NCBI RefSeq assembly: GCF_024584515.1 | Contig: NZ_CP102173.1 | Coordinates: forward strand, 992,001 to 1,056,000 | Length of the DNA stretch: 64,000 bases | Origin: Aeromicrobium wangtongii | Lineage (GTDB): Bacteria; Actinomycetota; Actinomycetes; Propionibacteriales; Nocardioidaceae | Direction: 5' to 3' | In this document: positions 1 to 64,000 of the stretch, piece after piece | Layout of the letters: every line of letters starts with the position of its first letter | How positions within the stretch are numbered: position 1 is the first letter of the stretch | The notes under the pieces: generated by a model | What the model saw: the letters and a program-made list of their open reading frames with translations, nothing else | The model's database searches: none | Told to the model about the DNA's origin: nothing | Translations under genes and position numbers: made by a program

Positions 1-1436
1 AGGTCGCGCGTCACCAGCTCGAGCACGAGCAGATCCTGCCGCAGGCCGGCTGGGTGGAGCACGACCCGCACGAGATCTGGGAGGCCACCCAGGACGTCGT
101 CGAGGGCGCGCTCGGCCGCGCCGGCATCACGGCCGACGACCTGGTGGCGATCGGCATCACCAACCAGCGCGAGACCACCGTCGTGTGGGACCGGCGCACC
201 GGTCAGCCCTACTACAACGCGATCGTCTGGCAGGACACCCGCACGGACACCGTCATCTCCGCACTGGACAAGACCGATGCGGGCGCACTGATCCACGACC
301 GCTCCGGCCTGCCCCCGGCGACCTACTTCGCGGGCAGCAAGATCCAGTGGATCCTGGCCAACGTCGAGGACGCCCGCGCCGATGCGGAGGCGGGCCACGC
401 GATCTTCGGCACGATCGACACCTGGCTCATCTGGTGGCTCACGGGTGGCCCCGACGGCGGCCTGCACCTGACCGACGTCACGAACGCCAGCCGCACGATG
501 CTGATGGACATCGAGACGCTGCAGTGGGACGACGAGCTGCTGGCCCTGTTCGACGTGCCGCGCTCGATGCTGCCCGAGATCCGGTCGTCCTCGGAGGTCT
601 ACGGCACGACGAGCGCGGACGGCCCGTTCGGCGGCGAGGTCACGATCGCCGGGGACCTGGGCGATCAGCACGCGGCGCTGGTGGGCCAGGTGTGCTTCCA
701 GCCCGGCGAGCTCAAGAACACCTACGGCACCGGCAACTTCCTGGTGCTCAACACCGGCACCGACATCGTCCGGTCCAGCAACGGCCTGCTGACGACCGTG
801 GCCTACCAGCTCGGCGACGCACCGCCGGTCTACGCGCTGGAGGGCTCGATCGCCGTCACGGGCTCGGCCATCCAGTGGTTGCGTGACCAGCTGGGCCTCA
901 TCAAGGCCGCGGCCGAGACCGAGGGCCTGGCGGCGAGCGTGGACGACAACGGCGGCGTCTACTTCGTCCCGGCGTTCTCCGGCCTGTTCGCACCGTACTG
1001 GCGCTCGGACGCGCGCGGGGTCATCGTCGGCCTGTCGCGCTACAACAGCGTCGCGCACATCGCACGGGCCGCGCTGGAGGCGATCTGCTACCAGAGCCGT
1101 GACGTCGTCGACGCGATGATCGCCGATGCCGACCTCGACCTGGAGATCCTCCGGGTCGACGGGGGAGTGACGGCCAATGAGCTGTGCATGCAGATCCAGG
1201 CCGACATCCTGGGTGTCCCGGTCAGCCGTCCCGTGGTGGCCGAGACCACGGCGCTCGGCGCCGCCTACGCCGCGGGGCTCGCGGTGGGCTTCTGGTCGAG
1301 CACGGACGAGCTGGTCGCGAACTGGAACGAGTCGATGCGCTGGGAGCCGACGTCCACGCCCGAGCAGAGGGACACCGGCCACGCCGAGTGGAAGAAGGCC
1401 GTCGAGCGGACCCTGGGCTGGGTCGACGTCGGTTGA
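1..1436 (+). CDS. glpK: glycerol kinase, 5' end cut by the window
   Basis: Glycerol kinase converts glycerol and ATP to sn-glycerol 3-phosphate in the cytoplasm. The reading frame is open from base 3, so the true start lies upstream and about 478 residues are visible. Family hallmarks are the segment [13 protein letters not shown] near the visible N-terminus, [10 protein letters not shown], the glycine-rich NTYGTGNF, and the C-terminal nucleotide-binding stretch [11 protein letters not shown] followed by [12 protein letters not shown]. These are FGGY-family motifs in the expected order and match GlpK rather than xylulokinase. glpD follows after about 60 bases, which makes a glycerol-catabolism unit: kinase, then dehydrogenase. 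A GTG at 54 is in frame but internal to the conserved N-terminal domain and is not the start. Confidence 0.95.
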
Positions 1437-1498
1437 GGCTCGGCAATGTCACATCCCGGCCGTTCGCCGCGTCGGCCGCGTACTGATTGACTGAGCCC

Positions 1499-3244
1499 AT
1501 GCGTCCCGTCGCCCTCTCTCCCGAGAACCGTCGAGCTGCGCTCGACGCCATGGCGTCGACCCCGCTCGACGTCCTGGTCATCGGCGGCGGAGTCGTGGGC
1601 GGTGGCTCGGCCCTCGACGCGGTGACGCGGGGTCTCACGGTCGGGCTGGTCGAGGCGCGCGACTTCGCCTCCGGCACGTCCAGCCGCTCGAGCAAGCTGA
1701 TGCACGGCGGCCTGCGATACCTGGAGATGCTGGACTTCCGGCTGGTGGCCGAGGCGCTGAAGGAGCGTGGCCTGAGCCTGCAGAAGCTCGCCCCGCACCT
1801 GGTCCGCGAGGTCGGCTTCCTGTACCCGCTGACCCACCGCGGCTGGGAGCGGTTCTACGCCGGCTCCGGCGTCGCGCTGTACGACGCGATGAGCAAGGCC
1901 TCCGGCTACGGCCAGGGCGTGCCGCTGCACCGCCACCTCACGCGCCGGGGTGCGCGTCGGATGATGCCGGCTCTCAAGAAGGACGCCCTGGTGGGCGCGA
2001 TCCACTACTACGACGGGCAGGTCGACGACGCCCGGCACACGATGTTCCTGTCCCGCACCGCCGCGGCCTACGGTGCCCACGTCGCCAGCCGCACCCGTGT
2101 CATCGGCCTGCTGCGCGAGGGCGACCGCGTCGTCGGCGCCCGGGTCAAGGACCTGGAGTCGGGCACGGAGTTCGAAATCCGCGCCAAGCAGGTCGTCAAC
2201 GCCAGCGGTGTCTGGACCGACGAGACCCAGTCGTTCGCGGGGGAGCGCGGCCAGTTCCACGTCCGGGCCAGCAAGGGCGTGCACCTGGTGGTGCCGCGTG
2301 ATCGCATCCGGGGCGAGTCGGGGCTGATCCTGCGCACGGAGAAGTCCGTGCTGTTCGTCATCCCGTGGGGGCGGCACTGGATCATCGGGACGACGGACAC
2401 CGACTGGTCACTGTCCAAGGACCACCCGGCCGCGAGCCGCAGCGACATCGACTACCTGCTCGACCACGTCAACAGCGTGCTGACCGAGCAGCTGACGCAC
2501 GAGGACGTCGAGGGCGTCTACGCCGGTCTGCGGCCGTTGCTGGCCGGTGAGGACGAGGCGACCAGCAAGCTGTCGCGTGAGCACGCCGTCGGGACGAGCG
2601 TCAAGGGGCTCGTCGTCATCGCCGGCGGCAAGTACACGACCTACCGGGTCATGGCCAAGGACGCGATCGACGCCGCGGCGCACGGCCTGTCGACCCAGCT
2701 GGACCGGCACGCGCCGCCGTCGGTCACCGAGAACGTCCCGCTGCTGGGTGCGGACGGCTTCGAGGCCCTGTGGAACCAGCGGCACATGATCGCGCGGGAC
2801 AGCGGCCTGGGGGTCGGACGCATCGAGCACCTGCTGGGCCGGTACGGCTCCTTGATCGACGAGGTGCTCGACCTGATCGAGCAGCGACCCGACCTGGCCG
2901 CGCCGCTGACCGGCGCCGACGACTACCTGCGGGCCGAGATCGTCTACGCCGCGACGCACGAGGGTGCCCGGCACCTCGACGACGCGATCGCCCGCCGCAC
3001 CCGGATCTCGATCGAGACGTTCGACCGGGGAACCTCTTGCGCAGCGGAGGTCGCCGAGCTGATGGGCGGCGTGCTCGGGTGGTCGGGCGAGCAGCGTGCC
3101 AACGAGGTGGATCACTATCTCAAGCGGGTCGAGGCTGAGCGCGAGAGCCAGACCATGCCAGACGACGAGACGGCGGACGCCGCTCGCATGGGTGCAGAGG
3201 ACGTCGTCCCCGTGTCGACGCGCGCCGGAGAGGTTCAGGAATGA
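1499..3244 (+). CDS. glpD: aerobic glycerol-3-phosphate dehydrogenase
   Basis: This FAD enzyme oxidises glycerol 3-phosphate to dihydroxyacetone phosphate at the membrane and passes electrons to quinone. The Rossmann signature VIGGGVVGGG lies near residues 27-36, followed by SGTSSRSSKLMHGGLRYLE, typical of GlpD. The segment IIGTTDTDW and the C-terminal DAO_C region (about residues 410-540) complete the family layout. The length of 581 residues is normal. ATG 1499 was chosen; an in-frame TTG at 1487 would add four residues, and neither has a clear Shine-Dalgarno sequence. The gene follows glpK and its stop overlaps the ATG of the next gene (ATGA), so translation of that gene is probably coupled. 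Confidence 0.93.
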   Translation: MRPVALSPENRRAALDAMASTPLDVLVIGGGVVGGGSALDAVTRGLTVGLVEARDFASGTSSRSSKLMHGGLRYLEMLDFRLVAEALKERGLSLQKLAPHLVREVGFLYPLTHRGWERFYAGSGVALYDAMSKASGYGQGVPLHRHLTRRGARRMMPALKKDALVGAIHYYDGQVDDARHTMFLSRTAAAYGAHVASRTRVIGLLREGDRVVGARVKDLESGTEFEIRAKQVVNASGVWTDETQSFAGERGQFHVRASKGVHLVVPRDRIRGESGLILRTEKSVLFVIPWGRHWIIGTTDTDWSLSKDHPAASRSDIDYLLDHVNSVLTEQLTHEDVEGVYAGLRPLLAGEDEATSKLSREHAVGTSVKGLVVIAGGKYTTYRVMAKDAIDAAAHGLSTQLDRHAPPSVTENVPLLGADGFEALWNQRHMIARDSGLGVGRIEHLLGRYGSLIDEVLDLIEQRPDLAAPLTGADDYLRAEIVYAATHEGARHLDDAIARRTRISIETFDRGTSCAAEVAELMGGVLGWSGEQRANEVDHYLKRVEAERESQTMPDDETADAARMGAEDVVPVSTRAGEVQE

Positions 3245-4032
3245 CCGACAGGACCGACAACATCGACATCGAGGGGACCGACGCCGGCGAGGAGCTCGTC
3301 GCGGACTACGACGTCCGGTCGCCGGCGTCCCGCACCTTGCTGACCGTGGTGGGCACGATCCTGGCGGTCGCGGTCGTCGGAGGGCTCGTGCTGGGCGTCT
3401 CCCTGCTCAAGCGCGGCACCACGACGTCCACGACCGACATCGCGCTGGACGATCCGGCGCAGATCGTGATCGACGCCGGCTCGGCCGATGTGCGCCTCGT
3501 GCAGGGCAGCCCGGGCATCGTGCGGGTGCGCGCCGACGTCACCAGCGGCCTGCGCAAGACCGATTTCCAGGTCGGCCGGCGCGGCGACGTGATCAAGCTC
3601 GTCGCCGGCTGCCAGGAATGGCTCAACCCCGGCTGCGGGGTCGAGGCGACCCTCGAGCTGCCCAAGGGCTTTCCCGTCGTGGTCCGCACCACGACCGGTG
3701 ACGTCGCCGTGCGGGACATCGCGGCGGGCGTGCTGAAGGTCCAGAGCGCCGACGGCGACTTCACCGGCTTGGGGCTCAAGCTCGACGAGCTGGACGTGAC
3801 GACCACCTCGGGCGACATCTCCGCGGCGTTCGCGAAGCAGCCGTACGGCGTCAAGATGACGTCCCGCAGCGGCGACGTCTCGGCGACGATGATCGATGGC
3901 AAGCGGACGTATGCGGTCACCACGGAGTCGCGCTCGGGCGATGTGTCCTCGGGCCTGGAGTCGGACGACAAGGGCGAGGGATTCGTGCGGGCGCGGACGG
4001 GCAGCGGCGACATCTCGCTGGCGATGAGCTAG
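3241..4032 (+). CDS. membrane-anchored DUF4097 beta-repeat protein
   Basis: This 263-residue protein has an acidic N-terminus, one hydrophobic segment at about residues 33-56, and then an exported beta-rich domain. Repeats of the type TTTGDVAV, TTSGDISAA, SRSGDVSAT, SRSGDVSSG and GSGDISLAMS form a beta-solenoid of the DUF4097 (putative adhesin, LiaX-like) family. Proteins with this fold are often linked to cell-envelope stress sensing, but the role here is unknown. It overlaps the glpD stop codon by four bases (ATGA), so it is probably co-translated with glpD. That neighbour suggests an envelope or lipid link but does not prove one. No enzyme motif is visible. Confidence 0.8.
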   Translation: MTDRTDNIDIEGTDAGEELVADYDVRSPASRTLLTVVGTILAVAVVGGLVLGVSLLKRGTTTSTTDIALDDPAQIVIDAGSADVRLVQGSPGIVRVRADVTSGLRKTDFQVGRRGDVIKLVAGCQEWLNPGCGVEATLELPKGFPVVVRTTTGDVAVRDIAAGVLKVQSADGDFTGLGLKLDELDVTTTSGDISAAFAKQPYGVKMTSRSGDVSATMIDGKRTYAVTTESRSGDVSSGLESDDKGEGFVRARTGSGDISLAMS

Positions 4033-4051
4033 TAGACCGACGCTGCGTAAT

Positions 4052-4087
4052 CTTGATCCATTCAAGTAAATCGGCTAGGGTGGGGGC
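4052..4087 (+). promoter_or_regulatory. furA promoter with candidate FurA operator
   Basis: A -35 hexamer TTGATC (4053-4058), a 17-base spacer and a -10 hexamer TAGGGT (4076-4081) lie six bases before the GTG at 4088, so the furA mRNA is probably leaderless. The -35 sits inside a perfect inverted repeat CTTGA-N5-TCAAG (4052-4066). An AT-rich FurA-binding site just upstream of furA is known in mycobacteria; that this repeat is the site here is inference. Confidence 0.7.
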
Positions 4088-6816
<2,729 letters not shown>

Positions 6817-6832
6817 TCCTCAGGCCACATCA

Positions 6833-6880
6833 GACAGGCCCGGCCCCCGAACGAGAGTTCGGGGGCCGGGCCTGTCTTTC
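6833..6880 (+). terminator. strong intrinsic terminator after katG
   Basis: A perfect 20-bp GC-rich stem (6833-6852 with 6857-6876) and a GAGA tetraloop are followed by TTTC, 16 bases after the katG stop. This ends the furA-katG transcript and may also stop leftward transcription. The 315-base stretch between katG and orn holds this hairpin, a second hairpin and tRNA-His, and no protein gene. Confidence 0.85.
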
Positions 6881-6925
6881 ATCAGCACGCTGTCGTTCTC
6901 CGAACGCAGGGGAGCGGACAGAGCA

Positions 6926-6956
6926 ATGGCCCGGAACCGAATCGGTTCCGGGCCAT
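6926..6956 (-). terminator. hairpin downstream of tRNA-His
   Basis: A perfect inverted repeat with 15-bp arms (ATGGCCCGGAACCGA and its complement) and a one-base centre lies six bases past the 3' end of tRNA-His on the minus strand. No long U-run follows, as is common in this phylum. Termination of the tRNA transcript is the simplest role. Confidence 0.6.
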
Positions 6957-6961
6957 CCTTG

Positions 6962-7038
6962 TGGGGTGAGTGACGGGACTTGAACCCGCGACCACCGGCA
7001 CCACAAGCCGGTGCTCTACCAGCTGAGCTACACCCACC
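6962..7038 (-). tRNA. tRNA-His (anticodon GTG)
   Basis: The minus strand folds into a complete cloverleaf. The acceptor stem GUGGGUG pairs with CACUCAC, with one G-U pair. The D arm is UAGCUCAGCUGGUAGAGC, and the anticodon stem CCGGC/GCCGG encloses loop UUGUGGU, giving anticodon GUG. The T arm contains GUUCAAGUC. An extra G at -1 (7038) faces C73, the histidine identity pair, and CCA is encoded (6962-6964). Confidence 0.96.
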
Positions 7039-7131
7039 ACGCGTGCCGGGCATGCGCCCGACACGGCGAGAAAGAGTCTAACGCAGGCCTCGGGGTGGTC
7101 ACGACCGGGTCACCCCCGAGCCCGGTGGCCG

Positions 7132-7743
7132 TCAGGACTGGCCGGTGACCGAGCCCGCGACCTCGGCGGCGATCGCCTTGGCGGTGTCGGAGTCGATGCC
7201 CGGCTCGGGGGTGAAGACCGCCCGCCGGTAGTAGCGCAGCTCCTCGATGGATTCCTGGATGTCGACCAGTGCGCGGTGCCGGCCGCCCTTGGCGGGCGCG
7301 GCGAAGTATGCGCGTGGGAACCACTGGCGCGACAGCTCCTTGATCGAGGACACGTCGATGACGCGGTAGTGCAGCCAGCCCTCGAGCTCGGTCATGTCCC
7401 GGGCCAGGAACGTGCGGTCCGTGCCGATCGTGTTGCCGGCCATCGGCGCCTTGCGCGGCTCCTTGACGAACTCGCGCACGTAGGTCAGCACCTGCTCCTC
7501 GGCCTCACGCAGGCTCAGCCCGTTCTCTAGCTCGGTGATGAGGCCCGACGTCGTGTGCATCTGCGTCACGAAGTCGTTCATCTGGTCGAGCGCGGCCTGC
7601 GGCGGCTTGATCACCAGGTCGACGCCATCGCCCAGCACGTTGAGGTCGTAGTCGGTGACGAGCGCCGCCACCTCGACCAGGGCATCGGTCTCGAGGGAGA
7701 GTCCGGTCATCTCGCAGTCGATCCACACCAGCTTGTCATTCAC
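7132..7743 (-). CDS. orn: oligoribonuclease
   Basis: Orn is a DEDDh 3'-5' exoribonuclease that finishes RNA decay by cleaving di- to pentanucleotides, including the pGpG product of c-di-GMP turnover. Exo motifs are all present: ExoI WIDCEMTGL near the N-terminus, ExoII GNTIGTDRTFL mid-protein, and ExoIII HRALVDI with the catalytic His. The length of 203 residues matches the family. GTG 7743 was chosen because VNDKLVWIDCEMTG fits the usual N-terminus and a -10 TAGTGT lies seven bases upstream. GTG 7752 would add three residues. The open frame continues upstream to 8070, but that extension is antisense to the next gene and shows no conservation. Confidence 0.94.
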   Translation of the reverse strand: MNDKLVWIDCEMTGLSLETDALVEVAALVTDYDLNVLGDGVDLVIKPPQAALDQMNDFVTQMHTTSGLITELENGLSLREAEEQVLTYVREFVKEPRKAPMAGNTIGTDRTFLARDMTELEGWLHYRVIDVSSIKELSRQWFPRAYFAAPAKGGRHRALVDIQESIEELRYYRRAVFTPEPGIDSDTAKAIAAEVAGSVTGQS

Positions 7744-7756
7744 CCATCGCACACTA
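7744..7756 (-). promoter_or_regulatory. -10 element of a leaderless orn transcript
   Basis: On the minus strand TAGTGT (7756-7751) is followed by seven bases and then GTG 7743. No Shine-Dalgarno sequence precedes the start. No convincing -35 was seen. Confidence 0.5.
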
Positions 7757-7861
7757 GTCCAGCGCCGGGACGCCGCGATCCGGCCGGTACGCTGAACTGG
7801 AACCTTTGCGGACTGAGCCGCGTTGGTCCACATGGTGACCGCCCCGAGCCAGGAGACGTCA

Positions 7862-8650
7862 GTGAGCAACGAACGCCAGCAGCGAGCAGCCCGCGCCGAG
7901 CAGATGCGCAAGGAACGCGAGAAGGCCGATCGCAAGCAGCGCAACCTGATCACCGTCGCGATCGTGGTCGTCGTGATCGCGCTCATCGCCGTCGGCGCCT
8001 GGGGCATCAAGGCCGCGAGCGACGACAACAAGGTCGAGACCAAGCTCACCGTGCCCAAGGACGTCACCAAGGACTACGGCATCGTCTACAACCAGGAGGC
8101 GGCCACCGGCACGGCGCCTGCGGCCGATGCGCCGAAGCCGGTGAAGGTCGTGCTGTACGAGGACTTCCTGTGCCCCGGCTGCGGTGCCCTGGAGGAGACG
8201 GCCGGCCCGTTCCTGGCCGGCGCGGTCGCGAGCGGCGAGATCGAGCTGGAGTACCGCCCCTTCTCGTTCCTGCTGCGTCAGAGCACCAACGAGTACTCGC
8301 AGCGTGCCTGGAACGCCGCCGTGTGCGTCTACAACGAGGCCGGCGCCAAGGCGTTCGAGGAGTACCACGACATCCTGTTCGCCAACCAGCCCCAGGAGGG
8401 CGGACCCGGACCCGATGACGCCGAGCTGATCGACTTCGCGAAGCAGGCCGGCGTCACCGGCATCGACAGCTGCATCAAGAAGCGGACCTTCGCCCGCTGG
8501 ATCGACGATGCGCGCGAGAAGGGCCAGAAGGACGGCGTCTCCGGCACCCCGACGATCCGCGTCGACGGCAAGGACGTCAGCGGCGCGGACAACACCATCG
8601 CCACGGTCGCCGACATCCAGAAGGCCATCGACGCGGCCAAGAAGAAGTAG
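7862..8650 (+). CDS. membrane-anchored DsbA-family thiol oxidoreductase
   Basis: This 262-residue protein has a lysine/arginine-rich cytoplasmic N-terminus (about residues 1-33), one membrane anchor (about 34-55, rich in V, I and A) and an extracellular DsbA-like thioredoxin domain (Thioredoxin_4). The redox motif is CPGC at C104-C107 in YEDFLCPGCGALEE. A cis-proline loop GTPTIRVDG lies near the C-terminus. Such proteins introduce or reshuffle disulfides in exported proteins. GTG 7862 was chosen because AGGAGA (7851-7856) precedes it by five bases; upstream in-frame TTG 7823 and ATG 7832 lack a ribosome binding site. The partner VKOR or DsbB is not in the window. The next 100 bases (8651-8752), between convergent genes, show no feature. 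Confidence 0.85.
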   Translation: MSNERQQRAARAEQMRKEREKADRKQRNLITVAIVVVVIALIAVGAWGIKAASDDNKVETKLTVPKDVTKDYGIVYNQEAATGTAPAADAPKPVKVVLYEDFLCPGCGALEETAGPFLAGAVASGEIELEYRPFSFLLRQSTNEYSQRAWNAAVCVYNEAGAKAFEEYHDILFANQPQEGGPGPDDAELIDFAKQAGVTGIDSCIKKRTFARWIDDAREKGQKDGVSGTPTIRVDGKDVSGADNTIATVADIQKAIDAAKKK

Positions 8651-8752
8651 GGCCAGCGCCCGAGCAGGCAGCCCCGCGACGTCCAGGACCAGCACGGTCC
8701 GGCGTCGACGGCGGCTGCTGTGTGTCTGGGCCGGTTTCCCCAGCGCAGCGGT

Positions 8753-9370
8753 TCAGAGGCCGTGCAGGAGGGTCGCCGCGATCGCGACCATCACGACGGC
8801 GATCAGCGCGTCGAGGACGCGCCACGCCACGGGACGCGCGAAGACCGGCCGCAGCAGGCGCGCCCCGTACCCGAGCGCGGTGAACCACACGATGCTGCCG
8901 GTCATCGCGCCGGCTCCGAACCACCACCGGTCGTCGCCGTGGGTGGCGGCGACCGACCCGAGCAGCACCAGGGTGTCCAGGTACACGTGCGGGTTGAGCC
9001 AGGTCAGCGCCATCGCCGTGGTCACCACGGGCCACAACGACGTCCCCGAGCGAGCCTCCTCGGCCGCCATCGCGGAGGGGCGCAGCGCCCGACGGGCCGC
9101 CAGGGCGGCGTAGACCAGCAGGAACACCGCGCCGCCGATGCGCATGACGTCCACGAGCCACGGTGCCGCGTCCAGGAGGGAACCCAGTCCGCCGACACCG
9201 GCGGCGATCAGGATCACGTCCGACACCGAGCACACCGCGACGACCGGGAGCACGTGCTCGCGCAGCAGGCCCTGACGCAGGAGGAAGGCGTTCTGGGCGC
9301 CGATCGCGATGATCAGCGACAGGCCGAAGCCGAGTCCGGAGGCGAGCGCAAGGGCGGCGGTGTGGGTCAC
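8753..9370 (-). CDS. lysE: LysE/ArgO-family basic amino acid exporter
   Basis: This 205-residue integral membrane protein of the LysE family exports lysine and/or arginine when they build up. The N-terminal GFGLSLIIAIGAQNAFLLRQGL is the family signature, and TWLNPHVYLDT lies in the middle. About six hydrophobic segments cover most of the chain. It is divergent from a LysG/ArgP-type activator, the classical lysE-lysG arrangement of Corynebacterium and mycobacteria. The GTG start at 9370 has -10 TAGATT six bases upstream on the minus strand (9382-9377), so the mRNA is probably leaderless. Confidence 0.9.
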   Translation of the reverse strand: MTHTAALALASGLGFGLSLIIAIGAQNAFLLRQGLLREHVLPVVAVCSVSDVILIAAGVGGLGSLLDAAPWLVDVMRIGGAVFLLVYAALAARRALRPSAMAAEEARSGTSLWPVVTTAMALTWLNPHVYLDTLVLLGSVAATHGDDRWWFGAGAMTGSIVWFTALGYGARLLRPVFARPVAWRVLDALIAVVMVAIAATLLHGL

Positions 9371-9441
9371 GCGGCAAATCTAGGGCTCGCACGCGATGAA
9401 AACCAGCGAATGTTCGTTGATCTGCATTAGCGTTGCTTCAC
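9371..9441. promoter_or_regulatory. divergent lysE/argP control region
   Basis: These 71 bases separate the two starts. Leftward, TAGATT (9382-9377) lies six bases before the lysE GTG. Rightward, TAGCGT (about 9428-9433) lies eight bases before the argP ATG. The AT-rich middle (about 9395-9425) is where the LysR-type activator would be expected to bind. No clean long palindrome was seen. Confidence 0.45.
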
Positions 9442-10302
9442 ATGGATCTGGGTCAGCTGAGCGCGCTCGCCGCGGTGGTCGATGAGGGCTCGTTCGAGGC
9501 GGCGGCAGCCGCGTTGCACGTCACTCCTTCCGCCGTGAGCCAGCGCATCAAGGCCCTCGAGCAGTCGGCCGGTCAGGTGCTCGTCCGGCGCACGAAGCCG
9601 ACCACGGTGACTGCGCCCGGGCAGGTGTACCTGCGGCTGGCGCGCCAGGTCGACGGACTCATCCGCGAGGCGACCACCGCGACGACGGCCGCAGAGCCCG
9701 GACCGGTCACGGTGCCGATCGCGGTGAATGCGGACTCGATGGCGACCTGGGTGCTGCCGGCCCTGGCGACCCTGCCGGCGGGCATCTGCTTCGACCTGCA
9801 CCGCGACGACCAGTCCCGCACCGCCGACCTGCTGCGCGCGGGCACCGTGATGGGGGCGATCACCTCGGTCGTCGAGCCGGTGCAGGGCTGCCGGTCGACC
9901 CGCCTGGGGGTGACCCGCTACCGGCCGATGGCCACCCCGGCCTTCGTGGAGCGGTGGTTCGCCGGGGGAGTCACGGTCGACGCGCTGGCCCGGGCGCCCA
10001 TGGTCGTGTTCGACCGCACCGACGACCTGCAGGATCGCTACCTGAGGCGGCGGTCCCGGCGTCGGCTCCACCCGCCGCGCCACCATGTCCCTGCGTCGGC
10101 GGACTTCGCCGAGGCGGTCGCCCTCGGCCTGGGCTGGGCGGTCCTGCCGCGCGAGCAGTCGTCCGGGCGGGACCTGGTCGAGATCGACCCGGGCCAGCAC
10201 GTCGACGTCGTCCTGCACTGGCAGCAGTGGACCCTGCAGACGCCAGCGCTGGAGGCGGTCGCCGCCGCGATCCGCGAGGCCGCGGCGGACCACCTGCTCT
10301 GA
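9442..10302 (+). CDS. argP: LysR-type activator of the exporter (LysG/ArgP)
   Basis: This is a 286-residue LysR-type regulator. The N-terminal winged helix LSALAAVVDEGSFEAAAAALHVTPSAVSQRIKALEQ closely resembles LysG/ArgP, and the C-terminal half is a periplasmic-binding-protein-like effector domain. By family precedent it senses lysine, arginine or histidine and activates the divergent exporter. ATG 9442 gives the standard MDLGQL start; TTG 9433 would add three residues without support. Convergent tRNA-Arg follows 14 bases after the stop codon. Confidence 0.9.
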   Translation: MDLGQLSALAAVVDEGSFEAAAAALHVTPSAVSQRIKALEQSAGQVLVRRTKPTTVTAPGQVYLRLARQVDGLIREATTATTAAEPGPVTVPIAVNADSMATWVLPALATLPAGICFDLHRDDQSRTADLLRAGTVMGAITSVVEPVQGCRSTRLGVTRYRPMATPAFVERWFAGGVTVDALARAPMVVFDRTDDLQDRYLRRRSRRRLHPPRHHVPASADFAEAVALGLGWAVLPREQSSGRDLVEIDPGQHVDVVLHWQQWTLQTPALEAVAAAIREAAADHLL

Positions 10303-10316
10303 CAACCCCACGAGAG

Positions 10317-10390
10317 TGCGCCCGGCAGGATTCGAACCTGCGACCTAGAGATTAGAAGGCTCTTGCTCTATCCAGCTGAGCTACGGGCGC
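10317..10390 (-). tRNA. tRNA-Arg (anticodon TCT)
   Basis: A cloverleaf on the minus strand has acceptor GCGCCCG paired perfectly with CGGGCGC, D arm UAGCUCAGCUGGAUAGAGC, anticodon loop CUUCUAA (UCU, reads AGA/AGG) and T arm GGUUCGAAUCC. CCA is not encoded. The innermost anticodon-stem pair is a C-U mismatch (AGAGC against UCUCU), so only four pairs close the anticodon stem. Confidence 0.93.
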
Positions 10391-10423
10391 GCAGGTCCAA
10401 CACTATCGGCGTGCGCGATCGGG

Positions 10424-10458
10424 TCGACGCAGCGCCGTGATCCCCTACGATGATGCGG
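10424..10458 (+). promoter_or_regulatory. promoter of a leaderless protease gene
   Basis: TCGACG (10424-10429), a 16-base spacer and TACGAT (10446-10451) are followed by seven bases and then GTG 10459. The pattern fits a housekeeping sigma promoter whose transcript starts on the GTG. Confidence 0.55.
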
Positions 10459-11646
10459 GTGACAGAAGCGACCGCCGTGCGTCCCCCGGCCGCGCCGACG
10501 CGTTACCGCGAGCCGTTCCGGCAACGTGGGCGCACGGCACTGATCGTCCTGTTCGTCCTGATCGCCGTCGCCGGCGTCGTCGGGGGAGTGGTCATCTCGC
10601 AGAGCGCCGGGGACGCCGAGGGCGCGGGCCTGTCGATCTTCTACGCGATGATCCCGATCCCGTTCCTGTGGCTGGTCTACTGGTGGCTCGACCGCTACGA
10701 GCCCGAGCCGCGCCGGTACAAGTTCGCGGCCTTCGTCTGGGGTGGCGTGGTCGCGGTGGCCATCGCACTGGCCGTGGAGGTCTGGGCGCAGAACTACTGG
10801 GACCTCAGTGACGAGGCGACGGCGTCCTTCGTCGCGCCGCTGGCCGAGGAGCCGGCCAAGTGCCTGTTCCTGCTGCTGACGTTCGTGCGGGCCCGGCGGG
10901 TCATCGACGGCGTGCTGGACGGGATCATCTACGCCGGGATCGTCGGCATCGGCTTCGCCTTCGTCGAGAACATCGGCTACTACGCCGCGAGCTACCTCGG
11001 CTCGCCCGACATCGCGATCGCCGGATCGGAGGGTGTCACGACGACCTTCGTCGTGCGCGGCATCTTCAGCCCGTTCGCGCACCCGCTGTTCACCACCGCG
11101 TTCGGCATCGCGATCGGCCTGGCCGTGAACCGCCGCTCGAAGGTGGTCCGGGTGCTGATCGTGCTGGTGGGCCTGGCTGTCAGCATCGGCCTGCACGGTC
11201 TGTGGAACGGCTCGCTGAGCTACGGCCCCGACAACGGCACCGGATTCGTGCTGGCCTATCTCGTCCTCGCGGCGCTGCTGCTGGCGGTGGCGGTCGTGGC
11301 GATCGTGGTACGGGTGCGGCAGGTCCGCGTCCTGGAGCGATCGCTGTCGTACGTCGCCGACCGCGGCTGGATCCACCCGGCGGAGATCCCGTACCTGTCC
11401 CGCTTCGGGTACCGCAAGGCGGCCCGGCGCTACGCCCGCAACAACTACGGCAAGCCGGCCGGCCAGGTGGTCAAGCAGTACCAGCAGCTCGCGACCGAGA
11501 TGGCCTTCCTGCACGACGCCCTCATGAGCGGGCGTCACAAGCCGCACGGGGTCGAACGCACCTACGCGCTGCTCGACGCGATGTACGCGCTGCGCCCCGC
11601 GTTGCACCTGCCGCCGGCACTGCACACGACGGCCCGTCACTACTGA
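10459..11646 (+). CDS. PrsW-family intramembrane metalloprotease
   Basis: This 395-residue polytopic membrane protein belongs to the PrsW family (CAAX-protease-like superfamily). Members include Bacillus PrsW, which cleaves an anti-sigma factor. The family motifs appear in order: EEPAK, FAFVENIGYY, HPLFTTAFGIAIG and SIGLHGLWN. These supply the Glu, Asn and two His residues thought to be catalytic. About eight membrane segments cover residues 25-295, and a soluble tail of about 100 residues follows. GTG 10459 is preferred because it sits seven bases after a TACGAT -10. The in-frame ATG codons at 10450 and 10453 overlap or abut the -10. The substrate is unknown and no sigma/anti-sigma pair is adjacent. 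Confidence 0.85.
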   Translation: MTEATAVRPPAAPTRYREPFRQRGRTALIVLFVLIAVAGVVGGVVISQSAGDAEGAGLSIFYAMIPIPFLWLVYWWLDRYEPEPRRYKFAAFVWGGVVAVAIALAVEVWAQNYWDLSDEATASFVAPLAEEPAKCLFLLLTFVRARRVIDGVLDGIIYAGIVGIGFAFVENIGYYAASYLGSPDIAIAGSEGVTTTFVVRGIFSPFAHPLFTTAFGIAIGLAVNRRSKVVRVLIVLVGLAVSIGLHGLWNGSLSYGPDNGTGFVLAYLVLAALLLAVAVVAIVVRVRQVRVLERSLSYVADRGWIHPAEIPYLSRFGYRKAARRYARNNYGKPAGQVVKQYQQLATEMAFLHDALMSGRHKPHGVERTYALLDAMYALRPALHLPPALHTTARHY

Positions 11647-11748
11647 CCCGCCAGTCCCAGGGTGCGGTGGCGCCGGGGTGGTCCGGAGTCGACTAATCTG
11701 TGCGTACACCCCGCCCCTGCAGGATCACGTCGACGAGAGGAGCTCATC

Positions 11749-13464
11749 GTGCCCGGCGACCACGCTTCGGCCGAGCTCCTGGCGGCCATGAGCTCCCTGC
11801 TGCTGAGCGTCCGCGACGCCCCGTTGCGGTTCGAGACCGATGGCGTCGAGCACGTGCGCTCGATCCAGTCCGGGATCGTCGACCAGCTGTCGGACTACAT
11901 CCTGCCCAGGCTCGTCCAGCTGGACGCCCCGCTGCTCGCGGTGGTCGGCGGATCGACCGGGGCCGGGAAGTCGACCCTGGTCAACTCGCTCGTGCGCGAG
12001 CGCGTCACCGAGTCAGGCGTCCTGCGGCCGACGACCCGCTCGCCCGTGCTGGTCCACCATCCCGACGACGCCGAGTGGTTCCGTCCCGATCGCATCCTGC
12101 CCGATCTGCCGCGCACGACAGAGGCCGGCAACCAGACCTATGGGCTGCGGCTCGCGTCGACGACCAACATCCCGAAGGGGCTGGCGATCCTCGATGCGCC
12201 CGATGTCGACTCGATCGACAAGGGCAATCGTGACCTGGCGACCCAGCTGCTCGCAGCCGCCGATCTGTGGTTGTTCGTGACCTCCGCCGCCCGCTACGCC
12301 GACCAGGTCCCGTGGGACCACCTGCGGCACGCGGCAGAGCGCAGCACGTCCGTCGCGGTGGTCCTGGACCGAACCAGCGACGAGGCGCTCATGGAGGTCC
12401 GTGGGCACCTCGCGCGCATGATGACGTCACGCGGGCTGTCGGACTCCCCGCTGTTCACGGTCCCGGAGTGCAGCCTGGATGCCGACGGGCTGCTGCCCGT
12501 CGAGGCCGTCTCCTCGATGATCGGCTGGCTGCAGGAGCTCGCGGCAGACCCCGACGCCCGCCAGATGGTCGTGCACCGCACCCTTGACGGCGCCGTCCGG
12601 CAGCTCGTGCTCCGCACCCACGACGTCGCCGATGCGATGGACGCCCAGATCGAGATCGCCCAGACGCTGGACGGCGCGGTCGAGGGGCCGTACCGCTCGG
12701 TGCTCGAGGACGTGTCGGCGCGCACCGCTGACGGCACGCTGCTGCGCGGCGAGATCCTCGCGACCTGGCGCGAGTTCGTCGGCACCGGTGAGCTGCTCAG
12801 CTCGGTCGAGGAGAAGGTCAGTCGCATCCGTGACCGCTTCGTCGGCGGCATGACGGGCAAGCGGACCCGGTCCACCGAGCTCGTCGAGGCGACCGAGAGC
12901 GCCCTGCGGTCGTTGCTGACGGAGCGAGCCGAGGCCACGGCCGAGCAGGTCTCCCGCAGCTGGGGCACGACGGACTCCGGCCGCGCCGTGCTGGACGCCC
13001 ATCCCGGCCTGACTCGGGCCGCGCCGGACTTCCGGGTCAGGGCCGAGCGCATCGTGCACGACTGGCGCCAAGGCGTCGACGAGCTCGTCCGGGCACAGGG
13101 TGCCGACAAGCGCATGAGTGGGACCTTCCTGGCCCTCGGCGCCCAGGGCGTCGCCGCGGCGCTGATGGTCGTGATGCTGGCGCGTGATGCCGACCCCACG
13201 ACCACCGACAGCACCGTGGCCGCCGGACGCAAGCTGCTGGACGCCGTCTTCGGCGCGGAGACCGTCGACGAGCTGCTGGACTCCGTGCACACCGATCTGG
13301 AGCTGCGGTCGGCGGCGCTGTTCGAGAGCGAGCAGCTGCGTTTCCTCACGGCGGTCGAGTCGCCCGACAGTCTCAAGACCCACCAGGCAGCAGTGCGCGA
13401 GTCCGCCCGCCGGGCCGAGTACGCCCGGCATGCCGACTTCCTGAATGGAGAGACGACGTCATGA
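11749..13464 (+). CDS. dynamin-like GTPase, first of a pair (DynA-like)
   Basis: This 571-residue protein has a large GTPase domain. The P-loop GGSTGAGKS is at residues 67-75, a conserved Thr in RPTTRSPV follows, then a G3-like DAPDVDS and a G4-like VLDRTSD. The rest is mostly helical, as in dynamin-type stalks. It is followed by a second, membrane-anchored GTPase with an ATGA overlap. Paired bacterial dynamins occur across actinobacteria; the Streptomyces DynA/DynB pair stabilises FtsZ rings. Orthology to DynA is inferred from order and architecture. GTG 11749 has AGAGGAG (11736-11742) six bases upstream. The open frame starting at 11662 lacks a ribosome site and is not used. Confidence 0.75.
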   Translation: MPGDHASAELLAAMSSLLLSVRDAPLRFETDGVEHVRSIQSGIVDQLSDYILPRLVQLDAPLLAVVGGSTGAGKSTLVNSLVRERVTESGVLRPTTRSPVLVHHPDDAEWFRPDRILPDLPRTTEAGNQTYGLRLASTTNIPKGLAILDAPDVDSIDKGNRDLATQLLAAADLWLFVTSAARYADQVPWDHLRHAAERSTSVAVVLDRTSDEALMEVRGHLARMMTSRGLSDSPLFTVPECSLDADGLLPVEAVSSMIGWLQELAADPDARQMVVHRTLDGAVRQLVLRTHDVADAMDAQIEIAQTLDGAVEGPYRSVLEDVSARTADGTLLRGEILATWREFVGTGELLSSVEEKVSRIRDRFVGGMTGKRTRSTELVEATESALRSLLTERAEATAEQVSRSWGTTDSGRAVLDAHPGLTRAAPDFRVRAERIVHDWRQGVDELVRAQGADKRMSGTFLALGAQGVAAALMVVMLARDADPTTTDSTVAAGRKLLDAVFGAETVDELLDSVHTDLELRSAALFESEQLRFLTAVESPDSLKTHQAAVRESARRAEYARHADFLNGETTS

Positions 13465-15104
13465 CCAGCCCCGCGACCGCCCCCGAGGCCGTGTTCGACG
13501 GCGGACGCAATGACGTCGCGCAGCGCTTGGACGGCCTGACCCAGGCGGTCGAGGCCGGCCGCGGGCGCATCGACGACGACGTCGTGGCGCAGGCCGAGAC
13601 GCTGACCGATCACGCCTCGCAGCGGCTCACCCTGTCCGGCGAGCACACGATCGTCGCGCTGGCCGGTGCCACCGGATCGGGCAAGTCATCCCTGTTCAAC
13701 TCGCTGACCGATCTGGAGCTGGCCGGCGTCGGCGTGCGCCGTCCCACCACCTCCTGGGCACTGGCCTGCTCGTGGGGACCCGACGGCGCCCAGGGGCTGC
13801 TGGAGTGGATGGGCATCCCGGCGCGTCACCAGATCTCCCGCATGAGCATGCTCGACCAGTCGACGGAGGACACCAAGCTCGACGGGCTCGTGCTGGTGGA
13901 CCTGCCCGACCACGACTCCACGGAGGTGTCGCACCACCTGGAGATGGACCGGCTCATCGCGCACGCCGATCTGCTCGTGTGGGTCCTGGACCCGCAGAAG
14001 TACGCCGACGCCGCGATCCACGACCGGTACATCCGCCCGATGGCCTCGTACAGCGACGTGACGCTGGTCGTGCTCAACCAGATCGACCGCATCCCGTTCG
14101 AGGAGCGCGAGCGCACCCTGTCCGACGTCCGGCGCATCCTCGCCGACGAGGGACTGCCGGACGTGCCGGTCATCGGCGTCTCCGCGACCCGTGGCGACGG
14201 GGTCGACGAGCTGAAGCGTGAGCTGGCGGCGCGCATCCGCGCCAAGTCCTCCGCGAAGGCCCGGCTGGCGTCCGACATCGCCGCCGCCGCGGGCGCCATG
14301 GCCCGGGTCGGCGGCTCCGCCGAGGCGCCCGGGATCACCCAGGACGACCGACGGGCGCTGGACGAGGCCCTCGTCGAGTGCGCGGGCCTGCCACAGGTCG
14401 TCGACGGTGTCGAGGCGTCGACGCGCCGACGGGCCGCGGCCCACACCGACTGGCCGGTGATGCGCTGGCTGGGCCGGTTCGGCGACGACCCGATGCAGGA
14501 CCTGCGAGCGGATGCTGACCCCGCCGGGGCGAGCGGTTCCGGGGTGCCCCGTGCCGGCAGCGTGCAGCGTTCCGGCGTCGACCTGGCCGTCCGCGATCTC
14601 GCGGAGCGGGCCTCCGAAGGGCTCGCGCGCCCGTGGCGCGACGCCGTCCGCGATGCGGCCCGCCCGGCCGGCACGGACGTCGTCGACGAGCTGGACGCCC
14701 GGATCCAGGCGACGACCGCCGACGCCGCCAAGCCGGCCACGTGGTGGAAGATCGTGCAGATCGTCCAGATCGTGGCCGTCGTCGCGCTGGTCCTGGGACT
14801 CGTCTGGCTCGTGGTGCAGGGCATCGCATCCCTCGTCTCCGCCGACCTGCCCGATCTGGGGTCGGTCGGGCCGCTGCCGGTGGCCGCCGTGGTCGCGATC
14901 GGGGCGCTCGTCGGCGGTCTGCTGGTGAGCGTGCTGTCGCGGTACGCCGCGGGCGTCAGCGCTCGGCGCAAGGCCGCGCGGGTCGATGCGGCGCTGCGTG
15001 CCGACATCGACACGGTGGCCGGCGAGCGGGTCGTCGGACCCATCGAGGCCGAGCTGGCGGCCTACGACCGGTACCGCGCGGGCATCCTCACAGCGCTGGG
15101 CTGA
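13461..15104 (+). CDS. membrane dynamin-like GTPase, second of a pair (DynB-like)
   Basis: This 547-residue protein has an N-terminal GTPase domain and a C-terminal membrane anchor. The P-loop GATGSGKSS lies at residues 69-77, RRPTT supplies the switch Thr, VDLPDHDS is G3 and LNQIDR is G4. Two membrane segments lie near residues 431-455 and 473-495 and are followed by a basic stretch (SARRKAARVD). The gene overlaps its partner by four bases (ATGA), so the two are co-translated and probably form a heteromeric membrane-remodelling GTPase. A role in division or membrane repair is inferred from Streptomyces DynB and not shown here. Databases may label it a YfjP-family GTPase. Confidence 0.75.
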   Translation: MTSPATAPEAVFDGGRNDVAQRLDGLTQAVEAGRGRIDDDVVAQAETLTDHASQRLTLSGEHTIVALAGATGSGKSSLFNSLTDLELAGVGVRRPTTSWALACSWGPDGAQGLLEWMGIPARHQISRMSMLDQSTEDTKLDGLVLVDLPDHDSTEVSHHLEMDRLIAHADLLVWVLDPQKYADAAIHDRYIRPMASYSDVTLVVLNQIDRIPFEERERTLSDVRRILADEGLPDVPVIGVSATRGDGVDELKRELAARIRAKSSAKARLASDIAAAAGAMARVGGSAEAPGITQDDRRALDEALVECAGLPQVVDGVEASTRRRAAAHTDWPVMRWLGRFGDDPMQDLRADADPAGASGSGVPRAGSVQRSGVDLAVRDLAERASEGLARPWRDAVRDAARPAGTDVVDELDARIQATTADAAKPATWWKIVQIVQIVAVVALVLGLVWLVVQGIASLVSADLPDLGSVGPLPVAAVVAIGALVGGLLVSVLSRYAAGVSARRKAARVDAALRADIDTVAGERVVGPIEAELAAYDRYRAGILTALG

Positions 15105-15157
15105 GGCCTCGGGCGTCCGGCGCCTGAACCGCCGTGGAGCGGCGCCCATCGGCTCGA

Positions 15158-15170
15158 TAGGCTGGAGAGC
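15158..15170 (+). promoter_or_regulatory. -10 element of a leaderless ettA transcript
   Basis: TAGGCT (15158-15163) is followed by seven bases and then ATG 15171. GGAGAG also lies there but is only one base from the ATG, too close to act as a Shine-Dalgarno sequence. Confidence 0.5.
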
Positions 15171-16853
15171 ATGGCTGAATACGTCCTCTCGCTGCGCAAC
15201 GTCCGCAAGGCCCATGGCGACAAGGTGGTGCTCGACAACGTCACCTTGTCCTTCCTCCACGGTGCCAAGATCGGCGTCGTCGGCCCCAACGGCATGGGCA
15301 AGTCCTCGCTGCTCAAGCTCATGGCCGGGCTCGACCACCCCAACAACGGCGACATCGTGCGCGATCCCGACGCGACGGTCGGCATGCTCCAGCAGGAGCC
15401 GCCGCTGAGCGAGGGCAAGACGGTGCTCGAGAACGTCCAGGAGGCGGTCGCCGAGATCAAGGGCAAGCTCGACCGGTACAACCAGATCGGCGAGGAGCTC
15501 GCCAGCCCCGACGCCGACTACGACAAGCTGCTGGCCGAGATGGGCGATCTGCAGACCGATCTGGACACCCACAACGCCTGGGAGCTCGACTCGCGTCTCG
15601 ACCAGGCGATGGACGCCCTGCGGTGCCCCCCGCCCGACGAGCTCGTCGACCACCTGTCCGGTGGTGAGCGCCGCCGCGTGGCGCTGTGCAAGCTGCTGCT
15701 GCAGCAGCCCGACCTGCTGCTGCTCGATGAGCCCACCAACCACCTGGACGCCGAGAGCGTGCAGTGGCTCGAGGGCCACCTGAAGACCTACCCGGGCGCC
15801 GTCCTGGCCGTGACCCACGACCGGTACTTCCTGGACAACGTCGCCGAGTGGATCGCCGAGGTCGACCGTGGCCAGATCCACGGCTACGAGGGCAACTACA
15901 CGACGTACCTGGAGAGCAAGAAGGAACGCCTCAAGATCGAGGGCCAGAAGGACGCCAAGCGCGCCAAGATGCTCGAGCGCGAGCTCGACTGGGTCCGCTC
16001 GAACGCCAAGGGCCGCCAGACCAAGTCCAAGTCGCGCCTCGCGCGGTACGAGGAGCTCGCGGCAGAGGCCGAGAAGTCCCGCAAGGTCGACACGAGCGAG
16101 ATCAACATCCCCGCCGGTCCCCGCCTCGGTGACATCGTGCTGGACGCCAAGGGCCTCACCAAGGGATATGACGGCCGCGTGCTGTGGGACGACGTCTCGT
16201 TCACGCTGCCGCGCGCCGGCATCGTCGGTGTCGTGGGCCCCAACGGCGTCGGCAAGACGACCCTGTTCCGCATGATCACGGGAGAGGAGACCCCCGACTC
16301 CGGCTCGCTCGAGGTCGGCAAGACGGTCAAGATCAGCTACGCCGACCAGAGCCGTGGCGACATCGCCGGCGACAAGAACGTCTGGGAGGTCGTCTCGGAG
16401 GGCCTGGACTTCATCAAGGTCGCGAACTTCGAGATGAACAGCCGGGCGTACGTTGCATCGTTCGGCTTCAAGGGCCCCGACCAGCAGAAGAAGGCCGGCG
16501 TGCTGTCCGGTGGTGAACGCAACCGCCTCAACCTGGCGCTGACGCTCAAGCAGGGCGGCAACCTGCTCCTGCTCGATGAGCCCACCAACGACCTGGACGT
16601 CGAGACGCTGTCGTCCCTGGAGGACGCACTGCTGGACTTCCCCGGATGTGCTGTGGTCACCTCGCACGACCGGTGGTTCCTCGACCGCATCGCGACGCAC
16701 ATCCTGGCGTGGGAGGGCACCGACGAGAACCCCGGCAACTGGTTCTGGTTCGAGGGCAACTTCCAGTCCTACGAGGACAACAAGATCGAGCGCCTCGGCG
16801 CCGACGCCGCGCGCCCGCACCGGGTGACACACCGCCGCCTGACCCGCGACTGA
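15171..16853 (+). CDS. ettA: ABC-F translation factor EttA
   Basis: This 560-residue soluble protein has two ABC ATPase domains and no membrane part. Walker A motifs are GPNGMGKSS and GPNGVGKTT, the signature is LSGGERRR in the first domain and LSGGERNR in the second, and Walker B motifs are LLLLDEPTNHLD and LLLLDEPTNDLD. The inter-domain linker is basic and helical. An arm-like insertion in the first domain (about residues 85-145) fits EttA, the energy-dependent translational throttle that binds the ribosomal E site and senses the ADP/ATP ratio. The C-terminus ends with a short basic tail. It stands alone between the GTPase pair and a MarR gene. Confidence 0.93.
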   Translation: MAEYVLSLRNVRKAHGDKVVLDNVTLSFLHGAKIGVVGPNGMGKSSLLKLMAGLDHPNNGDIVRDPDATVGMLQQEPPLSEGKTVLENVQEAVAEIKGKLDRYNQIGEELASPDADYDKLLAEMGDLQTDLDTHNAWELDSRLDQAMDALRCPPPDELVDHLSGGERRRVALCKLLLQQPDLLLLDEPTNHLDAESVQWLEGHLKTYPGAVLAVTHDRYFLDNVAEWIAEVDRGQIHGYEGNYTTYLESKKERLKIEGQKDAKRAKMLERELDWVRSNAKGRQTKSKSRLARYEELAAEAEKSRKVDTSEINIPAGPRLGDIVLDAKGLTKGYDGRVLWDDVSFTLPRAGIVGVVGPNGVGKTTLFRMITGEETPDSGSLEVGKTVKISYADQSRGDIAGDKNVWEVVSEGLDFIKVANFEMNSRAYVASFGFKGPDQQKKAGVLSGGERNRLNLALTLKQGGNLLLLDEPTNDLDVETLSSLEDALLDFPGCAVVTSHDRWFLDRIATHILAWEGTDENPGNWFWFEGNFQSYEDNKIERLGADAARPHRVTHRRLTRD

Positions 16854-16900
16854 TCAGGTGCTGCGGGGCGCCGACCGGCGTCCCGTAGCCCGGCCCGGAG

Positions 16901-17374
16901 CTAGAACTTGCGGCCGTGCAGCTTCTCCACGACGCCGCTCATGACGCGTCCGAGCGCCTCGAGATCGGCGGGGTCGGAGTCCGCGACGAGATAGTCGTGC
17001 ACCCCCTGCACGTGGGTGTGGGCGGCCTGCTCGAGGATGCTGAACCCGTGGTCGGTCAGCACCGCGGACACGCCACGTCCGTCATCGGAGCACTGGCCTC
17101 GCGTGACGATGCCCTCCCGCTCGAGGCGGGCGATGGTGTGGGTCACCCGGCTGCGTGAGTGCGCCACGGCATCGGCGAGCTCGGCCATGCGGATGGCCCG
17201 GTCGGGTGATTCCGAGAGACGCACGAGGATCTCGTACTCCGGCATCGACAACCCGTGCTGGCGGCGAAGATCGCGGTCCAGACGGTCCATCAGGACGGTC
17301 GTGCCGCCCAGGAACGCACGCCAGATGCGCTGCTGCTCGGTGGTGAGCCACGGGGTCTCGGTTGCCGTCTCCAT
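16901..17374 (-). CDS. MarR-family repressor
   Basis: This 157-residue MarR-type winged-helix protein has a DNA-binding core LSMPEYEILVRLSESPDRAIRMAELADAVAHSRSRVTHTIARLEREGIV (about residues 42-92), with the usual Asp-x-Arg wing (DDGRG). It is divergent from a YceI gene and shares with it a control region holding two palindromes. Autoregulation and repression of yceI are likely. The ligand is unknown. ATG 17374 has no Shine-Dalgarno sequence; a -10 TAGGAT ends six bases upstream, implying a leaderless mRNA. Confidence 0.88.
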   Translation of the reverse strand: METATETPWLTTEQQRIWRAFLGGTTVLMDRLDRDLRRQHGLSMPEYEILVRLSESPDRAIRMAELADAVAHSRSRVTHTIARLEREGIVTRGQCSDDGRGVSAVLTDHGFSILEQAAHTHVQGVHDYLVADSDPADLEALGRVMSGVVEKLHGRKF

Positions 17375-17453
17375 GGCCCCATCCTACGTCGCGGGACATT
17401 TAATTGAAAGTTCAACCGCATGCGTGTATCGTGATCCTTGTTGAATCATCAAC
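17375..17453. promoter_or_regulatory. divergent marR/yceI promoters with two operators
   Basis: Rightward promoter: TTGAAA (17404-17409), 17 bases, TATCGT (17427-17432). Leftward: TTTCAA (17409-17404), 17 bases, TAGGAT (17386-17381), then six bases to the marR ATG. A perfect repeat TTGAA-N2-TTCAA (17404-17415) covers both -35 boxes. A second, GTTGA-N4-TCAAC (17440-17453), lies at the expected yceI start of transcription. One MarR dimer at the first site would block both promoters. Confidence 0.65.
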
Positions 17454-17477
17454 CACCAGCGCTTTCGGAGAAACCAC

Positions 17478-18023
17478 ATGAGCATCGACACCGCAGTCAC
17501 CACCGGCACCTGGGCCCTCGACCCGACCCACACGGAGATCGGCTTCACGGTCCGTCACCTGATGAGCAAGGTGCGCGGCAAGTTCGACACCTTCGAGGGC
17601 ACCCTCGTCACCGCCGAGGACCCGACGGCCTCGACAGTCTCGGTCTCGGTCGACCTCAGCTCGATCAGCACAGGCACGGCGGACCGTGACGCGCACCTGC
17701 GCTCGGCCGACTTCTTCGAGGTCGACACCTACCCGTCGATGACGTTCACCAGCACCGGCGTCACCCAGAAGGACGACGACGAGTTCGTCCTGCGCGGCGA
17801 CCTGACCATCAAGGGCGTCACCAAGCCCCTCGAGCTCGAGGTCGAGTTCCTCGGTGAGGGCGGCGACCCGTGGGGCGGCACCCGCGTGGGCGTCGAGGCG
17901 AAGGGCGAGATCAGCCGCAAGGAGTTCGGCATCGACTTCAACATCCCCGTCTCCGGCGACAAGGTGATGATCGGCGACAAGATCAAGCTGCACATCGTCG
18001 CCGAGGCCGTCCTCCAGGCCTGA
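17478..18023 (+). CDS. YceI-family lipid-binding protein
   Basis: This 181-residue YceI-domain protein has an extended eight-stranded lipocalin-like barrel that binds polyisoprenoids or other amphiphiles in solved members. Conserved segments are WALDPTHTEIGFTVRHLMSKVRGKF at the start, HLRSADFFEVDTYPSMTFTST in the middle and LTIKGVTKPLELEVEFLG near the end. There is no signal peptide, so it is probably cytoplasmic, unlike E. coli YceI. It is expressed from a promoter overlapped by a MarR-type operator and is likely induced when the divergent MarR binds its ligand. GGAG precedes ATG 17478 at good distance. Confidence 0.92.
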   Translation: MSIDTAVTTGTWALDPTHTEIGFTVRHLMSKVRGKFDTFEGTLVTAEDPTASTVSVSVDLSSISTGTADRDAHLRSADFFEVDTYPSMTFTSTGVTQKDDDEFVLRGDLTIKGVTKPLELEVEFLGEGGDPWGGTRVGVEAKGEISRKEFGIDFNIPVSGDKVMIGDKIKLHIVAEAVLQA

Positions 18024-18038
18024 TCGACACAGCTCCGC

Positions 18039-18113
18039 CACGGGCGCGAGCGGCGCAGAGACGTCCGGTTCTTCCCCCGAGAACTGGGCGTCCCTGGGCC
18101 GTTCGCGCCCGTG
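18039..18113. terminator. nested hairpin between convergent yceI and tetR
   Basis: An outer stem pairs 18039-18053 with 18099-18113, 15 bp with one G-T pair. The 45-base interior holds a second stem, GACGTCCGGTTCT with AGAACTGGGCGTC, 13 bp with two mismatches. Between two convergent genes this is best read as a bidirectional terminator, although it has no U-run. Confidence 0.55.
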
Positions 18114-18118
18114 TCGTC

Positions 18119-18694
18119 TCAGCGAGCCGCGGTCATCCTGACCGCCAGCTCGGCGTGCAGCGACGCCAGGTCGTCCCCGGAGCGCGATCCGCCCGGCTCG
18201 AACCAGCGCACCAGGTCCACACCCAGGGACAGCAGCGAGAATGCGGTGCCGGGGATGTCGGTGACGTCCAGGACGCCCTGCGCGACGCCGTCGGCCAGGG
18301 CGTCCTGCATGGTCTTCTCGATGCTGCGCCGGAAGGCCGCGACCTCGGCGCGGTGCTCCGGCGTCAGGGCGTGGTACTCCCACTGGACGATCCGTCCGAC
18401 CCGGCTGTGGTCGGCGTGCCAGCGGCTGAAGTCGTAGACCATGCGGCGGATGCGCTCGACCGGGTCGCTCGTGGCGGCATACGCCCGGTTGATGACGTCC
18501 AGCGCGCTGCGGTGGCCCTGCAGGCTCACCGTGAACAGCAGGCTCTCCTTGGAGTCGTGGTGCACGTAGACCGCCGCGGGACTCATCCCGGCGCGCGATG
18601 CGATGTCGCGGGTCGTGGTCGCGGCGAAGCCCTTCTCGGCGAATGCCTCGACCGCGGCGTTGATGAGTCGTTCGCGGGCGGTGATCGTGGTCAT
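18119..18694 (-). CDS. TetR-family repressor of an acyl-CoA dehydrogenase operon
   Basis: This 191-residue TetR protein has the N-terminal helix-turn-helix ARERLINAAVEAFAEKGFAATTTRDIASRAGMSPAAVYVHHDSKESLL (about residues 6-53) and a helical ligand domain of the kind found near fatty-acid catabolism genes. It is divergent from acyl-CoA dehydrogenase, thiolase and SDR genes, with a perfect palindrome in between, so it probably represses them and is released by an acyl-CoA. ATG 18694 has AAGGAG four bases upstream. The open frame extends upstream as far as 19957 but is antisense to the dehydrogenase and not real. Confidence 0.85.
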   Translation of the reverse strand: MTTITARERLINAAVEAFAEKGFAATTTRDIASRAGMSPAAVYVHHDSKESLLFTVSLQGHRSALDVINRAYAATSDPVERIRRMVYDFSRWHADHSRVGRIVQWEYHALTPEHRAEVAAFRRSIEKTMQDALADGVAQGVLDVTDIPGTAFSLLSLGVDLVRWFEPGGSRSGDDLASLHAELAVRMTAAR

Positions 18695-18736
18695 GTCGCT
18701 CCTTCGTCGGTTGACAGCATGACGGAGGGATTGCAT

Positions 18737-18754
18737 GCTAAGCAAGCGCTTAGC
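18737..18754. promoter_or_regulatory. TetR operator, copy 1
   Basis: This is a perfect palindrome GCTAAGC-AAGC-GCTTAGC between the TetR gene and the acyl-CoA dehydrogenase gene. Its central 16 bases recur exactly, on the other strand, at 39411-39426 before a second lipid-type operon. Confidence 0.75.
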
Positions 18755-18796
18755 GCGTGACGTCCCCCTGAACTGCGAGCACGAGGTGTACCTGAC

Positions 18797-19942
18797 ATGA
18801 AGCGGATGATCTTCGACGAGGACCACGAGGCATTCCGCGAGTCCTGCGCGGCCTTCCTGGCCAAGAACGTCACGCCCGATCTGGAGACGTACGTCTCCGA
18901 CAAGGCCCTGCCCCGCGACTTCTGGCTCGCCGCGGGTGCCGAGGGCTTCCTGGGCCTGGAGATCCCCGAGGCATTCGGCGGCGCCGAGGCCGGTGACTTC
19001 CGGTTCAACACGGTGTTCGCCGAGGAGCTGGCCAAGCTCAATGCGGCACTGCCCTCGTGCGTCGCGATCCACACCGACATCGCGGTTCCCTACATCGTCG
19101 ACCTGGGCACCGAGGAGCAGAAGCAGCGCTGGCTGCCCCGGTGTGCGACCGGTGAGATCGTCACGGCCATCGGCATGACCGAGCCGGGGGGCGGTTCCGA
19201 TCTGGCGGCCCTCAAGACCACCGCGGTGCGCGATGGCGACGAGTGGGTCATCAACGGCTCCAAGACGTTCATCACCAACGGCTTCTCCGCCGACCTGGTG
19301 CTGACCGCCGTGCGCACCTCGCCGGAGAAGGGCGCCAAGGGCATCACCCTGTTCGGCATCGAGGCCACCGATCCCGGCTTCAGCCGGGGCCGCAAGCTCG
19401 ACAAGGTCGGCAACGACGAGGCCGACACCTCCGAGCTGTTCTTCGAGAACGTCCGCCTCGGCGACGACCGCGTCATCGGCGAGGTCGACCGCGGCTTCAT
19501 CTACATGATGGAGCGGCTGCCGCAGGAGCGGCTGACCTGCTCGGTCGCCAACATCGCCCACGCCAAGCAGATCCTGCTCGAGACGATCCAGTACGCCAAG
19601 GACCGGCACGCCTTCAAGCAGCCGATCGGCAGCCTGCAGCACAACAAGTTCCTGATCGCCGAGCTCGTCACCAAGATCGAGGTCGCCGAGTCGTACGTCG
19701 ACCAGGCCGTGCTCGCGCACTCGCGTGGTGAGCTCACGGCCACCGACGCGGCCAAGACCAAGTGGTGGTCCTCGGAGGTCCAGAACGAGGTCCTCGACCA
19801 CTGCGTCCAGCTGCACGGCGGTTATGGGTACATGAACGAGTACCGGGTCGCCAGGGCGTGGCGGGACGCCCGCGTCAGCAAGATCTGGGCAGGTTCCAAC
19901 GAGATCATGAAGGAGCTCATCGGCCGCGACCTCGGCCTCTGA
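18797..19942 (+). CDS. acyl-CoA dehydrogenase
   Basis: This 381-residue flavoenzyme inserts the alpha-beta double bond in acyl-CoA, the first step of beta-oxidation or of branched-chain acid breakdown. Family signatures are GMTEPGGGSDLAALKTTA (FAD/substrate site) and the C-terminal QLHGGYGYMNEYRVARAWRDARVSKI followed by AGSNEIMKELIGR. It is followed by a thiolase and an SDR, likely one operon regulated by the divergent TetR. ATG 18797 begins MKRMIFDEDHEAFRES, the usual N-terminus for this FadE subgroup. The acyl-chain preference cannot be told from sequence. Confidence 0.92.
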   Translation: MKRMIFDEDHEAFRESCAAFLAKNVTPDLETYVSDKALPRDFWLAAGAEGFLGLEIPEAFGGAEAGDFRFNTVFAEELAKLNAALPSCVAIHTDIAVPYIVDLGTEEQKQRWLPRCATGEIVTAIGMTEPGGGSDLAALKTTAVRDGDEWVINGSKTFITNGFSADLVLTAVRTSPEKGAKGITLFGIEATDPGFSRGRKLDKVGNDEADTSELFFENVRLGDDRVIGEVDRGFIYMMERLPQERLTCSVANIAHAKQILLETIQYAKDRHAFKQPIGSLQHNKFLIAELVTKIEVAESYVDQAVLAHSRGELTATDAAKTKWWSSEVQNEVLDHCVQLHGGYGYMNEYRVARAWRDARVSKIWAGSNEIMKELIGRDLGL

Positions 19943-19986
19943 GCACACCGTCGTCAAGCACGTTCCTCCACCGGAAAGGCACGACC

Positions 19987-21204
19987 ATGCCCGAAGCAGT
20001 CATCGTCTCCACCGCCCGCTCGCCGATCGGCCGCGCGGGCAAGGGATCGCTCAAGGACATGCGTCCTGACGACCTCACGGTCCAGATGGTCGAGGCGGCC
20101 CTCGCCAAGGTGCCGGCGCTCGAGCGCACGGACATCACCGACCTGCACCTGGGAGTCGGCCAGCCGGCAGGGGAGTCGGGCAACAACCTGGCCCGCATCG
20201 TGTCGGTCCTGTCCGGCATGGACCACCTGCCCGGCGTGACCGTGAACCGTTACTGCTCGTCGAGCCTGCAGACGACGCGCATGGCCTTCCACGCCATCAA
20301 GGCAGGCGAGGGCGATGCCTTCATCTCGGCCGGCGTCGAGACCGTCAGCCGCTTCGGTGCCGGGATGTCCGACATCGCCGACGCCTTCAACCCGGTCTTC
20401 GACGAGGCGCTGGAGCGCTCCGGCCAGCGCTCGCAGGGCGGCGCCGACTCGTGGCGTGACCCGCGCGAGTCCGGCCTGCTGCCGGATGCCTACATCGCGA
20501 TGGGCCAGACTGCGGAGAACGTGCAGCAGCTGATCGGCATGAGCCGCCAGGAGCAGGACGAGTTCGGCGTCCGCAGCCAGAACCTGGCCGAGAAGGCCAT
20601 CGCCGACGGCTTCTGGGCCAAGGACATCACGCCGGTCACGCTGCCCGACGGGACGGTCGTGAGCACCGATGACGGCCCGCGCGCCGGCGTCACCTACGAG
20701 GCGGTCTCCCAGCTCAAGCCCGTCTTCCGTCCCGACGGGACGATCACGGCGGGCAACTGCTGCGCGCTCAACGACGGCGCCGCGGCGATCGTCATCATGA
20801 GCGACACCAAGGCCAAGGAGCTCGGCCTGACCCCGCTGGCGCGCATCGTGTCGACCGGCGTCACCGGGCTGTCGCCGGAGATCATGGGCCTCGGTCCGAT
20901 CGAGGCCGTCAAGCAGGCCCTGGGCCACGCCCGCATGGGCATCGACGACATCGACCTGTGGGAGATCAACGAGGCCTTCGCCGTCCAGGCGCTCGGCTCG
21001 GCGCAGGCCCTGGGTGTCGACATCGACAAGCTCAACGTCAACGGCGGCGCCATCGCCGTCGGTCACCCCTTCGGCATGACCGGCGCCCGCATCACCAGCA
21101 CGCTGATCAACTCGCTGCAGCACCACGACAAGCAGTTCGGCGTCGAGACGATGTGCGTCGGCGGCGGACAGGGCATGGCGATGGTCCTGGAGCGTCTGTC
21201 CTGA
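19987..21204 (+). CDS. thiolase (acetyl-CoA C-acetyltransferase)
   Basis: This 405-residue thiolase cleaves 3-ketoacyl-CoA with CoA, or condenses two acetyl-CoA. The nucleophile is C90 in NRYCSSSLQT. The His motifs are NEAFAVQ and GGAIAVGHPFGMTGAR, and the second cysteine is in CVGGGQGMAM. All catalytic residues are present. ATG 19987 has GGAAAGG upstream; the frame open from 19762 overlaps the dehydrogenase and is not used. It is the middle gene of the dehydrogenase-thiolase-SDR operon and its stop overlaps the next start (TGATG). Confidence 0.93.
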   Translation: MPEAVIVSTARSPIGRAGKGSLKDMRPDDLTVQMVEAALAKVPALERTDITDLHLGVGQPAGESGNNLARIVSVLSGMDHLPGVTVNRYCSSSLQTTRMAFHAIKAGEGDAFISAGVETVSRFGAGMSDIADAFNPVFDEALERSGQRSQGGADSWRDPRESGLLPDAYIAMGQTAENVQQLIGMSRQEQDEFGVRSQNLAEKAIADGFWAKDITPVTLPDGTVVSTDDGPRAGVTYEAVSQLKPVFRPDGTITAGNCCALNDGAAAIVIMSDTKAKELGLTPLARIVSTGVTGLSPEIMGLGPIEAVKQALGHARMGIDDIDLWEINEAFAVQALGSAQALGVDIDKLNVNGGAIAVGHPFGMTGARITSTLINSLQHHDKQFGVETMCVGGGQGMAMVLERLS

Positions 21205-21971
21205 TGGCCGGCACTTCCGGCGGCCGGTTCGACGGCAAGGTCGCGATCGTCACCGGCGCGAGCCGCGGCATCGGCCTGGCGATCGCCGAGCGCATCGTGG
21301 CCGAGGGTGGCCGGGTCTGCATCACGGCCCGCAAGGCCCCCGCGCTGGCGGAGGCGGCCGAGTCCCTCGGTGGGCCCGAGCGCGCGATCTTCGTCGCCGG
21401 CGCCGCCGATGACGCCGACCACCAGGACGAGGTCGTCGCGACGACGATCGAGGCCTTCGGCGGCCTCGACCACCTGGTCAACAACACCGGCATCAACCCC
21501 GTGTACGGCCGGATGATCGACGTCGACCTCGGCGCGGCCAACAAGATCTTCCAGGTCAACGTGGTCGCGGCGATCGGGTGGGCGCAGAAGGTCTATCGCG
21601 CCTCGATGGCCGAGAGCGGCGGTTCGATCGTCAACATCGCCTCCGTGGCCGGACAGCTGCCTGCGCCGAACATCGGCACGTACGGTGCGTCCAAGGCCGC
21701 GCTGATCCACGTCACCAAGGAGCTCGCGGTCGAGCTCGGGCCGGACATCCGGATCAACGCGGTGGCACCGGCCGTCGTCAAGACGCGGTTCGCGGAGGCG
21801 CTGTACGACGGGCGCGAGGAAGAGGTGTCCGCGCCGTACCCGCTCAAGCGCCTGGGTGAGCCGTCCGACATCGGCTCGGTCGTGGCCTTCCTGCTGTCCG
21901 AGGACGCTGCATGGGTGACGGGGCAGACCATCACGGTCGACGGGGGACTGCTGCTGACCGGCGGCGTCTGA
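21204..21971 (+). CDS. short-chain dehydrogenase/reductase
   Basis: This 255-residue classical SDR has cofactor motif TGASRGIG (residues 19-26), NNTG in place of NNAG, and a catalytic Ser-Tyr-Lys set with Tyr and Lys in YGASKAA. It ends with the usual VTGQTITVDGGLLL. It shares one base with the thiolase stop (TGATG). In this operon a 3-hydroxyacyl-CoA dehydrogenase role between dehydrogenase and thiolase is plausible, but the substrate cannot be assigned from sequence. The enoyl-CoA hydratase step is missing from the cluster. Confidence 0.88.
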   Translation: MAGTSGGRFDGKVAIVTGASRGIGLAIAERIVAEGGRVCITARKAPALAEAAESLGGPERAIFVAGAADDADHQDEVVATTIEAFGGLDHLVNNTGINPVYGRMIDVDLGAANKIFQVNVVAAIGWAQKVYRASMAESGGSIVNIASVAGQLPAPNIGTYGASKAALIHVTKELAVELGPDIRINAVAPAVVKTRFAEALYDGREEEVSAPYPLKRLGEPSDIGSVVAFLLSEDAAWVTGQTITVDGGLLLTGGV

Positions 21972-21983
21972 CCGCACCCCACC

Positions 21984-22046
21984 CGCTGGGCCTGACGTTC
22001 TGACCGACACGCTGCGCGTGTCGCGGTCAAAACGTCAGGCCCAGCG
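21984..22046 (+). terminator. very long hairpin ending the dehydrogenase-thiolase-SDR operon
   Basis: The arms 21984-22006 and 22024-22046 are 23 bp with one mismatch. The stem continues inward with ACACGC/GCGTGT (6 bp) after a two-base bulge and closes on a three-base TGC loop. The structure begins 13 bases after the SDR stop. There is no U-run. It insulates this operon from the fas promoter about 30 bases further on. Confidence 0.65.
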
Positions 22047-22075
22047 TCGTTGGTGACCCAGGACACTCAAGAAAC

Positions 22076-22114
22076 ATGAGGAAACCCTCGGATTAAAGTT
22101 GAGGAATCCCTCAT
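22076..22114 (+). promoter_or_regulatory. fas promoter with paired operator (fasO-like)
   Basis: Two palindromes lie here: ATGAGG-N4-CCTCGG (22076-22091) and TTGAGG-N4-CCTCAT (22099-22114). A -10-like TAAAGT (22094-22099) runs into the second one. The same paired motif, WTGAGG-N4-CCTCAT, with TATAGT at the same place, precedes the carboxylase gene at 39497-39540. A FasR-type regulator is the likely binder by analogy with Corynebacterium; its gene is not identified here. Confidence 0.65.
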
Positions 22115-22176
22115 GTTTTGCGAGGATGGAGGTCACCGACCGTCGATCCAGCGACGGCAGGACCGAGGGACTCCAC

Positions 22177-25100
22177 GTGACGATCGACACCCTGCACGCC
22201 ACCAGCCACCCGACCGAGCGCCGCGGAGCCCTCGTCGATCGCATCCTGGCCGGCACGCCGTACGCGATCGGATTCGGCGGGCAGGGCAGTCCGTGGCTGG
22301 AGCCGCTGGCCTCACTGGTCCGCGACTACGCGCTGGACGCCGAGCTGGAGTCACTCGTGTCGCAGGCCGATGCGCTCGTGGCGCCGGTCGCCACGGAGCT
22401 GGCCCGCGTCGGGGTGGCCTTCGACCCGCTGGCCTGGGCGGACGTCCTGGCGTCGGCGGAGTCCGCCGAGGACGATGACGCGCCTGTCCTCCCGGGTGCC
22501 GAGGTGCTGGATGCCCCGGGCGCCTCGGTGCCGGGCATCCTGCTGGCCCAGCTCGCCGGGATCCGCGCACTGCGCCGTCAAGGCATCGACCCGCACGTCG
22601 TCGCGCCGGCCGCTGTGATCGGCCACTCCCAGGGGCACCTGGCCACGCAGTCGCTCGCCGGGGTGCCCGATGCTGAGCTGCTGGCCGTCGCGCGGCTCAT
22701 GGGCGCCGCCGCCCAGCTGGTGGGACGCCGCCGCGGTCTGCTGGGTCAGACCATGCTGAGCGTCTCGAACGTCGTCCCCGAGCGCATCGACGCGATCCTC
22801 GCCGAGCTGCCGGCGTCGCTGCGCGTCGTGTCGCGCCTGCGCAACGGCCGCCGCAGCGTCGTGCTGTCCGGGCCGGCCGAGGGACTGCAGGTCGTCGAGG
22901 CGCGATTCGCGGAGATCTCGGCCGCGGAGAAGGCCGAGCGTGACCGCAAGACCACCGGCGGCTCCCCGTTCGCGCCGGTGCTGGAGCCGCTGCCGGCACG
23001 ACTGGCCTTCCACCACCCGGACCTGGCGGAGGCCGCCGATCTCGTCGCGACCTGGGCCGCGGCGTGCGGGCTCGACGCGGAGGTGGCTCGCAGCCTCACG
23101 ATGCACTCGATCGTCGACGCCGTCGACTGGGTCGCCGCGCTGGACGGCGCGGCGGACGCCGGCGCCTCCTGGATCCTGGACCTCGGTCCCGGCGACCTGA
23201 TGACCCGGCTGTCGTCGCGCGAGCTGCTGGCCCGCGGCGCAGCCGTCATCGCCACGACGACCCGCCGCGGCCACCGCGAGCTGACGGCCGCAGGTGCGAC
23301 GCCCCGTCTGTCGACGCCGTGGTCGGCCTACGAGCCCACCGTGGTGACCCTGCCCGACGGCACCTTGCACGCCGAGACCCGCTTCACCCGGCTCACCGGC
23401 AAGTCCCCGATCCTGCTGGCCGGCATGACGCCGACGACGGTCGACCCCCAGATCGTGGCGGCCGCGGCCAATGCGGGCTTCTGGGCCGAGCTGGCCGGCG
23501 GCGGTCAGGTCACCGAGGAGATCTTCGCCGATCACGTCGCCCAGCTGGACGAGCTGCTCACGGCGGGCAGCACCTACCAGTTCAACTCCCTGTTCCTTGA
23601 CCCGTACCTGTGGAAGCTGCAGCTGGGGCAGAAGCGGCTCGTCCAGCGTGCGCGCGCGGCCGGTTCGCCGATCGACGGCGTCATCGTCACCGCCGGCATC
23701 CCCGAGCTCGACGAGGCGGTCGCCCTCGTGGAGGAGCTGCGCGAGGCATCCATCGCCCACGTCGTCTTCAAGCCCGGCACCGTCAAGCAGATCCGCCAGG
23801 TCATCGCGATCGCCAAGGAGGTCGCGCCGACGGCGGTGCACATCCAGATCGAGGGCGGCCGGGCCGGCGGCCACCACTCGTGGGAGGACCTCGACGACCT
23901 GCTGCTCGCGACGTACGGCGAGCTGCGCAAGCTCGACAACGTCGTGGTGTGCGTCGGCGGTGGCATCGGGACGCCCGAGGTCGCGGCGGCCTACCTGACC
24001 GGCGAGTGGTCGCGCCGTCACGGCTTCCCGCTCATGCCGCTGGACGGCATCCTCGTCGGCACGGCCGCGATGGCCACCCTGGAGGCCACGACGTCCCCGG
24101 CCGTCAAGCAGCTGCTGGTCGAGACCCGTGGCACCGGCACCTGGGTCGGTGCGGGCACCGCGAAGGGTGGCATGGCATCGGGCCGCAGCCAGCTCGGCGC
24201 CGACATCCACGAGATCGACAACACGGCGTCCCGCACCGGGCGCCTGCTCGACGAGGTCGCCGGTGACGCCGAGGCGGTCGCCGCCCGTCGCGACGAGATC
24301 ATCGAGGCGCTGGACCGCACCGCCAAGCCGTACTTCGGTGATGTCGCCACCATGACCTACGCCCAGTGGCTGCGCCGCTACCTCGAGCTGTCCGGGACCC
24401 CCGCATGGCTCGACGTCACCCTGCGTGACCGTTTCGTCGCGATGCTGCAGCGGGCCGAGGCGCGCCTGCACGAGGCCGACCGTGGCCGCATCCCCACGCT
24501 GTTCGACGATGCCTCGAGCGTCGACGACGGCGCTGCCGCCCTGCAGAGGCTGCTGGACGTCTTCCCGCATGCTGAGGACGTCACGCTGCACCCGGGCGAC
24601 GTTGCATTCTTCGTCGACCAGTGCCGGACACCGGGCAAGCCGGTCAACTTCGTGCCGGTGCTCGACCAGGACGTCCGCCGCTGGTGGCGCTCGGACTCGC
24701 TGTGGCAGGCTCACGACGCGCGGTACGCCGCCGACGAGGTCTGCATCATCCCCGGCACGGTCTCCGTGGCCGGCATCGACCGGGTCGACGAGCCCGTCGC
24801 CGAGCTGCTGCGCCGCTTCGAGGACGCCACGATCGACGGTCTGCTGGCCGCCGGGCGCGCTCCCCAGCGGGTCGCCGGACGCCGCCGCGTCGACGGCGCC
24901 GGTGAGATCCTCTCCCTCGTGCTGGCCGCACCCGATCTGGTGTGGGCCGGCCGAACGGTCCGCAACCCCGTCCACCGACTCGGCTCCGGGTGGGTCATCG
25001 TCGACGAACGGCGCGCGGAGCACCCCGAGACCGGTGCTGCCCTGCTGCAGGTGGGCGACCGCACCGCCGAGCTGTCGGTGCCGATGGCCCGGCCGCTCAC

Positions 25101-28100
25101 GTTGCGCATCGACGTCGACGGCCCGGTGCTGACCGGCGCCGCGCCGGTCGTCAGCACGTCGAGCGCCGTCGAGGCGATGAGCTCGCTCGTGGCAGGGGCA
25201 GCCGGCGGCGACGTCCCGGTCGTCCACGCCGGCCGCGCGGCCGCGACCGTGGAGTGGGACCCGGACCTGATCGCCGACCACGCCGGCGTCACCGGCGCCG
25301 AGGTGCCGGTGCACCCGGTGCCGGACGTCCTGGTCGGGCTCGCCTGGCCGTCGGTGTTCGCCGTGCTCGGCGACGCCACGACGCCGGAGGGGCTGCCGGT
25401 CATCGAGGGCATGCTCGACCTGGTCCACCTCGACCACGCGATCCGCCTCACGGGCGAGCTCCCGGCCGCGCCGTCGCGGCTGGTCATCTCATCGGTCCTC
25501 GACTCGATCGAGGACACCGACTTCGGCCGCGTCGTGTCGGTCGACGTCACGGTCTCCGCGCCTGACGGCCAGGTCGCGACGTTGCGTGAGCGGTTCGCGA
25601 TCCGTGGCCGCACCGGCGCCGGCCAGCTGTCCGACCCGGCGCGTGCGGGCGGGGCCCTGGGCGACGACGTCCGCGACACGCCGCGCACGTCCCGCGGCAC
25701 GGCCACGCTGGTCGCCCCCTCGGACCTGCGTGCCTTCGCCGCGGTCACCGGTGACCACAACCCGATCCACACGAGCGTCGCTGCCGCCCGCCTCGCCGGG
25801 CTGGGCGCGCCGATCGTCCACGGCATGTGGATCTCGGCGGCGGCCCAGCAGATCGTCTCGGATCGCCGGATCACCGGCTGGACCACCCGCTTCCTGTCCC
25901 CGCTGGCACCGGGCGCCCCGGTGTCGGTGACCGCCGACCGGGTCGGCCTGGACGCCGGCGCCGAGGTTCTCGACGTCACTGTCCGCTCCGGCGGGGACGT
26001 CGTGATGTCCGCAACCGCCCGTCTGGAGGCACCGCGCACCGCCTATGCCTTCCCCGGCCAGGGCATCCAGCACCGGGGGATGGGCATGGCCGCCTACCAG
26101 CGCTCCAAGGCCGCCCGCGAGATCTGGGACCGCGCCGACGCGCACACCCGTGAGGCGCTCGGCTTCTCGATCCTGACCGTCGTCCGCGACAACCCGACGA
26201 CCCTGGTGACGCGCGGCGTGACCCACCGCCACCCCGACGGTGTCCTGTTCCTGACCCAGTTCACGCAGGTCGCCATGGCCGTCCTCGGCGCGGCGCAGAT
26301 GGCCGAGCTGCGCGAGTCGGGCGCCTTCGTCGAGGGATCGATCCTGGCCGGCCACTCGGTCGGTGAGTACAACGCCCTGGCCGCGGTCTCCGGCGTCATC
26401 CCGCTCGAGGCCGTCGTGGAGGTCGTGTTCCAGCGCGGCTCGGTGATGCACGCGCTCGTCCCGCGCGATGCCGCCGGACGCAGCAACTACCGGCTCGCGG
26501 CGATCCGCCCCTCGCAGATCGGTCTGACCGACCACGACGTCACGGCGTTCGTGGACGGCATCGCCGAGCGCAGCGGGGAGTTCCTGCAGATCGTCAACTA
26601 CAACCTGAAGGACTCGCAGTACGCGATCGCCGGCACCGTCGCCGGTCTGGAGGTGCTGGAGACCGAGGTGGCCCGGTTGCGCGCCGAGCACGGGGGCAAG
26701 GCCGCCTTCATCCTGGTGCCGGGCATCGACGTGCCGTTCCACTCCACCGTGCTGCACGGCGGCGTGCCGGACTTCCGGGAGCGACTGCAGGAGCTGCTGC
26801 CCGCCACGATCGACCCGTCGATCCTGACTGGGCGCTACGTCCCCAACCTGGTCCCGCGGCCGTTCTCGCTGGACCGCACCTTCCTGCAGGAGATCGCCGA
26901 CCTGGTGCCGTCCGAGCCCCTCGACGCGGTGCTGTCGGACTTCGCGACCTGGGCCGCGCGGCCCGGCGAGCTGTGCCGGATCGTGCTGATCGAGCTGCTG
27001 GCCTGGCAGTTCGCCAGCCCGGTGCGCTGGATCGAGACGCAGGACCTGTTCTTCGGCGCGGTCGAGGACGGCGGCCTGGGCGTCGAACGCTTCATCGAGA
27101 TCGGCGTCGGCCAGTCACCGACCGTGGCCAACCTGGCCGCCTCGACGCTCAAGCTGCCGGGCCGCTACGGCCCTGCGGTGCAGGTGCTCAACTTCGAGCG
27201 CGACAACGCCGTCGTGTTCGGCACCGACGAGCAGCAGGCGGCCCACGAAGAGGAGGCGCCGGTCGTTGAGCCTGTCGAAGCGACGTCGGCTCCGGTCCCT
27301 TCGACAGGCTCAACAGGCGTTTCGACAGGCTCAACGGGCAGTGGACCGCGTCCCGCCGACCTGACCTTCGACGCGGCCGACGCCACCACGGTGCTCATCG
27401 CCTGGTGGACCAAGCTGCGGCTGGACCAGATCGGCGCGGCCGACTCGATCGAGTCGCTGTGCGACGGCGCCTCGTCGCGGCGCAACCAGCTGCTCGTCGA
27501 CCTCGGCGGCGAGCTGGGCCTCGGCGCGATCGACGGTGCGGCCGATGCCGACCTCCCGACCCTCCAGGGTCAGGTCAAGGGACTGGCCCGCGGGTACAAG
27601 CCCTTCGGTCCGGTGCTGTCCGAGGCGCTGAGCGACCACCTCAAGAAGGTGCTCGGCCCGACGGGCAAGCGCCAGGCGTCGATCGCCGAGCGGGTCACCG
27701 ACGTGTGGCAGCTCGGCGCGGGCTGGGCCAGCCACGTGCTGGCCGAGCTGGCGATGTCCAGCCGTGACGGTGCGAGCGTCCGCGGCGGTGACTTCGGCCC
27801 GCTGGGCGCGATGTCGTCGGCCGCCGACGTCGACGCCGCGGTCGACGCGAGCGTCCAGGCCGTGGCGGCGCGTCACGGCGTCAGCGTCGCGCTGCCGTCC
27901 ACCGGCGGGGGAGAGGCCACGATCGATGCGGCCGCCCTCGGCGAGTTCACGGCGCAGATCACCGGGCCCGACGGGGTCCTGGCCTCGTCCGCCCGGCTCG
28001 TCCTCGACCAGCTGGGCCTGACCGAGGTGCCGTCAGTCGTCGAGCCCGATGCGGCCGACGCCGAGGTGCTCGCCCGGGTCGAGTCCGAGCTCGGCAGCGA

Positions 28101-31100
28101 CTGGGCCAAGCTCACCGCACCTGCGTTCGACCCGTCCAAGGCCGTCCTGCTGGACGACCGGTGGGCCAGCGCCCGCGAGGATCTCGCGCGCATCGCGGTC
28201 GGCGAGACGATCGACGCGTCCTTCGTCGGCGCAGGCTCGGCCGTCGCGGCGCAGGCCACCTGGTGGGCATCGCACGTCGGCAGCGCCGAGCTGGCCGAGC
28301 GGTTCACGCAGATCGCGCAGGACGCCGCCGCGGCGACGTCCGGGCGCTGGTCCGACGAGCTGGCGGTCGTGACCGGCGCCAGCAAGGGCTCCATCGCGGC
28401 GGGCATCACCGCCGAGCTGCTGGCCGGCGGTGCGACGGTCGTCGCGACGACGTCCGGGCTCGACCCGGCCAAGCTCGCCTTCTTCAAGCAGCTGTACCGC
28501 AGCCACGCCGTCCACGGCGCCGCGCTGTGGATCGTGCCGGCCAACATGGCGTCCTTCTCCGACGTCGACGCACTGGTGGCCTGGATCAGCGACGAGCAGA
28601 CGCAGACCCGGGCCGGGGCGACGACCGTGCTCAAGCCGGCCATGACGCCGACCCTGCTGTTCCCGTTCGCGGCGGGACGCGTCGCCGGTGACCTGACGGA
28701 GGCCGGCAGCCGCACCGAGGTCGACATGCGCATCCTGCTGTGGTCGGTCGAGCGCCTGATCGGCGCGCTGTCCGCGCACGGCCAGGACCACGACATCGAC
28801 GCGAAGCTGCACGTCGTCCTGCCCGGCTCGCCCAACCGTGGCATGTTCGGCGGCGATGGCGGCTACGGCGAGGCCAAGGCGGCACTGGACGCCCTGGTCA
28901 GCCGCTGGTCGGCCGAGCGTACCTGGGGCGAGCGGGTCACCTTGGCCCACGCGATCATCGGCTGGGTGCGCGGCACCGGGCTGATGGGCGCCAACGATCC
29001 GCTGATCGAGGCCGTCGAGGCCGCGGGCGTCCGCACCTGGACGCCGCAGGACATGGCGGCGGCACTGCTGGAGACCTGCACCCCGTCGGCTCGTGCCGCG
29101 GCTCAGACCGAGCCGTTGACGGTCGACCTGACCGGTGGTCTGGGCGACACCCAGCTCGACATGCGGGCCCTGGCCGAGGGGCTGGAGCGGCCCGTGGCCG
29201 AGGCCCAGGACGAGGCCGGCACGATCGCGGCCCTCGCCCCGTCACCGGCCCAGCTCGACCGCGTCGAACAGCTCGCATGGGCCGCCGTCGACGCCCGTCC
29301 CGAGGACCTCGTGGTCATCGTCGGCGCCGGTGAGCTCGGGCCGTACGGCTCGGCGCGCACCCGCTTCGAGGCAGAGGTGTCCGACGAGCTGTCGGCCGCT
29401 GGCGTCCTCGAGCTGGCCTGGTCGACCGGCATGGTCAGCTGGGACGAGCAGGGCGGCGGCTGGTTCGACACCGCGACGCAGGACAAGGTGGACGAGGCCG
29501 ATCTGGTCGAGCGGTACGAGGACGCGGTCCGCGAGGCCGTCGGCATCCGCCGCTACGTCGACGAGGGCGCGATGGTCGAGAACTCGGCCCCGCTGCTGAC
29601 GTCGGTGTTCCTGGACCACGACCTCTCGTTCACGGTCGGCACCGAGGCCGAGGCACGTGCCCTGCGCGAGGCCGATCCCGAGCGCACCGTGATCTCGGCG
29701 GGCGCCGACGGCGACTGGACCGTGACCCGCAAGGCCGGCACCGAGATCCGGGTGCCGCGCCGCATGAAGCTGACCCGGACGGTCGGCGGACAGATCCCGA
29801 CCGGGTTCGACCCGACGGTGTGGGGCGTCCCGGCGGAGATGGTCGAGTCGATCGACCGGGTCGCGCTGTGGAACCTGATCTGCACCGTCGACGCCTTCTT
29901 GTCCAGCGGCTTCACGCCGTCCGAGCTCATGCGCTGGGTGCACCCCGCGCTGGTCGCCAACACGCAGGGCACCGGCATGGGCGGGATGCAGTCCATGCAG
30001 TCGCTGTACATCGACACGCTGCTGGGCGAGAGCAAGGCCAACGACATCCTGCAGGAGGCGCTGCCCAACGTCATCGCGGCGCACGTCGTGCAGTCGTACG
30101 TCGGCTCCTACGGTGCGATGGTGCACCCGGTCGCGGCCTGCGCCACGACGGCCGTCTCGGTCGAGGAGGGTGTCGACAAGATCCGCCTCGGCAAGGCGCA
30201 GTTCGTGGTCTCCGGCGGCTTCGACGACCTGAGCATCGAGGGCATCGTCGGCTTCGCCGACATGTCGGCCACGGCGGACTCGGCGGCGATGCGCGACAAG
30301 GGCATCGAGGACCGGTACTTCAGCCGCGGCAACGACCGGCGCTACGGCGGATTCGTGGAGTCGCAGGGCGGCGGGACGATCCTGCTGGCCCGCGGCGACC
30401 TGGCCGCCCGGATGGGTCTGCCGGTGCTCGGGGTCGTGGCGTACGCCGGATCGTTCGCCGACGGCGTGCACACCTCGATCCCGGCCCCCGGCATCGGCGC
30501 ACTGGCCGCCGGTCTCGGTGGTCAGCAGTCGGCGCTGGCGCGCGGCCTGGCCCAGGTCGGCCTGACCGCTGACGACGTGGCCGTCGTGTCCAAGCACGAC
30601 ACGTCGACCGGCGTCAACGAGCGCAACGAGTCCGAGCTGCACGAGCGACTGGCCTCGGCCATCGGCCGCAGCGACGGAAATCCGCTGTTCGTCATCTCGC
30701 AGAAGACCCTCACCGGTCACGCGAAGGGCGGCGCGGCTGCCTTCCAGATCATCGGCCTGTGCCAGGTGCTGTCCGGGGGAGTGGTTCCGCCGAACCGCAG
30801 CCTCGACTGCGTCATGGACGATCTGGCCGATCACGAGCACCTGGTGTGGCTGCGCGAGCCGCTGCCCACCGGTCAGCTCAAGGCCGGGCTCGTCACGAGC
30901 CTCGGCTTCGGTCACGTCGCCGGCCTGCTGGCGATCGTGCACCCCCAGGCATTCCTCGCGACCTTGCCGGCCGCGGACCGTGATGCGTACGCAGAGCGTG
31001 CGCAGGCCCGTGCCATCGAGGGCCGGATGCGGATCGTCCGGGCGATGTACGGGGGCCCCTCCCTGTACGAGCGCCCGGCCGACCGGCGTCTGGGCAGCGA

Positions 31101-31191
31101 GGGAGTGCGGACCCGGGAGGCAGGCATGCTCCTGGACCCGCAGGCACGACTCGGGGAGGACGGCGCCTACGACGGCGTCGCGTGCCGGTGA
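22177..31191 (+). CDS. fas: type I fatty acid synthase, single chain
   Basis: This 3,004-residue multidomain enzyme makes acyl-CoA from acetyl- and malonyl-CoA with NAD(P)H. Domains in order: acetyltransferase (GHSQG, Ser near 151), enoyl reductase (from about 400, LLAGMTPTT), dehydratase of MaoC hot-dog type (VTGDHNPIHTS, about 1189), malonyl/palmitoyl transferase (GHSVGEY, about 1391), acyl carrier domain (GAADSIESL, about 1752), ketoreductase (VTGASKGSIA, about 2063) and ketosynthase (ACATTAVS with catalytic Cys near 2653; GHAKGG near 2846). This is the mycobacterial FAS-I order. GTG 22177 follows GAGGGA by six bases and matches the M. tuberculosis N-terminus; TTG 22099 lies in the operator and is rejected. 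The linker before the carrier domain (about 1690-1722) contains three copies of a dispersed DNA repeat. Confidence 0.97.
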   Translation: MTIDTLHATSHPTERRGALVDRILAGTPYAIGFGGQGSPWLEPLASLVRDYALDAELESLVSQADALVAPVATELARVGVAFDPLAWADVLASAESAEDDDAPVLPGAEVLDAPGASVPGILLAQLAGIRALRRQGIDPHVVAPAAVIGHSQGHLATQSLAGVPDAELLAVARLMGAAAQLVGRRRGLLGQTMLSVSNVVPERIDAILAELPASLRVVSRLRNGRRSVVLSGPAEGLQVVEARFAEISAAEKAERDRKTTGGSPFAPVLEPLPARLAFHHPDLAEAADLVATWAAACGLDAEVARSLTMHSIVDAVDWVAALDGAADAGASWILDLGPGDLMTRLSSRELLARGAAVIATTTRRGHRELTAAGATPRLSTPWSAYEPTVVTLPDGTLHAETRFTRLTGKSPILLAGMTPTTVDPQIVAAAANAGFWAELAGGGQVTEEIFADHVAQLDELLTAGSTYQFNSLFLDPYLWKLQLGQKRLVQRARAAGSPIDGVIVTAGIPELDEAVALVEELREASIAHVVFKPGTVKQIRQVIAIAKEVAPTAVHIQIEGGRAGGHHSWEDLDDLLLATYGELRKLDNVVVCVGGGIGTPEVAAAYLTGEWSRRHGFPLMPLDGILVGTAAMATLEATTSPAVKQLLVETRGTGTWVGAGTAKGGMASGRSQLGADIHEIDNTASRTGRLLDEVAGDAEAVAARRDEIIEALDRTAKPYFGDVATMTYAQWLRRYLELSGTPAWLDVTLRDRFVAMLQRAEARLHEADRGRIPTLFDDASSVDDGAAALQRLLDVFPHAEDVTLHPGDVAFFVDQCRTPGKPVNFVPVLDQDVRRWWRSDSLWQAHDARYAADEVCIIPGTVSVAGIDRVDEPVAELLRRFEDATIDGLLAAGRAPQRVAGRRRVDGAGEILSLVLAAPDLVWAGRTVRNPVHRLGSGWVIVDERRAEHPETGAALLQVGDRTAELSVPMARPLTLRIDVDGPVLTGAAPVVSTSSAVEAMSSLVAGAAGGDVPVVHAGRAAATVEWDPDLIADHAGVTGAEVPVHPVPDVLVGLAWPSVFAVLGDATTPEGLPVIEGMLDLVHLDHAIRLTGELPAAPSRLVISSVLDSIEDTDFGRVVSVDVTVSAPDGQVATLRERFAIRGRTGAGQLSDPARAGGALGDDVRDTPRTSRGTATLVAPSDLRAFAAVTGDHNPIHTSVAAARLAGLGAPIVHGMWISAAAQQIVSDRRITGWTTRFLSPLAPGAPVSVTADRVGLDAGAEVLDVTVRSGGDVVMSATARLEAPRTAYAFPGQGIQHRGMGMAAYQRSKAAREIWDRADAHTREALGFSILTVVRDNPTTLVTRGVTHRHPDGVLFLTQFTQVAMAVLGAAQMAELRESGAFVEGSILAGHSVGEYNALAAVSGVIPLEAVVEVVFQRGSVMHALVPRDAAGRSNYRLAAIRPSQIGLTDHDVTAFVDGIAERSGEFLQIVNYNLKDSQYAIAGTVAGLEVLETEVARLRAEHGGKAAFILVPGIDVPFHSTVLHGGVPDFRERLQELLPATIDPSILTGRYVPNLVPRPFSLDRTFLQEIADLVPSEPLDAVLSDFATWAARPGELCRIVLIELLAWQFASPVRWIETQDLFFGAVEDGGLGVERFIEIGVGQSPTVANLAASTLKLPGRYGPAVQVLNFERDNAVVFGTDEQQAAHEEEAPVVEPVEATSAPVPSTGSTGVSTGSTGSGPRPADLTFDAADATTVLIAWWTKLRLDQIGAADSIESLCDGASSRRNQLLVDLGGELGLGAIDGAADADLPTLQGQVKGLARGYKPFGPVLSEALSDHLKKVLGPTGKRQASIAERVTDVWQLGAGWASHVLAELAMSSRDGASVRGGDFGPLGAMSSAADVDAAVDASVQAVAARHGVSVALPSTGGGEATIDAAALGEFTAQITGPDGVLASSARLVLDQLGLTEVPSVVEPDAADAEVLARVESELGSDWAKLTAPAFDPSKAVLLDDRWASAREDLARIAVGETIDASFVGAGSAVAAQATWWASHVGSAELAERFTQIAQDAAAATSGRWSDELAVVTGASKGSIAAGITAELLAGGATVVATTSGLDPAKLAFFKQLYRSHAVHGAALWIVPANMASFSDVDALVAWISDEQTQTRAGATTVLKPAMTPTLLFPFAAGRVAGDLTEAGSRTEVDMRILLWSVERLIGALSAHGQDHDIDAKLHVVLPGSPNRGMFGGDGGYGEAKAALDALVSRWSAERTWGERVTLAHAIIGWVRGTGLMGANDPLIEAVEAAGVRTWTPQDMAAALLETCTPSARAAAQTEPLTVDLTGGLGDTQLDMRALAEGLERPVAEAQDEAGTIAALAPSPAQLDRVEQLAWAAVDARPEDLVVIVGAGELGPYGSARTRFEAEVSDELSAAGVLELAWSTGMVSWDEQGGGWFDTATQDKVDEADLVERYEDAVREAVGIRRYVDEGAMVENSAPLLTSVFLDHDLSFTVGTEAEARALREADPERTVISAGADGDWTVTRKAGTEIRVPRRMKLTRTVGGQIPTGFDPTVWGVPAEMVESIDRVALWNLICTVDAFLSSGFTPSELMRWVHPALVANTQGTGMGGMQSMQSLYIDTLLGESKANDILQEALPNVIAAHVVQSYVGSYGAMVHPVAACATTAVSVEEGVDKIRLGKAQFVVSGGFDDLSIEGIVGFADMSATADSAAMRDKGIEDRYFSRGNDRRYGGFVESQGGGTILLARGDLAARMGLPVLGVVAYAGSFADGVHTSIPAPGIGALAAGLGGQQSALARGLAQVGLTADDVAVVSKHDTSTGVNERNESELHERLASAIGRSDGNPLFVISQKTLTGHAKGGAAAFQIIGLCQVLSGGVVPPNRSLDCVMDDLADHEHLVWLREPLPTGQLKAGLVTSLGFGHVAGLLAIVHPQAFLATLPAADRDAYAERAQARAIEGRMRIVRAMYGGPSLYERPADRRLGSEGVRTREAGMLLDPQARLGEDGAYDGVACR
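27265..27280 (+). repeat. dispersed repeat inside fas, copy 1
   Basis: GTTGAGCCTGTCGAAG lies in the linker before the carrier domain and reads V-E-P-V-E-A in frame. Its reverse complement occurs twice within the next 55 bases and in an acyl-CoA dehydrogenase gene 18 kb away. Confidence 0.75.
27299..27314 (-). repeat. dispersed repeat inside fas, copy 2 (inverted)
   Basis: CTTCGACAGGCTCAAC is the exact reverse complement of copy 1, so copies 1 and 2 form a 16-bp inverted repeat with an 18-base spacer. In the fas frame it reads P-S-T-G-S-T. Confidence 0.75.
27321..27335 (-). repeat. dispersed repeat inside fas, copy 3 (inverted)
   Basis: TTCGACAGGCTCAAC matches 15 of the 16 bases of copy 2 and encodes S-T-G-S-T. 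With copy 2 it makes a short serine/threonine/glycine-rich linker. Confidence 0.7.
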
Positions 31192-31580
31192 CGGTCGTCG
31201 GCGTCGGTGTCGATCTGGTCCACGTTCCCTCCTTCGCGGACCAGCTGGCACGACCCGGCACCGGCTTCCACACCGGCTTCCTCCCCGGGGAGCGACGTGA
31301 TGCGCGGAGTCGTCCCTCCGACTCCGCGCGTCACCTCGCGGTCCGCTGGGCCGCCAAGGAAGCGGTCATCAAGGCCTGGTCGGCGTCGATGTTCGGGGAG
31401 GCGCCGGTCATGTCCGAGCACGTCCACCACCTCATCGAGGTGGTCTCGGACGCCTGGGACCGTCCGAGCATCCGTCTGCACGGTGAGGTCGCCAAGCACC
31501 TGGACGGGCACGACGCCCAGGTGTCGCTGAGCCACGACGGCGACTACGCGATCGCCTACGTCGTGCTCATCCGCCGGTAG
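31188..31580 (+). CDS. acpS: holo-[acyl carrier protein] synthase
   Basis: AcpS transfers 4'-phosphopantetheine from CoA to the carrier domain of FAS-I. The 130-residue chain has the N-terminal VGVGVDLV with the Mg-binding Asp and the second metal motif WAAKEAVIKAW. It ends VSLSHDGDYAIAYVV. Sequence and position directly after fas match mycobacteria. GTG 31188 overlaps the fas stop as GTGA and aligns with the mycobacterial start; GTG 31182 would add two residues. Its 3' end overlaps the convergent ROK gene by 25 bases. The pair is certainly co-translated, which delivers synthase and activator together. Confidence 0.94.
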   Translation: MTVVGVGVDLVHVPSFADQLARPGTGFHTGFLPGERRDARSRPSDSARHLAVRWAAKEAVIKAWSASMFGEAPVMSEHVHHLIEVVSDAWDRPSIRLHGEVAKHLDGHDAQVSLSHDGDYAIAYVVLIRR

Positions 31581-32800
31581 CGGGGCGCCGGGTCGATGGC
31601 CTCCAGGCCGTCGTGGGCCGCTGACAGCGGCGCACCGGCGATCGCGAGGGCGACGGCTCCCAGCACCTCGGCCCGCGCGCCGAGCTCACCGGCGACGACG
31701 GGGACCAGCGCCTCGTCCGTCGGCGGGACGCCGCGTCGCAGCGTCTCACCGATCCCGTCCAGCAATGCGGTCCCGGCCGCGGCGGTGCGGCCGCCGATCA
31801 CCACGAGATCGGGATCCAGCATCGTGCACACCCCGGCCAGTGCGGTGCCCACGGCCCGTCCCGCGTCAGTGACGAGGCGCAGCGCCCCGGGATCGCCCGC
31901 GCGGCAGGCCGCCAGCACGTCGTCGAGCTCTGCCGCCTGGCCGCCGGGGCGTACCGGCATGGCCGAGACGAGGGCGCCGGCACCCGCCACGGTCTCCAGG
32001 CAGCCCCGGTTGCCGCAGCGGCACACCCGGCCGCCCGGCGCGACGACGACGTGGCCGAACTCGCCGGCGACGCCCTTGGCGCCGAAGTAGGGCCGGCCGT
32101 CCAGGAACAGACCTGCGCCGACCCCTTCGGCGAGCATGACGTAGACGAGGTTTCGCGTCGTCCGGGCCGCCCCGAAGAACCGCTCCGCCGTCGCGCCGAG
32201 GTTGGCGTCGTTGCCGACCTGCACCGGGACGCCGAGGCGCTGGCCGACGGCGTCGGCGACGTCGATGTCGTGCCAGGTCTCCAGCATGTCCGGCCCATGG
32301 TGGGGCAGGGTCGGAACGGGGGAGGAGATCGCCACGCCCGCGCCCAGCAGCTCCGCACGGGCGGTGCCGGCGTGGTCGAGCAGCTCGCTGGTGGCGTCCT
32401 CGACGAAGGACAGGGCCGCGTCGGCGCGGTGGTCGACGTCGAGGTCGACGAGCGTCTCGGCCAGGACCGTCCCGGCCAGATCGGCCAGTGCGAGCCGGAT
32501 GCCGTCGTGGCGCAGGTGGATGCCGAGCACGGCGCCGCCGCTGGGCTCCAGCGTCAGCCGCGTGGGCGGACGACCGGTCTGGCCCGCCGGCGGGACGCCG
32601 CCACGATCGGTGCTCTCGGACAGGACGCCCTCTGCGAGCAGCTCGTTGACCAGGCTGCTGACGGTCGTGCGGGACAGCCCGGTGGCGCGCACGATGTCGA
32701 CCCGGCTCGTGGCGTTGCCGGACTGGACCGCTCGCAGCACCAGCCCGCGGTTGCGGCGGCGCAGCGTCTCGAGGGATCCGGGAGCGTTCACGCGCGTCAT
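31556..32800 (-). CDS. ROK-family (NagC/XylR) sugar-responsive repressor
   Basis: This 414-residue ROK repressor has an N-terminal winged helix (VRATGLSRTTVSSLVNELLAEGVLS, about residues 38-62) and a sugar-kinase-like domain. Visible ROK motifs are the phosphate loop region VLGIHLRHDGIRLALADL, GNDANLGATAERFFG, the ROK signature VAGEFGHVVV, and the zinc site CRCGNRGCLE. It is divergent from a GH3 glycosidase whose promoter is covered by a perfect palindrome, so it probably represses that gene and responds to a released sugar such as xylose. ATG 32800 was chosen; no strong ribosome site is seen. The last 25 bases overlap acpS. Confidence 0.88.
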   Translation of the reverse strand: MTRVNAPGSLETLRRRNRGLVLRAVQSGNATSRVDIVRATGLSRTTVSSLVNELLAEGVLSESTDRGGVPPAGQTGRPPTRLTLEPSGGAVLGIHLRHDGIRLALADLAGTVLAETLVDLDVDHRADAALSFVEDATSELLDHAGTARAELLGAGVAISSPVPTLPHHGPDMLETWHDIDVADAVGQRLGVPVQVGNDANLGATAERFFGAARTTRNLVYVMLAEGVGAGLFLDGRPYFGAKGVAGEFGHVVVAPGGRVCRCGNRGCLETVAGAGALVSAMPVRPGGQAAELDDVLAACRAGDPGALRLVTDAGRAVGTALAGVCTMLDPDLVVIGGRTAAAGTALLDGIGETLRRGVPPTDEALVPVVAGELGARAEVLGAVALAIAGAPLSAAHDGLEAIDPAPRYRRMSTT

Positions 32801-32848
32801 GCTACTTCGGCCGGGGTGCGGATGAAGATGCTTCGAATTTCCGCGGAG

Positions 32849-32885
32849 TTAATCCTTGACGCGGATTAAGTACCCAACCTAGGTT
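32849..32885 (+). promoter_or_regulatory. GH3 promoter overlapped by a palindromic operator
   Basis: TTGACG (32856-32861), 18 bases, TAGGTT (32880-32885) form the promoter. The -35 box lies at the centre of a perfect repeat TTAATCC-N7-GGATTAA (32849-32869). A second short palindrome AACCTAGGTT (32876-32885) covers the -10. The divergent ROK protein is the obvious candidate repressor. Confidence 0.65.
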
Positions 32886-32951
32886 CGAATGACGCCGCGG
32901 GGGCGTGACCATCAGGGCCATGTCACGGCGTCATCGAGGGGAAGCACCAGC

Positions 32952-35690
32952 ATGAGACGACAAGTCCTGGCTGCCGCAGTGGTGGCCGCGCTATCGGGGA
33001 CGGTGGCCTTCCAGGCCGTCACGACGGCCTCAACGGCATCGAGCTCGAACGACTCGCGTGATCCGATCTACCTGAACACCCGGTACTCGCCGGAGGAGCG
33101 CGCCGCCGACCTCGTGTCGCGCATGACGCTTCAGGAGAAGGCCAGCCAGATGAACAGCAGCCGGGCCGCGGCGATCCCGCGGCTGGGAGTCGCTGCGTAC
33201 GGCTGGTGGAACGAGGCAGCCCACGGCGTCGCCCGCGAGCAGACCACCGACAACAGCAATCCGCCGATCCTGACCAACACGACGTCCTACCCCGTGTCGC
33301 TGTCGCTGGGCTCGACCTGGAACCCGCAGCTGATGTACGACGAGGCGAGCCTGATCGGCGACGAGGCCCGCGACGTCGTCCAGGAGAACCAGCGCGACCT
33401 CGACTTCTGGTCGCCGACCGTCAACCTGGGTCGCGACCCCCGCTGGGGACGCAATGACGAGACGTACAGCGAGGATCCGTACCTGACCACCGCGATCGCG
33501 TCCAAGTTCGTCAACGGCATGGAGGGCAAGGACGAGAACGGCAAGCTGCTGCGCTCGGGCCGGGGCTACCTGAAGACCGTCACGACGCTGAAGCACTTCG
33601 CGGCCAACAACAGCGAGTTCAACCGTCGCAACGGCTCCTCGGACATGGACGACCGCACGCTGCGCGAGTACTACACGGCGCAGTTCCGAGGCATCGTGAA
33701 GAAGTCGCAGCCGGGCTCGATCATGAGCTCGTACAACCGCGTCAACGGGACCCCGGCCGCGGCCGACGTCTACCTGATCGACACGCTGGCCCGCAAGACC
33801 TTCGGTTTCAAGGGCTACTTCACCTCCGACTGCGACGCGATCTACGAGATCCAGGCCGGGCACAAGTGGCAGCCGCCGGGATTCCCGCGGCCGCTGAACG
33901 AGATCGAGCGGCATGCGTTCGCCAACAGCGCCGGTGAGGACCTGGACTGCAACCAGGGCTATCACGACCAGTACAACTACGGGAACACCGTGCCGACCGC
34001 GGTCGCGCAGGGCATCACGACGCAGACGGGTCTGTACACCGAGAACGACGTCGACGTGTCGGTCGTCCGGCTGTTCACCGCCCGCATGCGCCTCGGTGAG
34101 TTCGACGACGAGTCGAGGGTCCCGTGGGTGCGTGAGGCCCGCAGGCGCCTCGCGCCCGGCACGTGGACCAACAGCGACGCCAACGGCGCCGTCACCCAGA
34201 CGCCCGAGCGACTCGCGATGGCCCGCAAGGCCGCCGACGAGAGCCTCGTGCTGCTGAAGAACGACGCGGTGAAGGGATCGGGCAAGAAGGCCGGCACCCT
34301 CCTGCCGCTGCAGGTTCCCCGCAAGGGTGCGTACAAGGTCGCCGTCGTGGGGCCGTACGCCAACCCCGAGTCGATGTACCTCGGCGGCTACAGCAGCATC
34401 CAGGGTGCAGCCGGCAAGGCCAACCACGTCAACGGCTTCCAGGGCATCTCGAAGGCCGTCAAGGCCATCGACCCGCAGGCCACGGTGGACTACCTGCCGG
34501 GCCTCTCGGGCGATCACAACACGGTCATCGCGGAGGACGTCGCCAAGGTCAAGGGCTATGACGCCGTCGTGGTCTACGCCGGCACCGACAACAAGACCGC
34601 GGACGAGGACACCGACCGCAAGTCGCTGGCCCTGCCCGGTGCGCAGGCACAGCTCATCGAGCAGGTCGCTGCGGCCAACCCGCGCACGGTGGCCTACCTG
34701 GAGACGATGGGCCAGGTCGACGTCGAGTCGTTCAAGTCCGAGGTCCCCGCGATCCTGTGGAGCTCCTACAACGGTCAGCGCAAGGGTGAGGGCCTCGCCG
34801 ATGTGCTGCTGGGCCGCCACAACCCGACCGGGCACCTCCCGTTCACGTGGTACCGCTCGGTCGACCAGCTGCCGGACATCGCCGACTACAACATCCGCCC
34901 CACCGCGACGACCCAGGGACGTACGTACCAGTACTTCACCGGCCCCGTGTCGTACGCATTCGGGCACGGTCTGGGCTACTCGTCCTTCCGCTACTCCAAG
35001 GTCCGGGTCGACCGGTCCTCGGTGGATGCCAACGGCCGCGTGACGGTCACCGCCAAGGCGACCAACACCGGTCGGGCGACCGGGACGGACGTCGTGCAGC
35101 TGTACGCGGCGACGCCCGACTCCAAGCCCTCGCTGGAGCGTCCGATCAAGCGGCTGGCCGGTTTCGACCGGGTCACGCTGAAGCCCGGGCGCAGCGCGAC
35201 GGTGCGCATCAAGGTCAAGATCGCCGACCTGGCGTTCTACGACGAGGCGCGCAGCCGGTACGTCGTCGACCAGGGCCGGTACGACCTGCAGCTCGCGTCG
35301 TCGGCCAAGGACGTCCTGGGCCGCGCGACGACGCGGGTGCGAGGCACGCTCGACGCGGTTCCGTCCGTCGTCACGGCGAACCCGCACACGGCGAAGGACG
35401 CGGCGCGGGACATCCCGCAGCGGGTGTTCTTCACCAAGGGTGACGTGATCGACCCGCAGCTGACCGTCACGCTCAGCGACGACCGGATCTTCGGCCACGT
35501 CACGAAGGGCAAGAGCGTCGCCCTCCCGGCCGGCATGAGGGTGTCGTACCGCAGCAACCGTCCGGACGTCGTCGACGTCACGCGCCGCGGGGCCGTCAGG
35601 GCCACCGGCAAGGGCGTCGCGACGGTCACCGCCACGGTCCGCTACCACGGAAGGAGCAGCACCGGCACCTTCGTGGTGCACGTGGGCTAG
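32952..35690 (+). CDS. secreted GH3 glycosidase, beta-xylosidase type
   Basis: This 912-residue exported enzyme has a signal peptide at residues 1-27 (MRRQVLAAAVVAALSG, then a run ending before SSSNDSRDPIY). The GH3 N-terminal barrel spans about 45-370 and the predicted nucleophile is D293 in FTSDCDAI. Other motifs are WWNEAAHGV, LKHFAANN and SSYNRVNG. The GH3 C-terminal sandwich (about 420-640) and an FN3-like domain (about 690-780) follow, then a BIG2-like domain to the end (SNRPDVVDVTRRGAVRATGKGVATVT). The sequence type is that of xylan 1,4-beta-xylosidases and arabinofuranosidases; substrate is inferred. ATG 32952 has AGGGGAAG upstream and begins the signal peptide; ATG 32889 lies only three bases past the -10 box and is rejected. 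Confidence 0.9.
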   Translation: MRRQVLAAAVVAALSGTVAFQAVTTASTASSSNDSRDPIYLNTRYSPEERAADLVSRMTLQEKASQMNSSRAAAIPRLGVAAYGWWNEAAHGVAREQTTDNSNPPILTNTTSYPVSLSLGSTWNPQLMYDEASLIGDEARDVVQENQRDLDFWSPTVNLGRDPRWGRNDETYSEDPYLTTAIASKFVNGMEGKDENGKLLRSGRGYLKTVTTLKHFAANNSEFNRRNGSSDMDDRTLREYYTAQFRGIVKKSQPGSIMSSYNRVNGTPAAADVYLIDTLARKTFGFKGYFTSDCDAIYEIQAGHKWQPPGFPRPLNEIERHAFANSAGEDLDCNQGYHDQYNYGNTVPTAVAQGITTQTGLYTENDVDVSVVRLFTARMRLGEFDDESRVPWVREARRRLAPGTWTNSDANGAVTQTPERLAMARKAADESLVLLKNDAVKGSGKKAGTLLPLQVPRKGAYKVAVVGPYANPESMYLGGYSSIQGAAGKANHVNGFQGISKAVKAIDPQATVDYLPGLSGDHNTVIAEDVAKVKGYDAVVVYAGTDNKTADEDTDRKSLALPGAQAQLIEQVAAANPRTVAYLETMGQVDVESFKSEVPAILWSSYNGQRKGEGLADVLLGRHNPTGHLPFTWYRSVDQLPDIADYNIRPTATTQGRTYQYFTGPVSYAFGHGLGYSSFRYSKVRVDRSSVDANGRVTVTAKATNTGRATGTDVVQLYAATPDSKPSLERPIKRLAGFDRVTLKPGRSATVRIKVKIADLAFYDEARSRYVVDQGRYDLQLASSAKDVLGRATTRVRGTLDAVPSVVTANPHTAKDAARDIPQRVFFTKGDVIDPQLTVTLSDDRIFGHVTKGKSVALPAGMRVSYRSNRPDVVDVTRRGAVRATGKGVATVTATVRYHGRSSTGTFVVHVG

Positions 35691-35714
35691 CGCCCGCAGC
35701 CGGACGGCCCGTGA

Positions 35715-35785
35715 CGGTTTACCACGGTCCCTCCGCAAACCGCGTCCGCCCGAGGGAAATTTCCCTCGGGCGGACGTGGTTTGCC
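35715..35785 (+). repeat. 71-bp inverted repeat, left copy
   Basis: It matches the reverse complement of 36894-36964 at 64 of 71 bases, with the outer 38 identical. Within it 35735-35784 is an almost perfect palindrome (25-bp arms, one mismatch, no loop). It lies 25 bases past the GH3 stop and 20 bases past the 3' end of the AbiEi-type gene, so it can also serve as a terminator for both. Confidence 0.85.
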
Positions 35786-35804
35786 GCGGGTGGACGAGCA
35801 GGCG

Positions 35805-36791
35805 TCAGACGATCGTCGTCCTGTTGCGGCGATAGAGCCTGCGGGACCGTTCCCGTCCCTGCTCGATCCGGGCGGCGGTCGCCGCCTGGCGAGCCGCCGA
35901 CATCTCTGCCCACGTCCATCGCGTCATGCCGAGCTGCTGATCCCGAACGAGGTCCTCGCGTGCCTTCTCGTCGGTCAGCACCTGGCCCACGTCGGAGACG
36001 TACGGGTTGAGGCGCCCGTACTTGACGAGTCCGTCGAACTCGCCGGTGTGGCAGTCGTCGATCCAGGCGAAGTCGGTGCGTGCGATCAGGCGCCCGTCCG
36101 GGCCGACGATCTCGCGTTGGAGCTCGGGATGCGGGATCCGGTGGCGCCACATCATGTGGAGCGAACGGACCTCGCCCACGGTCTCGAGCCGCGGGTCCGC
36201 CATGCGGATCGCGAGCCGTGCCGTGCGGGTGCCGGGCCAGTGGTCGAAGCGGTGGCCGTCCTCCTCGAGGTCGGCGTGCGAGACCTCGCCCGTCCGCATC
36301 GCCGAGGTCGCCAGCACCATGCCGGTCTCGAGCGGCGACAAGCTGCACGCCTCGAACACCGCGCGCTTCGGGGAGCTGACGAGGCGCCCTCCGACGGTGA
36401 CGACGTCGTCCCGGTCGTCATCCACCACGCCTTCGTGGAAGACGACCCCGGCCTCGCGCCGGCCGCGGCGACGGTCCAGGCGGGTGACGTGGACGTCCCT
36501 GAGGTCAGCGCCGTACAGATCGAATCCGAGCAGCGCTGCCGCGGACTGATGCGTCGCCACGACCTGAGGACCGAGCTTGTCGAGGATGGACCGTGTGATG
36601 ACCGCGTGCTGCTGGGACTCGGTCATCAGGTCCCACCCGCGCTGAGGGACGTACGTGCCGTGACGGACCCGGCGCAGGACGCCGGCGCGCATGGCCTGCC
36701 GGATCATGGCATCGCTGTAACCGAGGTCGTTCAGCTGGTGCCGCATCAGGTAGCCGCCGTTCGCCTCGGCGATGACAGTGAGATCGTCCAT
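35805..36791 (-). CDS. AbiEi-type winged-helix protein with nuclease-like C-terminus
   Basis: This 328-residue protein has an N-terminal region (about 1-75: NGGYLMRHQLNDLGYSDAMIRQAMRAGVLRRVRHGTYVP) resembling the AbiEi antitoxin winged helix. The middle part is of unknown fold. The C-terminal region (about 235-290: TDFAWIDDCHTGEFDGLVKYGR, then EKAREDLVRDQQLGMTRW) has the spacing of a PD-(D/E)XK or DUF559/Vsr-like nuclease core, with candidate residues in D-x-n-EFDGLVKY. Related standalone genes are common in actinobacteria and their function is not established. No AbiEii toxin gene is adjacent. Start ATG 36791 gives the full winged helix; no ribosome site is clear. Domain calls rest on visual similarity. 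Confidence 0.65.
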   Translation of the reverse strand: MDDLTVIAEANGGYLMRHQLNDLGYSDAMIRQAMRAGVLRRVRHGTYVPQRGWDLMTESQQHAVITRSILDKLGPQVVATHQSAAALLGFDLYGADLRDVHVTRLDRRRGRREAGVVFHEGVVDDDRDDVVTVGGRLVSSPKRAVFEACSLSPLETGMVLATSAMRTGEVSHADLEEDGHRFDHWPGTRTARLAIRMADPRLETVGEVRSLHMMWRHRIPHPELQREIVGPDGRLIARTDFAWIDDCHTGEFDGLVKYGRLNPYVSDVGQVLTDEKAREDLVRDQQLGMTRWTWAEMSAARQAATAARIEQGRERSRRLYRRNRTTIV

Positions 36792-36893
36792 GGGGCCACG
36801 GTGGGCGATCGCAGGCCGGCTGCGCCGGTGACGGCGTACGTCCTGTGGACGGCTCGATCCATTCTCCGACCTGGGGATGACGCATCCGCCCAG

Positions 36894-36964
36894 GGCAAAC
36901 CACGTCCCCCCACCGGAGATTTGCCACGGGCGGACGCGGTTTGCGGAGGGACCGTGGTAAACCG
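36894..36964 (-). repeat. 71-bp inverted repeat, right copy
   Basis: It is the partner of 35715-35785, on the 5' side of the AbiEi-type gene. Its inner part is more diverged (seven mismatches, all in the inner 33 bases), so its own palindrome is degenerate while the outer 38 bases are intact. It ends ten bases before the stop of the convergent-side TetR gene. Confidence 0.85.
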
Positions 36965-36974
36965 CCTCCCGGGG

Positions 36975-37592
36975 TCAGGTGCGTTCGGCGCTGAGGAGGT
37001 AGGCGGCGAGGAGGCGCTTGAGCTCGATGATCGACTCGCTGTGCTCCTGGCCGTCGCGGATCGAGAAGTTCAGCATCGAGTACACGACGTGGACGAGCAC
37101 CTCGGCCATGATGGTGCGTCGTTCGCGGGGGGTGCCGGGGGTCAGTGGTGCCAGGGCGCGGGCCACCTCGCCGGCGAGCTCGCGCTCCGTGACGGCCGCG
37201 GTCGCCCGGGTGGCAGGCGTGGACTGCACCGCGAGCCACACGGCCCGGCGCGACGGATCATTGACCCACAGCGCCGCCATGTGGTCGATGAACCGGTCCA
37301 GGAACTTGAGCCAGTCCAGCGACGGGATCGCCTCGGCGAAGCTGTGCAGCTCCTGACGGACCGCGACGGCGTCCACCCGGTCGAGCTCGCACACGATCAC
37401 GTACTTGTTCTGGAAGAACTGGTACAGCGTGCCGATCGGGAGCTCCGCCCGGTGGGCGACCTCCTCGCAGGTGAACGACTCGAAGCCGACCTCGAGCAGC
37501 AGCTCGCGGGCCACCAGCAGCAGGTGGTCGAACTTCTTGTGGCTGCGCTCCTGGGTCGGGCGGCGCCGGGGTTCGAGGATCTCGGCCGTCAC
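36975..37592 (-). CDS. TetR-family regulator
   Basis: This 205-residue TetR-type protein has an N-terminal helix-turn-helix: KKFDHLLLVARELLLEVGFESFTCEEVAHRAELPIGTLYQFFQNKYVIVCEL. The C-terminal ligand domain is not assignable. It is the last gene downstream of an SDR and a phosphotransferase on the same strand, with its start 11 bases after the phosphotransferase stop. GTG 37592 is preferred since -10 TAGGGT (37605-37600) ends seven bases upstream, giving a leaderless transcript; GTG 37601 would add three residues. It could control the SDR-phosphotransferase operon or another lipid gene. Confidence 0.82.
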   Translation of the reverse strand: MTAEILEPRRRPTQERSHKKFDHLLLVARELLLEVGFESFTCEEVAHRAELPIGTLYQFFQNKYVIVCELDRVDAVAVRQELHSFAEAIPSLDWLKFLDRFIDHMAALWVNDPSRRAVWLAVQSTPATRATAAVTERELAGEVARALAPLTPGTPRERRTIMAEVLVHVVYSMLNFSIRDGQEHSESIIELKRLLAAYLLSAERT

Positions 37593-37605
37593 GGGCGCCA
37601 CCCTA
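37593..37605 (-). promoter_or_regulatory. -10 element before the TetR gene
   Basis: On the minus strand TAGGGT (37605-37600) overlaps the phosphotransferase stop codon and lies seven bases before GTG 37592. It suggests an internal promoter for tetR as well as read-through from upstream. Confidence 0.45.
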
Positions 37606-38628
37606 GCGTGAAGCGGCCAGTCCTGCGTCGATCAAGGGCACGATCATGTCCCCGATGCCGTCGAACCCGGTTCCCACGGTCTGCCCGTGGGAGTGCCGGT
37701 AGTGGATGCCCTCGAGGATCACGGCGAGCTTGAAGAAGGCCAGCGACTGGTGGTAGCCGATGTCGCTGACGTCCCTGCCGGAGCCCGCGGCATATCGCTC
37801 GATGGTCTCGTCCCGGTTCAGGTAGCCGGGCGCGCGAGGGGCGTCCGTCACCACGGCGCCGCCGCCGTCCGTGGCCGTCTCGCCCAGCTGCTGGTAGGCC
37901 AGCATCAGGGCGACGTCGCTGAGCGGATCGCCCAGCGTGCTCATCTCCCAGTCCAGGACCGCGGTGACCTGGTCCTGGTCGTCGACCAGCACGTTGTCGA
38001 GACGGAAGTCGCCGTGCACGATCGTCCCGTCGCCGGACTCGGGGACGTTCGCGTCCAGATGGGCCACGAGCTCGTCCATGCCGGGCAGCTCGCGGCTCGT
38101 GGACGCCGCCAGCTGCTTCTTCCAGCGCGAGACCTGGCGCCCGATGTAGCCATCGGGACGTCCGAACTCGCCCAGCCCCACCGCGCGGTAGTCGACCGCG
38201 TGCAGGTCCACGAGCGTGTCGACCATCCGGCCGGTGATGTCGCGGGTGCGCTGCTCGCCGAGCTTCTCCAGCTGCGCGGCGCGGGCGTACGGCGTGCCGT
38301 CGACCCGTTCCATGACGTAGAACGGGGCGCCGATGACCTCGGTGTCCTCGCACAGCGCCACCATGGGCGGGACGGGGACGTCGGTCGGCGCGAGCGCCGC
38401 CATGACGCGGTACTCGCGCGCCATGTCGTGGGCGGTCGCGAGCACGTGCCCCAGGGGTGGACGCCGCACCACGTAGTCGTGCGTCCCGTCCGTGACCAGA
38501 TAGGTCAGGTTGGACTTGCCGCCGGTGATCAAGGACGCGTCGAGCGGGCCGCTGACGGCATCGGGGGCGACGGAGGCCAGCCAGCGTCCGACGGCTGCGG
38601 TGTCCAGGCCCTGGGGATCGGTGCTCAT
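37603..38628 (-). CDS. phosphotransferase-family (APH/ACAD10-like) protein
   Basis: This 341-residue protein kinase-like-fold enzyme belongs to the aminoglycoside phosphotransferase family. The catalytic loop is IVHGDFRLDNVLVDD and the metal loop is AVLDWEMSTLGDPLSD. The N-terminal GGKSNLTYLVTDG lies where the nucleotide loop should be. In actinobacteria this subgroup sits next to acyl-CoA dehydrogenases and SDRs and resembles the kinase domain of ACAD10/ACAD11, which phosphorylates 4-hydroxyacyl-CoA. Antibiotic resistance is not the likely role. ATG 38628 starts one base after the SDR stop (TGAcATG), so the genes are coupled. Confidence 0.85.
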   Translation of the reverse strand: MSTDPQGLDTAAVGRWLASVAPDAVSGPLDASLITGGKSNLTYLVTDGTHDYVVRRPPLGHVLATAHDMAREYRVMAALAPTDVPVPPMVALCEDTEVIGAPFYVMERVDGTPYARAAQLEKLGEQRTRDITGRMVDTLVDLHAVDYRAVGLGEFGRPDGYIGRQVSRWKKQLAASTSRELPGMDELVAHLDANVPESGDGTIVHGDFRLDNVLVDDQDQVTAVLDWEMSTLGDPLSDVALMLAYQQLGETATDGGGAVVTDAPRAPGYLNRDETIERYAAGSGRDVSDIGYHQSLAFFKLAVILEGIHYRHSHGQTVGTGFDGIGDMIVPLIDAGLAASR

Positions 38629-38629
38629 G

Positions 38630-39385
38630 TCAGTCCTTCGGCCCGCCGGCGACGTAGATGACCTGGCCGGACACGAAGCCGGCACCCTCGCTGACCAGGA
38701 AGGAGGCGGTGTGCGCGATGTCCTCCGGCTGGCCGACGCGCTGGACCGGGATCTGGTCGGCGCTGAACTTGATGAAGTCGTCGAACGGCACCTTCATGCG
38801 CTCGGCGGTCGCCGCGGTCATGTCGGTCTGGATGAAGCCCGGAGCGATGGCGTTGGCGGTGATGCCGAACTTGCCCAGCTCGATCGCCAGCGTCTTGGTG
38901 AAGCCCTGCAGGCCGGCCTTGGCCGCCGAGTAGTTGGCCTGGCCACGGTTGCCGAGCGCCGAGGTGCTGGACAGGTTGACGATGCGACCGTAGCCCGCCT
39001 CGGTCATGTGCTTCTGGGCGTACTTGGTCATCAGGAACGAGCCGCGCAGGTGCACGCCCATCACCAGGTCCCAGTCCTCGACCGTCATCTTGAACAGCAG
39101 GTTGTCGCGGAGGATGCCGGCGTTGTTGACCAGCACCGTGGGGGCGCCGAGCTCGGCGGCGATGCGCTCGATGGCTGCCTTGACCTGCTCCTCGTTGCTG
39201 ACGTCGGCGCCGACGGCGAGCGCGGTGCCGCCGGCGGACGTGATGGCGTCGACGGTCGCGGCGCACGACGACTCGTCGAGGTCGACGACGGCGATCTGGA
39301 AGCCGTCGGAGGCCAGGCGCTGCGCCACGGCTGCACCGATGCCGCGGGCGGCTCCGGTCACGATGGCGGTACGGGGTTCGGTCAC
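38630..39385 (-). CDS. SDR, 3-oxoacyl reductase (FabG-like)
   Basis: This 251-residue classical SDR has TGAARGIG (residues 10-17), NNAGI and catalytic YSAAKAG. It ends VSGQVIYVAGG. Sequence is of the FabG/3-hydroxyacyl-CoA dehydrogenase type. GTG 39385 is preceded by GAGGAGA at good spacing. It is the first gene of an SDR-phosphotransferase-TetR unit, and the operator at 39411-39426 is identical to the one before the acyl-CoA dehydrogenase operon at 18.7 kb. Together these suggest a shared regulon for degradation of an unusual acyl-CoA, perhaps 4-hydroxy acids. Confidence 0.9.
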   Translation of the reverse strand: MTEPRTAIVTGAARGIGAAVAQRLASDGFQIAVVDLDESSCAATVDAITSAGGTALAVGADVSNEEQVKAAIERIAAELGAPTVLVNNAGILRDNLLFKMTVEDWDLVMGVHLRGSFLMTKYAQKHMTEAGYGRIVNLSSTSALGNRGQANYSAAKAGLQGFTKTLAIELGKFGITANAIAPGFIQTDMTAATAERMKVPFDDFIKFSADQIPVQRVGQPEDIAHTASFLVSEGAGFVSGQVIYVAGGPKD

Positions 39386-39410
39386 GGTGTTCTCCTCGAG
39401 GGCGCGCGAT

Positions 39411-39426
39411 CTAAGCGCTTGCTTAG
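39411..39426. promoter_or_regulatory. TetR operator, copy 2
   Basis: CTAAGC-GCTT-GCTTAG is the exact reverse complement of the core at 18738-18753. It lies 25 bases upstream of the SDR GTG start. The regulator is probably the TetR encoded at 18119-18694, or less likely the one at 36975. Confidence 0.72.
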
Positions 39427-39496
39427 TAGGACGTTCCGAACGTTATCGCACGATGGGCGCGGGGGCGAGGTTCTGCGACGCGCGGATCAGCAAAAT

Positions 39497-39540
39497 ATGA
39501 GGGATTCCTCATCTTTGTGTATAGTTGAGGAAAACCTCAT
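39497..39540 (+). promoter_or_regulatory. carboxylase promoter with paired operator (fasO-like)
   Basis: ATGAGG-GATT-CCTCAT (39497-39512) is a perfect palindrome and TTGAGG-AAAA-CCTCAT (39525-39540) a near-perfect one. The -10 TATAGT (39520-39525) runs into the second. The arrangement and sequences repeat those before fas at 22076-22114, so both genes should answer to one regulator. Confidence 0.7.
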
Positions 39541-39554
39541 GTTTAGGAGTTCGT

Positions 39555-41063
39555 GTGTCGAAGCTCGATCGCCCCGTGGTCGCCGAGACCACCGCACCGA
39601 CCGGCCAGCGCACGGTGCTCACGCAGCGCCGTGAGGACCGGTTCGCCCGCGTCGAGCCGAAGGGCAAGCGCGTCCACACCGCGCGTGAGCGCGCCGAGAT
39701 GCTCGTCGACGAGGGCTCCTTCGTCGAGATGACGCCGATGCGCTCGGCCGGGGCGGGCACCGGCAGCGGTGTCGTCGCCGGGTGGGGGACGACCGACGGC
39801 CACTCCGTCGTCGTGGTCTCGCACGATGCCGCCGTCGCCTCAGGTGCGATCGGTGCGGTCATGGCCGAGAGCATCCAGAAGGCCCAGCGGTTCGCGATCG
39901 ACAAGGGCTACCCGATCGTCTACATCAACGACTCGGGCGGAGCCCGCATCCACGACGGCATCTTCGCGCTGCACGGATGCGGCGGGATCTTCGCGCTGAA
40001 CATCGAGGCGCAGAGCCGCATCCCGCAGATCTCGCTGATCCTGGGGCCGTGCGCGGGCGCCGCGGCGTACTCGCCGGCCCTCACGGACTGGACGATCATG
40101 GTCAAGGAGCAGGGACAGATGTTCCTGACCGGGCCCGACATCGTCAAGGCCGCGACGGGCGAGGACGCCACTGCCGAGGACATCGGTGGTTCCGCGCTGC
40201 ACACCAAGGTCAGCGGTGTCGCGCATCTCGAGGTCGACAGCGAGCAGGAGGCGTTCTACGCGACCCGCCTGCTGCTGTCGTTCCTGCCCACCCACAAGGG
40301 TGGAGCGCAGAAGCGCCACGACCCCGTGCCGGCCAATCCCGGTGCCGCCGCGGCGCTGCCGACCCTCGTCCCGGAGAAGTCCAGCGTCGTGTTCGACATG
40401 AACAAGCTGCTCGACGGGGTGCTGGACAACGGCGCCCGGCTCGAGCTGATGCCCGAGCACGCGCCGAGCATCCTGACCCTGTTCGCCCGGCTCGACGGTC
40501 ACGCCGTCGGCGTCCTGGCCAACCAGCCCAATGCCCGCGGCGGGATCCTGGACTCCAAGGCGTCGGTCAAGGCCGCCCGCTTCGTGGAGTTCTGCGGCCG
40601 CTTCGATCTTCCCGTCCTCACATTCGTCGACGTGCCGGGCTTCCTGCCGGGCACCGTCGAGGAGGGGCGAGGCGTCATCACGCATGGCGCCAAGCTCCTC
40701 AAGGCGTACGTCGAGACCAAGAGCCCCAAGCTCACGGTCGTGGTGCGCAAGTCGTACGGCGGCGCGTACATCGCGATGGGATCGGCGTCGCTCGGTGCCG
40801 ACGCCAACTGGGCGTGGTCGAACTCCGAGATCGCCGTGATGGGTCCCGGCGGGGCCGTCGCGCTGCTGCACCGGCGCGCCCTCAAGGAGGCCGAGGAGCC
40901 GACCGTCCTGCGTGACCAGCTGGCCGCCGTGTACCGCGAGGAGGTCGCCCGTCCGTATCTCGCTGCGGAGGCCGGCATCGTCGACGACGTCATCCACCCC
41001 GAGGAGACCCGCGAGCGCATGGTCGCCGCGATGCGCATGCTGACCCACGGATCGGCGGTCTGA
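39555..41063 (+). CDS. acyl-CoA carboxylase beta (carboxyltransferase) subunit
   Basis: This 502-residue AccD-type carboxyltransferase moves CO2 from carboxybiotin to acetyl- or propionyl-CoA. It has the N-terminal crotonase-like half (INDSGGARIHDGIFALHGCGGIFA, GPCAGAAAYSPALTDWTIM) and the C-terminal half (FVDVPGFLPGTVEEGRGVITHGAKLL, KSYGGAYIAMGS). Sharing the fas operator suggests it makes malonyl-CoA for FAS-I, like Corynebacterium AccD1; substrate is inferred. GTG 39555 follows AGGAG (39545-39549) by five bases. A biotin-carrier gene overlaps its stop (TGATG). The biotin carboxylase must be encoded elsewhere. Confidence 0.92.
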   Translation: MSKLDRPVVAETTAPTGQRTVLTQRREDRFARVEPKGKRVHTARERAEMLVDEGSFVEMTPMRSAGAGTGSGVVAGWGTTDGHSVVVVSHDAAVASGAIGAVMAESIQKAQRFAIDKGYPIVYINDSGGARIHDGIFALHGCGGIFALNIEAQSRIPQISLILGPCAGAAAYSPALTDWTIMVKEQGQMFLTGPDIVKAATGEDATAEDIGGSALHTKVSGVAHLEVDSEQEAFYATRLLLSFLPTHKGGAQKRHDPVPANPGAAAALPTLVPEKSSVVFDMNKLLDGVLDNGARLELMPEHAPSILTLFARLDGHAVGVLANQPNARGGILDSKASVKAARFVEFCGRFDLPVLTFVDVPGFLPGTVEEGRGVITHGAKLLKAYVETKSPKLTVVVRKSYGGAYIAMGSASLGADANWAWSNSEIAVMGPGGAVALLHRRALKEAEEPTVLRDQLAAVYREEVARPYLAAEAGIVDDVIHPEETRERMVAAMRMLTHGSAV

Positions 41064-41290
41064 TGCACACCGCACGGGCCGAGATCGTCTCGAACGTCTG
41101 GAAGATCGTCGCCCGTGAGGGTGACCAGGTGGGGCCCGGGGACACTCTGGCCATCCTGGAGTCGATGAAGATGGAGATCCCGCTGGTCGCGCAGGTGGGC
41201 GGCCACGTCAGCAAGATCCTGGTCGAGCTCGGCCAGATCGTCCAGGAGGGCGATCCGGTCGTCGAGATCGACGAGACCGCCAGCGCCTGA
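41063..41290 (+). CDS. biotin carrier protein, single biotinyl domain
   Basis: This 75-residue protein is almost only a biotinyl domain. The biotin-accepting lysine is K36 in LESMKMEIP. Flanking glycines (EGDQVGPGD and EGDPVVEID) form the usual beta-hammerhead. It overlaps the carboxyltransferase stop by one base, so it is the dedicated carrier for that subunit or for a wider acyl-CoA carboxylase complex. Such free, very short carriers occur in several actinobacteria. Confidence 0.92.
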   Translation: MHTARAEIVSNVWKIVAREGDQVGPGDTLAILESMKMEIPLVAQVGGHVSKILVELGQIVQEGDPVVEIDETASA

Positions 41291-41301
41291 GCGGTGTCTG
41301 C

Positions 41302-41313
41302 CATCATCGGCGG
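41302..41313 (+). promoter_or_regulatory. -10 element before the thioesterase gene
   Basis: CATCAT (41302-41307) followed by six bases and GTG 41314, with no Shine-Dalgarno sequence. It may give a leaderless transcript in addition to read-through from the carrier gene. Confidence 0.35.
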
Positions 41314-42036
41314 GTGCCAATCACCGACGCCGTCGTCCATGAGATCGCGATGCGCTGGGCGGACATCGACTCGCTCAACCACGTCAACAATGTGGTGTAC
41401 GTCGACTACGCGTCCGAGGCGCGGGCCGTGCTGGGGGAGGCTGTGGCCGACGCCCCGGTCCGGAGCATGTCCGTCCGGTTCCTGCAGCCGCTCCTGCTGA
41501 GCAGGGAGCCGGTGGCGGTCGCCTCCGCCGTCGACGGCGCCACGGTGACGCAGCAGATCCGCCGCCGCGGTTCCGACGCCGTGTTCGCCGAGATCCGGAC
41601 CGAGCTCGGCGCGCTCCGGCCGATTCCGCCGCACCCGGCCGGCGGGATGCCCTTCGCGATGGCGGTCCGCCGCAGCGACCTGGACCAGAGCGGGAACGTC
41701 AGCCTGCCGAAGCTGTTCCAGCTCGTCCAGGAGCTTCGCATCCTGTTCGTCTCCGAGCAGGTGCAGCAGATGCAGGCCGGGCGCTTCGTGGTCGGGACCG
41801 TGGCCGTCGAGCAGGCCCGACCGGTGCCGTGGCGCGCCGAGCCGTACGCCGCACGAGCCCGGCTCACCCGGGTCGGAGCGGGCTCGATCACGATCGAGTC
41901 CGAGATCCTCGACGAGGACGCCGTGCTGGTGCGCTCGACCTCGGTGATGGTGGGCTTCGACGCCCAGCACCAGCGGTCACGCCGCCTGGACGATGACGAG
42001 CGGGCGATCTTCGAGGCGACCCTCGACGCCTCCTGA
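41314..42036 (+). CDS. double hot-dog acyl-CoA thioesterase
   Basis: This 240-residue protein is made of two hot-dog domains. The first has MRWADIDSLNHVNNVVYVDYASEAR, the 4HBT motif with catalytic Asp. The second begins near AVRRSDLDQSGNVSLPKLFQLVQELR. Such tandem 4HBT proteins hydrolyse acyl-CoA. It lies 23 bases after the biotin carrier, which places a chain-releasing enzyme next to the carboxylase for fatty acid synthesis. GTG 41314 is the start; chain-length preference is unknown. Confidence 0.85.
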   Translation: MPITDAVVHEIAMRWADIDSLNHVNNVVYVDYASEARAVLGEAVADAPVRSMSVRFLQPLLLSREPVAVASAVDGATVTQQIRRRGSDAVFAEIRTELGALRPIPPHPAGGMPFAMAVRRSDLDQSGNVSLPKLFQLVQELRILFVSEQVQQMQAGRFVVGTVAVEQARPVPWRAEPYAARARLTRVGAGSITIESEILDEDAVLVRSTSVMVGFDAQHQRSRRLDDDERAIFEATLDAS

Positions 42037-42045
42037 CCATCCGGT

Positions 42046-42169
42046 GGGACGGGAAAATCTGGTTTCGTCCGGGGGACAGGAAAATCTGGTCTCGTCGGCA
42101 CCGTCGCTGACAGGACCAGATTGTCTGGTCGAAAACCGGCGCGGCGGACGGAACCAGATTCTCTCGTCC
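42046..42169. repeat. four-copy imperfect repeat, two forward and two inverted
   Basis: Copies of about 25 bases sit at 42046-42070 and 42073-42096 (forward) and at 42108-42130 and 42145-42169 (reverse). All share the core AATCTGGT with GAC and GTC-type flanks. Copies 1 and 4, and 2 and 3, can pair as nested stems. The block fills the gap between the convergent thioesterase and globin genes, so termination is one possible role. It is not a CRISPR array: copies are inverted and spacing is 2-15 bases. Confidence 0.7.
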
Positions 42170-42183
42170 AACCCCGGGCGGGG

Positions 42184-42570
42184 TCAGCCCGGCGCGTTCA
42201 CCATGAACTGGGCGGCGTGCTGGACGTAGGCCCAGAACTGCGCATCGTGCTCGGGGGAGAGGTCGGCCTTGTCCAGGGCGGCGCGGAAGTGCTTGAGCCA
42301 GTGGTCGCGGGCCCGTTCGTCGACGACGAAGGACACGTGCCGCATCCGCAGGCGCGGGTGCCCGCGCTGCTCGGAGTAGGTCGTCGGTCCGCCCCAGTAC
42401 TGCTCGAGGAACATCGTGAACCGGTGCGCCGCGGCGGCGAGGTCCTCCTCGGGGTACATCGGGCGCAGCACCTCGTCCTCGGCGACGCCCTCGTAGAACG
42501 TGTCCACGATCGCCTTGATCGTGTCGTGACCACCGATCGCGTCGTAGAACGTCTGCTCGGTCTGGGTCAT
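42184..42570 (-). CDS. glbO: group II truncated haemoglobin
   Basis: This 128-residue 2-on-2 globin has the start FYDAIGGHDTIKAIVDTFYEGV, the group II signature YWGGPTTYSEQRGHPRLRMRH and the proximal His in that last segment. In mycobacteria trHbO binds oxygen and handles oxidants at the membrane. ATG 42570 overlaps the stop of the upstream MscS gene (ATGA) and has GGAGG upstream; the longer open frame to 42750 is not used. Coupling with a mechanosensitive channel is unusual and functionally unexplained. Confidence 0.93.
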   Translation of the reverse strand: MTQTEQTFYDAIGGHDTIKAIVDTFYEGVAEDEVLRPMYPEEDLAAAAHRFTMFLEQYWGGPTTYSEQRGHPRLRMRHVSFVVDERARDHWLKHFRAALDKADLSPEHDAQFWAYVQHAAQFMVNAPG

Positions 42571-43490
42571 GACTTGGCGTCCTCCACCTGGATCGTCGGG
42601 AACGTCGTCGGGATGCGGATCCCGGCGCGGTCGAACTCGGCCTTGATGCGGCGCCGCATCGCGCGAGCCACCAGCCACTGCTGGGCGGGTGCGGTCTTCA
42701 GCACGACACGGACCACGATGCCATCCTTGTCGAACCGCTCGACGCCCCACACCTCAGGGGCCTCGATGATGACGTCGTGGAACTGCGGCTCCTCGTAGGT
42801 CGACGTCGCGACGTCCTGCAGGATCGCCTGGACCCGGTCGAGATCGGTCTCGTACGACACCGTGATGTCCAGGACGGTGCGCGCCCAGTTCTGGCTCTGG
42901 TTGCCGACCCGCAGGATCTCACCGTTGCGGACGTACCAGACCGTGCCGTTGACGTCGCGCAGCCGCGTGACCCGCAGGCCGACGGCCTCGACCGTCCCCT
43001 CGGCCTCGCCGAGGTCGACCGAGTCGCCCACGCCGTACTGGTCCTCCAGGATCATGAAGATGCCGGACAGGAAGTCCTTGACCAGGTTCTGTGCGCCGAA
43101 GCCGAGGGCCACGCCGACGATGCCGGCGCTGGCGATGATCGGTGCGATGTTGATGCCGAGCTTGGCCAGCACGCTGACCGTCACGATCGCGAAGATGACT
43201 CCGGTCGCAAAGCTCTTGAGCAGTGAGCCCATCGTCGCCGCGCGCTGCTGACGGCGGGCGTGGACGGCGGGGCGCCGGTCGGCCAGGAACTCGCCGGCGC
43301 GGCTGTTGGCGATGACGCCGGGCACGGCACCCTTGCCCGCCCGTGTGACGAGTCGGTCGATCGCCCGGCAGACGAACCAGCGGAACAGCAGGCCGAGGAC
43401 GATGACCAGCACGATGCTGCCCGGTGTCGCGACGAACCATTCGTAGGCCTTGCCCTCGGGCAGCTTCCAGTTGATGTCGAGGTGAGGCAT
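42567..43490 (-). CDS. small-conductance mechanosensitive channel (MscS family)
   Basis: This 307-residue MscS-family channel has a first membrane segment at about 26-45, further ones at about 95-150 and a pore helix in ASAGIVGVALGFGAQNLVKDFLSGIFMILE. A cytoplasmic beta domain follows (YGVGDSVDLGEAEGTVEAVGLRVTRLRDVNGTVWYVRNGEI). It relieves turgor after osmotic downshock. It shares an ATGA overlap with the downstream globin gene. The N-terminal 25 residues are polar (MPHLDINWKLPEGKAYEW). The start ATG 43490 has no strong ribosome site. Confidence 0.92.
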   Translation of the reverse strand: MPHLDINWKLPEGKAYEWFVATPGSIVLVIVLGLLFRWFVCRAIDRLVTRAGKGAVPGVIANSRAGEFLADRRPAVHARRQQRAATMGSLLKSFATGVIFAIVTVSVLAKLGINIAPIIASAGIVGVALGFGAQNLVKDFLSGIFMILEDQYGVGDSVDLGEAEGTVEAVGLRVTRLRDVNGTVWYVRNGEILRVGNQSQNWARTVLDITVSYETDLDRVQAILQDVATSTYEEPQFHDVIIEAPEVWGVERFDKDGIVVRVVLKTAPAQQWLVARAMRRRIKAEFDRAGIRIPTTFPTIQVEDAKS

Positions 43491-43510
43491 TGCCCCAGCC
43501 TACGGGTGGC

Positions 43511-43523
43511 TACGATGGGGCCC
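43511..43523 (+). promoter_or_regulatory. -10 element of a leaderless small-protein gene
   Basis: TACGAT (43511-43516), seven bases, then ATG 43524. This is an excellent extended match to the leaderless pattern seen across the window. Confidence 0.5.
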
Positions 43524-43805
43524 ATGAAGACTCCTGCTCGCGTGCTCGGACTCGTGCTCGCCACCGTCGTGACGTTCATCGCCGGCTCGGGCGCGGCCTT
43601 CGCCGACGCCCCCACGGGATCGGCGTGGCCCAAGGGAGACGGTCGCAGCGACCTCGACAACTGGCTGCTGTTCGGCGGCGGCACGGTGGGCCTGTTCATC
43701 GTCATCTCGCTGTTCGGCCTGCTGACCGCGCGTCGCAACTTCGTCCCGCCGGCGCCCGGCGCCCACGTCGCCACCACGAGCGACAACAGCCCCGCCCACC
43801 ACTGA
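43524..43805 (+). CDS. small secreted/membrane protein of unknown function
   Basis: The 93-residue product has an N-terminal signal-type segment (MKTPARVLGLVLATVVTFIAGSGAAFADAP, cleavage likely after AFA), a short polar part (TGSAWPKGDGRSDLDNW), one membrane segment (about 48-67) and a polar tail ending in SPAHH. I do not recognise a family with confidence. It is divergent from the MscS channel, which may hint at an envelope function. The real start ATG 43524 sits seven bases after a TACGAT box; the open frame upstream to 43260 is antisense to mscS. Confidence 0.75.
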   Translation: MKTPARVLGLVLATVVTFIAGSGAAFADAPTGSAWPKGDGRSDLDNWLLFGGGTVGLFIVISLFGLLTARRNFVPPAPGAHVATTSDNSPAHH

Positions 43806-43844
43806 GGGCGGACGGGGCCGTGACGGCTCCGATGGGCGACGCGG

Positions 43845-44600
43845 TCAGCGCGGCGCCATGCGCAGTGCGCCGTCCATCCGGATGGTCTCGCCGTTGAGGT
43901 AGTCGTGATCGATGATCATGCCCACGAGCTTGGCGTACTCGGCCGGCTCGCACAGCCGCTGCGGGAACGGGACGCCGGCGGCCAGACCCGCGCGGATCTC
44001 CTCGCTGACGGTCGCGAGCATCGGGGTGTTGACGATGCCCGGGGCGATCGTGCAGACCCGGATGCCGTACTGGGCCAGGTCGCGCGCAGCGGGCAGCGTC
44101 ATGCCCACGATGCCGCCCTTGGACGAGGAGTAGGCGACCTGCCCGATCTGGCCGTCGAAGGCGGCGATCGAGGCGGTGTTGACGATCACGCCCCGCTGGC
44201 CGTTCTCGTCGGCCTCGGTCCGGGCGATGGCCTCGGAGGCCAGGGCCAGCACCGTGAAGCTGCCGACCAGGTTGATCTGCACGATCTTGGCGTACAGGCC
44301 CAGGTCGTGGACGCCCTTGCGGCCCAGGATGCGGGCCGAGGGGCCGATGCCGGCGCAGTTGACGACCGAGCGCAGCGGAGCGGCCTCGGCGGCGGTCGCG
44401 ACCGCTGAGCGCACCTGCTCCTCGTCAGTCACGTCGGCGGCGACGTAGGTGACGCCGTCGATGGCCGGCGCCTGCTCGATCGAGCCGGGCAGGTCCAGGG
44501 CGAAGACCGACGCGCCCTGCTGGGCGAGATGGGCGGCCGTGGCTGCGCCGAGGCCGGAGGCTCCGCCGGTGACGATCGCGGCGGTGTCGTTGAGCTGCAT
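43845..44600 (-). CDS. short-chain dehydrogenase (3-hydroxyacyl-CoA dehydrogenase type)
   Basis: This 251-residue SDR has TGGASGLG (residues 11-18), NCAGIG in place of NNAG, and catalytic YSSSKGG. It ends NGETIRMDGALRM. The overall sequence resembles type II 3-hydroxyacyl-CoA dehydrogenases (HSD10-like), which oxidise 3-hydroxy- or 2-methyl-3-hydroxyacyl-CoA. It follows an acyl-CoA dehydrogenase on the same strand 23 bases downstream, so the pair supplies steps one and three of a beta-oxidation pathway. ATG 44600 gives MQLNDTAAIVTGG. The longer open frame to 45503 is antisense-like noise over the neighbour. Confidence 0.88.
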   Translation of the reverse strand: MQLNDTAAIVTGGASGLGAATAAHLAQQGASVFALDLPGSIEQAPAIDGVTYVAADVTDEEQVRSAVATAAEAAPLRSVVNCAGIGPSARILGRKGVHDLGLYAKIVQINLVGSFTVLALASEAIARTEADENGQRGVIVNTASIAAFDGQIGQVAYSSSKGGIVGMTLPAARDLAQYGIRVCTIAPGIVNTPMLATVSEEIRAGLAAGVPFPQRLCEPAEYAKLVGMIIDHDYLNGETIRMDGALRMAPR

Positions 44601-44623
44601 GCTTCTCCTGTGGGTGGGACGGG

Positions 44624-45790
44624 TCAGCGCGCGAGGTTGCGGCTGATGACGAGTCGTTGGATCTGGTTGGTGCCCTCGAAGATCTGCATGACCTTCGCCT
44701 CGCGCATGAAGCGCTCGACCGGGAAGTCCTTGGTGTAGCCGGCTCCGCCGAGCACCTGCACGGCGTCGGTGGTGACCTTCATGGCGTTGTCGGTGCACAC
44801 CATCTTGGCGATCGACGCCTGGCGTGAGAACGGCAGCCCGGCGTCCTTGCGGCGCGCCGCGGCCAGATAGGTCGCCCGGGCGGACTCGACCGCGGCGGCC
44901 ATGTCGGCCAGCAGGAAGCCGAGGCCCTGGTGGTCGATGATCCGGCTGCCGAACGTCTCGCGCTCCTTGGCGTAGGCGATCGCGACGTCGAGTGCCTCCT
45001 GGGCCAGGCCGGTCGCGACCGCGGCGATGCCCAGCCGTCCGGAGTCCAGGCCCGCGAGCGCGATGGGCAGGCCCTGTCCCTCGGCGCCGAGGCGCCGTTC
45101 GGCGGGGACGTGGACGTCGTCGAACAGCATCGTGGCCGTCGTCGAGCCCATCAGGCCCATCTTGTCCTCGGGGGTGTCGGCGGTCAGGCCGGGGGAGTCG
45201 GCCGGCACCAGGAAGCAGGAGATACCGCGGCCGCCGCCTCGTCCTGAGCCTGTCGAAGGGTCCTCGGACGTGCGGGCCATCACCTTGTAGAAGTCGGCCT
45301 GGCCGCCGTGGGTCGTCCACGCCTTCGCCCCGCTGATGACGTACTCGTCGCCGGAGCGGACGGCCTTGGTGCGCATCGCGGCCGGATCGGAGCCGGCGTG
45401 GGCCTCGGACAGGCAGTAGGCGCCCAGCTGCTCCCCGGACAGCATGCCCGGCAGCCACTGCTGCCTCTGCTCCTCGGTGCCGGCGGTGAACAGCCCGAAG
45501 CACGACAGGGCGTGGACGCTGACGCCGACCCCCACGCTCGCGGACGCCGAGGCGATCTCTTCCAGCGCCTGCAGGTAGACCTCGTACGACTGACCGCCGC
45601 CGCCGTACTCCTCCGGGTACGGCAGGCTCAGCAGCCCCGCGCGTCCGAGCGTCCGGAAGACCTCGCGGGGGAATCGGCCGCTGGCCTCGATCTCGGCGAC
45701 CGCGGGACGCAGCTCCTTGTCGACGATGCTGCGGGTCAGCTCGATCAGGTCCTGCGACTCCTCGGTGGGCATGAGCCGTTCGGCGGGCAT
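44624..45790 (-). CDS. acyl-CoA dehydrogenase
   Basis: This 388-residue acyl-CoA dehydrogenase has AYCLSEAHAGSDPAAMRTKA, FGSRIIDHQGLGFLLADM and the C-terminal GGAGYTKDFPVERFMREAKVMQIFEGTNQIQRLVISR, the short/branched-chain or butyryl-CoA type with catalytic Glu in MQIFEGT. ATG 45790 has AGGAGG upstream. The loop after KVMARTSED contains the residues PSTGSG encoded by a copy of a dispersed DNA repeat (45245-45259), followed by RGGGRG; this looks like an insertion in a surface loop. A divergent TetR gene starts 65 bases away and probably controls the operon. Confidence 0.9.
   Translation of the reverse strand: MPAERLMPTEESQDLIELTRSIVDKELRPAVAEIEASGRFPREVFRTLGRAGLLSLPYPEEYGGGGQSYEVYLQALEEIASASASVGVGVSVHALSCFGLFTAGTEEQRQQWLPGMLSGEQLGAYCLSEAHAGSDPAAMRTKAVRSGDEYVISGAKAWTTHGGQADFYKVMARTSEDPSTGSGRGGGRGISCFLVPADSPGLTADTPEDKMGLMGSTTATMLFDDVHVPAERRLGAEGQGLPIALAGLDSGRLGIAAVATGLAQEALDVAIAYAKERETFGSRIIDHQGLGFLLADMAAAVESARATYLAAARRKDAGLPFSRQASIAKMVCTDNAMKVTTDAVQVLGGAGYTKDFPVERFMREAKVMQIFEGTNQIQRLVISRNLAR
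45245..45259 (+). repeat. dispersed repeat inside acyl-CoA dehydrogenase gene
   Basis: TGAGCCTGTCGAAGG shares TGAGCCTGTCGAAG with the repeat in fas (27265-27280). In the coding (minus) strand it reads D-P-S-T-G-S, the same P-S-T-G-S reading as in fas. It sits in a poorly conserved, glycine-rich loop. Confidence 0.7.
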
Positions 45791-45854
45791 GGCGTCCTCC
45801 TGCGTCGGTGTACGAAGCACTGTACTGCAGGACGCGCTCTGGTACCGTGGCGCC
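45791..45854. promoter_or_regulatory. divergent acyl-CoA dehydrogenase/tetR control region
   Basis: Rightward, TACCGT (45843-45848) is six bases before the tetR ATG. Leftward, TACAGT (45824-45819) is a candidate -10 for the dehydrogenase. Two TGTAC half-sites (45809-45813 and 45821-45825) and the imperfect dyad GCACTGTACTGC overlap the leftward -10 and are candidate TetR sites. Confidence 0.45.
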
Positions 45855-46427
45855 ATGACCGACCGCGCGACGACGACCGCGTCACGCACCGCGGTGCTGC
45901 GCGAGGAGATCATCGCCATTGTCCTGGCCGAGGGATTCGCCGATCTGCGCCTGTCGTCGCTCGCCGCACGACTCAGCTGCTCCAAGTCGACGCTGTACGC
46001 GATCGCGCCCAGCAAGGAGCAGCTGCTGGTCTCGGTGGTGCGGTCGTTCTTCCGCACCGCCACCGAGCGGGTCGAGGCGTCGCTGGCCGAGGCCACGGCG
46101 CCGGTCGAGCGCATCGCGGTCTACCTGCAGGCGATCGCCGCCGAGCTCGCACCGGCCTCGGACCGGTTCTTCGCCGACGTGGACGCGTTCGCGCCGGCCC
46201 GCGAGATCTACCGCGACAACACCCGCGCCGCGGCGCGCCGGGTGCAGGCCCTGGTCGAGCAGGCCGATCCGTCGGCGGACGCGCGCTTCATCGGTGCCGT
46301 GGCCGGGCAGGTCATGGAGTCGATCCACCGCGGCGACATCCGGGCCTCGACCGGCCTCGACGACTCGGCGGCCTACCGGTCCCTCGCCGAGCTGATCGTC
46401 GCCAGGCTCTCGGGCAGCGCGGCGTGA
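45855..46427 (+). CDS. TetR-family regulator
   Basis: This 190-residue TetR protein has the helix-turn-helix AVLREEIIAIVLAEGFADLRLSSLAARLSCSKSTLYAIAPSKEQLL at about residues 13-57. The remainder is helical with no assignable ligand. It is divergent from the acyl-CoA dehydrogenase-SDR operon and most likely represses it. It overlaps the next gene, a VanZ-like protein, by four bases (GTGA). ATG 45855 lies six bases after TACCGT, so the mRNA is probably leaderless. Confidence 0.85.
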   Translation: MTDRATTTASRTAVLREEIIAIVLAEGFADLRLSSLAARLSCSKSTLYAIAPSKEQLLVSVVRSFFRTATERVEASLAEATAPVERIAVYLQAIAAELAPASDRFFADVDAFAPAREIYRDNTRAAARRVQALVEQADPSADARFIGAVAGQVMESIHRGDIRASTGLDDSAAYRSLAELIVARLSGSAA

Positions 46428-47035
46428 CCACGACGCAGGAGGTCCCCACGCTGCTGGTCGTCGTCCCGGTGGCCGCGGTGACGCTCGGGCTGATGACGTG
46501 GCTGCTGCACCGCCGCGCGGGTGTCACCGTGCCGCGCCTTGCCGTGGCCGTCGTCGCCGCGGTCTACGTCGCCGGCATCGTCGCCAACACGCTGCTGCCG
46601 TTCCGCCTCGGCGCCACCGGCCCCAGCCCGTCGTGGACGGTCTTCCTGGACCTGGTGCCGCTGGCCGACGTCGAGCAGGGGGACGTGCTGCAGAACGTGG
46701 TGGTGTTCCTGCCGCTGGGCTGGCTGCTGGCCCTCGTGCTGGGCGTCGACTCCGCGGTGCGCGTCGTGCTCGGCGGTCTCCTGCTCAGCCTGGCCATGGA
46801 GGCGGTCCAGCTCGGCAACGCGGTCACCGGCCACGGCGGGCACGTCGCCGATGTCGATGACCTGTGGGCCAACACGGTCGGCGGCGCGCTCGGGTACGGC
46901 CTGTTCCGGCTGGTCGTGCTGGTGCCGCCCCTCGGACGGCTGGCGGCGGCGGCCACGTGGCCGGCCCCCGGGCGGGAGCGCCGGCTCACCGCTCGCCGAG
47001 CACGTCGCGCATCGGCGGACGCTCGGCGGTGGTGA
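46424..47035 (+). CDS. VanZ-like membrane protein
   Basis: This 203-residue membrane protein of the VanZ-like family has about five hydrophobic segments. Conserved features are ANTLLPFR, a central DVLQNVVVFLPLGWLL, MEAVQLG and the VADVDDLWANTVGGALGYGLF segment near the end. VanZ itself gives low-level teicoplanin tolerance, but most chromosomal VanZ-like proteins have no known role. GTG 46424 overlaps the tetR stop (GTGA). Its last 50 bases overlap the convergent gpgS gene, an unusually long antisense overlap. Confidence 0.85.
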   Translation: MTTTQEVPTLLVVVPVAAVTLGLMTWLLHRRAGVTVPRLAVAVVAAVYVAGIVANTLLPFRLGATGPSPSWTVFLDLVPLADVEQGDVLQNVVVFLPLGWLLALVLGVDSAVRVVLGGLLLSLAMEAVQLGNAVTGHGGHVADVDDLWANTVGGALGYGLFRLVVLVPPLGRLAAAATWPAPGRERRLTARRARRASADARRW

Positions 47036-47918
47036 CGGTCCGCTCGGACATCTGCATCCGGCTGCCGACGCGGGCGAAGACCACGGCCGTGCTCTCGACG
47101 ACGCCCGGCCCGTCGGGCTCGGCGCGCAGGTCGAAGGCGGCCCGGACGTGCTGCGTCATGGCGCTGAGCGCGGCGAGGTCCTGGTGCCGGTGGCGGCGCA
47201 GCCCGAGGTCGACCTGCGCCATCGCCGCCAGCCCTTCGCGGCGCTCCACGTCGATCATCAGGCCGATGTCGACGCCGTAGTGCGACACGAACGGGATCGA
47301 GCGCAGCACGTCGGCGCGGAATGCGCACTCACCGGCCAGCGGCTGGACGAATCCGGCGAGCCGGGGTGCGCGCTCCAGGATCAGCGGCCGTGCGACGAGC
47401 TCGGTGACCCGTCCGCCGCCGGAGGAGCGCGGGGGACCCGATGACCACGGCCGGTCGTAGAAGGCCTTCACGAAGGCGAGGTCCTCCTCGAGCAGCAGCG
47501 GCCCCACGAGCCCGGTCACGAAGTCGGCGGTGAAGTCCTCGACGTCGGCGTCCAGGTAGACGCCGATGTCGCCGGACATCACCGCGAGCGCCTTCCACAT
47601 CGCCTCGCCCTTGCCGGGCCGGCCGCCGAGCTCGGGCAGCAGGTCGTCGACGTGGAACACCTGGGCGCCGGCGTCGCGCGCGATCGCGGCGGTGTCGTCG
47701 GCGGAGTGCGAGTCGATCACGATGATCTCGTCGACGAGTGCACACTGCTGCATCAGCTCCGTGCGCAACGTCGTCACGATCGGGCCGATCGTGGCCGCCT
47801 CGTCCTTGGCCGGGATGAGCACGCTGATGCCGCGCCCGCCCTTGGCCGCGACGAGCGTCGCGGCGTCGAACTGGTCGGCCCGGTACGTGTGGGTGTCGAA
47901 CCACGTCGAGACGTCCAC
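46986..47918 (-). CDS. gpgS: glucosyl-3-phosphoglycerate synthase
   Basis: GpgS joins glucose from a nucleotide sugar to 3-phosphoglycerate, the first step towards glucosylglycerate and methylglucose lipopolysaccharides, which in mycobacteria bind FAS-I products. The 310-residue GT-A (GT81) protein has ISVLIPAKDEAATIGPIV, VIDSHSADDT, RPGKGEAMWKAL, the DXD motif in YLDADVEDF and GGRVTELVARPLI, all close to mycobacterial GpgS. It follows folP as in M. tuberculosis (Rv1207-Rv1208). GTG 47918 starts five bases past the folP stop; TTG 47930 would overlap folP and add four residues. The 3' end overlaps the VanZ-like gene by 50 bases. Confidence 0.9.
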   Translation of the reverse strand: MDVSTWFDTHTYRADQFDAATLVAAKGGRGISVLIPAKDEAATIGPIVTTLRTELMQQCALVDEIIVIDSHSADDTAAIARDAGAQVFHVDDLLPELGGRPGKGEAMWKALAVMSGDIGVYLDADVEDFTADFVTGLVGPLLLEEDLAFVKAFYDRPWSSGPPRSSGGGRVTELVARPLILERAPRLAGFVQPLAGECAFRADVLRSIPFVSHYGVDIGLMIDVERREGLAAMAQVDLGLRRHRHQDLAALSAMTQHVRAAFDLRAEPDGPGVVESTAVVFARVGSRMQMSERTVTTAERPPMRDVLGER

Positions 47919-47922
47919 CTGC

Positions 47923-48792
47923 TCAGGCAAGGCCGCGCACCACCCGGGCCGGGGGCCGGTCGCCGCGGATGCTGGCGGCCATCTCCAGGACCCGCCGCGT
48001 CGCGACGACGTCATGCGACCGGAACACCGCCGCGCCCGCACGTGCCGCGATCGCCGTCGCCGCGAGCGTCCCCTCGTGCCGCTGGTCGACCGGCTGCCCG
48101 AGCGTCTCGCCGATGAAGTCCTTGTTCGACAGCGCCATCAGCACCGGCCAACCGGTGGCGACCAGCTCGTCGACGCGGCGCAGCAGCTCGAGCCCGTGCC
48201 AGGTGTTCTTGCCGAAGTCGTGCGTCGGGTCGATCAGGATGCCCGCGCGGGGCACGCCACGCGCGACCAGGTCGTCCGCGGCGCGGGTCGTCTGGGCGAT
48301 GACGTCCTGCACGATGTCGTCGTAGTGCACCCGGTGCGGACGCGTGCGCGGCACCGCGCCGCCGGTGTGCGAGCACACGTAGCCGCAGCCGAACTCGGCG
48401 GCGACGTCGGAGAGCTCCGGATCGGCGCCGGCCCAGGTGTCGTTGATGATGTCGGCGCCCGCATCGGCGCACCGGCGGCCGACGTCCGCGCGCCAGGTGT
48501 CGATGCTGATCAGGACATCCGGGAACTCCTGGCGGATCGCCGCCACGAAGGGCACCGTCCGACGGATCTCCTCGGTGACGTCCACCTCCGAGCCGGGTCC
48601 GGCCTTGACGCCGCCGACGTCGATGATGTCGGCGCCGTCGGCGACGGCCGCCCGCACGGCGGTGCGGGCGGCCTCGTCGGCGAAGGTCGCGCCCCGGTCG
48701 AAGAACGAGTCGGGTGTGCGGTTCACGATGGCCATGACCAGCGCACGGTCACTGGTGACCCTCCGGCCCCTGAACGTGAGGTCGACGGTCAT
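47923..48792 (-). CDS. folP: dihydropteroate synthase (FolP2 type)
   Basis: DHPS joins 4-aminobenzoate to the pterin pyrophosphate in folate synthesis. The 289-residue TIM barrel has LVMAIVNRTPDSFFDRG, IIDVGGVKAGPG, ADIINDTWAG, ILIDPTHDFGKNT and a C-terminal FRSHDV. In M. tuberculosis the homologue next to gpgS is FolP2, which is reported to lack clear DHPS activity; the same may hold here. The serine/arginine segment after SHD should be compared with FolP1. ATG 48792 begins MTVDLTFRG; the longer frame to 48849 overlaps pepN. pepN lies 13 bases upstream, so the three genes form an operon. Confidence 0.9.
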   Translation of the reverse strand: MTVDLTFRGRRVTSDRALVMAIVNRTPDSFFDRGATFADEAARTAVRAAVADGADIIDVGGVKAGPGSEVDVTEEIRRTVPFVAAIRQEFPDVLISIDTWRADVGRRCADAGADIINDTWAGADPELSDVAAEFGCGYVCSHTGGAVPRTRPHRVHYDDIVQDVIAQTTRAADDLVARGVPRAGILIDPTHDFGKNTWHGLELLRRVDELVATGWPVLMALSNKDFIGETLGQPVDQRHEGTLAATAIAARAGAAVFRSHDVVATRRVLEMAASIRGDRPPARVVRGLA

Positions 48793-48805
48793 GGGATCGA
48801 GTGTG

Positions 48806-51325
48806 TCAGAAGGCTGCCTGCGCCCTGAGGGCACGAGCCAGGTCGTCACGTCCCTCGGACACGTAGCGCTTCGCGGCGGGATTGGCCGACGTCGACTCGA
48901 GCCATGCGTCGACCTTGTCGAGCGTCGCCTGCGACGGGTTCGCCAGCGGGAACAGGTTGATCAGCGCGACCTGCCCGATCCAGACGCCCATGTCGTCGAT
49001 GATCGTCGCGGCCATCTCCAGGTAGCGGTCGACGAACGGCTCGAGCACATCGGCCTGACCGGACACCTGGAAGGCGCCGGCGGTCTGCCGACGGGTCTCG
49101 TTGGGCGTCGAGGGGTCGACCGCCGCAGCCTGCCACGCGGCCTCCTTGGCCTCTGCGGTCGGACGGATGGCGCGCGCCGCCGCGGCCCGCTCCTTGCCCG
49201 AGATCGTGTTGTCGGCCTCGAGCGTCGCGGCGATCTCGGCCTCGTCGGCGTCACCCAGGCGGGCCAGGGCCGTGACCAGGCTCCAGCGCAGGTCGGTGTC
49301 GACCGTGAGCCCGTCGAGGCTCCCGCCGAGGATCTCCCGCAGGCGAGCCGGGTCGGACGATGCGGATGCCAGCGCCCGGACCAGCGCCAGCTGGTGGTCG
49401 CTGCCCGGCTCGGCGGCCTCGACCAGCTCGTTCAGGCCGGCCTCCCAGCGCCGCGCCAGGGCGGGCCGCGCCTCGTCGGACGTGTACAGGTTGACAGCGC
49501 CGTTGCCCTGGCGCAGCAGCGAGCCGACGGCCGTCAGGTCGGTCTCGGAGCCCACGCCGGCCAGGACCAGTGTGACGAAGTCCGATCCGGACAGCTCGGC
49601 GTCGCGGGTCATGTCCCACGCCGATCCCCAGCACAGGGCGCGGGGGAGCGACTCCTCGAACGTGGCGATGCTGTCGACCAGCGTCGCGAACGAGCGCTCG
49701 TCGAGGCGGATCTTGGCGTAGGTGAGGTCGTCGTCGTTGAGCAGCACCAGATCGGGCTGGCGGTGACCGATCAGCTCGGGGATCTGCGTCGACGCCCCGT
49801 GGACGTCGGTCTCGATGCGCTCGGTGCGCACGAGCTTGCCTTCGACGCGGTCGTACAGGCCGATCGCGATGCGGTGCCGGCGCAGGGTCGGGTACGCCTC
49901 GATCGCGGTCTGCTCGACCGAGAAGGACGTGAAGACACCCTCGTCGTTGGTCTCGAAGACCGCCCGCAGCGTGTTCACGCCGGACGTCTGCAGCCACTCC
50001 TTGCTCCAGTCGCCCAGCTCACGGCCGGAGGCCGCCTCGAGCTCGACCAGCAGGTCGGACAGCTGCGTGTTGCCGTAGGCGTGCTTGTCGAAGTAGGCGC
50101 GCAGACCGGCGAAGAAGTCCTTCTCACCGACCCAGGCCACGAGCTGCTTGAGGGCGGAGGCGCCCTTGGCGTAGGTGATGCCGTCGAAGTTGGCCTCGAC
50201 CGCGTGCAGGTCGTAGTTGTCGGCCGCGATGGGGTGCGTCGAGGGCAGCTGGTCCTGGCGGTAGGCCCAGTTCTTGCGGGCATTGGTGAAGCTCGTCCAC
50301 GCATCGGTGAACCGGGTGGCGTTGCTCGAGGCGTGCGAGGCGGCGAACTCCGCGAACGACTCGTTGAGCCACAGGTCGTCCCACCACTTCATGGTCACGA
50401 GATCGCCGAACCACATGTGGGCCATCTCGTGCAGGATCGTGTTGGCGCGGCTCTCGTAGGCCGCGACGGTCTGGCGGCTGCGGAAGATCATCTCGTCGCG
50501 GAACGTCACCGCGCCGGCATTCTCCATCGCGCCCATGTTGTACTCCGGCACGAACAGCTGGTCGTACTTGCCGAACGGGTAGGCCATCTCGAAGGCGCCC
50601 TCGAAGAACTCGAAGCCCTGCTTGGTGATCAAGAAGATGTCGTCGGCGTCGAGGAACTCACGCACCGACTGGCGGCAGAAGATGCCGAGCGGGATCTCGT
50701 CGTAGGCGCCCTGGTACGAGTCGGTGACCGAGACGTAGTCGCCGGCGATCAGCGCCGTGATGTAGGTCGACATCTTCTTGGTGGGTGCGAAGTGCCAGGT
50801 GGACGTGCCCTCGGCGGCCGGCTCCGGCTCGGGGGTGGGGGAGTTGGACACCACGGCCCAGTGCGACGGCGCGGTGACGTGGAAGACGAACGTCGCCTTC
50901 AGGTCGGGCTGCTCGAACGTCGCGAACACCCGGCGGGCATCGGGCACCTCGAACTGCGTGTAGAGGTAGACCTTGCCGTCCGACGGGTCGACGAAGCGGT
51001 GCAGGCCCTCGCCCGAGTGCGAGTACGGCAGGGTCGCGGCGACGACCAGCTCGTTGGTCTCGGCCAGGTCGGTCAGCGCGATGCGGTGATCGGCGTAGGC
51101 CGAGACGTCGACGTCCTGGCCGTTCAGCGTGATCGAGGAGATGTCACCGTCGACCAGGTCGACGAATGTCGACGCGCCGGGTGTGGCGCCGAAGGCGATC
51201 GTCGTGACCGAGCCGAAGTGGGACTCGGAGTCGAGGGTGAGGTCGAGCTGCACGTCGTACGTCTGGGTGGAGACGACGGCTGCGCGCTCGCTGGCTTCTT
51301 CGCGGGTGAGATTGGTACCAGGCAT
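48806..51325 (-). CDS. pepN: aminopeptidase N (M1 family)
   Basis: This 839-residue zinc aminopeptidase removes N-terminal amino acids from peptides in the cytoplasm. The exopeptidase motif GAMEN is at 265-269. The zinc site is H299-E300-x-x-H303 with the third ligand E322 in NESFAE, the expected 18-residue gap. The C-terminal half (about 520-835) is the ERAP1_C-like helical domain. There is no signal peptide. ATG 51325 is the first residue of MPGTNLTREEASERAA. It is the first gene of the pepN-folP-gpgS run and is divergent from the YbdK-type ligase. Confidence 0.96.
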   Translation of the reverse strand: MPGTNLTREEASERAAVVSTQTYDVQLDLTLDSESHFGSVTTIAFGATPGASTFVDLVDGDISSITLNGQDVDVSAYADHRIALTDLAETNELVVAATLPYSHSGEGLHRFVDPSDGKVYLYTQFEVPDARRVFATFEQPDLKATFVFHVTAPSHWAVVSNSPTPEPEPAAEGTSTWHFAPTKKMSTYITALIAGDYVSVTDSYQGAYDEIPLGIFCRQSVREFLDADDIFLITKQGFEFFEGAFEMAYPFGKYDQLFVPEYNMGAMENAGAVTFRDEMIFRSRQTVAAYESRANTILHEMAHMWFGDLVTMKWWDDLWLNESFAEFAASHASSNATRFTDAWTSFTNARKNWAYRQDQLPSTHPIAADNYDLHAVEANFDGITYAKGASALKQLVAWVGEKDFFAGLRAYFDKHAYGNTQLSDLLVELEAASGRELGDWSKEWLQTSGVNTLRAVFETNDEGVFTSFSVEQTAIEAYPTLRRHRIAIGLYDRVEGKLVRTERIETDVHGASTQIPELIGHRQPDLVLLNDDDLTYAKIRLDERSFATLVDSIATFEESLPRALCWGSAWDMTRDAELSGSDFVTLVLAGVGSETDLTAVGSLLRQGNGAVNLYTSDEARPALARRWEAGLNELVEAAEPGSDHQLALVRALASASSDPARLREILGGSLDGLTVDTDLRWSLVTALARLGDADEAEIAATLEADNTISGKERAAAARAIRPTAEAKEAAWQAAAVDPSTPNETRRQTAGAFQVSGQADVLEPFVDRYLEMAATIIDDMGVWIGQVALINLFPLANPSQATLDKVDAWLESTSANPAAKRYVSEGRDDLARALRAQAAF

Positions 51326-51397
51326 GTCTTCATGCTTTCACGGGGTCGGTGAGTGGGCGAGGCGGGTGATCAGGCCCATCTCGGGCAGGATGGGGGC
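51326..51397. promoter_or_regulatory. divergent pepN/ligase promoter region
   Basis: Rightward, CAGGAT (51386-51391) lies six bases before ATG 51398. Leftward there is no ribosome site; AAGCAT six bases before the pepN ATG is a weak -10 candidate. No palindromic operator was seen in these 72 bases. Confidence 0.4.
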
Positions 51398-52546
51398 ATG
51401 CACATCCCGTTCGCGCAGTCCGAACGTTCGACCGTGGGCATCGAGTGGGAGCTCGCGCTGGTCGACGCCGACTCCGGTGACCTGCGACAGGTGGCGCAGA
51501 CGGTCCTCGAGGCGGTGAAGCCCGCCGACGCCGAGCAGCACCCGCACATCCGCCAGGAGCTGCTGCTCAACACCGTCGAGGTCGTCTCGGGCGTGTGCCG
51601 CACCGTCGCCGAGGCCGGCGCGGACCTGCAGCGCGCGATCGACGAGATCCGCGAGGTCACCGACCCGCTGCGGGTCGAGCTGATGTGCGCCGGCACCCAT
51701 CCCTTCGCCAGCTGGACGCAGCAGAAGGTCACCGACAAGGAGCGGTACGCGACGCTCATCGACCGCACCCAGTGGTGGGGACGCCAGATGATGATCTACG
51801 GCGTCCACGTGCACGTCGGCATCGAGGACCGCGACAAGGTCCTGCCGATCAGCCGGGCGATGCTGACGTACTACGGCCACCTGCAGGCGCTCAGCGCGTC
51901 GTCACCGTTCTGGGGCGGCAAGGAGACCGGGTACGCGTCCAACCGGGCGCTGATGTTCCAGCAGCTGCCCACCGCGGGGCTGCCGTTCCAGTTCGAGCAC
52001 TGGAGCCAGCTGGAGGGCTATGTCGACGACATGCTGCACACCGGTGTCATCGACGTGTTCGACGAGATCCGCTGGGACCTGCGCCCGTCCCCGAAGTTCG
52101 GGACGCTCGAGGTGCGCGTGTGCGACGGCATCCCGACGATGTCGGAGCTGCTGAGCATCTCGGCGCTGACCCACTGCCTGGTCGAGTACTTCTCCTGCGA
52201 GCTCGACGCCGGCCGTGAGCTGCCGACCATCCCGCCGTGGTTCGCCCAGGAGAACAAGTGGCGCTCGGCGCGCTACGGCATGGACGCGATCCTCATCCTG
52301 GACAAGCACGGAAACGAGGACCTCGTCACGACCGACCTGCACCGGCTGCTGGACCGGCTGGAGCCCATCGCCGCACGCCTCGGCTGCACCGAGGAGCTCG
52401 GCGGCATCCACGACATCGTGTCGGGCGGGGCCTCCTACCAGCGGCAGCGGCACACCGCAGCGCTCAACGCCGGCGAGCTCGACGCGGTGGTCGGCTCGCT
52501 CGTGCAGGAAATGCGCGCGGGACGTCCGGTGTTGCACCCGTCATGA
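51398..52546 (+). CDS. YbdK-type glutamate-cysteine ligase-like carboxylate-amine ligase
   Basis: This 382-residue GCS2-family ligase has an N-terminal [13 protein letters not shown] metal/ATP region, then [26 protein letters not shown] and GVHVHVGI, and C-terminal [10 protein letters not shown]. coli YbdK has weak gamma-glutamylcysteine ligase activity; the true substrate of actinobacterial members is unknown. Since these bacteria use mycothiol and not glutathione, a glutathione role is unlikely. The stop overlaps the ATG of an Rv2466c-like mycothiol-linked gene (ATGA), which suggests a thiol or redox connection. Start ATG 51398 follows CAGGAT by six bases. Confidence 0.85.
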
Positions 52547-53151
52547 CCTCAACCGAGACCGTCGACTTCTGGTTCGACCCCCTGTGCCCGTTCGCCTGGA
52601 TCACGTCCCGCTGGATGCTGGAGGTGGAGAAGGTGCGCGACGTGCACACCAACTTCCACGTCATGAGCCTGTCGGTGCTCAACTCCGGTCGCGACCTGCC
52701 GCAGGAGTACGCCGACATGATGGAGCGCGGCTGGGGCCCGGTCCGCCTCGCGATCGCCGTCGAGCAGCAGCACGGCCCCGAGGCGCTGCGCCCGCTGTAC
52801 ACCGCGCTGGGCACCCGCAAGCACAACGAGGGCCGCGAGTTCGACATGGCGCTGTACGGGGAGGCGCTCGAGGAGGCCGGCCTGCCGGTCGAGCTGGCGA
52901 AGGCCGCCGAGGACGCATCGCTGGACGACGCCGTCCGGGCCTCCCACCAGGTCGGCATCGACAAGGTCGGCGAGGACGTCGGCACTCCGGTCATCGAGAT
53001 CGCGGGCGTCGCGTTCTTCGGCCCGGTGCTGCAGAGCATCCCCAAGGGCGAGCAGGCCGGCACGGTGTTCGACGGCGCGCGGGCGCTGGCCGGCTTCCCG
53101 GACTTCTTCGAGCTCAAGCGCACCCGCAAGGGCGATCTGTCCTTCGACTGA
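52543..53151 (+). CDS. Rv2466c-like DsbA-family protein, resolving Cys missing
   Basis: This 202-residue thioredoxin-fold protein is strongly like mycothiol-dependent nitroreductase Rv2466c: [52 protein letters not shown] and [11 protein letters not shown]. In Rv2466c the active site is CPWC. Here it is C15-P-F-A18, so the second cysteine is an alanine and only a monothiol mechanism with mycothiol as co-reductant is possible. Reduction of disulfides or nitro compounds is inferred from family. It overlaps the ligase gene by four bases. A cis-proline is present in [11 protein letters not shown]. Confidence 0.88.
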
Positions 53152-53164
53152 CGCAGACCCGGCC

Positions 53165-53176
53165 TAGGCTCTTCGC
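53165..53176 (+). promoter_or_regulatory. -10 element of a leaderless hydrolase gene
   Basis: TAGGCT (53165-53170), six bases, ATG 53177. No Shine-Dalgarno sequence. Confidence 0.5.
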
Positions 53177-54067
53177 ATGAGCCTCCACCCGCAGTCACAG
53201 GCCCTCCTCGACGCACTCGCCGCCGAGGAGGGCCTGTCGCTGCCCGGGGACCTGGACCGGATCCGCGCCGAGGCGCACGACGCGGCGCTGAGGGCGGACC
53301 GCATCGGGCTCGACCACGTCGCCGACGTCGACGCGGACGGTGTCCCGTGCCGGCTGTACCGGCCGCGTCCGGGCGCGCCGGTCGCGCTGTACGTGCACGG
53401 CGGTGGTTGGGTGCTGCACGATCTGGAGACCCACGACGTGTTCTGCCGCTACCTGGCGCACCGGACCGGCTGGGCGCTGCTCGCCGTGGACTACCGGCGG
53501 GCCCCCGAGCACCCCTATCCGGCGCCGCTGAACGACGTCCAGACCGCGGCGGCCTGGATCCGGGCGCACGACCGTGAACACCGCGTCGACGCGTCCTTCC
53601 TGCCCGGGATCGGTGACTCCTCGGGAGCCAACCTGGTCGCGGGCCTGTGCGTCCGGCACCCGTCGGCGCTGAACTTCCAGGTCTTGATGTACCCGCCGGT
53701 CGACCGCCGGGCCGAGCTGCCGGAGGACGAGGCCAATGCGGCACTGGACGGCCCCGGCATGGAGTGGTTCTGGGAGGCGTACGCGCCCGGCGACCTCGGC
53801 GATCACCCGGAGGTCTCGGTGCTCGGTGCCGACAACCTGGCCGAGCACCCGCCGGCCTATGTGGTGAGCAACGAGCACGACGTGCTGCGCGACCAGGCGG
53901 AGGACTACGCGGCCCGGCTCGCGGCGGCGGGGGTCGACGTGCTGGCCCATCGCGCCCTGGGCATGGTGCACTCGTTCTGGCGGCAGCCTGCGGCCTTCGA
54001 CGCCTCGCGGTCGACCGTCACGGCGGTCGGTGCGCTGCTCGACGCGCAGCGGTCGCGTATGCGCTGA
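53177..54067 (+). CDS. alpha/beta hydrolase (HSL family esterase)
   Basis: This 296-residue alpha/beta hydrolase of the hormone-sensitive-lipase group has the oxyanion motif HGGGW, the nucleophile motif GDSSGAN, an Asp in EHDVLRDQ and the catalytic His in GMVHSFW. DYRRAPEHPYPAPLND is also a family hallmark. It acts on short acyl esters in the cytoplasm; the physiological substrate is unknown. The gene is transcribed from its own leaderless promoter, 25 bases after the Rv2466c-like gene. Confidence 0.9.
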   Translation: MSLHPQSQALLDALAAEEGLSLPGDLDRIRAEAHDAALRADRIGLDHVADVDADGVPCRLYRPRPGAPVALYVHGGGWVLHDLETHDVFCRYLAHRTGWALLAVDYRRAPEHPYPAPLNDVQTAAAWIRAHDREHRVDASFLPGIGDSSGANLVAGLCVRHPSALNFQVLMYPPVDRRAELPEDEANAALDGPGMEWFWEAYAPGDLGDHPEVSVLGADNLAEHPPAYVVSNEHDVLRDQAEDYAARLAAAGVDVLAHRALGMVHSFWRQPAAFDASRSTVTAVGALLDAQRSRMR

Positions 54068-54071
54068 CTGG

Positions 54072-54083
54072 CATACTGTCCGC
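54072..54083 (+). promoter_or_regulatory. -10 element of a leaderless glycerophosphotransferase-like gene
   Basis: CATACT (54072-54077), six bases, GTG 54084. The box is close to the TATACT consensus and no ribosome site is present. Confidence 0.5.
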
Positions 54084-55691
54084 GTGCCAGCCCTGTCGTC
54101 GAACGAATCGTTGCGCGAGCGGTACGAGCGTCGCAAGCTGTTCTTCATCCACGACCACCGGATCAGCGTCCGGTTCAGGCGGTGGGCCGCCGCCGCGGTG
54201 TGGCTCAACGCCGCCGCGCTCGTGGCGCTGGCGCTGGCGGTCCGGACCCTCGTCGACAGCGCGCCGGGCGTCGGGCTGTGGGCGATGGCGGTGCTGGCGG
54301 CCGCGGCGACCGTCGTGGCCCTGCGGCGTCCTGCCCCGGCGCCGCACACCCACGGGCTGCCGGGTGTCCCCGACGGGCCGTGCCCCGGTGAGCACCCGGA
54401 CCTCGGACCGTGGGTCATCGGCAGCCGGATCGCCGGCCCCCTGACCCTGGCCGTGCTCGCGGCCGGTCTGCCGGCGTGGGCGGTGCTGATCCCGTTCGTG
54501 GCGGTGCTCGTGCTGGCGTCCCGGGTGGCGATCTACGCCGTGGGGGTGCGCCGGCGCACCCGCCGCATCGCCCGCGCCCTGGCCGACCACGCGCCACGGT
54601 TCGCGATCGCGTACGCGGGCTACGGCGGCGGCCCGACCCACTTGACGATGTGGGAGGAGCCGCTTCTGAGCGCGGGCTACCCCGGCGTCATCTTCAACTT
54701 CCGCGAGCAGTACTGCCAGTACCTGCGCGAGAACACCGACCTGACCTCGCCGTTCATCCAGCTGAGCACCGACGCCGTCCGCGATCTGCAGATCCTGGTC
54801 GTCCCGACGCTCAAATGGTTCTTCTACCTGCACAACGCCCGGTCGAACTACCGGTACATGGCGATCCGCCGGGTCACGCACGTGTGGCTCGGCCACGGCG
54901 ACTCCGACAAGCCCGCCAGTGTCTTCGCCCGCCACGCTGACTACGACCTGCTGGTCGTGTCCGGCACGGCCGCGATCGAGCGGTACGAGACCAGCGGTGT
55001 GCACATCCCGCGCGAGAAGTTCGTGGTCCTCGGCCGTCCGCAGGTGCACGGCATCGAGGCCGCGACGCGTCCCATCGCCGAGGTCGAGCGGCCCGTCGTG
55101 CTGTACGCGCCGACATGGCAGGGCAAGCGCATGAGGGTCAACTTCTCGTCGCTGCGGCAGGGCCCGGAGATCGTGCGGGCCCTGATCGACGCCGGTGCCG
55201 ATGTCATCTTCCGGCCGCACCCGCTCTCCAAGCGGCACCCCCGGCTCGCGCAGTTCGTGGTGTACACCGAGCGCGTCCTCGCGGCGGACAACGACGACCC
55301 GTCGACCCCCGGTCAGCACGTGTGGGGCACGCTCCCCAACGAGACGTGGACGCTCAACGAGTGCATGAACCGTGCGGACGCGCTGATCTCGGACGTCTCG
55401 AGCGTGGTCTCGGACTGGCTGCAGTCGGGCAAGCCGTACGCGATGGTGAGCTCCAAGGGGATACCGGTCGAGGAGTTCCGCGAGCGGTTCCCCGTCGCCC
55501 GCGGGGCATACATCCTGATGCGCGGCCTGGACGGCGCTCACGAGGTGCTGACCGACATGCTCGGCGAGGACTCGATGCAGGAGCAGCGCCGCGCACTGCA
55601 GGTGAGGGTCCTGGGCGGTTACACGGGCAGGCAGTCCGCCGAGGCGTTCGCGGCGTACTTCCATGATCGCTTTGCCGGGGTGTCGGCCTGA
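54084..55691 (+). CDS. CDP-glycerol glycerophosphotransferase-like membrane protein
   Basis: This 535-residue protein has an N-terminal membrane region (four hydrophobic segments within about residues 33-160) and a GT-B domain resembling the TagB/TagF-type CDP-glycerol transferases. Typical segments are VWLGHGDSDKPAS, YAPTWQG, VIFRPHPLS and the late acidic ADALISDVSSVVSDWLQSGKPYAM. Such enzymes polymerise or prime teichoic acids. No other teichoic acid gene is adjacent, so the acceptor is unknown. The membrane-bound N-terminus is not part of classical TagF. GTG 54084 is chosen from the -10 position; frames further upstream overlap the hydrolase stop. Confidence 0.82.
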   Translation: MPALSSNESLRERYERRKLFFIHDHRISVRFRRWAAAAVWLNAAALVALALAVRTLVDSAPGVGLWAMAVLAAAATVVALRRPAPAPHTHGLPGVPDGPCPGEHPDLGPWVIGSRIAGPLTLAVLAAGLPAWAVLIPFVAVLVLASRVAIYAVGVRRRTRRIARALADHAPRFAIAYAGYGGGPTHLTMWEEPLLSAGYPGVIFNFREQYCQYLRENTDLTSPFIQLSTDAVRDLQILVVPTLKWFFYLHNARSNYRYMAIRRVTHVWLGHGDSDKPASVFARHADYDLLVVSGTAAIERYETSGVHIPREKFVVLGRPQVHGIEAATRPIAEVERPVVLYAPTWQGKRMRVNFSSLRQGPEIVRALIDAGADVIFRPHPLSKRHPRLAQFVVYTERVLAADNDDPSTPGQHVWGTLPNETWTLNECMNRADALISDVSSVVSDWLQSGKPYAMVSSKGIPVEEFRERFPVARGAYILMRGLDGAHEVLTDMLGEDSMQEQRRALQVRVLGGYTGRQSAEAFAAYFHDRFAGVSA

Positions 55692-55716
55692 GGGTCGCGA
55701 CTGGGACACTTCTTGC

Positions 55717-56175
55717 ATGCGCATCCACATCGCCGCCGACCACGCCGGCTACGAGCTCAAGACCCACCTCATCGACTGGCTGACCACCCAGGGTCACGAG
55801 CCGGTCGATCACGGCGCCCACACGTACGACGCCGATGACGACTACCCGCCGTTCTGCATCGCCGCCGCGGCGGCCGCCGTGGCCGATCCGGAGTCGCTCG
55901 CGATCGTGATCGGCGGATCGGGCAACGGCGAGCAGATCGCCGCCAACAAGGTCAAGGGCGCTCGCGCGGCGCTGGCCTGGAGCACCGAGACGGCATCGCT
56001 GGCGCGCCAGCACAACAACGCGCAGATCGTCTCGGTGGGCGCCCGCATGCACACCGCCGACGAGGCCGTCGCGATCGTCGAGGCGTTCCTGACCACGCCG
56101 TGGAGCGATGCGGCCCGCCATCAGCGCCGCATCGACATGCTGCTGAACTACGAGGAGACCGGCGAGCTTGCCTGA
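55717..56175 (+). CDS. rpiB: ribose-5-phosphate isomerase B
   Basis: RpiB interconverts ribose 5-phosphate and ribulose 5-phosphate in the pentose phosphate pathway. The 152-residue LacA/RpiB chain has MRIHIAADHAGYELKTHLIDWL, GGSGNGEQIAANKVKGARAA and the active-site region ARQHNNAQIVSVGARM. In this family the base is at the Cys/Ser position of GGSGNG, here Ser, as in mycobacteria. ATG 55717 starts at the conserved MRI; an upstream extension to 55663 overlaps the previous gene. It overlaps nei by eight bases. Confidence 0.93.
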   Translation: MRIHIAADHAGYELKTHLIDWLTTQGHEPVDHGAHTYDADDDYPPFCIAAAAAAVADPESLAIVIGGSGNGEQIAANKVKGARAALAWSTETASLARQHNNAQIVSVGARMHTADEAVAIVEAFLTTPWSDAARHQRRIDMLLNYEETGELA

Positions 56176-56980
56176 GGGGCACACGCTCCACCGGCTCGCG
56201 GACGACCTCACCGCCACCTTCGCCGGGCACGCGGTCAGGTCGTCCAGCCCACAGGGCCGCTTCGCCGCCGAGGCGGCCCGGCTGGACGGCCGCGTGCTGG
56301 AGGGCGCGGAGGCGTACGGCAAGCACCTGTTCGTCTCGTTCGCCGACGTGCCGTCGGTCGTCCACGTGCACCTGGGGCTGTACGGGTCGTTCGTGATCTC
56401 CCCGGGCACGGCGCATCCCGTCGTGGGGCAGGTCCGCTGGCGGCTGGAGTCGGAGGCGACGGCCGATCTGCGCGGACCCAATGCGTGCGAGCTGCTGGCG
56501 CCGCCGGAGGTCGACGTGATCATGTCCCGGCTGGGCCCGGACCCGTTGCGCGCCGACGCCGACCCGGATCTGGCGTGGCACCGCATCCACCGGTCCGACA
56601 CGCCGATCGCCGCGCTGCTGATGGACCAGAAGGTGCTGGCCGGCGTCGGCAACGTCTACCGCGCCGAGGTGCTGTTCCGGCACGAGGTCGCGCCGATGAC
56701 GGCCGGACGACGCCTCACCCGCCGGCGCTGGACCGCGATGTGGGACGACCTGTGCGCGCTGATGCGAGTCGGTGTCGAGCGCGGCCGGATCGACACGGTC
56801 CGGCCGGAGCACGAGCCCGAGGCGATGGGCCGCCCCCCACGCGCCGATGACCATGGCGGAGAGGTCTACGTGTACCGCCGGGAGGGCATGCCCTGCCTGG
56901 TCTGCGGCACCGCGATCCGGCGCCGCGACGTGGCGGGGCGGAATTTGTTTTGGTGTCCTTCCTGCCAGCGTCGCCACTAG
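56168..56980 (+). CDS. nei: endonuclease VIII-type DNA glycosylase (Fpg/Nei)
   Basis: This 270-residue Fpg/Nei glycosylase and AP lyase removes oxidised pyrimidines from DNA. Catalysis needs Pro2, and the sequence starts M-P-E-G-H-T-L. The start is therefore TTG 56168, directly before the Pro codon, although it lies inside rpiB. Other hallmarks are Lys in YGKHLF, DQKVLAGVGNVYRAEVLF and a C-terminal zinc finger C-x2-C...C-x2-C in CLVCGTAI...FWCPSCQ. It overlaps rpiB by eight bases. The stop codon TAG is also part of the -10 box of the next gene. Confidence 0.94.
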   Translation: MPEGHTLHRLADDLTATFAGHAVRSSSPQGRFAAEAARLDGRVLEGAEAYGKHLFVSFADVPSVVHVHLGLYGSFVISPGTAHPVVGQVRWRLESEATADLRGPNACELLAPPEVDVIMSRLGPDPLRADADPDLAWHRIHRSDTPIAALLMDQKVLAGVGNVYRAEVLFRHEVAPMTAGRRLTRRRWTAMWDDLCALMRVGVERGRIDTVRPEHEPEAMGRPPRADDHGGEVYVYRREGMPCLVCGTAIRRRDVAGRNLFWCPSCQRRH

Positions 56981-56990
56981 GCTCTGACCC
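56978..56990 (+). promoter_or_regulatory. -10 element overlapping the nei stop
   Basis: TAGGCT (56978-56983) begins with the nei stop codon and lies seven bases before GTG 56991. Confidence 0.5.
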
Positions 56991-58220
56991 GTGAACCGGA
57001 GCCTGCGCCGCGCCCTGCCGTCGGTCGCGCGATATCTCGATGAGCGCATCGTGCGCTGGCGCACCGGCACGTCCGAGGGCCAGGCGGCGGTCTTCCTGGT
57101 GCTGCTCGCGCTGTCCGGCGCGATCCTGGTCGCATCGCTGGTCAGCTACACCGTCTTCCCCGCGGCCACCTTCGTCATCCCCTTGCTGCTGGGGGCGATG
57201 GCGCTGCGGTACCGGCCGCTGCTGACGCTGGTGCTGGTCATCGTCGTCTGCGTCGCCGTGACGGTCGTGCGCCAGTACTTCAGGGCCGTCGAGATGGGGC
57301 AGGAGGGCATCACCGCCGGACGCATCAGCAACCTGGTCACCATGGCCGTCGTGGCCGCCCTGGTGCTCTACGAGTCCAGTCGTCACCGCAGCGGCCTGCC
57401 CGGCCCTCTCGGCGAGGCGATGCTGGTCGACCTGCGCGACCGCCTCCAGGCTCAGGGCGTCGTGCCGGCGCTGCCCGACGGATGGCGCTCGCAGAGCGCG
57501 ATGATCTCCTCGGGCGGTACCAAGTTCGCCGGCGACTTCCTGGTGGCGAACCTGTCCGAGGACGAGACCAGGCTGGAGATGGTCCTGGTCGACGTGTGCG
57601 GCAAGGGCGTGGCCGCGGGGACCCAGTCGCTGCAGTTCGCCGGGGCGCTGGGCGGGCTCATCGGCGCCCTGCCACCACTGGGCCTGTTCTCGGCGGGCAA
57701 CGACTTCTTGTTGCGACAGAACTGGGACGACGGATTCGCCACGGCGGTCCACGTCCTGATCGACCTGAGGACGGGCGAGTACTCGATCACCAACGCCGGT
57801 CACCCCCCGGCGCTGCGCTGGGACGCCCCGGCACAGGAGTGGGTCGTCGACGGCGCCCGCGGCACGGCGCTGGGCATCGTCAAGCGTCCGGACCTCCACC
57901 AGACGACCGGTCGGCTCGAGGTCGGCGACGCGTTGATGTTCTACACCGACGGCGTCGTGGAGTCGCGGTCGCAGGACTTCACCAGCGGCATCCAGTGGCT
58001 CCGCGCGACCGCCAAGGACGTCGTCCGCTCCGGATTCGACCAGGCGCCGCGCAACATCATCAACCACGTCGTGACCGGAGACGACGACCGTGCCGTGCTG
58101 ATCCTGGACCGGTCGGCCGTCGCGGCTCGTACGTCTGCCGGCCCTCCGGACGAGCCGCGATCGCTGCAGTACCTGGAGACCGTGCAACCCGAGGGCATCC
58201 GGCACCCGCAGGAGCTGTGA
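56991..58220 (+). CDS. membrane SpoIIE/PP2C-type serine phosphatase
   Basis: This 409-residue protein has four hydrophobic segments (about 32-128) and a cytoplasmic PP2C/SpoIIE-type phosphatase domain (about 165-380). Metal-site segments are GDFLVANLS, VLVDVCGKGVAAG, ITNAGHPPALRW, MFYTDGVVESR and GDDDRAVLIL. Such phosphatases act on anti-sigma antagonists in partner-switching systems. No anti-sigma or STAS gene is adjacent. GTG 56991 is seven bases after TAGGCT. The C-terminal tail is short and polar. Confidence 0.88.
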   Translation: MNRSLRRALPSVARYLDERIVRWRTGTSEGQAAVFLVLLALSGAILVASLVSYTVFPAATFVIPLLLGAMALRYRPLLTLVLVIVVCVAVTVVRQYFRAVEMGQEGITAGRISNLVTMAVVAALVLYESSRHRSGLPGPLGEAMLVDLRDRLQAQGVVPALPDGWRSQSAMISSGGTKFAGDFLVANLSEDETRLEMVLVDVCGKGVAAGTQSLQFAGALGGLIGALPPLGLFSAGNDFLLRQNWDDGFATAVHVLIDLRTGEYSITNAGHPPALRWDAPAQEWVVDGARGTALGIVKRPDLHQTTGRLEVGDALMFYTDGVVESRSQDFTSGIQWLRATAKDVVRSGFDQAPRNIINHVVTGDDDRAVLILDRSAVAARTSAGPPDEPRSLQYLETVQPEGIRHPQEL

Positions 58221-58296
58221 GCGAGCACCGACCCCGACCGGTTCACGCTGACGGGCCGGGCTGTGGCATCATGGTTCCGCTGCTTCGGCAGCACCC

Positions 58297-58370
58297 GCGG
58301 ACGTAACTCAATTGGCTAGAGTCTCTGCCTTCCAAGCAGAATGTTGCGAGTTCGAGTCTCGTCGTCCGCT
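58297..58370 (+). tRNA. tRNA-Gly (anticodon TCC)
   Basis: The cloverleaf has acceptor GCGGACG paired with CGUCCGC, anticodon stem UCUGC/GCAGA enclosing CUUCCAA (UCC, reads GGA/GGG) and T arm GAGUUCGAGUCUC. U73 fits glycine. CCA is not encoded. Confidence 0.95.
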
Positions 58371-58378
58371 CCGCTGAG

Positions 58379-58403
58379 AGGCCCCTCATCGAGGGGCCTT
58401 TCG
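58379..58403 (+). terminator. terminator after tRNA-Gly
   Basis: AGGCCCCTC pairs with GAGGGGCCT (9 bp, loop ATC) and is followed by TTC, nine bases after the tRNA end. Confidence 0.75.
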
Positions 58404-58416
58404 CAGTTCCGGTGGT

Positions 58417-58956
58417 CTACGTCGTCACCACCACGTCGGCGTGCTGCCGGGTGGCCTCCTGCGTGAAGTGCTCCGCCTCCTGCGCGGCCCACATGTCCCA
58501 GAACGGCGCGTACGTGCCGCCGTCGCGGGCCAGCGCGCGCTCCTTGCGGACCGCGGTCGGAGCGTCGACCCAGATCAGCAGGCTCAGGTACGGCCGCAGG
58601 ATCGCGGCCCCGCTGCCCACGCCGTCCAGGATCAGCAGACGGGTCGGCAGGACCCGCAGCAGGCGGCCGGGTCGGTGGTGCTCCCAGTCCCAGCGCGGCA
58701 CGGTGCCGATCCCGTCGGCCGCGACGGTCTCCAGGACGCCGGCGATCAGCGGGGGAGTGGCCGCGAGACCGTCCCACCCCGGGTAGACGTCCTCGAGGTG
58801 CAGCACCCGCGCGCGGGCCGCCTCGGCCAGTCCCGCGACGAAGCTGGTCTTGCCGGCGCCGCTCGGGCCGTCGACCGCCACCACGGTCGTGGAGCCGCAC
58901 GCGGGTTGACGATCACCGATCACCTGCAGGATCTGGTCGTACCGGTGCGACGTCAT
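58417..58956 (-). CDS. uridine-kinase-like P-loop protein
   Basis: This 179-residue P-loop protein begins with an N-terminal region and Walker A DGPSGAGKTS (about residues 29-38). It continues with HLEDVYPGWDGLA, WDWEHHRPGR and LILDGVGSG. The features resemble uridine kinase or (d)NMP kinase family members found in actinobacteria, but no close functional relative is identified. The phosphate acceptor is unknown. It lies alone between two tRNA genes on the opposite strand. A GACACT box ends six bases before ATG 58956 and may serve as the -10. Confidence 0.78.
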   Translation of the reverse strand: MTSHRYDQILQVIGDRQPACGSTTVVAVDGPSGAGKTSFVAGLAEAARARVLHLEDVYPGWDGLAATPPLIAGVLETVAADGIGTVPRWDWEHHRPGRLLRVLPTRLLILDGVGSGAAILRPYLSLLIWVDAPTAVRKERALARDGGTYAPFWDMWAAQEAEHFTQEATRQHADVVVTT

Positions 58957-58987
58957 GGCCCCAGTGTCCTCTAGACTGACGCGGCTA

Positions 58988-59061
58988 CGGGATGTAGCGC
59001 AGCTTGGTAGCGCGCGCCGTTTGGGGCGGTGAGGTCGCAGGTTCGAATCCTGTCATCCCGA
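58988..59061 (+). tRNA. tRNA-Pro (anticodon TGG)
   Basis: The cloverleaf has acceptor CGGGAUG paired with CAUCCCG, the anticodon loop UUUGGGG (anticodon UGG) closed by CGCCG/CGGUG, and T arm AGGUUCGAAUCCU. It is followed by A73; CCA is not encoded. A proline tRNA just upstream of tig is usual in this phylum. Confidence 0.95.
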
Positions 59062-59188
59062 CGGGCCGAAGGTCTGCTTCCGGCCAGTTCCCGGTCGTGA
59101 GAGACTGGAGGGACGCTTCCGCGGCCGATTCCGGCCGCAGCGGGCCAAGCCCGGCCCCACCACCCGAGATCATGCAGGAGTCACCCAC

Positions 59189-60571
59189 GTGAAAAGCACC
59201 ACCGAGACACTGAGCCCGACACGGATCAAGCTCACCATCGAGGTGCCGTTCGAGGAGTTCAAGCCCAGTCTTGACGCCGCCTACAAGACCATCGGCTCGC
59301 AGATCACCATCCCGGGCTTCCGCAAGGGCAAGGTCCCCGCGGCGATCGTCGACCAGCGCGTCGGTCGTGGAGCGGTTCTCGACGAGGCCCTCAACGCCGC
59401 CCTGCCCGGCTGGTACAGCCAGGCCCTGCAGGACACCGACGTCCAGCCGCTGAGCCAGCCCGAGATCGACCTCTCGACGTTCGAGGACGGCGAGCCCATC
59501 GTGGTCACCGCCGAGCTCGACGTCCGCCCCGAGCTGACGCTGCCCGACGTCTCCACCATCGAGGTGACGGTCGAGGACGCCGAGGTGACCGAGGACGACG
59601 TCAACGAGCAGCTCACCGCCCTGCAGGAGCGCTTCGCGACGTTCGCCGAGGTCCAGCGTCCCGTCGCCGAGGGCGACTTCCTGACGATCGACCTGTCGGC
59701 CGCCCAGAACGGTGAGGCGATCCCCGAGGCGCAGGCCGAGGGCATGCCGTACTCGGTCGGCAAGGCCACGATGCTCGAGGGCCTCGACGAGGCCGTCATC
59801 GGCCTGTCGGCCGGCGAGTCCAAGACCTTCACGACCCAGCTGGTCGGCGGCGAGCTGGCCGGACAGGACGTCGACGTGACCGTCACGGTCAAGGACGTCA
59901 AGGAGCAGCAGCTGCCCGAGCTCGACGAGGAGTTCGCGCAGACCGCCTCGGAGTTCGACACGATCGAGGAGCTCAAGGCCGACCTGACGGACCGCGTCAC
60001 CCGCGGCAAGCGCATGCAGCAGGCCAACGAGGCCCGCGACCTCGTCCTGGACGAGATCGTCAGCGCCATCGACGCCCCGCTGCCGGAGAGCCTCGTCGCC
60101 GAGGAGATCTCCAGCCGCCGTCAGCAGATCGAGCAGCAGCTCGCGATGGCCGGCGTGCCGTTCGAGAAGTACCTCGACGACGAGGAGCAGACGGTCGACG
60201 AGTTCGAGGCCGAGCTGGAGAAGCGCGTCCGCGACTCGCTGGTGGCTCAGTTCGTGCTCGACCAGATCGTCGCGAACGAGGAGTTCGGCATCGACGACGC
60301 CGAGCTGTCGCAGCACATCATGCGCCGCGCCCAGCAGTCCGGCGAGGACCCGAACTCCTACATCCAGCACATCATGGAGCACAACCACGTGCCCGAGATG
60401 GTCAGCGAGGTGCTGCGCGGCAAGGCGCTGGCATCGCTGGTGGAGTCGGCCAAGGTCACCGACAAGTCCGGCAACGTCATCGAGCTGTCCAAGCTGCGCG
60501 CCGACGGCACCTTCGCCGACGACGAGGCCGATGCGGACTCGGACGCCGACGAGAGCGCTGACAAGGCGTGA
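59189..60571 (+). CDS. tig: trigger factor
   Basis: Trigger factor is the ribosome-bound chaperone and peptidyl-prolyl isomerase. The 460-residue protein has the ribosome-binding signature GFRKGKVP at about residues 44-51, an FKBP domain (about 160-245: GDFLTIDL, MPYSVGKATMLEGLDEAVIGL) and the helical C-terminal chaperone domain. The last 25 residues are very acidic (DDEADADSDADESADK). GTG 59189 has AGGAG (59176-59180) eight bases upstream. A perfect 16-base palindrome (60578-60593) follows the stop. Confidence 0.96.
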   Translation: MKSTTETLSPTRIKLTIEVPFEEFKPSLDAAYKTIGSQITIPGFRKGKVPAAIVDQRVGRGAVLDEALNAALPGWYSQALQDTDVQPLSQPEIDLSTFEDGEPIVVTAELDVRPELTLPDVSTIEVTVEDAEVTEDDVNEQLTALQERFATFAEVQRPVAEGDFLTIDLSAAQNGEAIPEAQAEGMPYSVGKATMLEGLDEAVIGLSAGESKTFTTQLVGGELAGQDVDVTVTVKDVKEQQLPELDEEFAQTASEFDTIEELKADLTDRVTRGKRMQQANEARDLVLDEIVSAIDAPLPESLVAEEISSRRQQIEQQLAMAGVPFEKYLDDEEQTVDEFEAELEKRVRDSLVAQFVLDQIVANEEFGIDDAELSQHIMRRAQQSGEDPNSYIQHIMEHNHVPEMVSEVLRGKALASLVESAKVTDKSGNVIELSKLRADGTFADDEADADSDADESADKA

Positions 60572-60577
60572 TCGATC

Positions 60578-60593
60578 CCTCCCCGCGGGGAGG
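60578..60593 (+). terminator. short palindrome after tig
   Basis: CCTCCCCGCGGGGAGG is a perfect 16-base palindrome six bases past the tig stop, followed by TTC. It is a weak candidate terminator because there is no loop beyond the central bases. Confidence 0.4.
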
Positions 60594-60620
60594 TTCACAT
60601 CCCGGGCGGGAAGCGGCAGC

Positions 60621-61886
60621 ATGAACGACATGCCTGCCGCTCCCGCACGGACCACTGATGTCGCGGCGCTGGCTCTCGACTACGGCGACCGCCTGATCGT
60701 CGGGACCGCCCGCGACATGCACCGCGCCATGGCCGCGCGCGCCTTCAGGGCGACGCGGCTGGTGGGCGGTCATGTCCCCGAGTCGTTGCACGATGCGGTG
60801 GTCACATCCGTCTACGGAGCGATCTCCGGCACGCTGCGCGTCTCCAGCGGCACCGTCCGCGCGCTGGCCACGCGCGGTGTCGGTCGTCCCATCGAGTCGG
60901 GGCGGCGTGGGCGGCTGGTCGTGGCCACGATCAACGGCCTGATCGGCGACGAGCTGCGGATGCTGGACGATCCGCAGGCCATCTCGATGGCCGTCCGCTC
61001 CGAGGGCGCCGACGTCCCGGTGACCGGCTGGCAGCTGGCCGAGGCGTTCCGCGGCGCCACCAGCCATCCGGTGATCTTCGTGCACGGCCTGTGCGAGAAC
61101 GACGAGTCGTGGTCCAACGGGGCCAAGGTCCACGGCACGACGTACGCCGAGCGCATCGCCGACGAGACCGACGGGACGCCGGTCATGATCCGCTACAACA
61201 CCGGGCTGCACATCTCCGAGAACGGCCAGCACCTGGACACGCTGGTCCAGCAGCTGGTCGAGCACTGGCCCGTCCCGGTCACCCGCATCACGCTGGTCGG
61301 TCACTCCATGGGCGGACTGGTCGCCCGCGCCGCGACCAATCACGCGACCGCCGCCGGAGCGACCTGGCAGCACCTGGTGCGCGACGTCATCTGCCTGGGC
61401 ACGCCGCATGCCGGGGCGCGCCTGGAGAAGATCGCCCACGTCGGGTCGCGCCTGCTGCGCTTCTGGCCCGAGTCGACGCCGATCGGCGCGATCCTCGAGC
61501 AGCGGTCCGCCGGGATCGTCGACCTTCGGCACGGCTACATCACCCGCGACGAGTGGGAGGGGCAGGACCTCACCGCGCAGTGGGGACTGGACCGCATCGC
61601 CGCCGCCCCGCTGCCGCACGCGGAGTACCACTTCGTCGCCTCGACCCTGGCCGCCTCGCAGAAGCATCCGCTGAGCTCGGTGCTGGGTGACCTGATGGTG
61701 CACTTCTCGTCGGCCACGGGCGTCGGACCTGCCGGCCCGATCGTCGACGGGGCGCGGTTCGAGTACCTGCCGAGCGTCCATCACTTCGCCCTGCTCAACC
61801 ACCCGCAGGTCGCGGACTGGATGGTCTCGTGGATCAACGCCCACGACCGCGATCCGCGCGCCATCGCCGCGCCCGGGCAGGCCTGA
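60621..61886 (+). CDS. alpha/beta-fold lipase/esterase-like protein
   Basis: The 421-residue protein has a helical N-terminal part (about 1-140) and a PGAP1/lipase-like alpha/beta hydrolase domain. The HG oxyanion segment is VIFVHGLCEN, the nucleophile motif is GHSMGG (ITLVGHSMGGLVARAA), and the His is near SVHHFALLNHPQ. There is no signal peptide. It is followed by an SRPBCC-family gene one base after the stop, a pairing seen in several actinobacteria. The natural substrate is unknown. ATG 60621 begins MNDMPAAPARTTD. Confidence 0.82.
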   Translation: MNDMPAAPARTTDVAALALDYGDRLIVGTARDMHRAMAARAFRATRLVGGHVPESLHDAVVTSVYGAISGTLRVSSGTVRALATRGVGRPIESGRRGRLVVATINGLIGDELRMLDDPQAISMAVRSEGADVPVTGWQLAEAFRGATSHPVIFVHGLCENDESWSNGAKVHGTTYAERIADETDGTPVMIRYNTGLHISENGQHLDTLVQQLVEHWPVPVTRITLVGHSMGGLVARAATNHATAAGATWQHLVRDVICLGTPHAGARLEKIAHVGSRLLRFWPESTPIGAILEQRSAGIVDLRHGYITRDEWEGQDLTAQWGLDRIAAAPLPHAEYHFVASTLAASQKHPLSSVLGDLMVHFSSATGVGPAGPIVDGARFEYLPSVHHFALLNHPQVADWMVSWINAHDRDPRAIAAPGQA

Positions 61887-61887
61887 C

Positions 61888-62367
61888 GTGGGAGACCAGC
61901 CCGCCCTGGAGGCGTCGATCGAGATCGCCGCGAGCCCCGACGAGGTGTGGGCGCTCGTGTCCGACCTGCCGGCGATGAAGCACGCCAGCCCCGAGCTCGT
62001 CGGGACGCGGCTGCTCGGACGTCCCGGGGTGGGCCGGCGCGGCCTCAACCTCAACCGGCGCAAGGGATTCGTGTGGCCCACGATCACGCGGATCACCCGC
62101 TGGAAGCCGCCCGTGCACGATCGCGGTCGCGGCGCGCTGGCCTTCCACGTGTGGCCGACCGACGTCGAGTGGTCGTACGAGCTGACGCCGGTCGGCGACG
62201 GCATCGCGACGGTGCTGACCGAACGGCGCACCGCGGTGGTCGACCCGTCCTGGATCGTCCGGGCCACGGCGCGGCTGGCCCTCGGAGGTGCGGACTCGCA
62301 CGACCGGGAGATCCTGGCCGGCATGCACCGCACGCTCGCGCACTACCGGCGGGCCGCCGAGCGCTGA
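61888..62367 (+). CDS. SRPBCC-family (START-like) protein
   Basis: This 159-residue protein has a START/Bet v1-like helix-grip fold (polyketide cyclase group). The typical start is ASIEIAASPDEVWALVSDLPAMKHASPE, and there are further strands through VEWSYELTPVGDG and TVLTERRTA. Such proteins bind hydrophobic ligands; no catalytic motif is visible. GTG 61888 starts one base after the lipase stop, so the two form an operon. It is convergent with the GntR gene. Confidence 0.82.
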   Translation: MGDQPALEASIEIAASPDEVWALVSDLPAMKHASPELVGTRLLGRPGVGRRGLNLNRRKGFVWPTITRITRWKPPVHDRGRGALAFHVWPTDVEWSYELTPVGDGIATVLTERRTAVVDPSWIVRATARLALGGADSHDREILAGMHRTLAHYRRAAER

Positions 62368-62380
62368 GCCCGGCTCGGCG

Positions 62381-63118
62381 TCAGCGGTCGACGAGGGTCA
62401 GCTCGAACGCGTACAGATCGGGTCGGTAGGCGTGGCGGCCGTACTCGACGGCGCGTCCCGCGTCGTCGTAGGCCGTGCGCTGCATCGACAGCAGCGGTGC
62501 TCCCTTGCGCTCGCCCAGCAGCCTGCCCTCCTCAGGCGTGGCACCGCGCGCGCCGATGCGCTGTCGGGCGACGCGCATGACGACGCCCGAGTCGCGCAGG
62601 AGGGCGTACAGCCCCGTCTCGGCGAGGTCGACGGCGGCGAGATCGACGACGTCGACCGGGATGTAGTTGTGCATGAGGGCCAGCGGCTCGCGATCGACCC
62701 AGCGCAGGCGCTCCAGCGACCAGACATCGGCCCCCCGCATGAGCTGGAGCTCGCGGGCGACGTCCTCGTCCGCGGGCACCTTGCCGACGGAGATGACATC
62801 GGTGCGCGGCTGCTTGCCGGCCGCGACCAGGTCGTCGAACAGGCTGGTGAGCTCGACGGAGCGACGGATCTTGCCGTGCACGACCTGCGTGCCCACGCCC
62901 CGCTTCCGCACCAGCATTCCCTTGTCGACCAGCACCTGGATGGCCTGTCGCATCGTCGGGCGCGACAGCCCGAGCTCCGCGGCGAGCGCGATCTCGTTGT
63001 TGATGCGCTCGCCGGGCGCGATCGTGCCGTCGACGATCGCCCGCTCGAACTGCTCCGCGATCTGGAAGTACAGCGGCACGGGGCTGGAGCGGTCGAGGAC
63101 GAATTTGGGGCCGGCCAT
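62381..63118 (-). CDS. GntR/HutC-family repressor (UTRA domain)
   Basis: This 245-residue regulator has a GntR winged helix at about residues 12-78 (PLYFQIAEQFERAIVDGTIAPGERINNEIALAAELGLSRPTMRQAIQVLVDKGMLVRKRGVGTQVV) and a UTRA ligand domain after it. It is divergent from a sugar isomerase/IolE-like gene. HutC-type regulators of this kind control sugar or inositol catabolism and bind phosphorylated sugars. ATG 63118 sits six bases after TACATT on the minus strand, which implies a leaderless start; GTG 63124 would add two residues and abut the -10. Confidence 0.88.
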   Translation of the reverse strand: MAGPKFVLDRSSPVPLYFQIAEQFERAIVDGTIAPGERINNEIALAAELGLSRPTMRQAIQVLVDKGMLVRKRGVGTQVVHGKIRRSVELTSLFDDLVAAGKQPRTDVISVGKVPADEDVARELQLMRGADVWSLERLRWVDREPLALMHNYIPVDVVDLAAVDLAETGLYALLRDSGVVMRVARQRIGARGATPEEGRLLGERKGAPLLSMQRTAYDDAGRAVEYGRHAYRPDLYAFELTLVDR

Positions 63119-63130
63119 GCGCACAATGTA
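63119..63130 (-). promoter_or_regulatory. -10 element of the leaderless gntR gene
   Basis: On the minus strand TACATT (63130-63125) is followed by GTGCGC and ATG 63118. Confidence 0.5.
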
Positions 63131-63154
63131 GCCCCATCCGAGCGAATGTCCTTA

Positions 63155-63198
63155 TGTCATGACAAATGCTTGACAGTCGCTATGTCGTGGGTCACACT
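63155..63198 (+). promoter_or_regulatory. promoter of the IolE-like gene with GntR-type operator
   Basis: TTGACA (63170-63175), 17 bases, CACACT (63193-63198) form a good promoter. Just upstream TGTCATGACA (63155-63164) is a perfect palindrome of the type GntR/HutC regulators bind. GACAGTCG and TGTCGTGG nearby are half-site-like. Confidence 0.6.
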
Positions 63199-63232
63199 CG
63201 CTGTCACGACGAATGGAAGATCCGAGGAAGCC

Positions 63233-64000
63233 GTGCCGTCACACCGCGAGCCCCAGGGCCGGGCCCCCCTCCGCATTGCCGGTGCACCGATCTCGTGGGG
63301 CGTCTGCGAGGTACCCGGTTGGGGCTACCAGATGTCCGCCGAGCGGGTCCTGACCGAGATGCAGTCCCTCGGACTGACCGCGACGGAGTTCGGACCCGAC
63401 GGCTTCCTGCCGGGCGACCCCTCCGCGAAGGCAGCGTTCCTCGACGGATTCGGCCTGCACGCCGTCGGCGGATTCCTGCCGGTCCTCCTGCACGACCCCG
63501 GACACGACCCGTTCCCCGAGGTCGACCGCTTCGTCGATGCCTGCCTGGCATCCGGCGCGGGAGTCGTCGTGCTGGCCGCCTCGACCGGGGCCGAGGGGTA
63601 CGACGCGCGGCCCGTCCTGGACGACCAGCAGTGGACGACCCTGCTCGGCAACCTCGACCGCATCGCAGAGCACGCCACGTCGCGGGGTGTCGTGGCCGCG
63701 ATCCATCCGCACATCGGCACGGTGGTCGAGAACGCCGACGACGTCCAACGGGTGCTCGAGGGATCGCACGTCGGGCTGTGCGTCGACACCGGCCATCTCA
63801 CCGCGGCCGGAGCCGATCCCGTCGCCCTCACGCTGGCGAACCTGTCGCGGGTCGAGCACGTCCACCTCAAGGACGTCGACGCCGCCACCGCCGCCCGGGT
63901 CGTGTCGGGCGAGCTCGCCTTCACCGATGCCGTCGCCGCGGGGATGTGGCGGGTGCTCGGTCAGGGCGACGTCGACGTCCGCGCCATGATCGACGCACTC
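63233..64000 (+). CDS. sugar phosphate isomerase/epimerase (IolE-like), 3' end cut by the window
   Basis: The frame runs 256 codons from GTG 63233 to the window end without a stop. It is a TIM-barrel xylose-isomerase-like protein. It has APISWGVCEVPGWGYQ, TEFGPDGFLPGD, AAIHPHIGTVVE, CVDTGHLTAAGADP and VEHVHLKDVD, which carry the usual metal ligands Glu, Asp and His. Overall it resembles IolE (2-keto-myo-inositol dehydratase) and related epimerases; the exact reaction cannot be told. GAGG lies upstream of the GTG. Divergent GntR regulation suggests sugar or inositol catabolism, and the operon likely continues past the window. Confidence 0.8.
   Translation, partial: MPSHREPQGRAPLRIAGAPISWGVCEVPGWGYQMSAERVLTEMQSLGLTATEFGPDGFLPGDPSAKAAFLDGFGLHAVGGFLPVLLHDPGHDPFPEVDRFVDACLASGAGVVVLAASTGAEGYDARPVLDDQQWTTLLGNLDRIAEHATSRGVVAAIHPHIGTVVENADDVQRVLEGSHVGLCVDTGHLTAAGADPVALTLANLSRVEHVHLKDVDAATAARVVSGELAFTDAVAAGMWRVLGQGDVDVRAMIDAL

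Follow-up and report, generated by a model that had tools for sequence, protein, structure and literature searches.

The 1250-bp unit described here appears to represent a mobile palindrome system of an unrecognised kind, because gene-free copies of its repeats are scattered through the host genome and, in lineage-specific versions, through the genomes of relatives. It is located in the window, i.e. the whole 64,000-nucleotide stretch of Aeromicrobium wangtongii DNA which was analysed (Table 1). Most probably, the element belongs to a two-part, REPtron-like mobile-DNA system, which comprises a resident AbiEi/Vsr-like nuclease gene and non-autonomous palindromes and employs an enzyme unrelated to that of the REPtrons.

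Table 1 Positions of the gene-bearing element, its parts and its direct neighbours in the window.
Feature	Position	Strand	Description
Gene-bearing element	35715..36964	.	1250 bp, ends are CGGTTTACCACGGTCCC... and its reverse complement
Left terminal repeat	35715..35785	+	includes 50-bp near-perfect palindrome 35735-35784
Right terminal repeat	36894..36964	-	inverted copy of the left arm; upstream of the gene
Gene, 328 aa	35805..36791	-	AbiEi-like N-terminal half and Vsr-like nuclease domain
TetR-type regulator gene, neighbour (context)	36975..37601	-	Pfam TetR_N
Glycosyl hydrolase family 3 gene, neighbour (context, outside the element)	32889..35690	+	convergent to the element gene

The two 71-bp arms are identical at 64 of 71 positions, including all of the outer 38, and the palindrome of the left arm is self-complementary at 48 of its 50 positions, confirming the inverted repeats which had been noticed in the original prediction; the repeats bound a 1250-bp unit around one gene, as expected for the self-contained cassette proposed there. 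An ungapped alignment stretches the repeat to 95-nt arms (35700-35794 and 36885-36979) with 82% identity. Folded as RNA, the 90 nt at the left end (35715-35804) reached -61.6 kcal/mol (z -6.8), the fold of those at the right end (36875-36964) being weaker (z -2.3). Among the ORFs listed inside the element the minus-strand frame 35805-36791 was searched, and homologs were found. The GH3 gene ends toward the element from the left and the TetR gene from the right. Scanning of six genes around the element (ACPS, ROK, GH3, TetR, APH-family and short-chain dehydrogenase) revealed no AbiEii-type nucleotidyltransferase toxin partner among them, consistent with the earlier view of a lone gene. The ACPS gene, which encodes a 4'-phosphopantetheinyl transferase, comes after a single 3030-aa ORF (22099-31191) which, by eye, we take to resemble a multifunctional type I fatty acid synthase.

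The window gene obtained an enclosing-repeat score of 55, against at most 15.5 for the other 131 genes of 750-1250 bp, a null set taken from the window and from 20 Aeromicrobium stretches, each 20 kb long, and thus from one genus only. Some homologs lie in other genera, and these were also compared with shuffles of their own loci.

In the modelled protein an AbiEi-like half (approximately residues 1-199) is followed by a Vsr-like nuclease domain (approximately residues 200-318). In Pfam the element protein fits AbiEi models alone (PF13338, 28.6 bits against a cut-off of 25), the PADLOC AbiEi models match it as well, and a Foldseek search of the model retrieved the AbiEi antitoxin structure 6y8q_A (E 1.2e-5), in agreement with the AbiEi-like winged helix suggested previously. 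The model of the C-terminal domain adopts the fold of the Vsr and I-Bth0305I nucleases (PDB 1cw0, 3r3p), which corroborates the nuclease assignment of the C-terminus; Foldseek alone places Vsr low (E 0.88). Residues E207, D240, H248, the GEFDG motif at 250-254 with E251 and D253, and K257, which are candidates for the catalytic positions of Vsr/EDxHD nucleases, are invariant across 20 relatives from a whole-protein search (alignment A1). The invariance was taken from A1 because the loci of alignment A2 were picked by the pattern HxGEFDG[LMR]xK, by which the invariance of those residues in A2 is partly built in, and the A1 members were chosen without it. Judging from Ka/Ks values of 0.11-0.29 in six pairs of relatives, the gene evolves under purifying selection. 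With respect to a DDE transposase (RNase H-fold), no Pfam family match was obtained and the best folds were AbiEi and Vsr-like ones, where a missing fold match excludes nothing. The gene is single-copy in the host genome. For the alternative role of a defence gene, which had been considered from the start, no evidence was found, and a defence-cassette reading fits poorly. Neisseria carries dispersed miniature repeats for which we know of no transposase. The Neisseria protein NGO0050 (PDB 3hrl) has the same nuclease fold as the domain of the element protein and, together with the miniature repeats, is a possible parallel to the element.

Homologs of the gene were found in 44 of the 58 genomes, the host genome included. 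All 20 loci returned by the homolog search (that of the window included) are enclosed by inverted repeats with spans of 1221-1273 bp and scores of 25.5-69.5, shuffled sequence scoring at most 19. For a unified test, 112 homolog loci were assembled, L075, L089, L090, L096, L104 and L213 were dropped as short or truncated, and the remaining loci were collapsed at 95% protein identity to 86 non-redundant relatives. Enclosing repeats (score of at least 16, a cut-off chosen after the null maximum of 15.5 was known) were detected in 80 of the 86, with a median span of 1228 bp. Sorted by identity, they were present in 5/5 relatives at 60% or more, 27/27 at 40-60%, 25/28 at 30-40%, 16/19 below 30% and 7/7 placed by coordinates; the idea that the repeats accompany the gene family therefore held for 32 of 32 non-redundant relatives of at least 40% identity. 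An enclosing repeat went undetected in six of the 86; in one of the six (L235) a copy of the 45-bp repeat of L233 adjoins the gene, so that this miss may be a gene-boundary artefact. Furthermore, 40 distant relatives (23-38% identity) were fetched as a negative control, 33 of which were placed by tblastn; since 28 of these 33 unexpectedly had repeats, the claim was widened. One relative of the gene (G030:C1:3223985-3224931) consists of two adjacent matches in different frames and is possibly a decaying copy.

At the level of the phylum, AbiEi_4 was found in 89 of 149 genomes at E 0.001. Examined were 69 AbiEi_4 loci, a non-random sample of the 30 best-scoring loci and 39 hand-picked long frames, of which six lay at contig edges and 63 were left. 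Repeats enclose 10 of 26 proteins with an ExDG motif in their last part (one of the 26 being 188 aa long), 7 of 26 proteins without ExDG but of at least 240 aa, and none of 11 short proteins without the motif, i.e. 17 of the 52 long or ExDG-bearing proteins. In view of these counts, a substantial fraction of the longer AbiEi-type proteins, though not every one, has the repeat-bounded form.

With the 71-bp arm as query, BLAST gave 31 matches in the host chromosome (a single contig of 3.69 Mb), which were assigned to 15 places; one is the window element, the sole long copy, and the others are 14 gene-free copies. The latter are 90, ~121 or ~215 bp long and have the same ends as the gene-bearing element, so that terminal inverted repeats are common to one gene-bearing and several gene-free copies, as in an IS/MITE pair. 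All 14 short copies start with CGGTTTACC and finish with GGTAAACC, followed by G in 13 of them; the cores from GGTTTACC to GGTAAACC measure 88 (seven copies), 119 (five), 120 (one) and 213 bp (one), to which the whole elements add two bases. L018, the most perfect copy, folds onto itself nearly completely (-91.7 kcal/mol, z -16.7), and the gene-free copies of the host sit between convergent or tandem genes. In our reading, the role of a non-autonomous part, which the original prediction had offered for the gene-bearing unit, is held by these gene-free palindromes instead. No match to PF01797 (Y1_Tnp, RAYT) was obtained in the host genome at E 0.001. Rfam returned nothing at the gathering score, and six weak hits (lowest E-value mir-9209, E 0.0003, 31.5 bits against 90) were taken as generic hairpins. 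Viral contigs and phages contained no matches and plasmids one weak partial match.

Compensatory change between the palindrome halves was considered and rejected. Co-variation was scored in the five genomes with at least three copies, G011 being left out with its two families mixed, and mirrored positions of the 88-bp cores showed none within genomes: of the doubly variable pairs, 100 of 244 cells (41%) were Watson-Crick against a shuffle mean of 49%. Consequently, the individual base pairs are not maintained in the way expected of a functional RNA helix.

The pattern GGTTTACC-N60-90-GGTAAACC matches 18 of 49 genus genomes, and the same pattern reversed none of the 49. Each matching genome carries its own sequence version, some close species having versions in common. 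Sixteen further genes were tested, from Aeromicrobium and from three more genera of the same order; 15 of them have their own repeat at several other genomic places and the sixteenth at one. Among seven genomes with known gene-flanking repeats, six have the repeat of the gene at five or more other places, and G033 has it at one other place plus two places fitting the related repeat of G002. When the seven repeats were compared with six genomes without a strong homolog, no match was obtained in G009, G020, G023, G025 and G060 and one match in G007. In nine distant relatives the repeat is likewise scattered in the own genome, with at least 17 to 79 matches. The 79 matches to a joint query were observed in G046 (8.5 Mb, same order) and, among the matches listed, fit the repeat of its own AbiEi-nuclease gene, from which it follows that the palindromes can be abundant in larger genomes. 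G011 (Aeromicrobium sp. Root495) contains two gene copies with two different repeats, and, by eye, its two palindrome families pair one to one with the two gene repeats. Tandem runs of ~61-bp palindrome units in G005 (G005:C1:3435990-3436189 and 656898-657122) are reminiscent of BIMEs. Orphan palindromes without a close gene occur in G059 (99% complete) and G064 (87% complete), and for the GGTTTACC family of G005 no matching gene-bearing copy was among the loci seen; all three cases fit gene loss and, equally, another mobiliser. Overall, the sequence comparisons support the view that the gene, its repeats and the palindromes evolve together as one unit.

Alternatively, the palindromes might be miniature elements of another transposase, with the AbiEi-nuclease gene as a passenger caught between two of them. 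Such an origin would account for the palindromes without a close gene in G059 and G064 and for the existence of long AbiEi_4 proteins without repeats. We nevertheless regard it as unlikely, as the pairing recurs with unrelated repeat sequences (80 of 86 relatives), the two genes of G011 match two repeats, the window holds the only long copy among the 15 host places, and Y1_Tnp, to which the transposase scan was directed, is absent from 11 of 12 genomes.

The placement of the palindromes was analyzed for 54 short elements, comprising the 14 host copies and 40 of the other pattern matches in genus genomes. According to a codon-usage ORF model, the adjoining genes are convergent for 30 copies, tandem for 23 and divergent for one, no copy lying within a gene, and 47 copies are no more than 20 nt away from a predicted gene end. 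The triplet TCA (TGA on the other strand) directly borders 22 of 94 ends compared with 13 of 470 nearby offsets, where seven orthologous copies were dropped from the 54; 21 of the 47 elements counted have such a border, one of them at both ends, the TCA excess being one-sided. A polarity, with the TCA border at the intact end hairpin and the other end decayed, was rejected (10 same, 9 opposite).

Comparison of G018 with G059, whose flanks are 92-97% identical (86-93% at L115), revealed that G059 lacks the element at six of seven G018 palindrome sites, one site being common to both; palindromes therefore come and go. Furthermore, the L145 site of G029 is empty in G065 and retains only a 14-bp end-like piece in G005, and at L122, the sole one located of three G027/G035 loci, 21 bp were found between the aligned flanks in G035. 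All three G005 copies examined are common to G005 and G029. No target-site duplication of fixed length was consistent at the aligned sites, and several palindrome junctions differ from clean insertions. At the L114 site, the gene end with the palindrome element in G018 has another GC-rich hairpin in G059, which would fit elements that land in terminators or take their place.

Inverted repeats in the promoter of their own gene are binding sites of AbiEi antitoxins. A defence or housekeeping nuclease that regulates itself, and for which the palindromes are non-mobile operators kept by selection, is thus in line with the AbiEi-like fold, with the one repeat upstream of the gene and with the scattered copies near genes. 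However, the distribution of 30 convergent, 23 tandem and one divergent gap shows no preference for promoters, although a tandem gap can contain one; the palindrome sites are not conserved between close relatives, and copying involves entire 90-bp units whose ends are fixed, which renders such operators very improbable. Another alternative, in which the palindromes are ordinary terminators of transcription behind genes and the element gene merely happens to lie between two of them, is suggested by strong hairpins, by the 47 of 54 copies close to a predicted gene end and by the hairpin of G059 at the L114 site, but is hardly credible given the fixed 90-bp length and the genome-specific, invariant ends unexpected of terminators, the enclosure of a single gene family in 80 of the 86 relatives and the contradiction by the genome-specific pairing. 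The original prediction had itself raised repeats without the gene as ordinary terminators; gene-free short copies beside gene ends do exist, but they are genome-specific, match the repeats of the resident gene and are missing at orthologous sites of close relatives. Palindrome copies may act as terminators after insertion, as a side effect.

At the site of the window element, G012, whose two flanks are 88% identical to those in the window, lacks the element, and 28 bp stand in place of the 1261 bp of the window. The 28 bp include a GC hairpin and the window keeps 11 bp outside the element, so that the G012 site differs beyond the element, which limits an exact empty-site inference there. In the stretch 3' of the TetR gene, gene-bearing elements occur in one clade (11 of 46 tree rows) and are clustered, with 3 label changes compared with 10.0 in shuffles; they could have a single origin. 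The same stretch contains short palindromes in G027, G035 and G011, in G059 (L171) a hairpin that is unrelated in sequence and has arms of ~17 nt starting GAGATTTGCTCC, and no recognised element in several other genomes. At L082 and L088 two different element families border the same neighbour gene in different species, which suggests insertion hot spots. No recent gene-bearing transposition within a genome was caught, L091 and L092 being a 6.8-kb identical duplication. Based on the TetR home site and the site shared by L082 and L088, the gene-bearing unit seems to stay in place for the most part, at favoured sites, and it is the short palindromes that multiply.

Among known systems, REPtrons and REPINs combine RAYT (TnpA-REP), a tyrosine transposase, with dispersed REP palindromes (PMC8266576, PMC3116915). 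As far as these accounts go, the element shares with them a single-copy gene flanked by palindromes which are dispersed genome-wide (the RAYT gene being usually single-copy), mostly extragenic palindromes, a gene that behaves as a resident gene, and the occurrence of tandem arrays, here in G005. In contrast to the RAYT described there, an HUH/Y1 enzyme, the element encodes AbiEi plus a Vsr-like nuclease; its palindromes, which are ~90 bp long and invariant at their ends, lack an outer GTAG tag, and the system was found in actinobacteria. Because the enzyme differs, the element works like a REPtron but is not one. TIRtrons, as characterised in PMC3733652, carry tyrosine transposase genes between terminal inverted repeats, some of them moderately repeated; there, too, the gene lies within inverted repeats, some self-complementary and some forming a repeat family, but their genes have HUH and a catalytic tyrosine, whereas the element protein is AbiEi-only in Pfam and its host genome lacks Y1_Tnp. 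With I-Bth0305I (3r3p) and Vsr (1cw0) the element shares the fold of the C-terminal domain, but its nuclease is fused to an AbiEi-like half within palindromic repeats, and its palindromes occupy many unrelated sites instead of one cognate allele. The AbiE type IV toxin-antitoxin systems (6y8q; PF13338) resemble it in the AbiEi N-terminal half, by sequence and fold, but the element has no AbiEii partner beside the gene and possesses an extra nuclease domain, and the short AbiEi_4 proteins without motif have no enclosing repeats (0/11). PD-(D/E)XK nucleases of COG4636 have likewise been proposed as selfish elements (PMC551604); they belong to another subfamily, and the abstract of that article mentions neither palindromes nor inverted repeats. 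An IS/MITE pair with a DDE transposase also has terminal repeats common to gene-bearing and gene-free copies, but the element shows no consistent target-site duplication of fixed length at the aligned sites. CGTC-tagged repeats appear in PMC3733652 as palindromes without a known enzyme. Among the open-licence papers listed in literature searches, none dealt with inverted or palindromic repeats at AbiEi or DUF559 genes.

With regard to the two-part system, we infer from the association between gene and repeats that the protein spreads the palindromes. In the mechanism we propose, the AbiEi half would recognise and bind the invariant outer 12-17 bp, and the Vsr-like PD-(D/E)XK nuclease would nick or cut the element ends and/or the target. 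Host repair or replication would then complete the insertion, possibly via hairpin or single-strand intermediates. The gene-bearing unit would move rarely and be inherited mostly vertically while the palindromes multiply, and the short elements (~90 bp, with ~121- and ~215-bp variants) would spread and persist mainly in gaps behind stop codons. Against this reading weigh the orphan palindromes, the inconsistent target-site duplication and unclean junctions, the relatives and longer AbiEi_4 proteins in which no enclosing repeat was detected, the low Foldseek rank of Vsr, the L091/L092 duplication in place of a recent gene-bearing transposition, and the palindrome halves, which showed no co-variation. 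We know of no case in which the Vsr-like nuclease family of the element protein moves DNA. Dispersed palindromes are common in bacteria, and for some of their families no enzyme is known. In our estimation there is about an even chance that the AbiEi-Vsr proteins form a separate DNA-mobilising class of stand-alone PD-(D/E)XK/Vsr-type nucleases, which copies palindromes with the help of host repair in actinobacteria, is convergent with the HUH enzymes and is a candidate mobiliser of palindromes without an enzyme. If the association is causal, it would add an enzyme class to bacterial transposition, explain many lone actinobacterial AbiEi-type genes that defence-gene models would flag, and provide matched enzyme-palindrome pairs for testing recognition.
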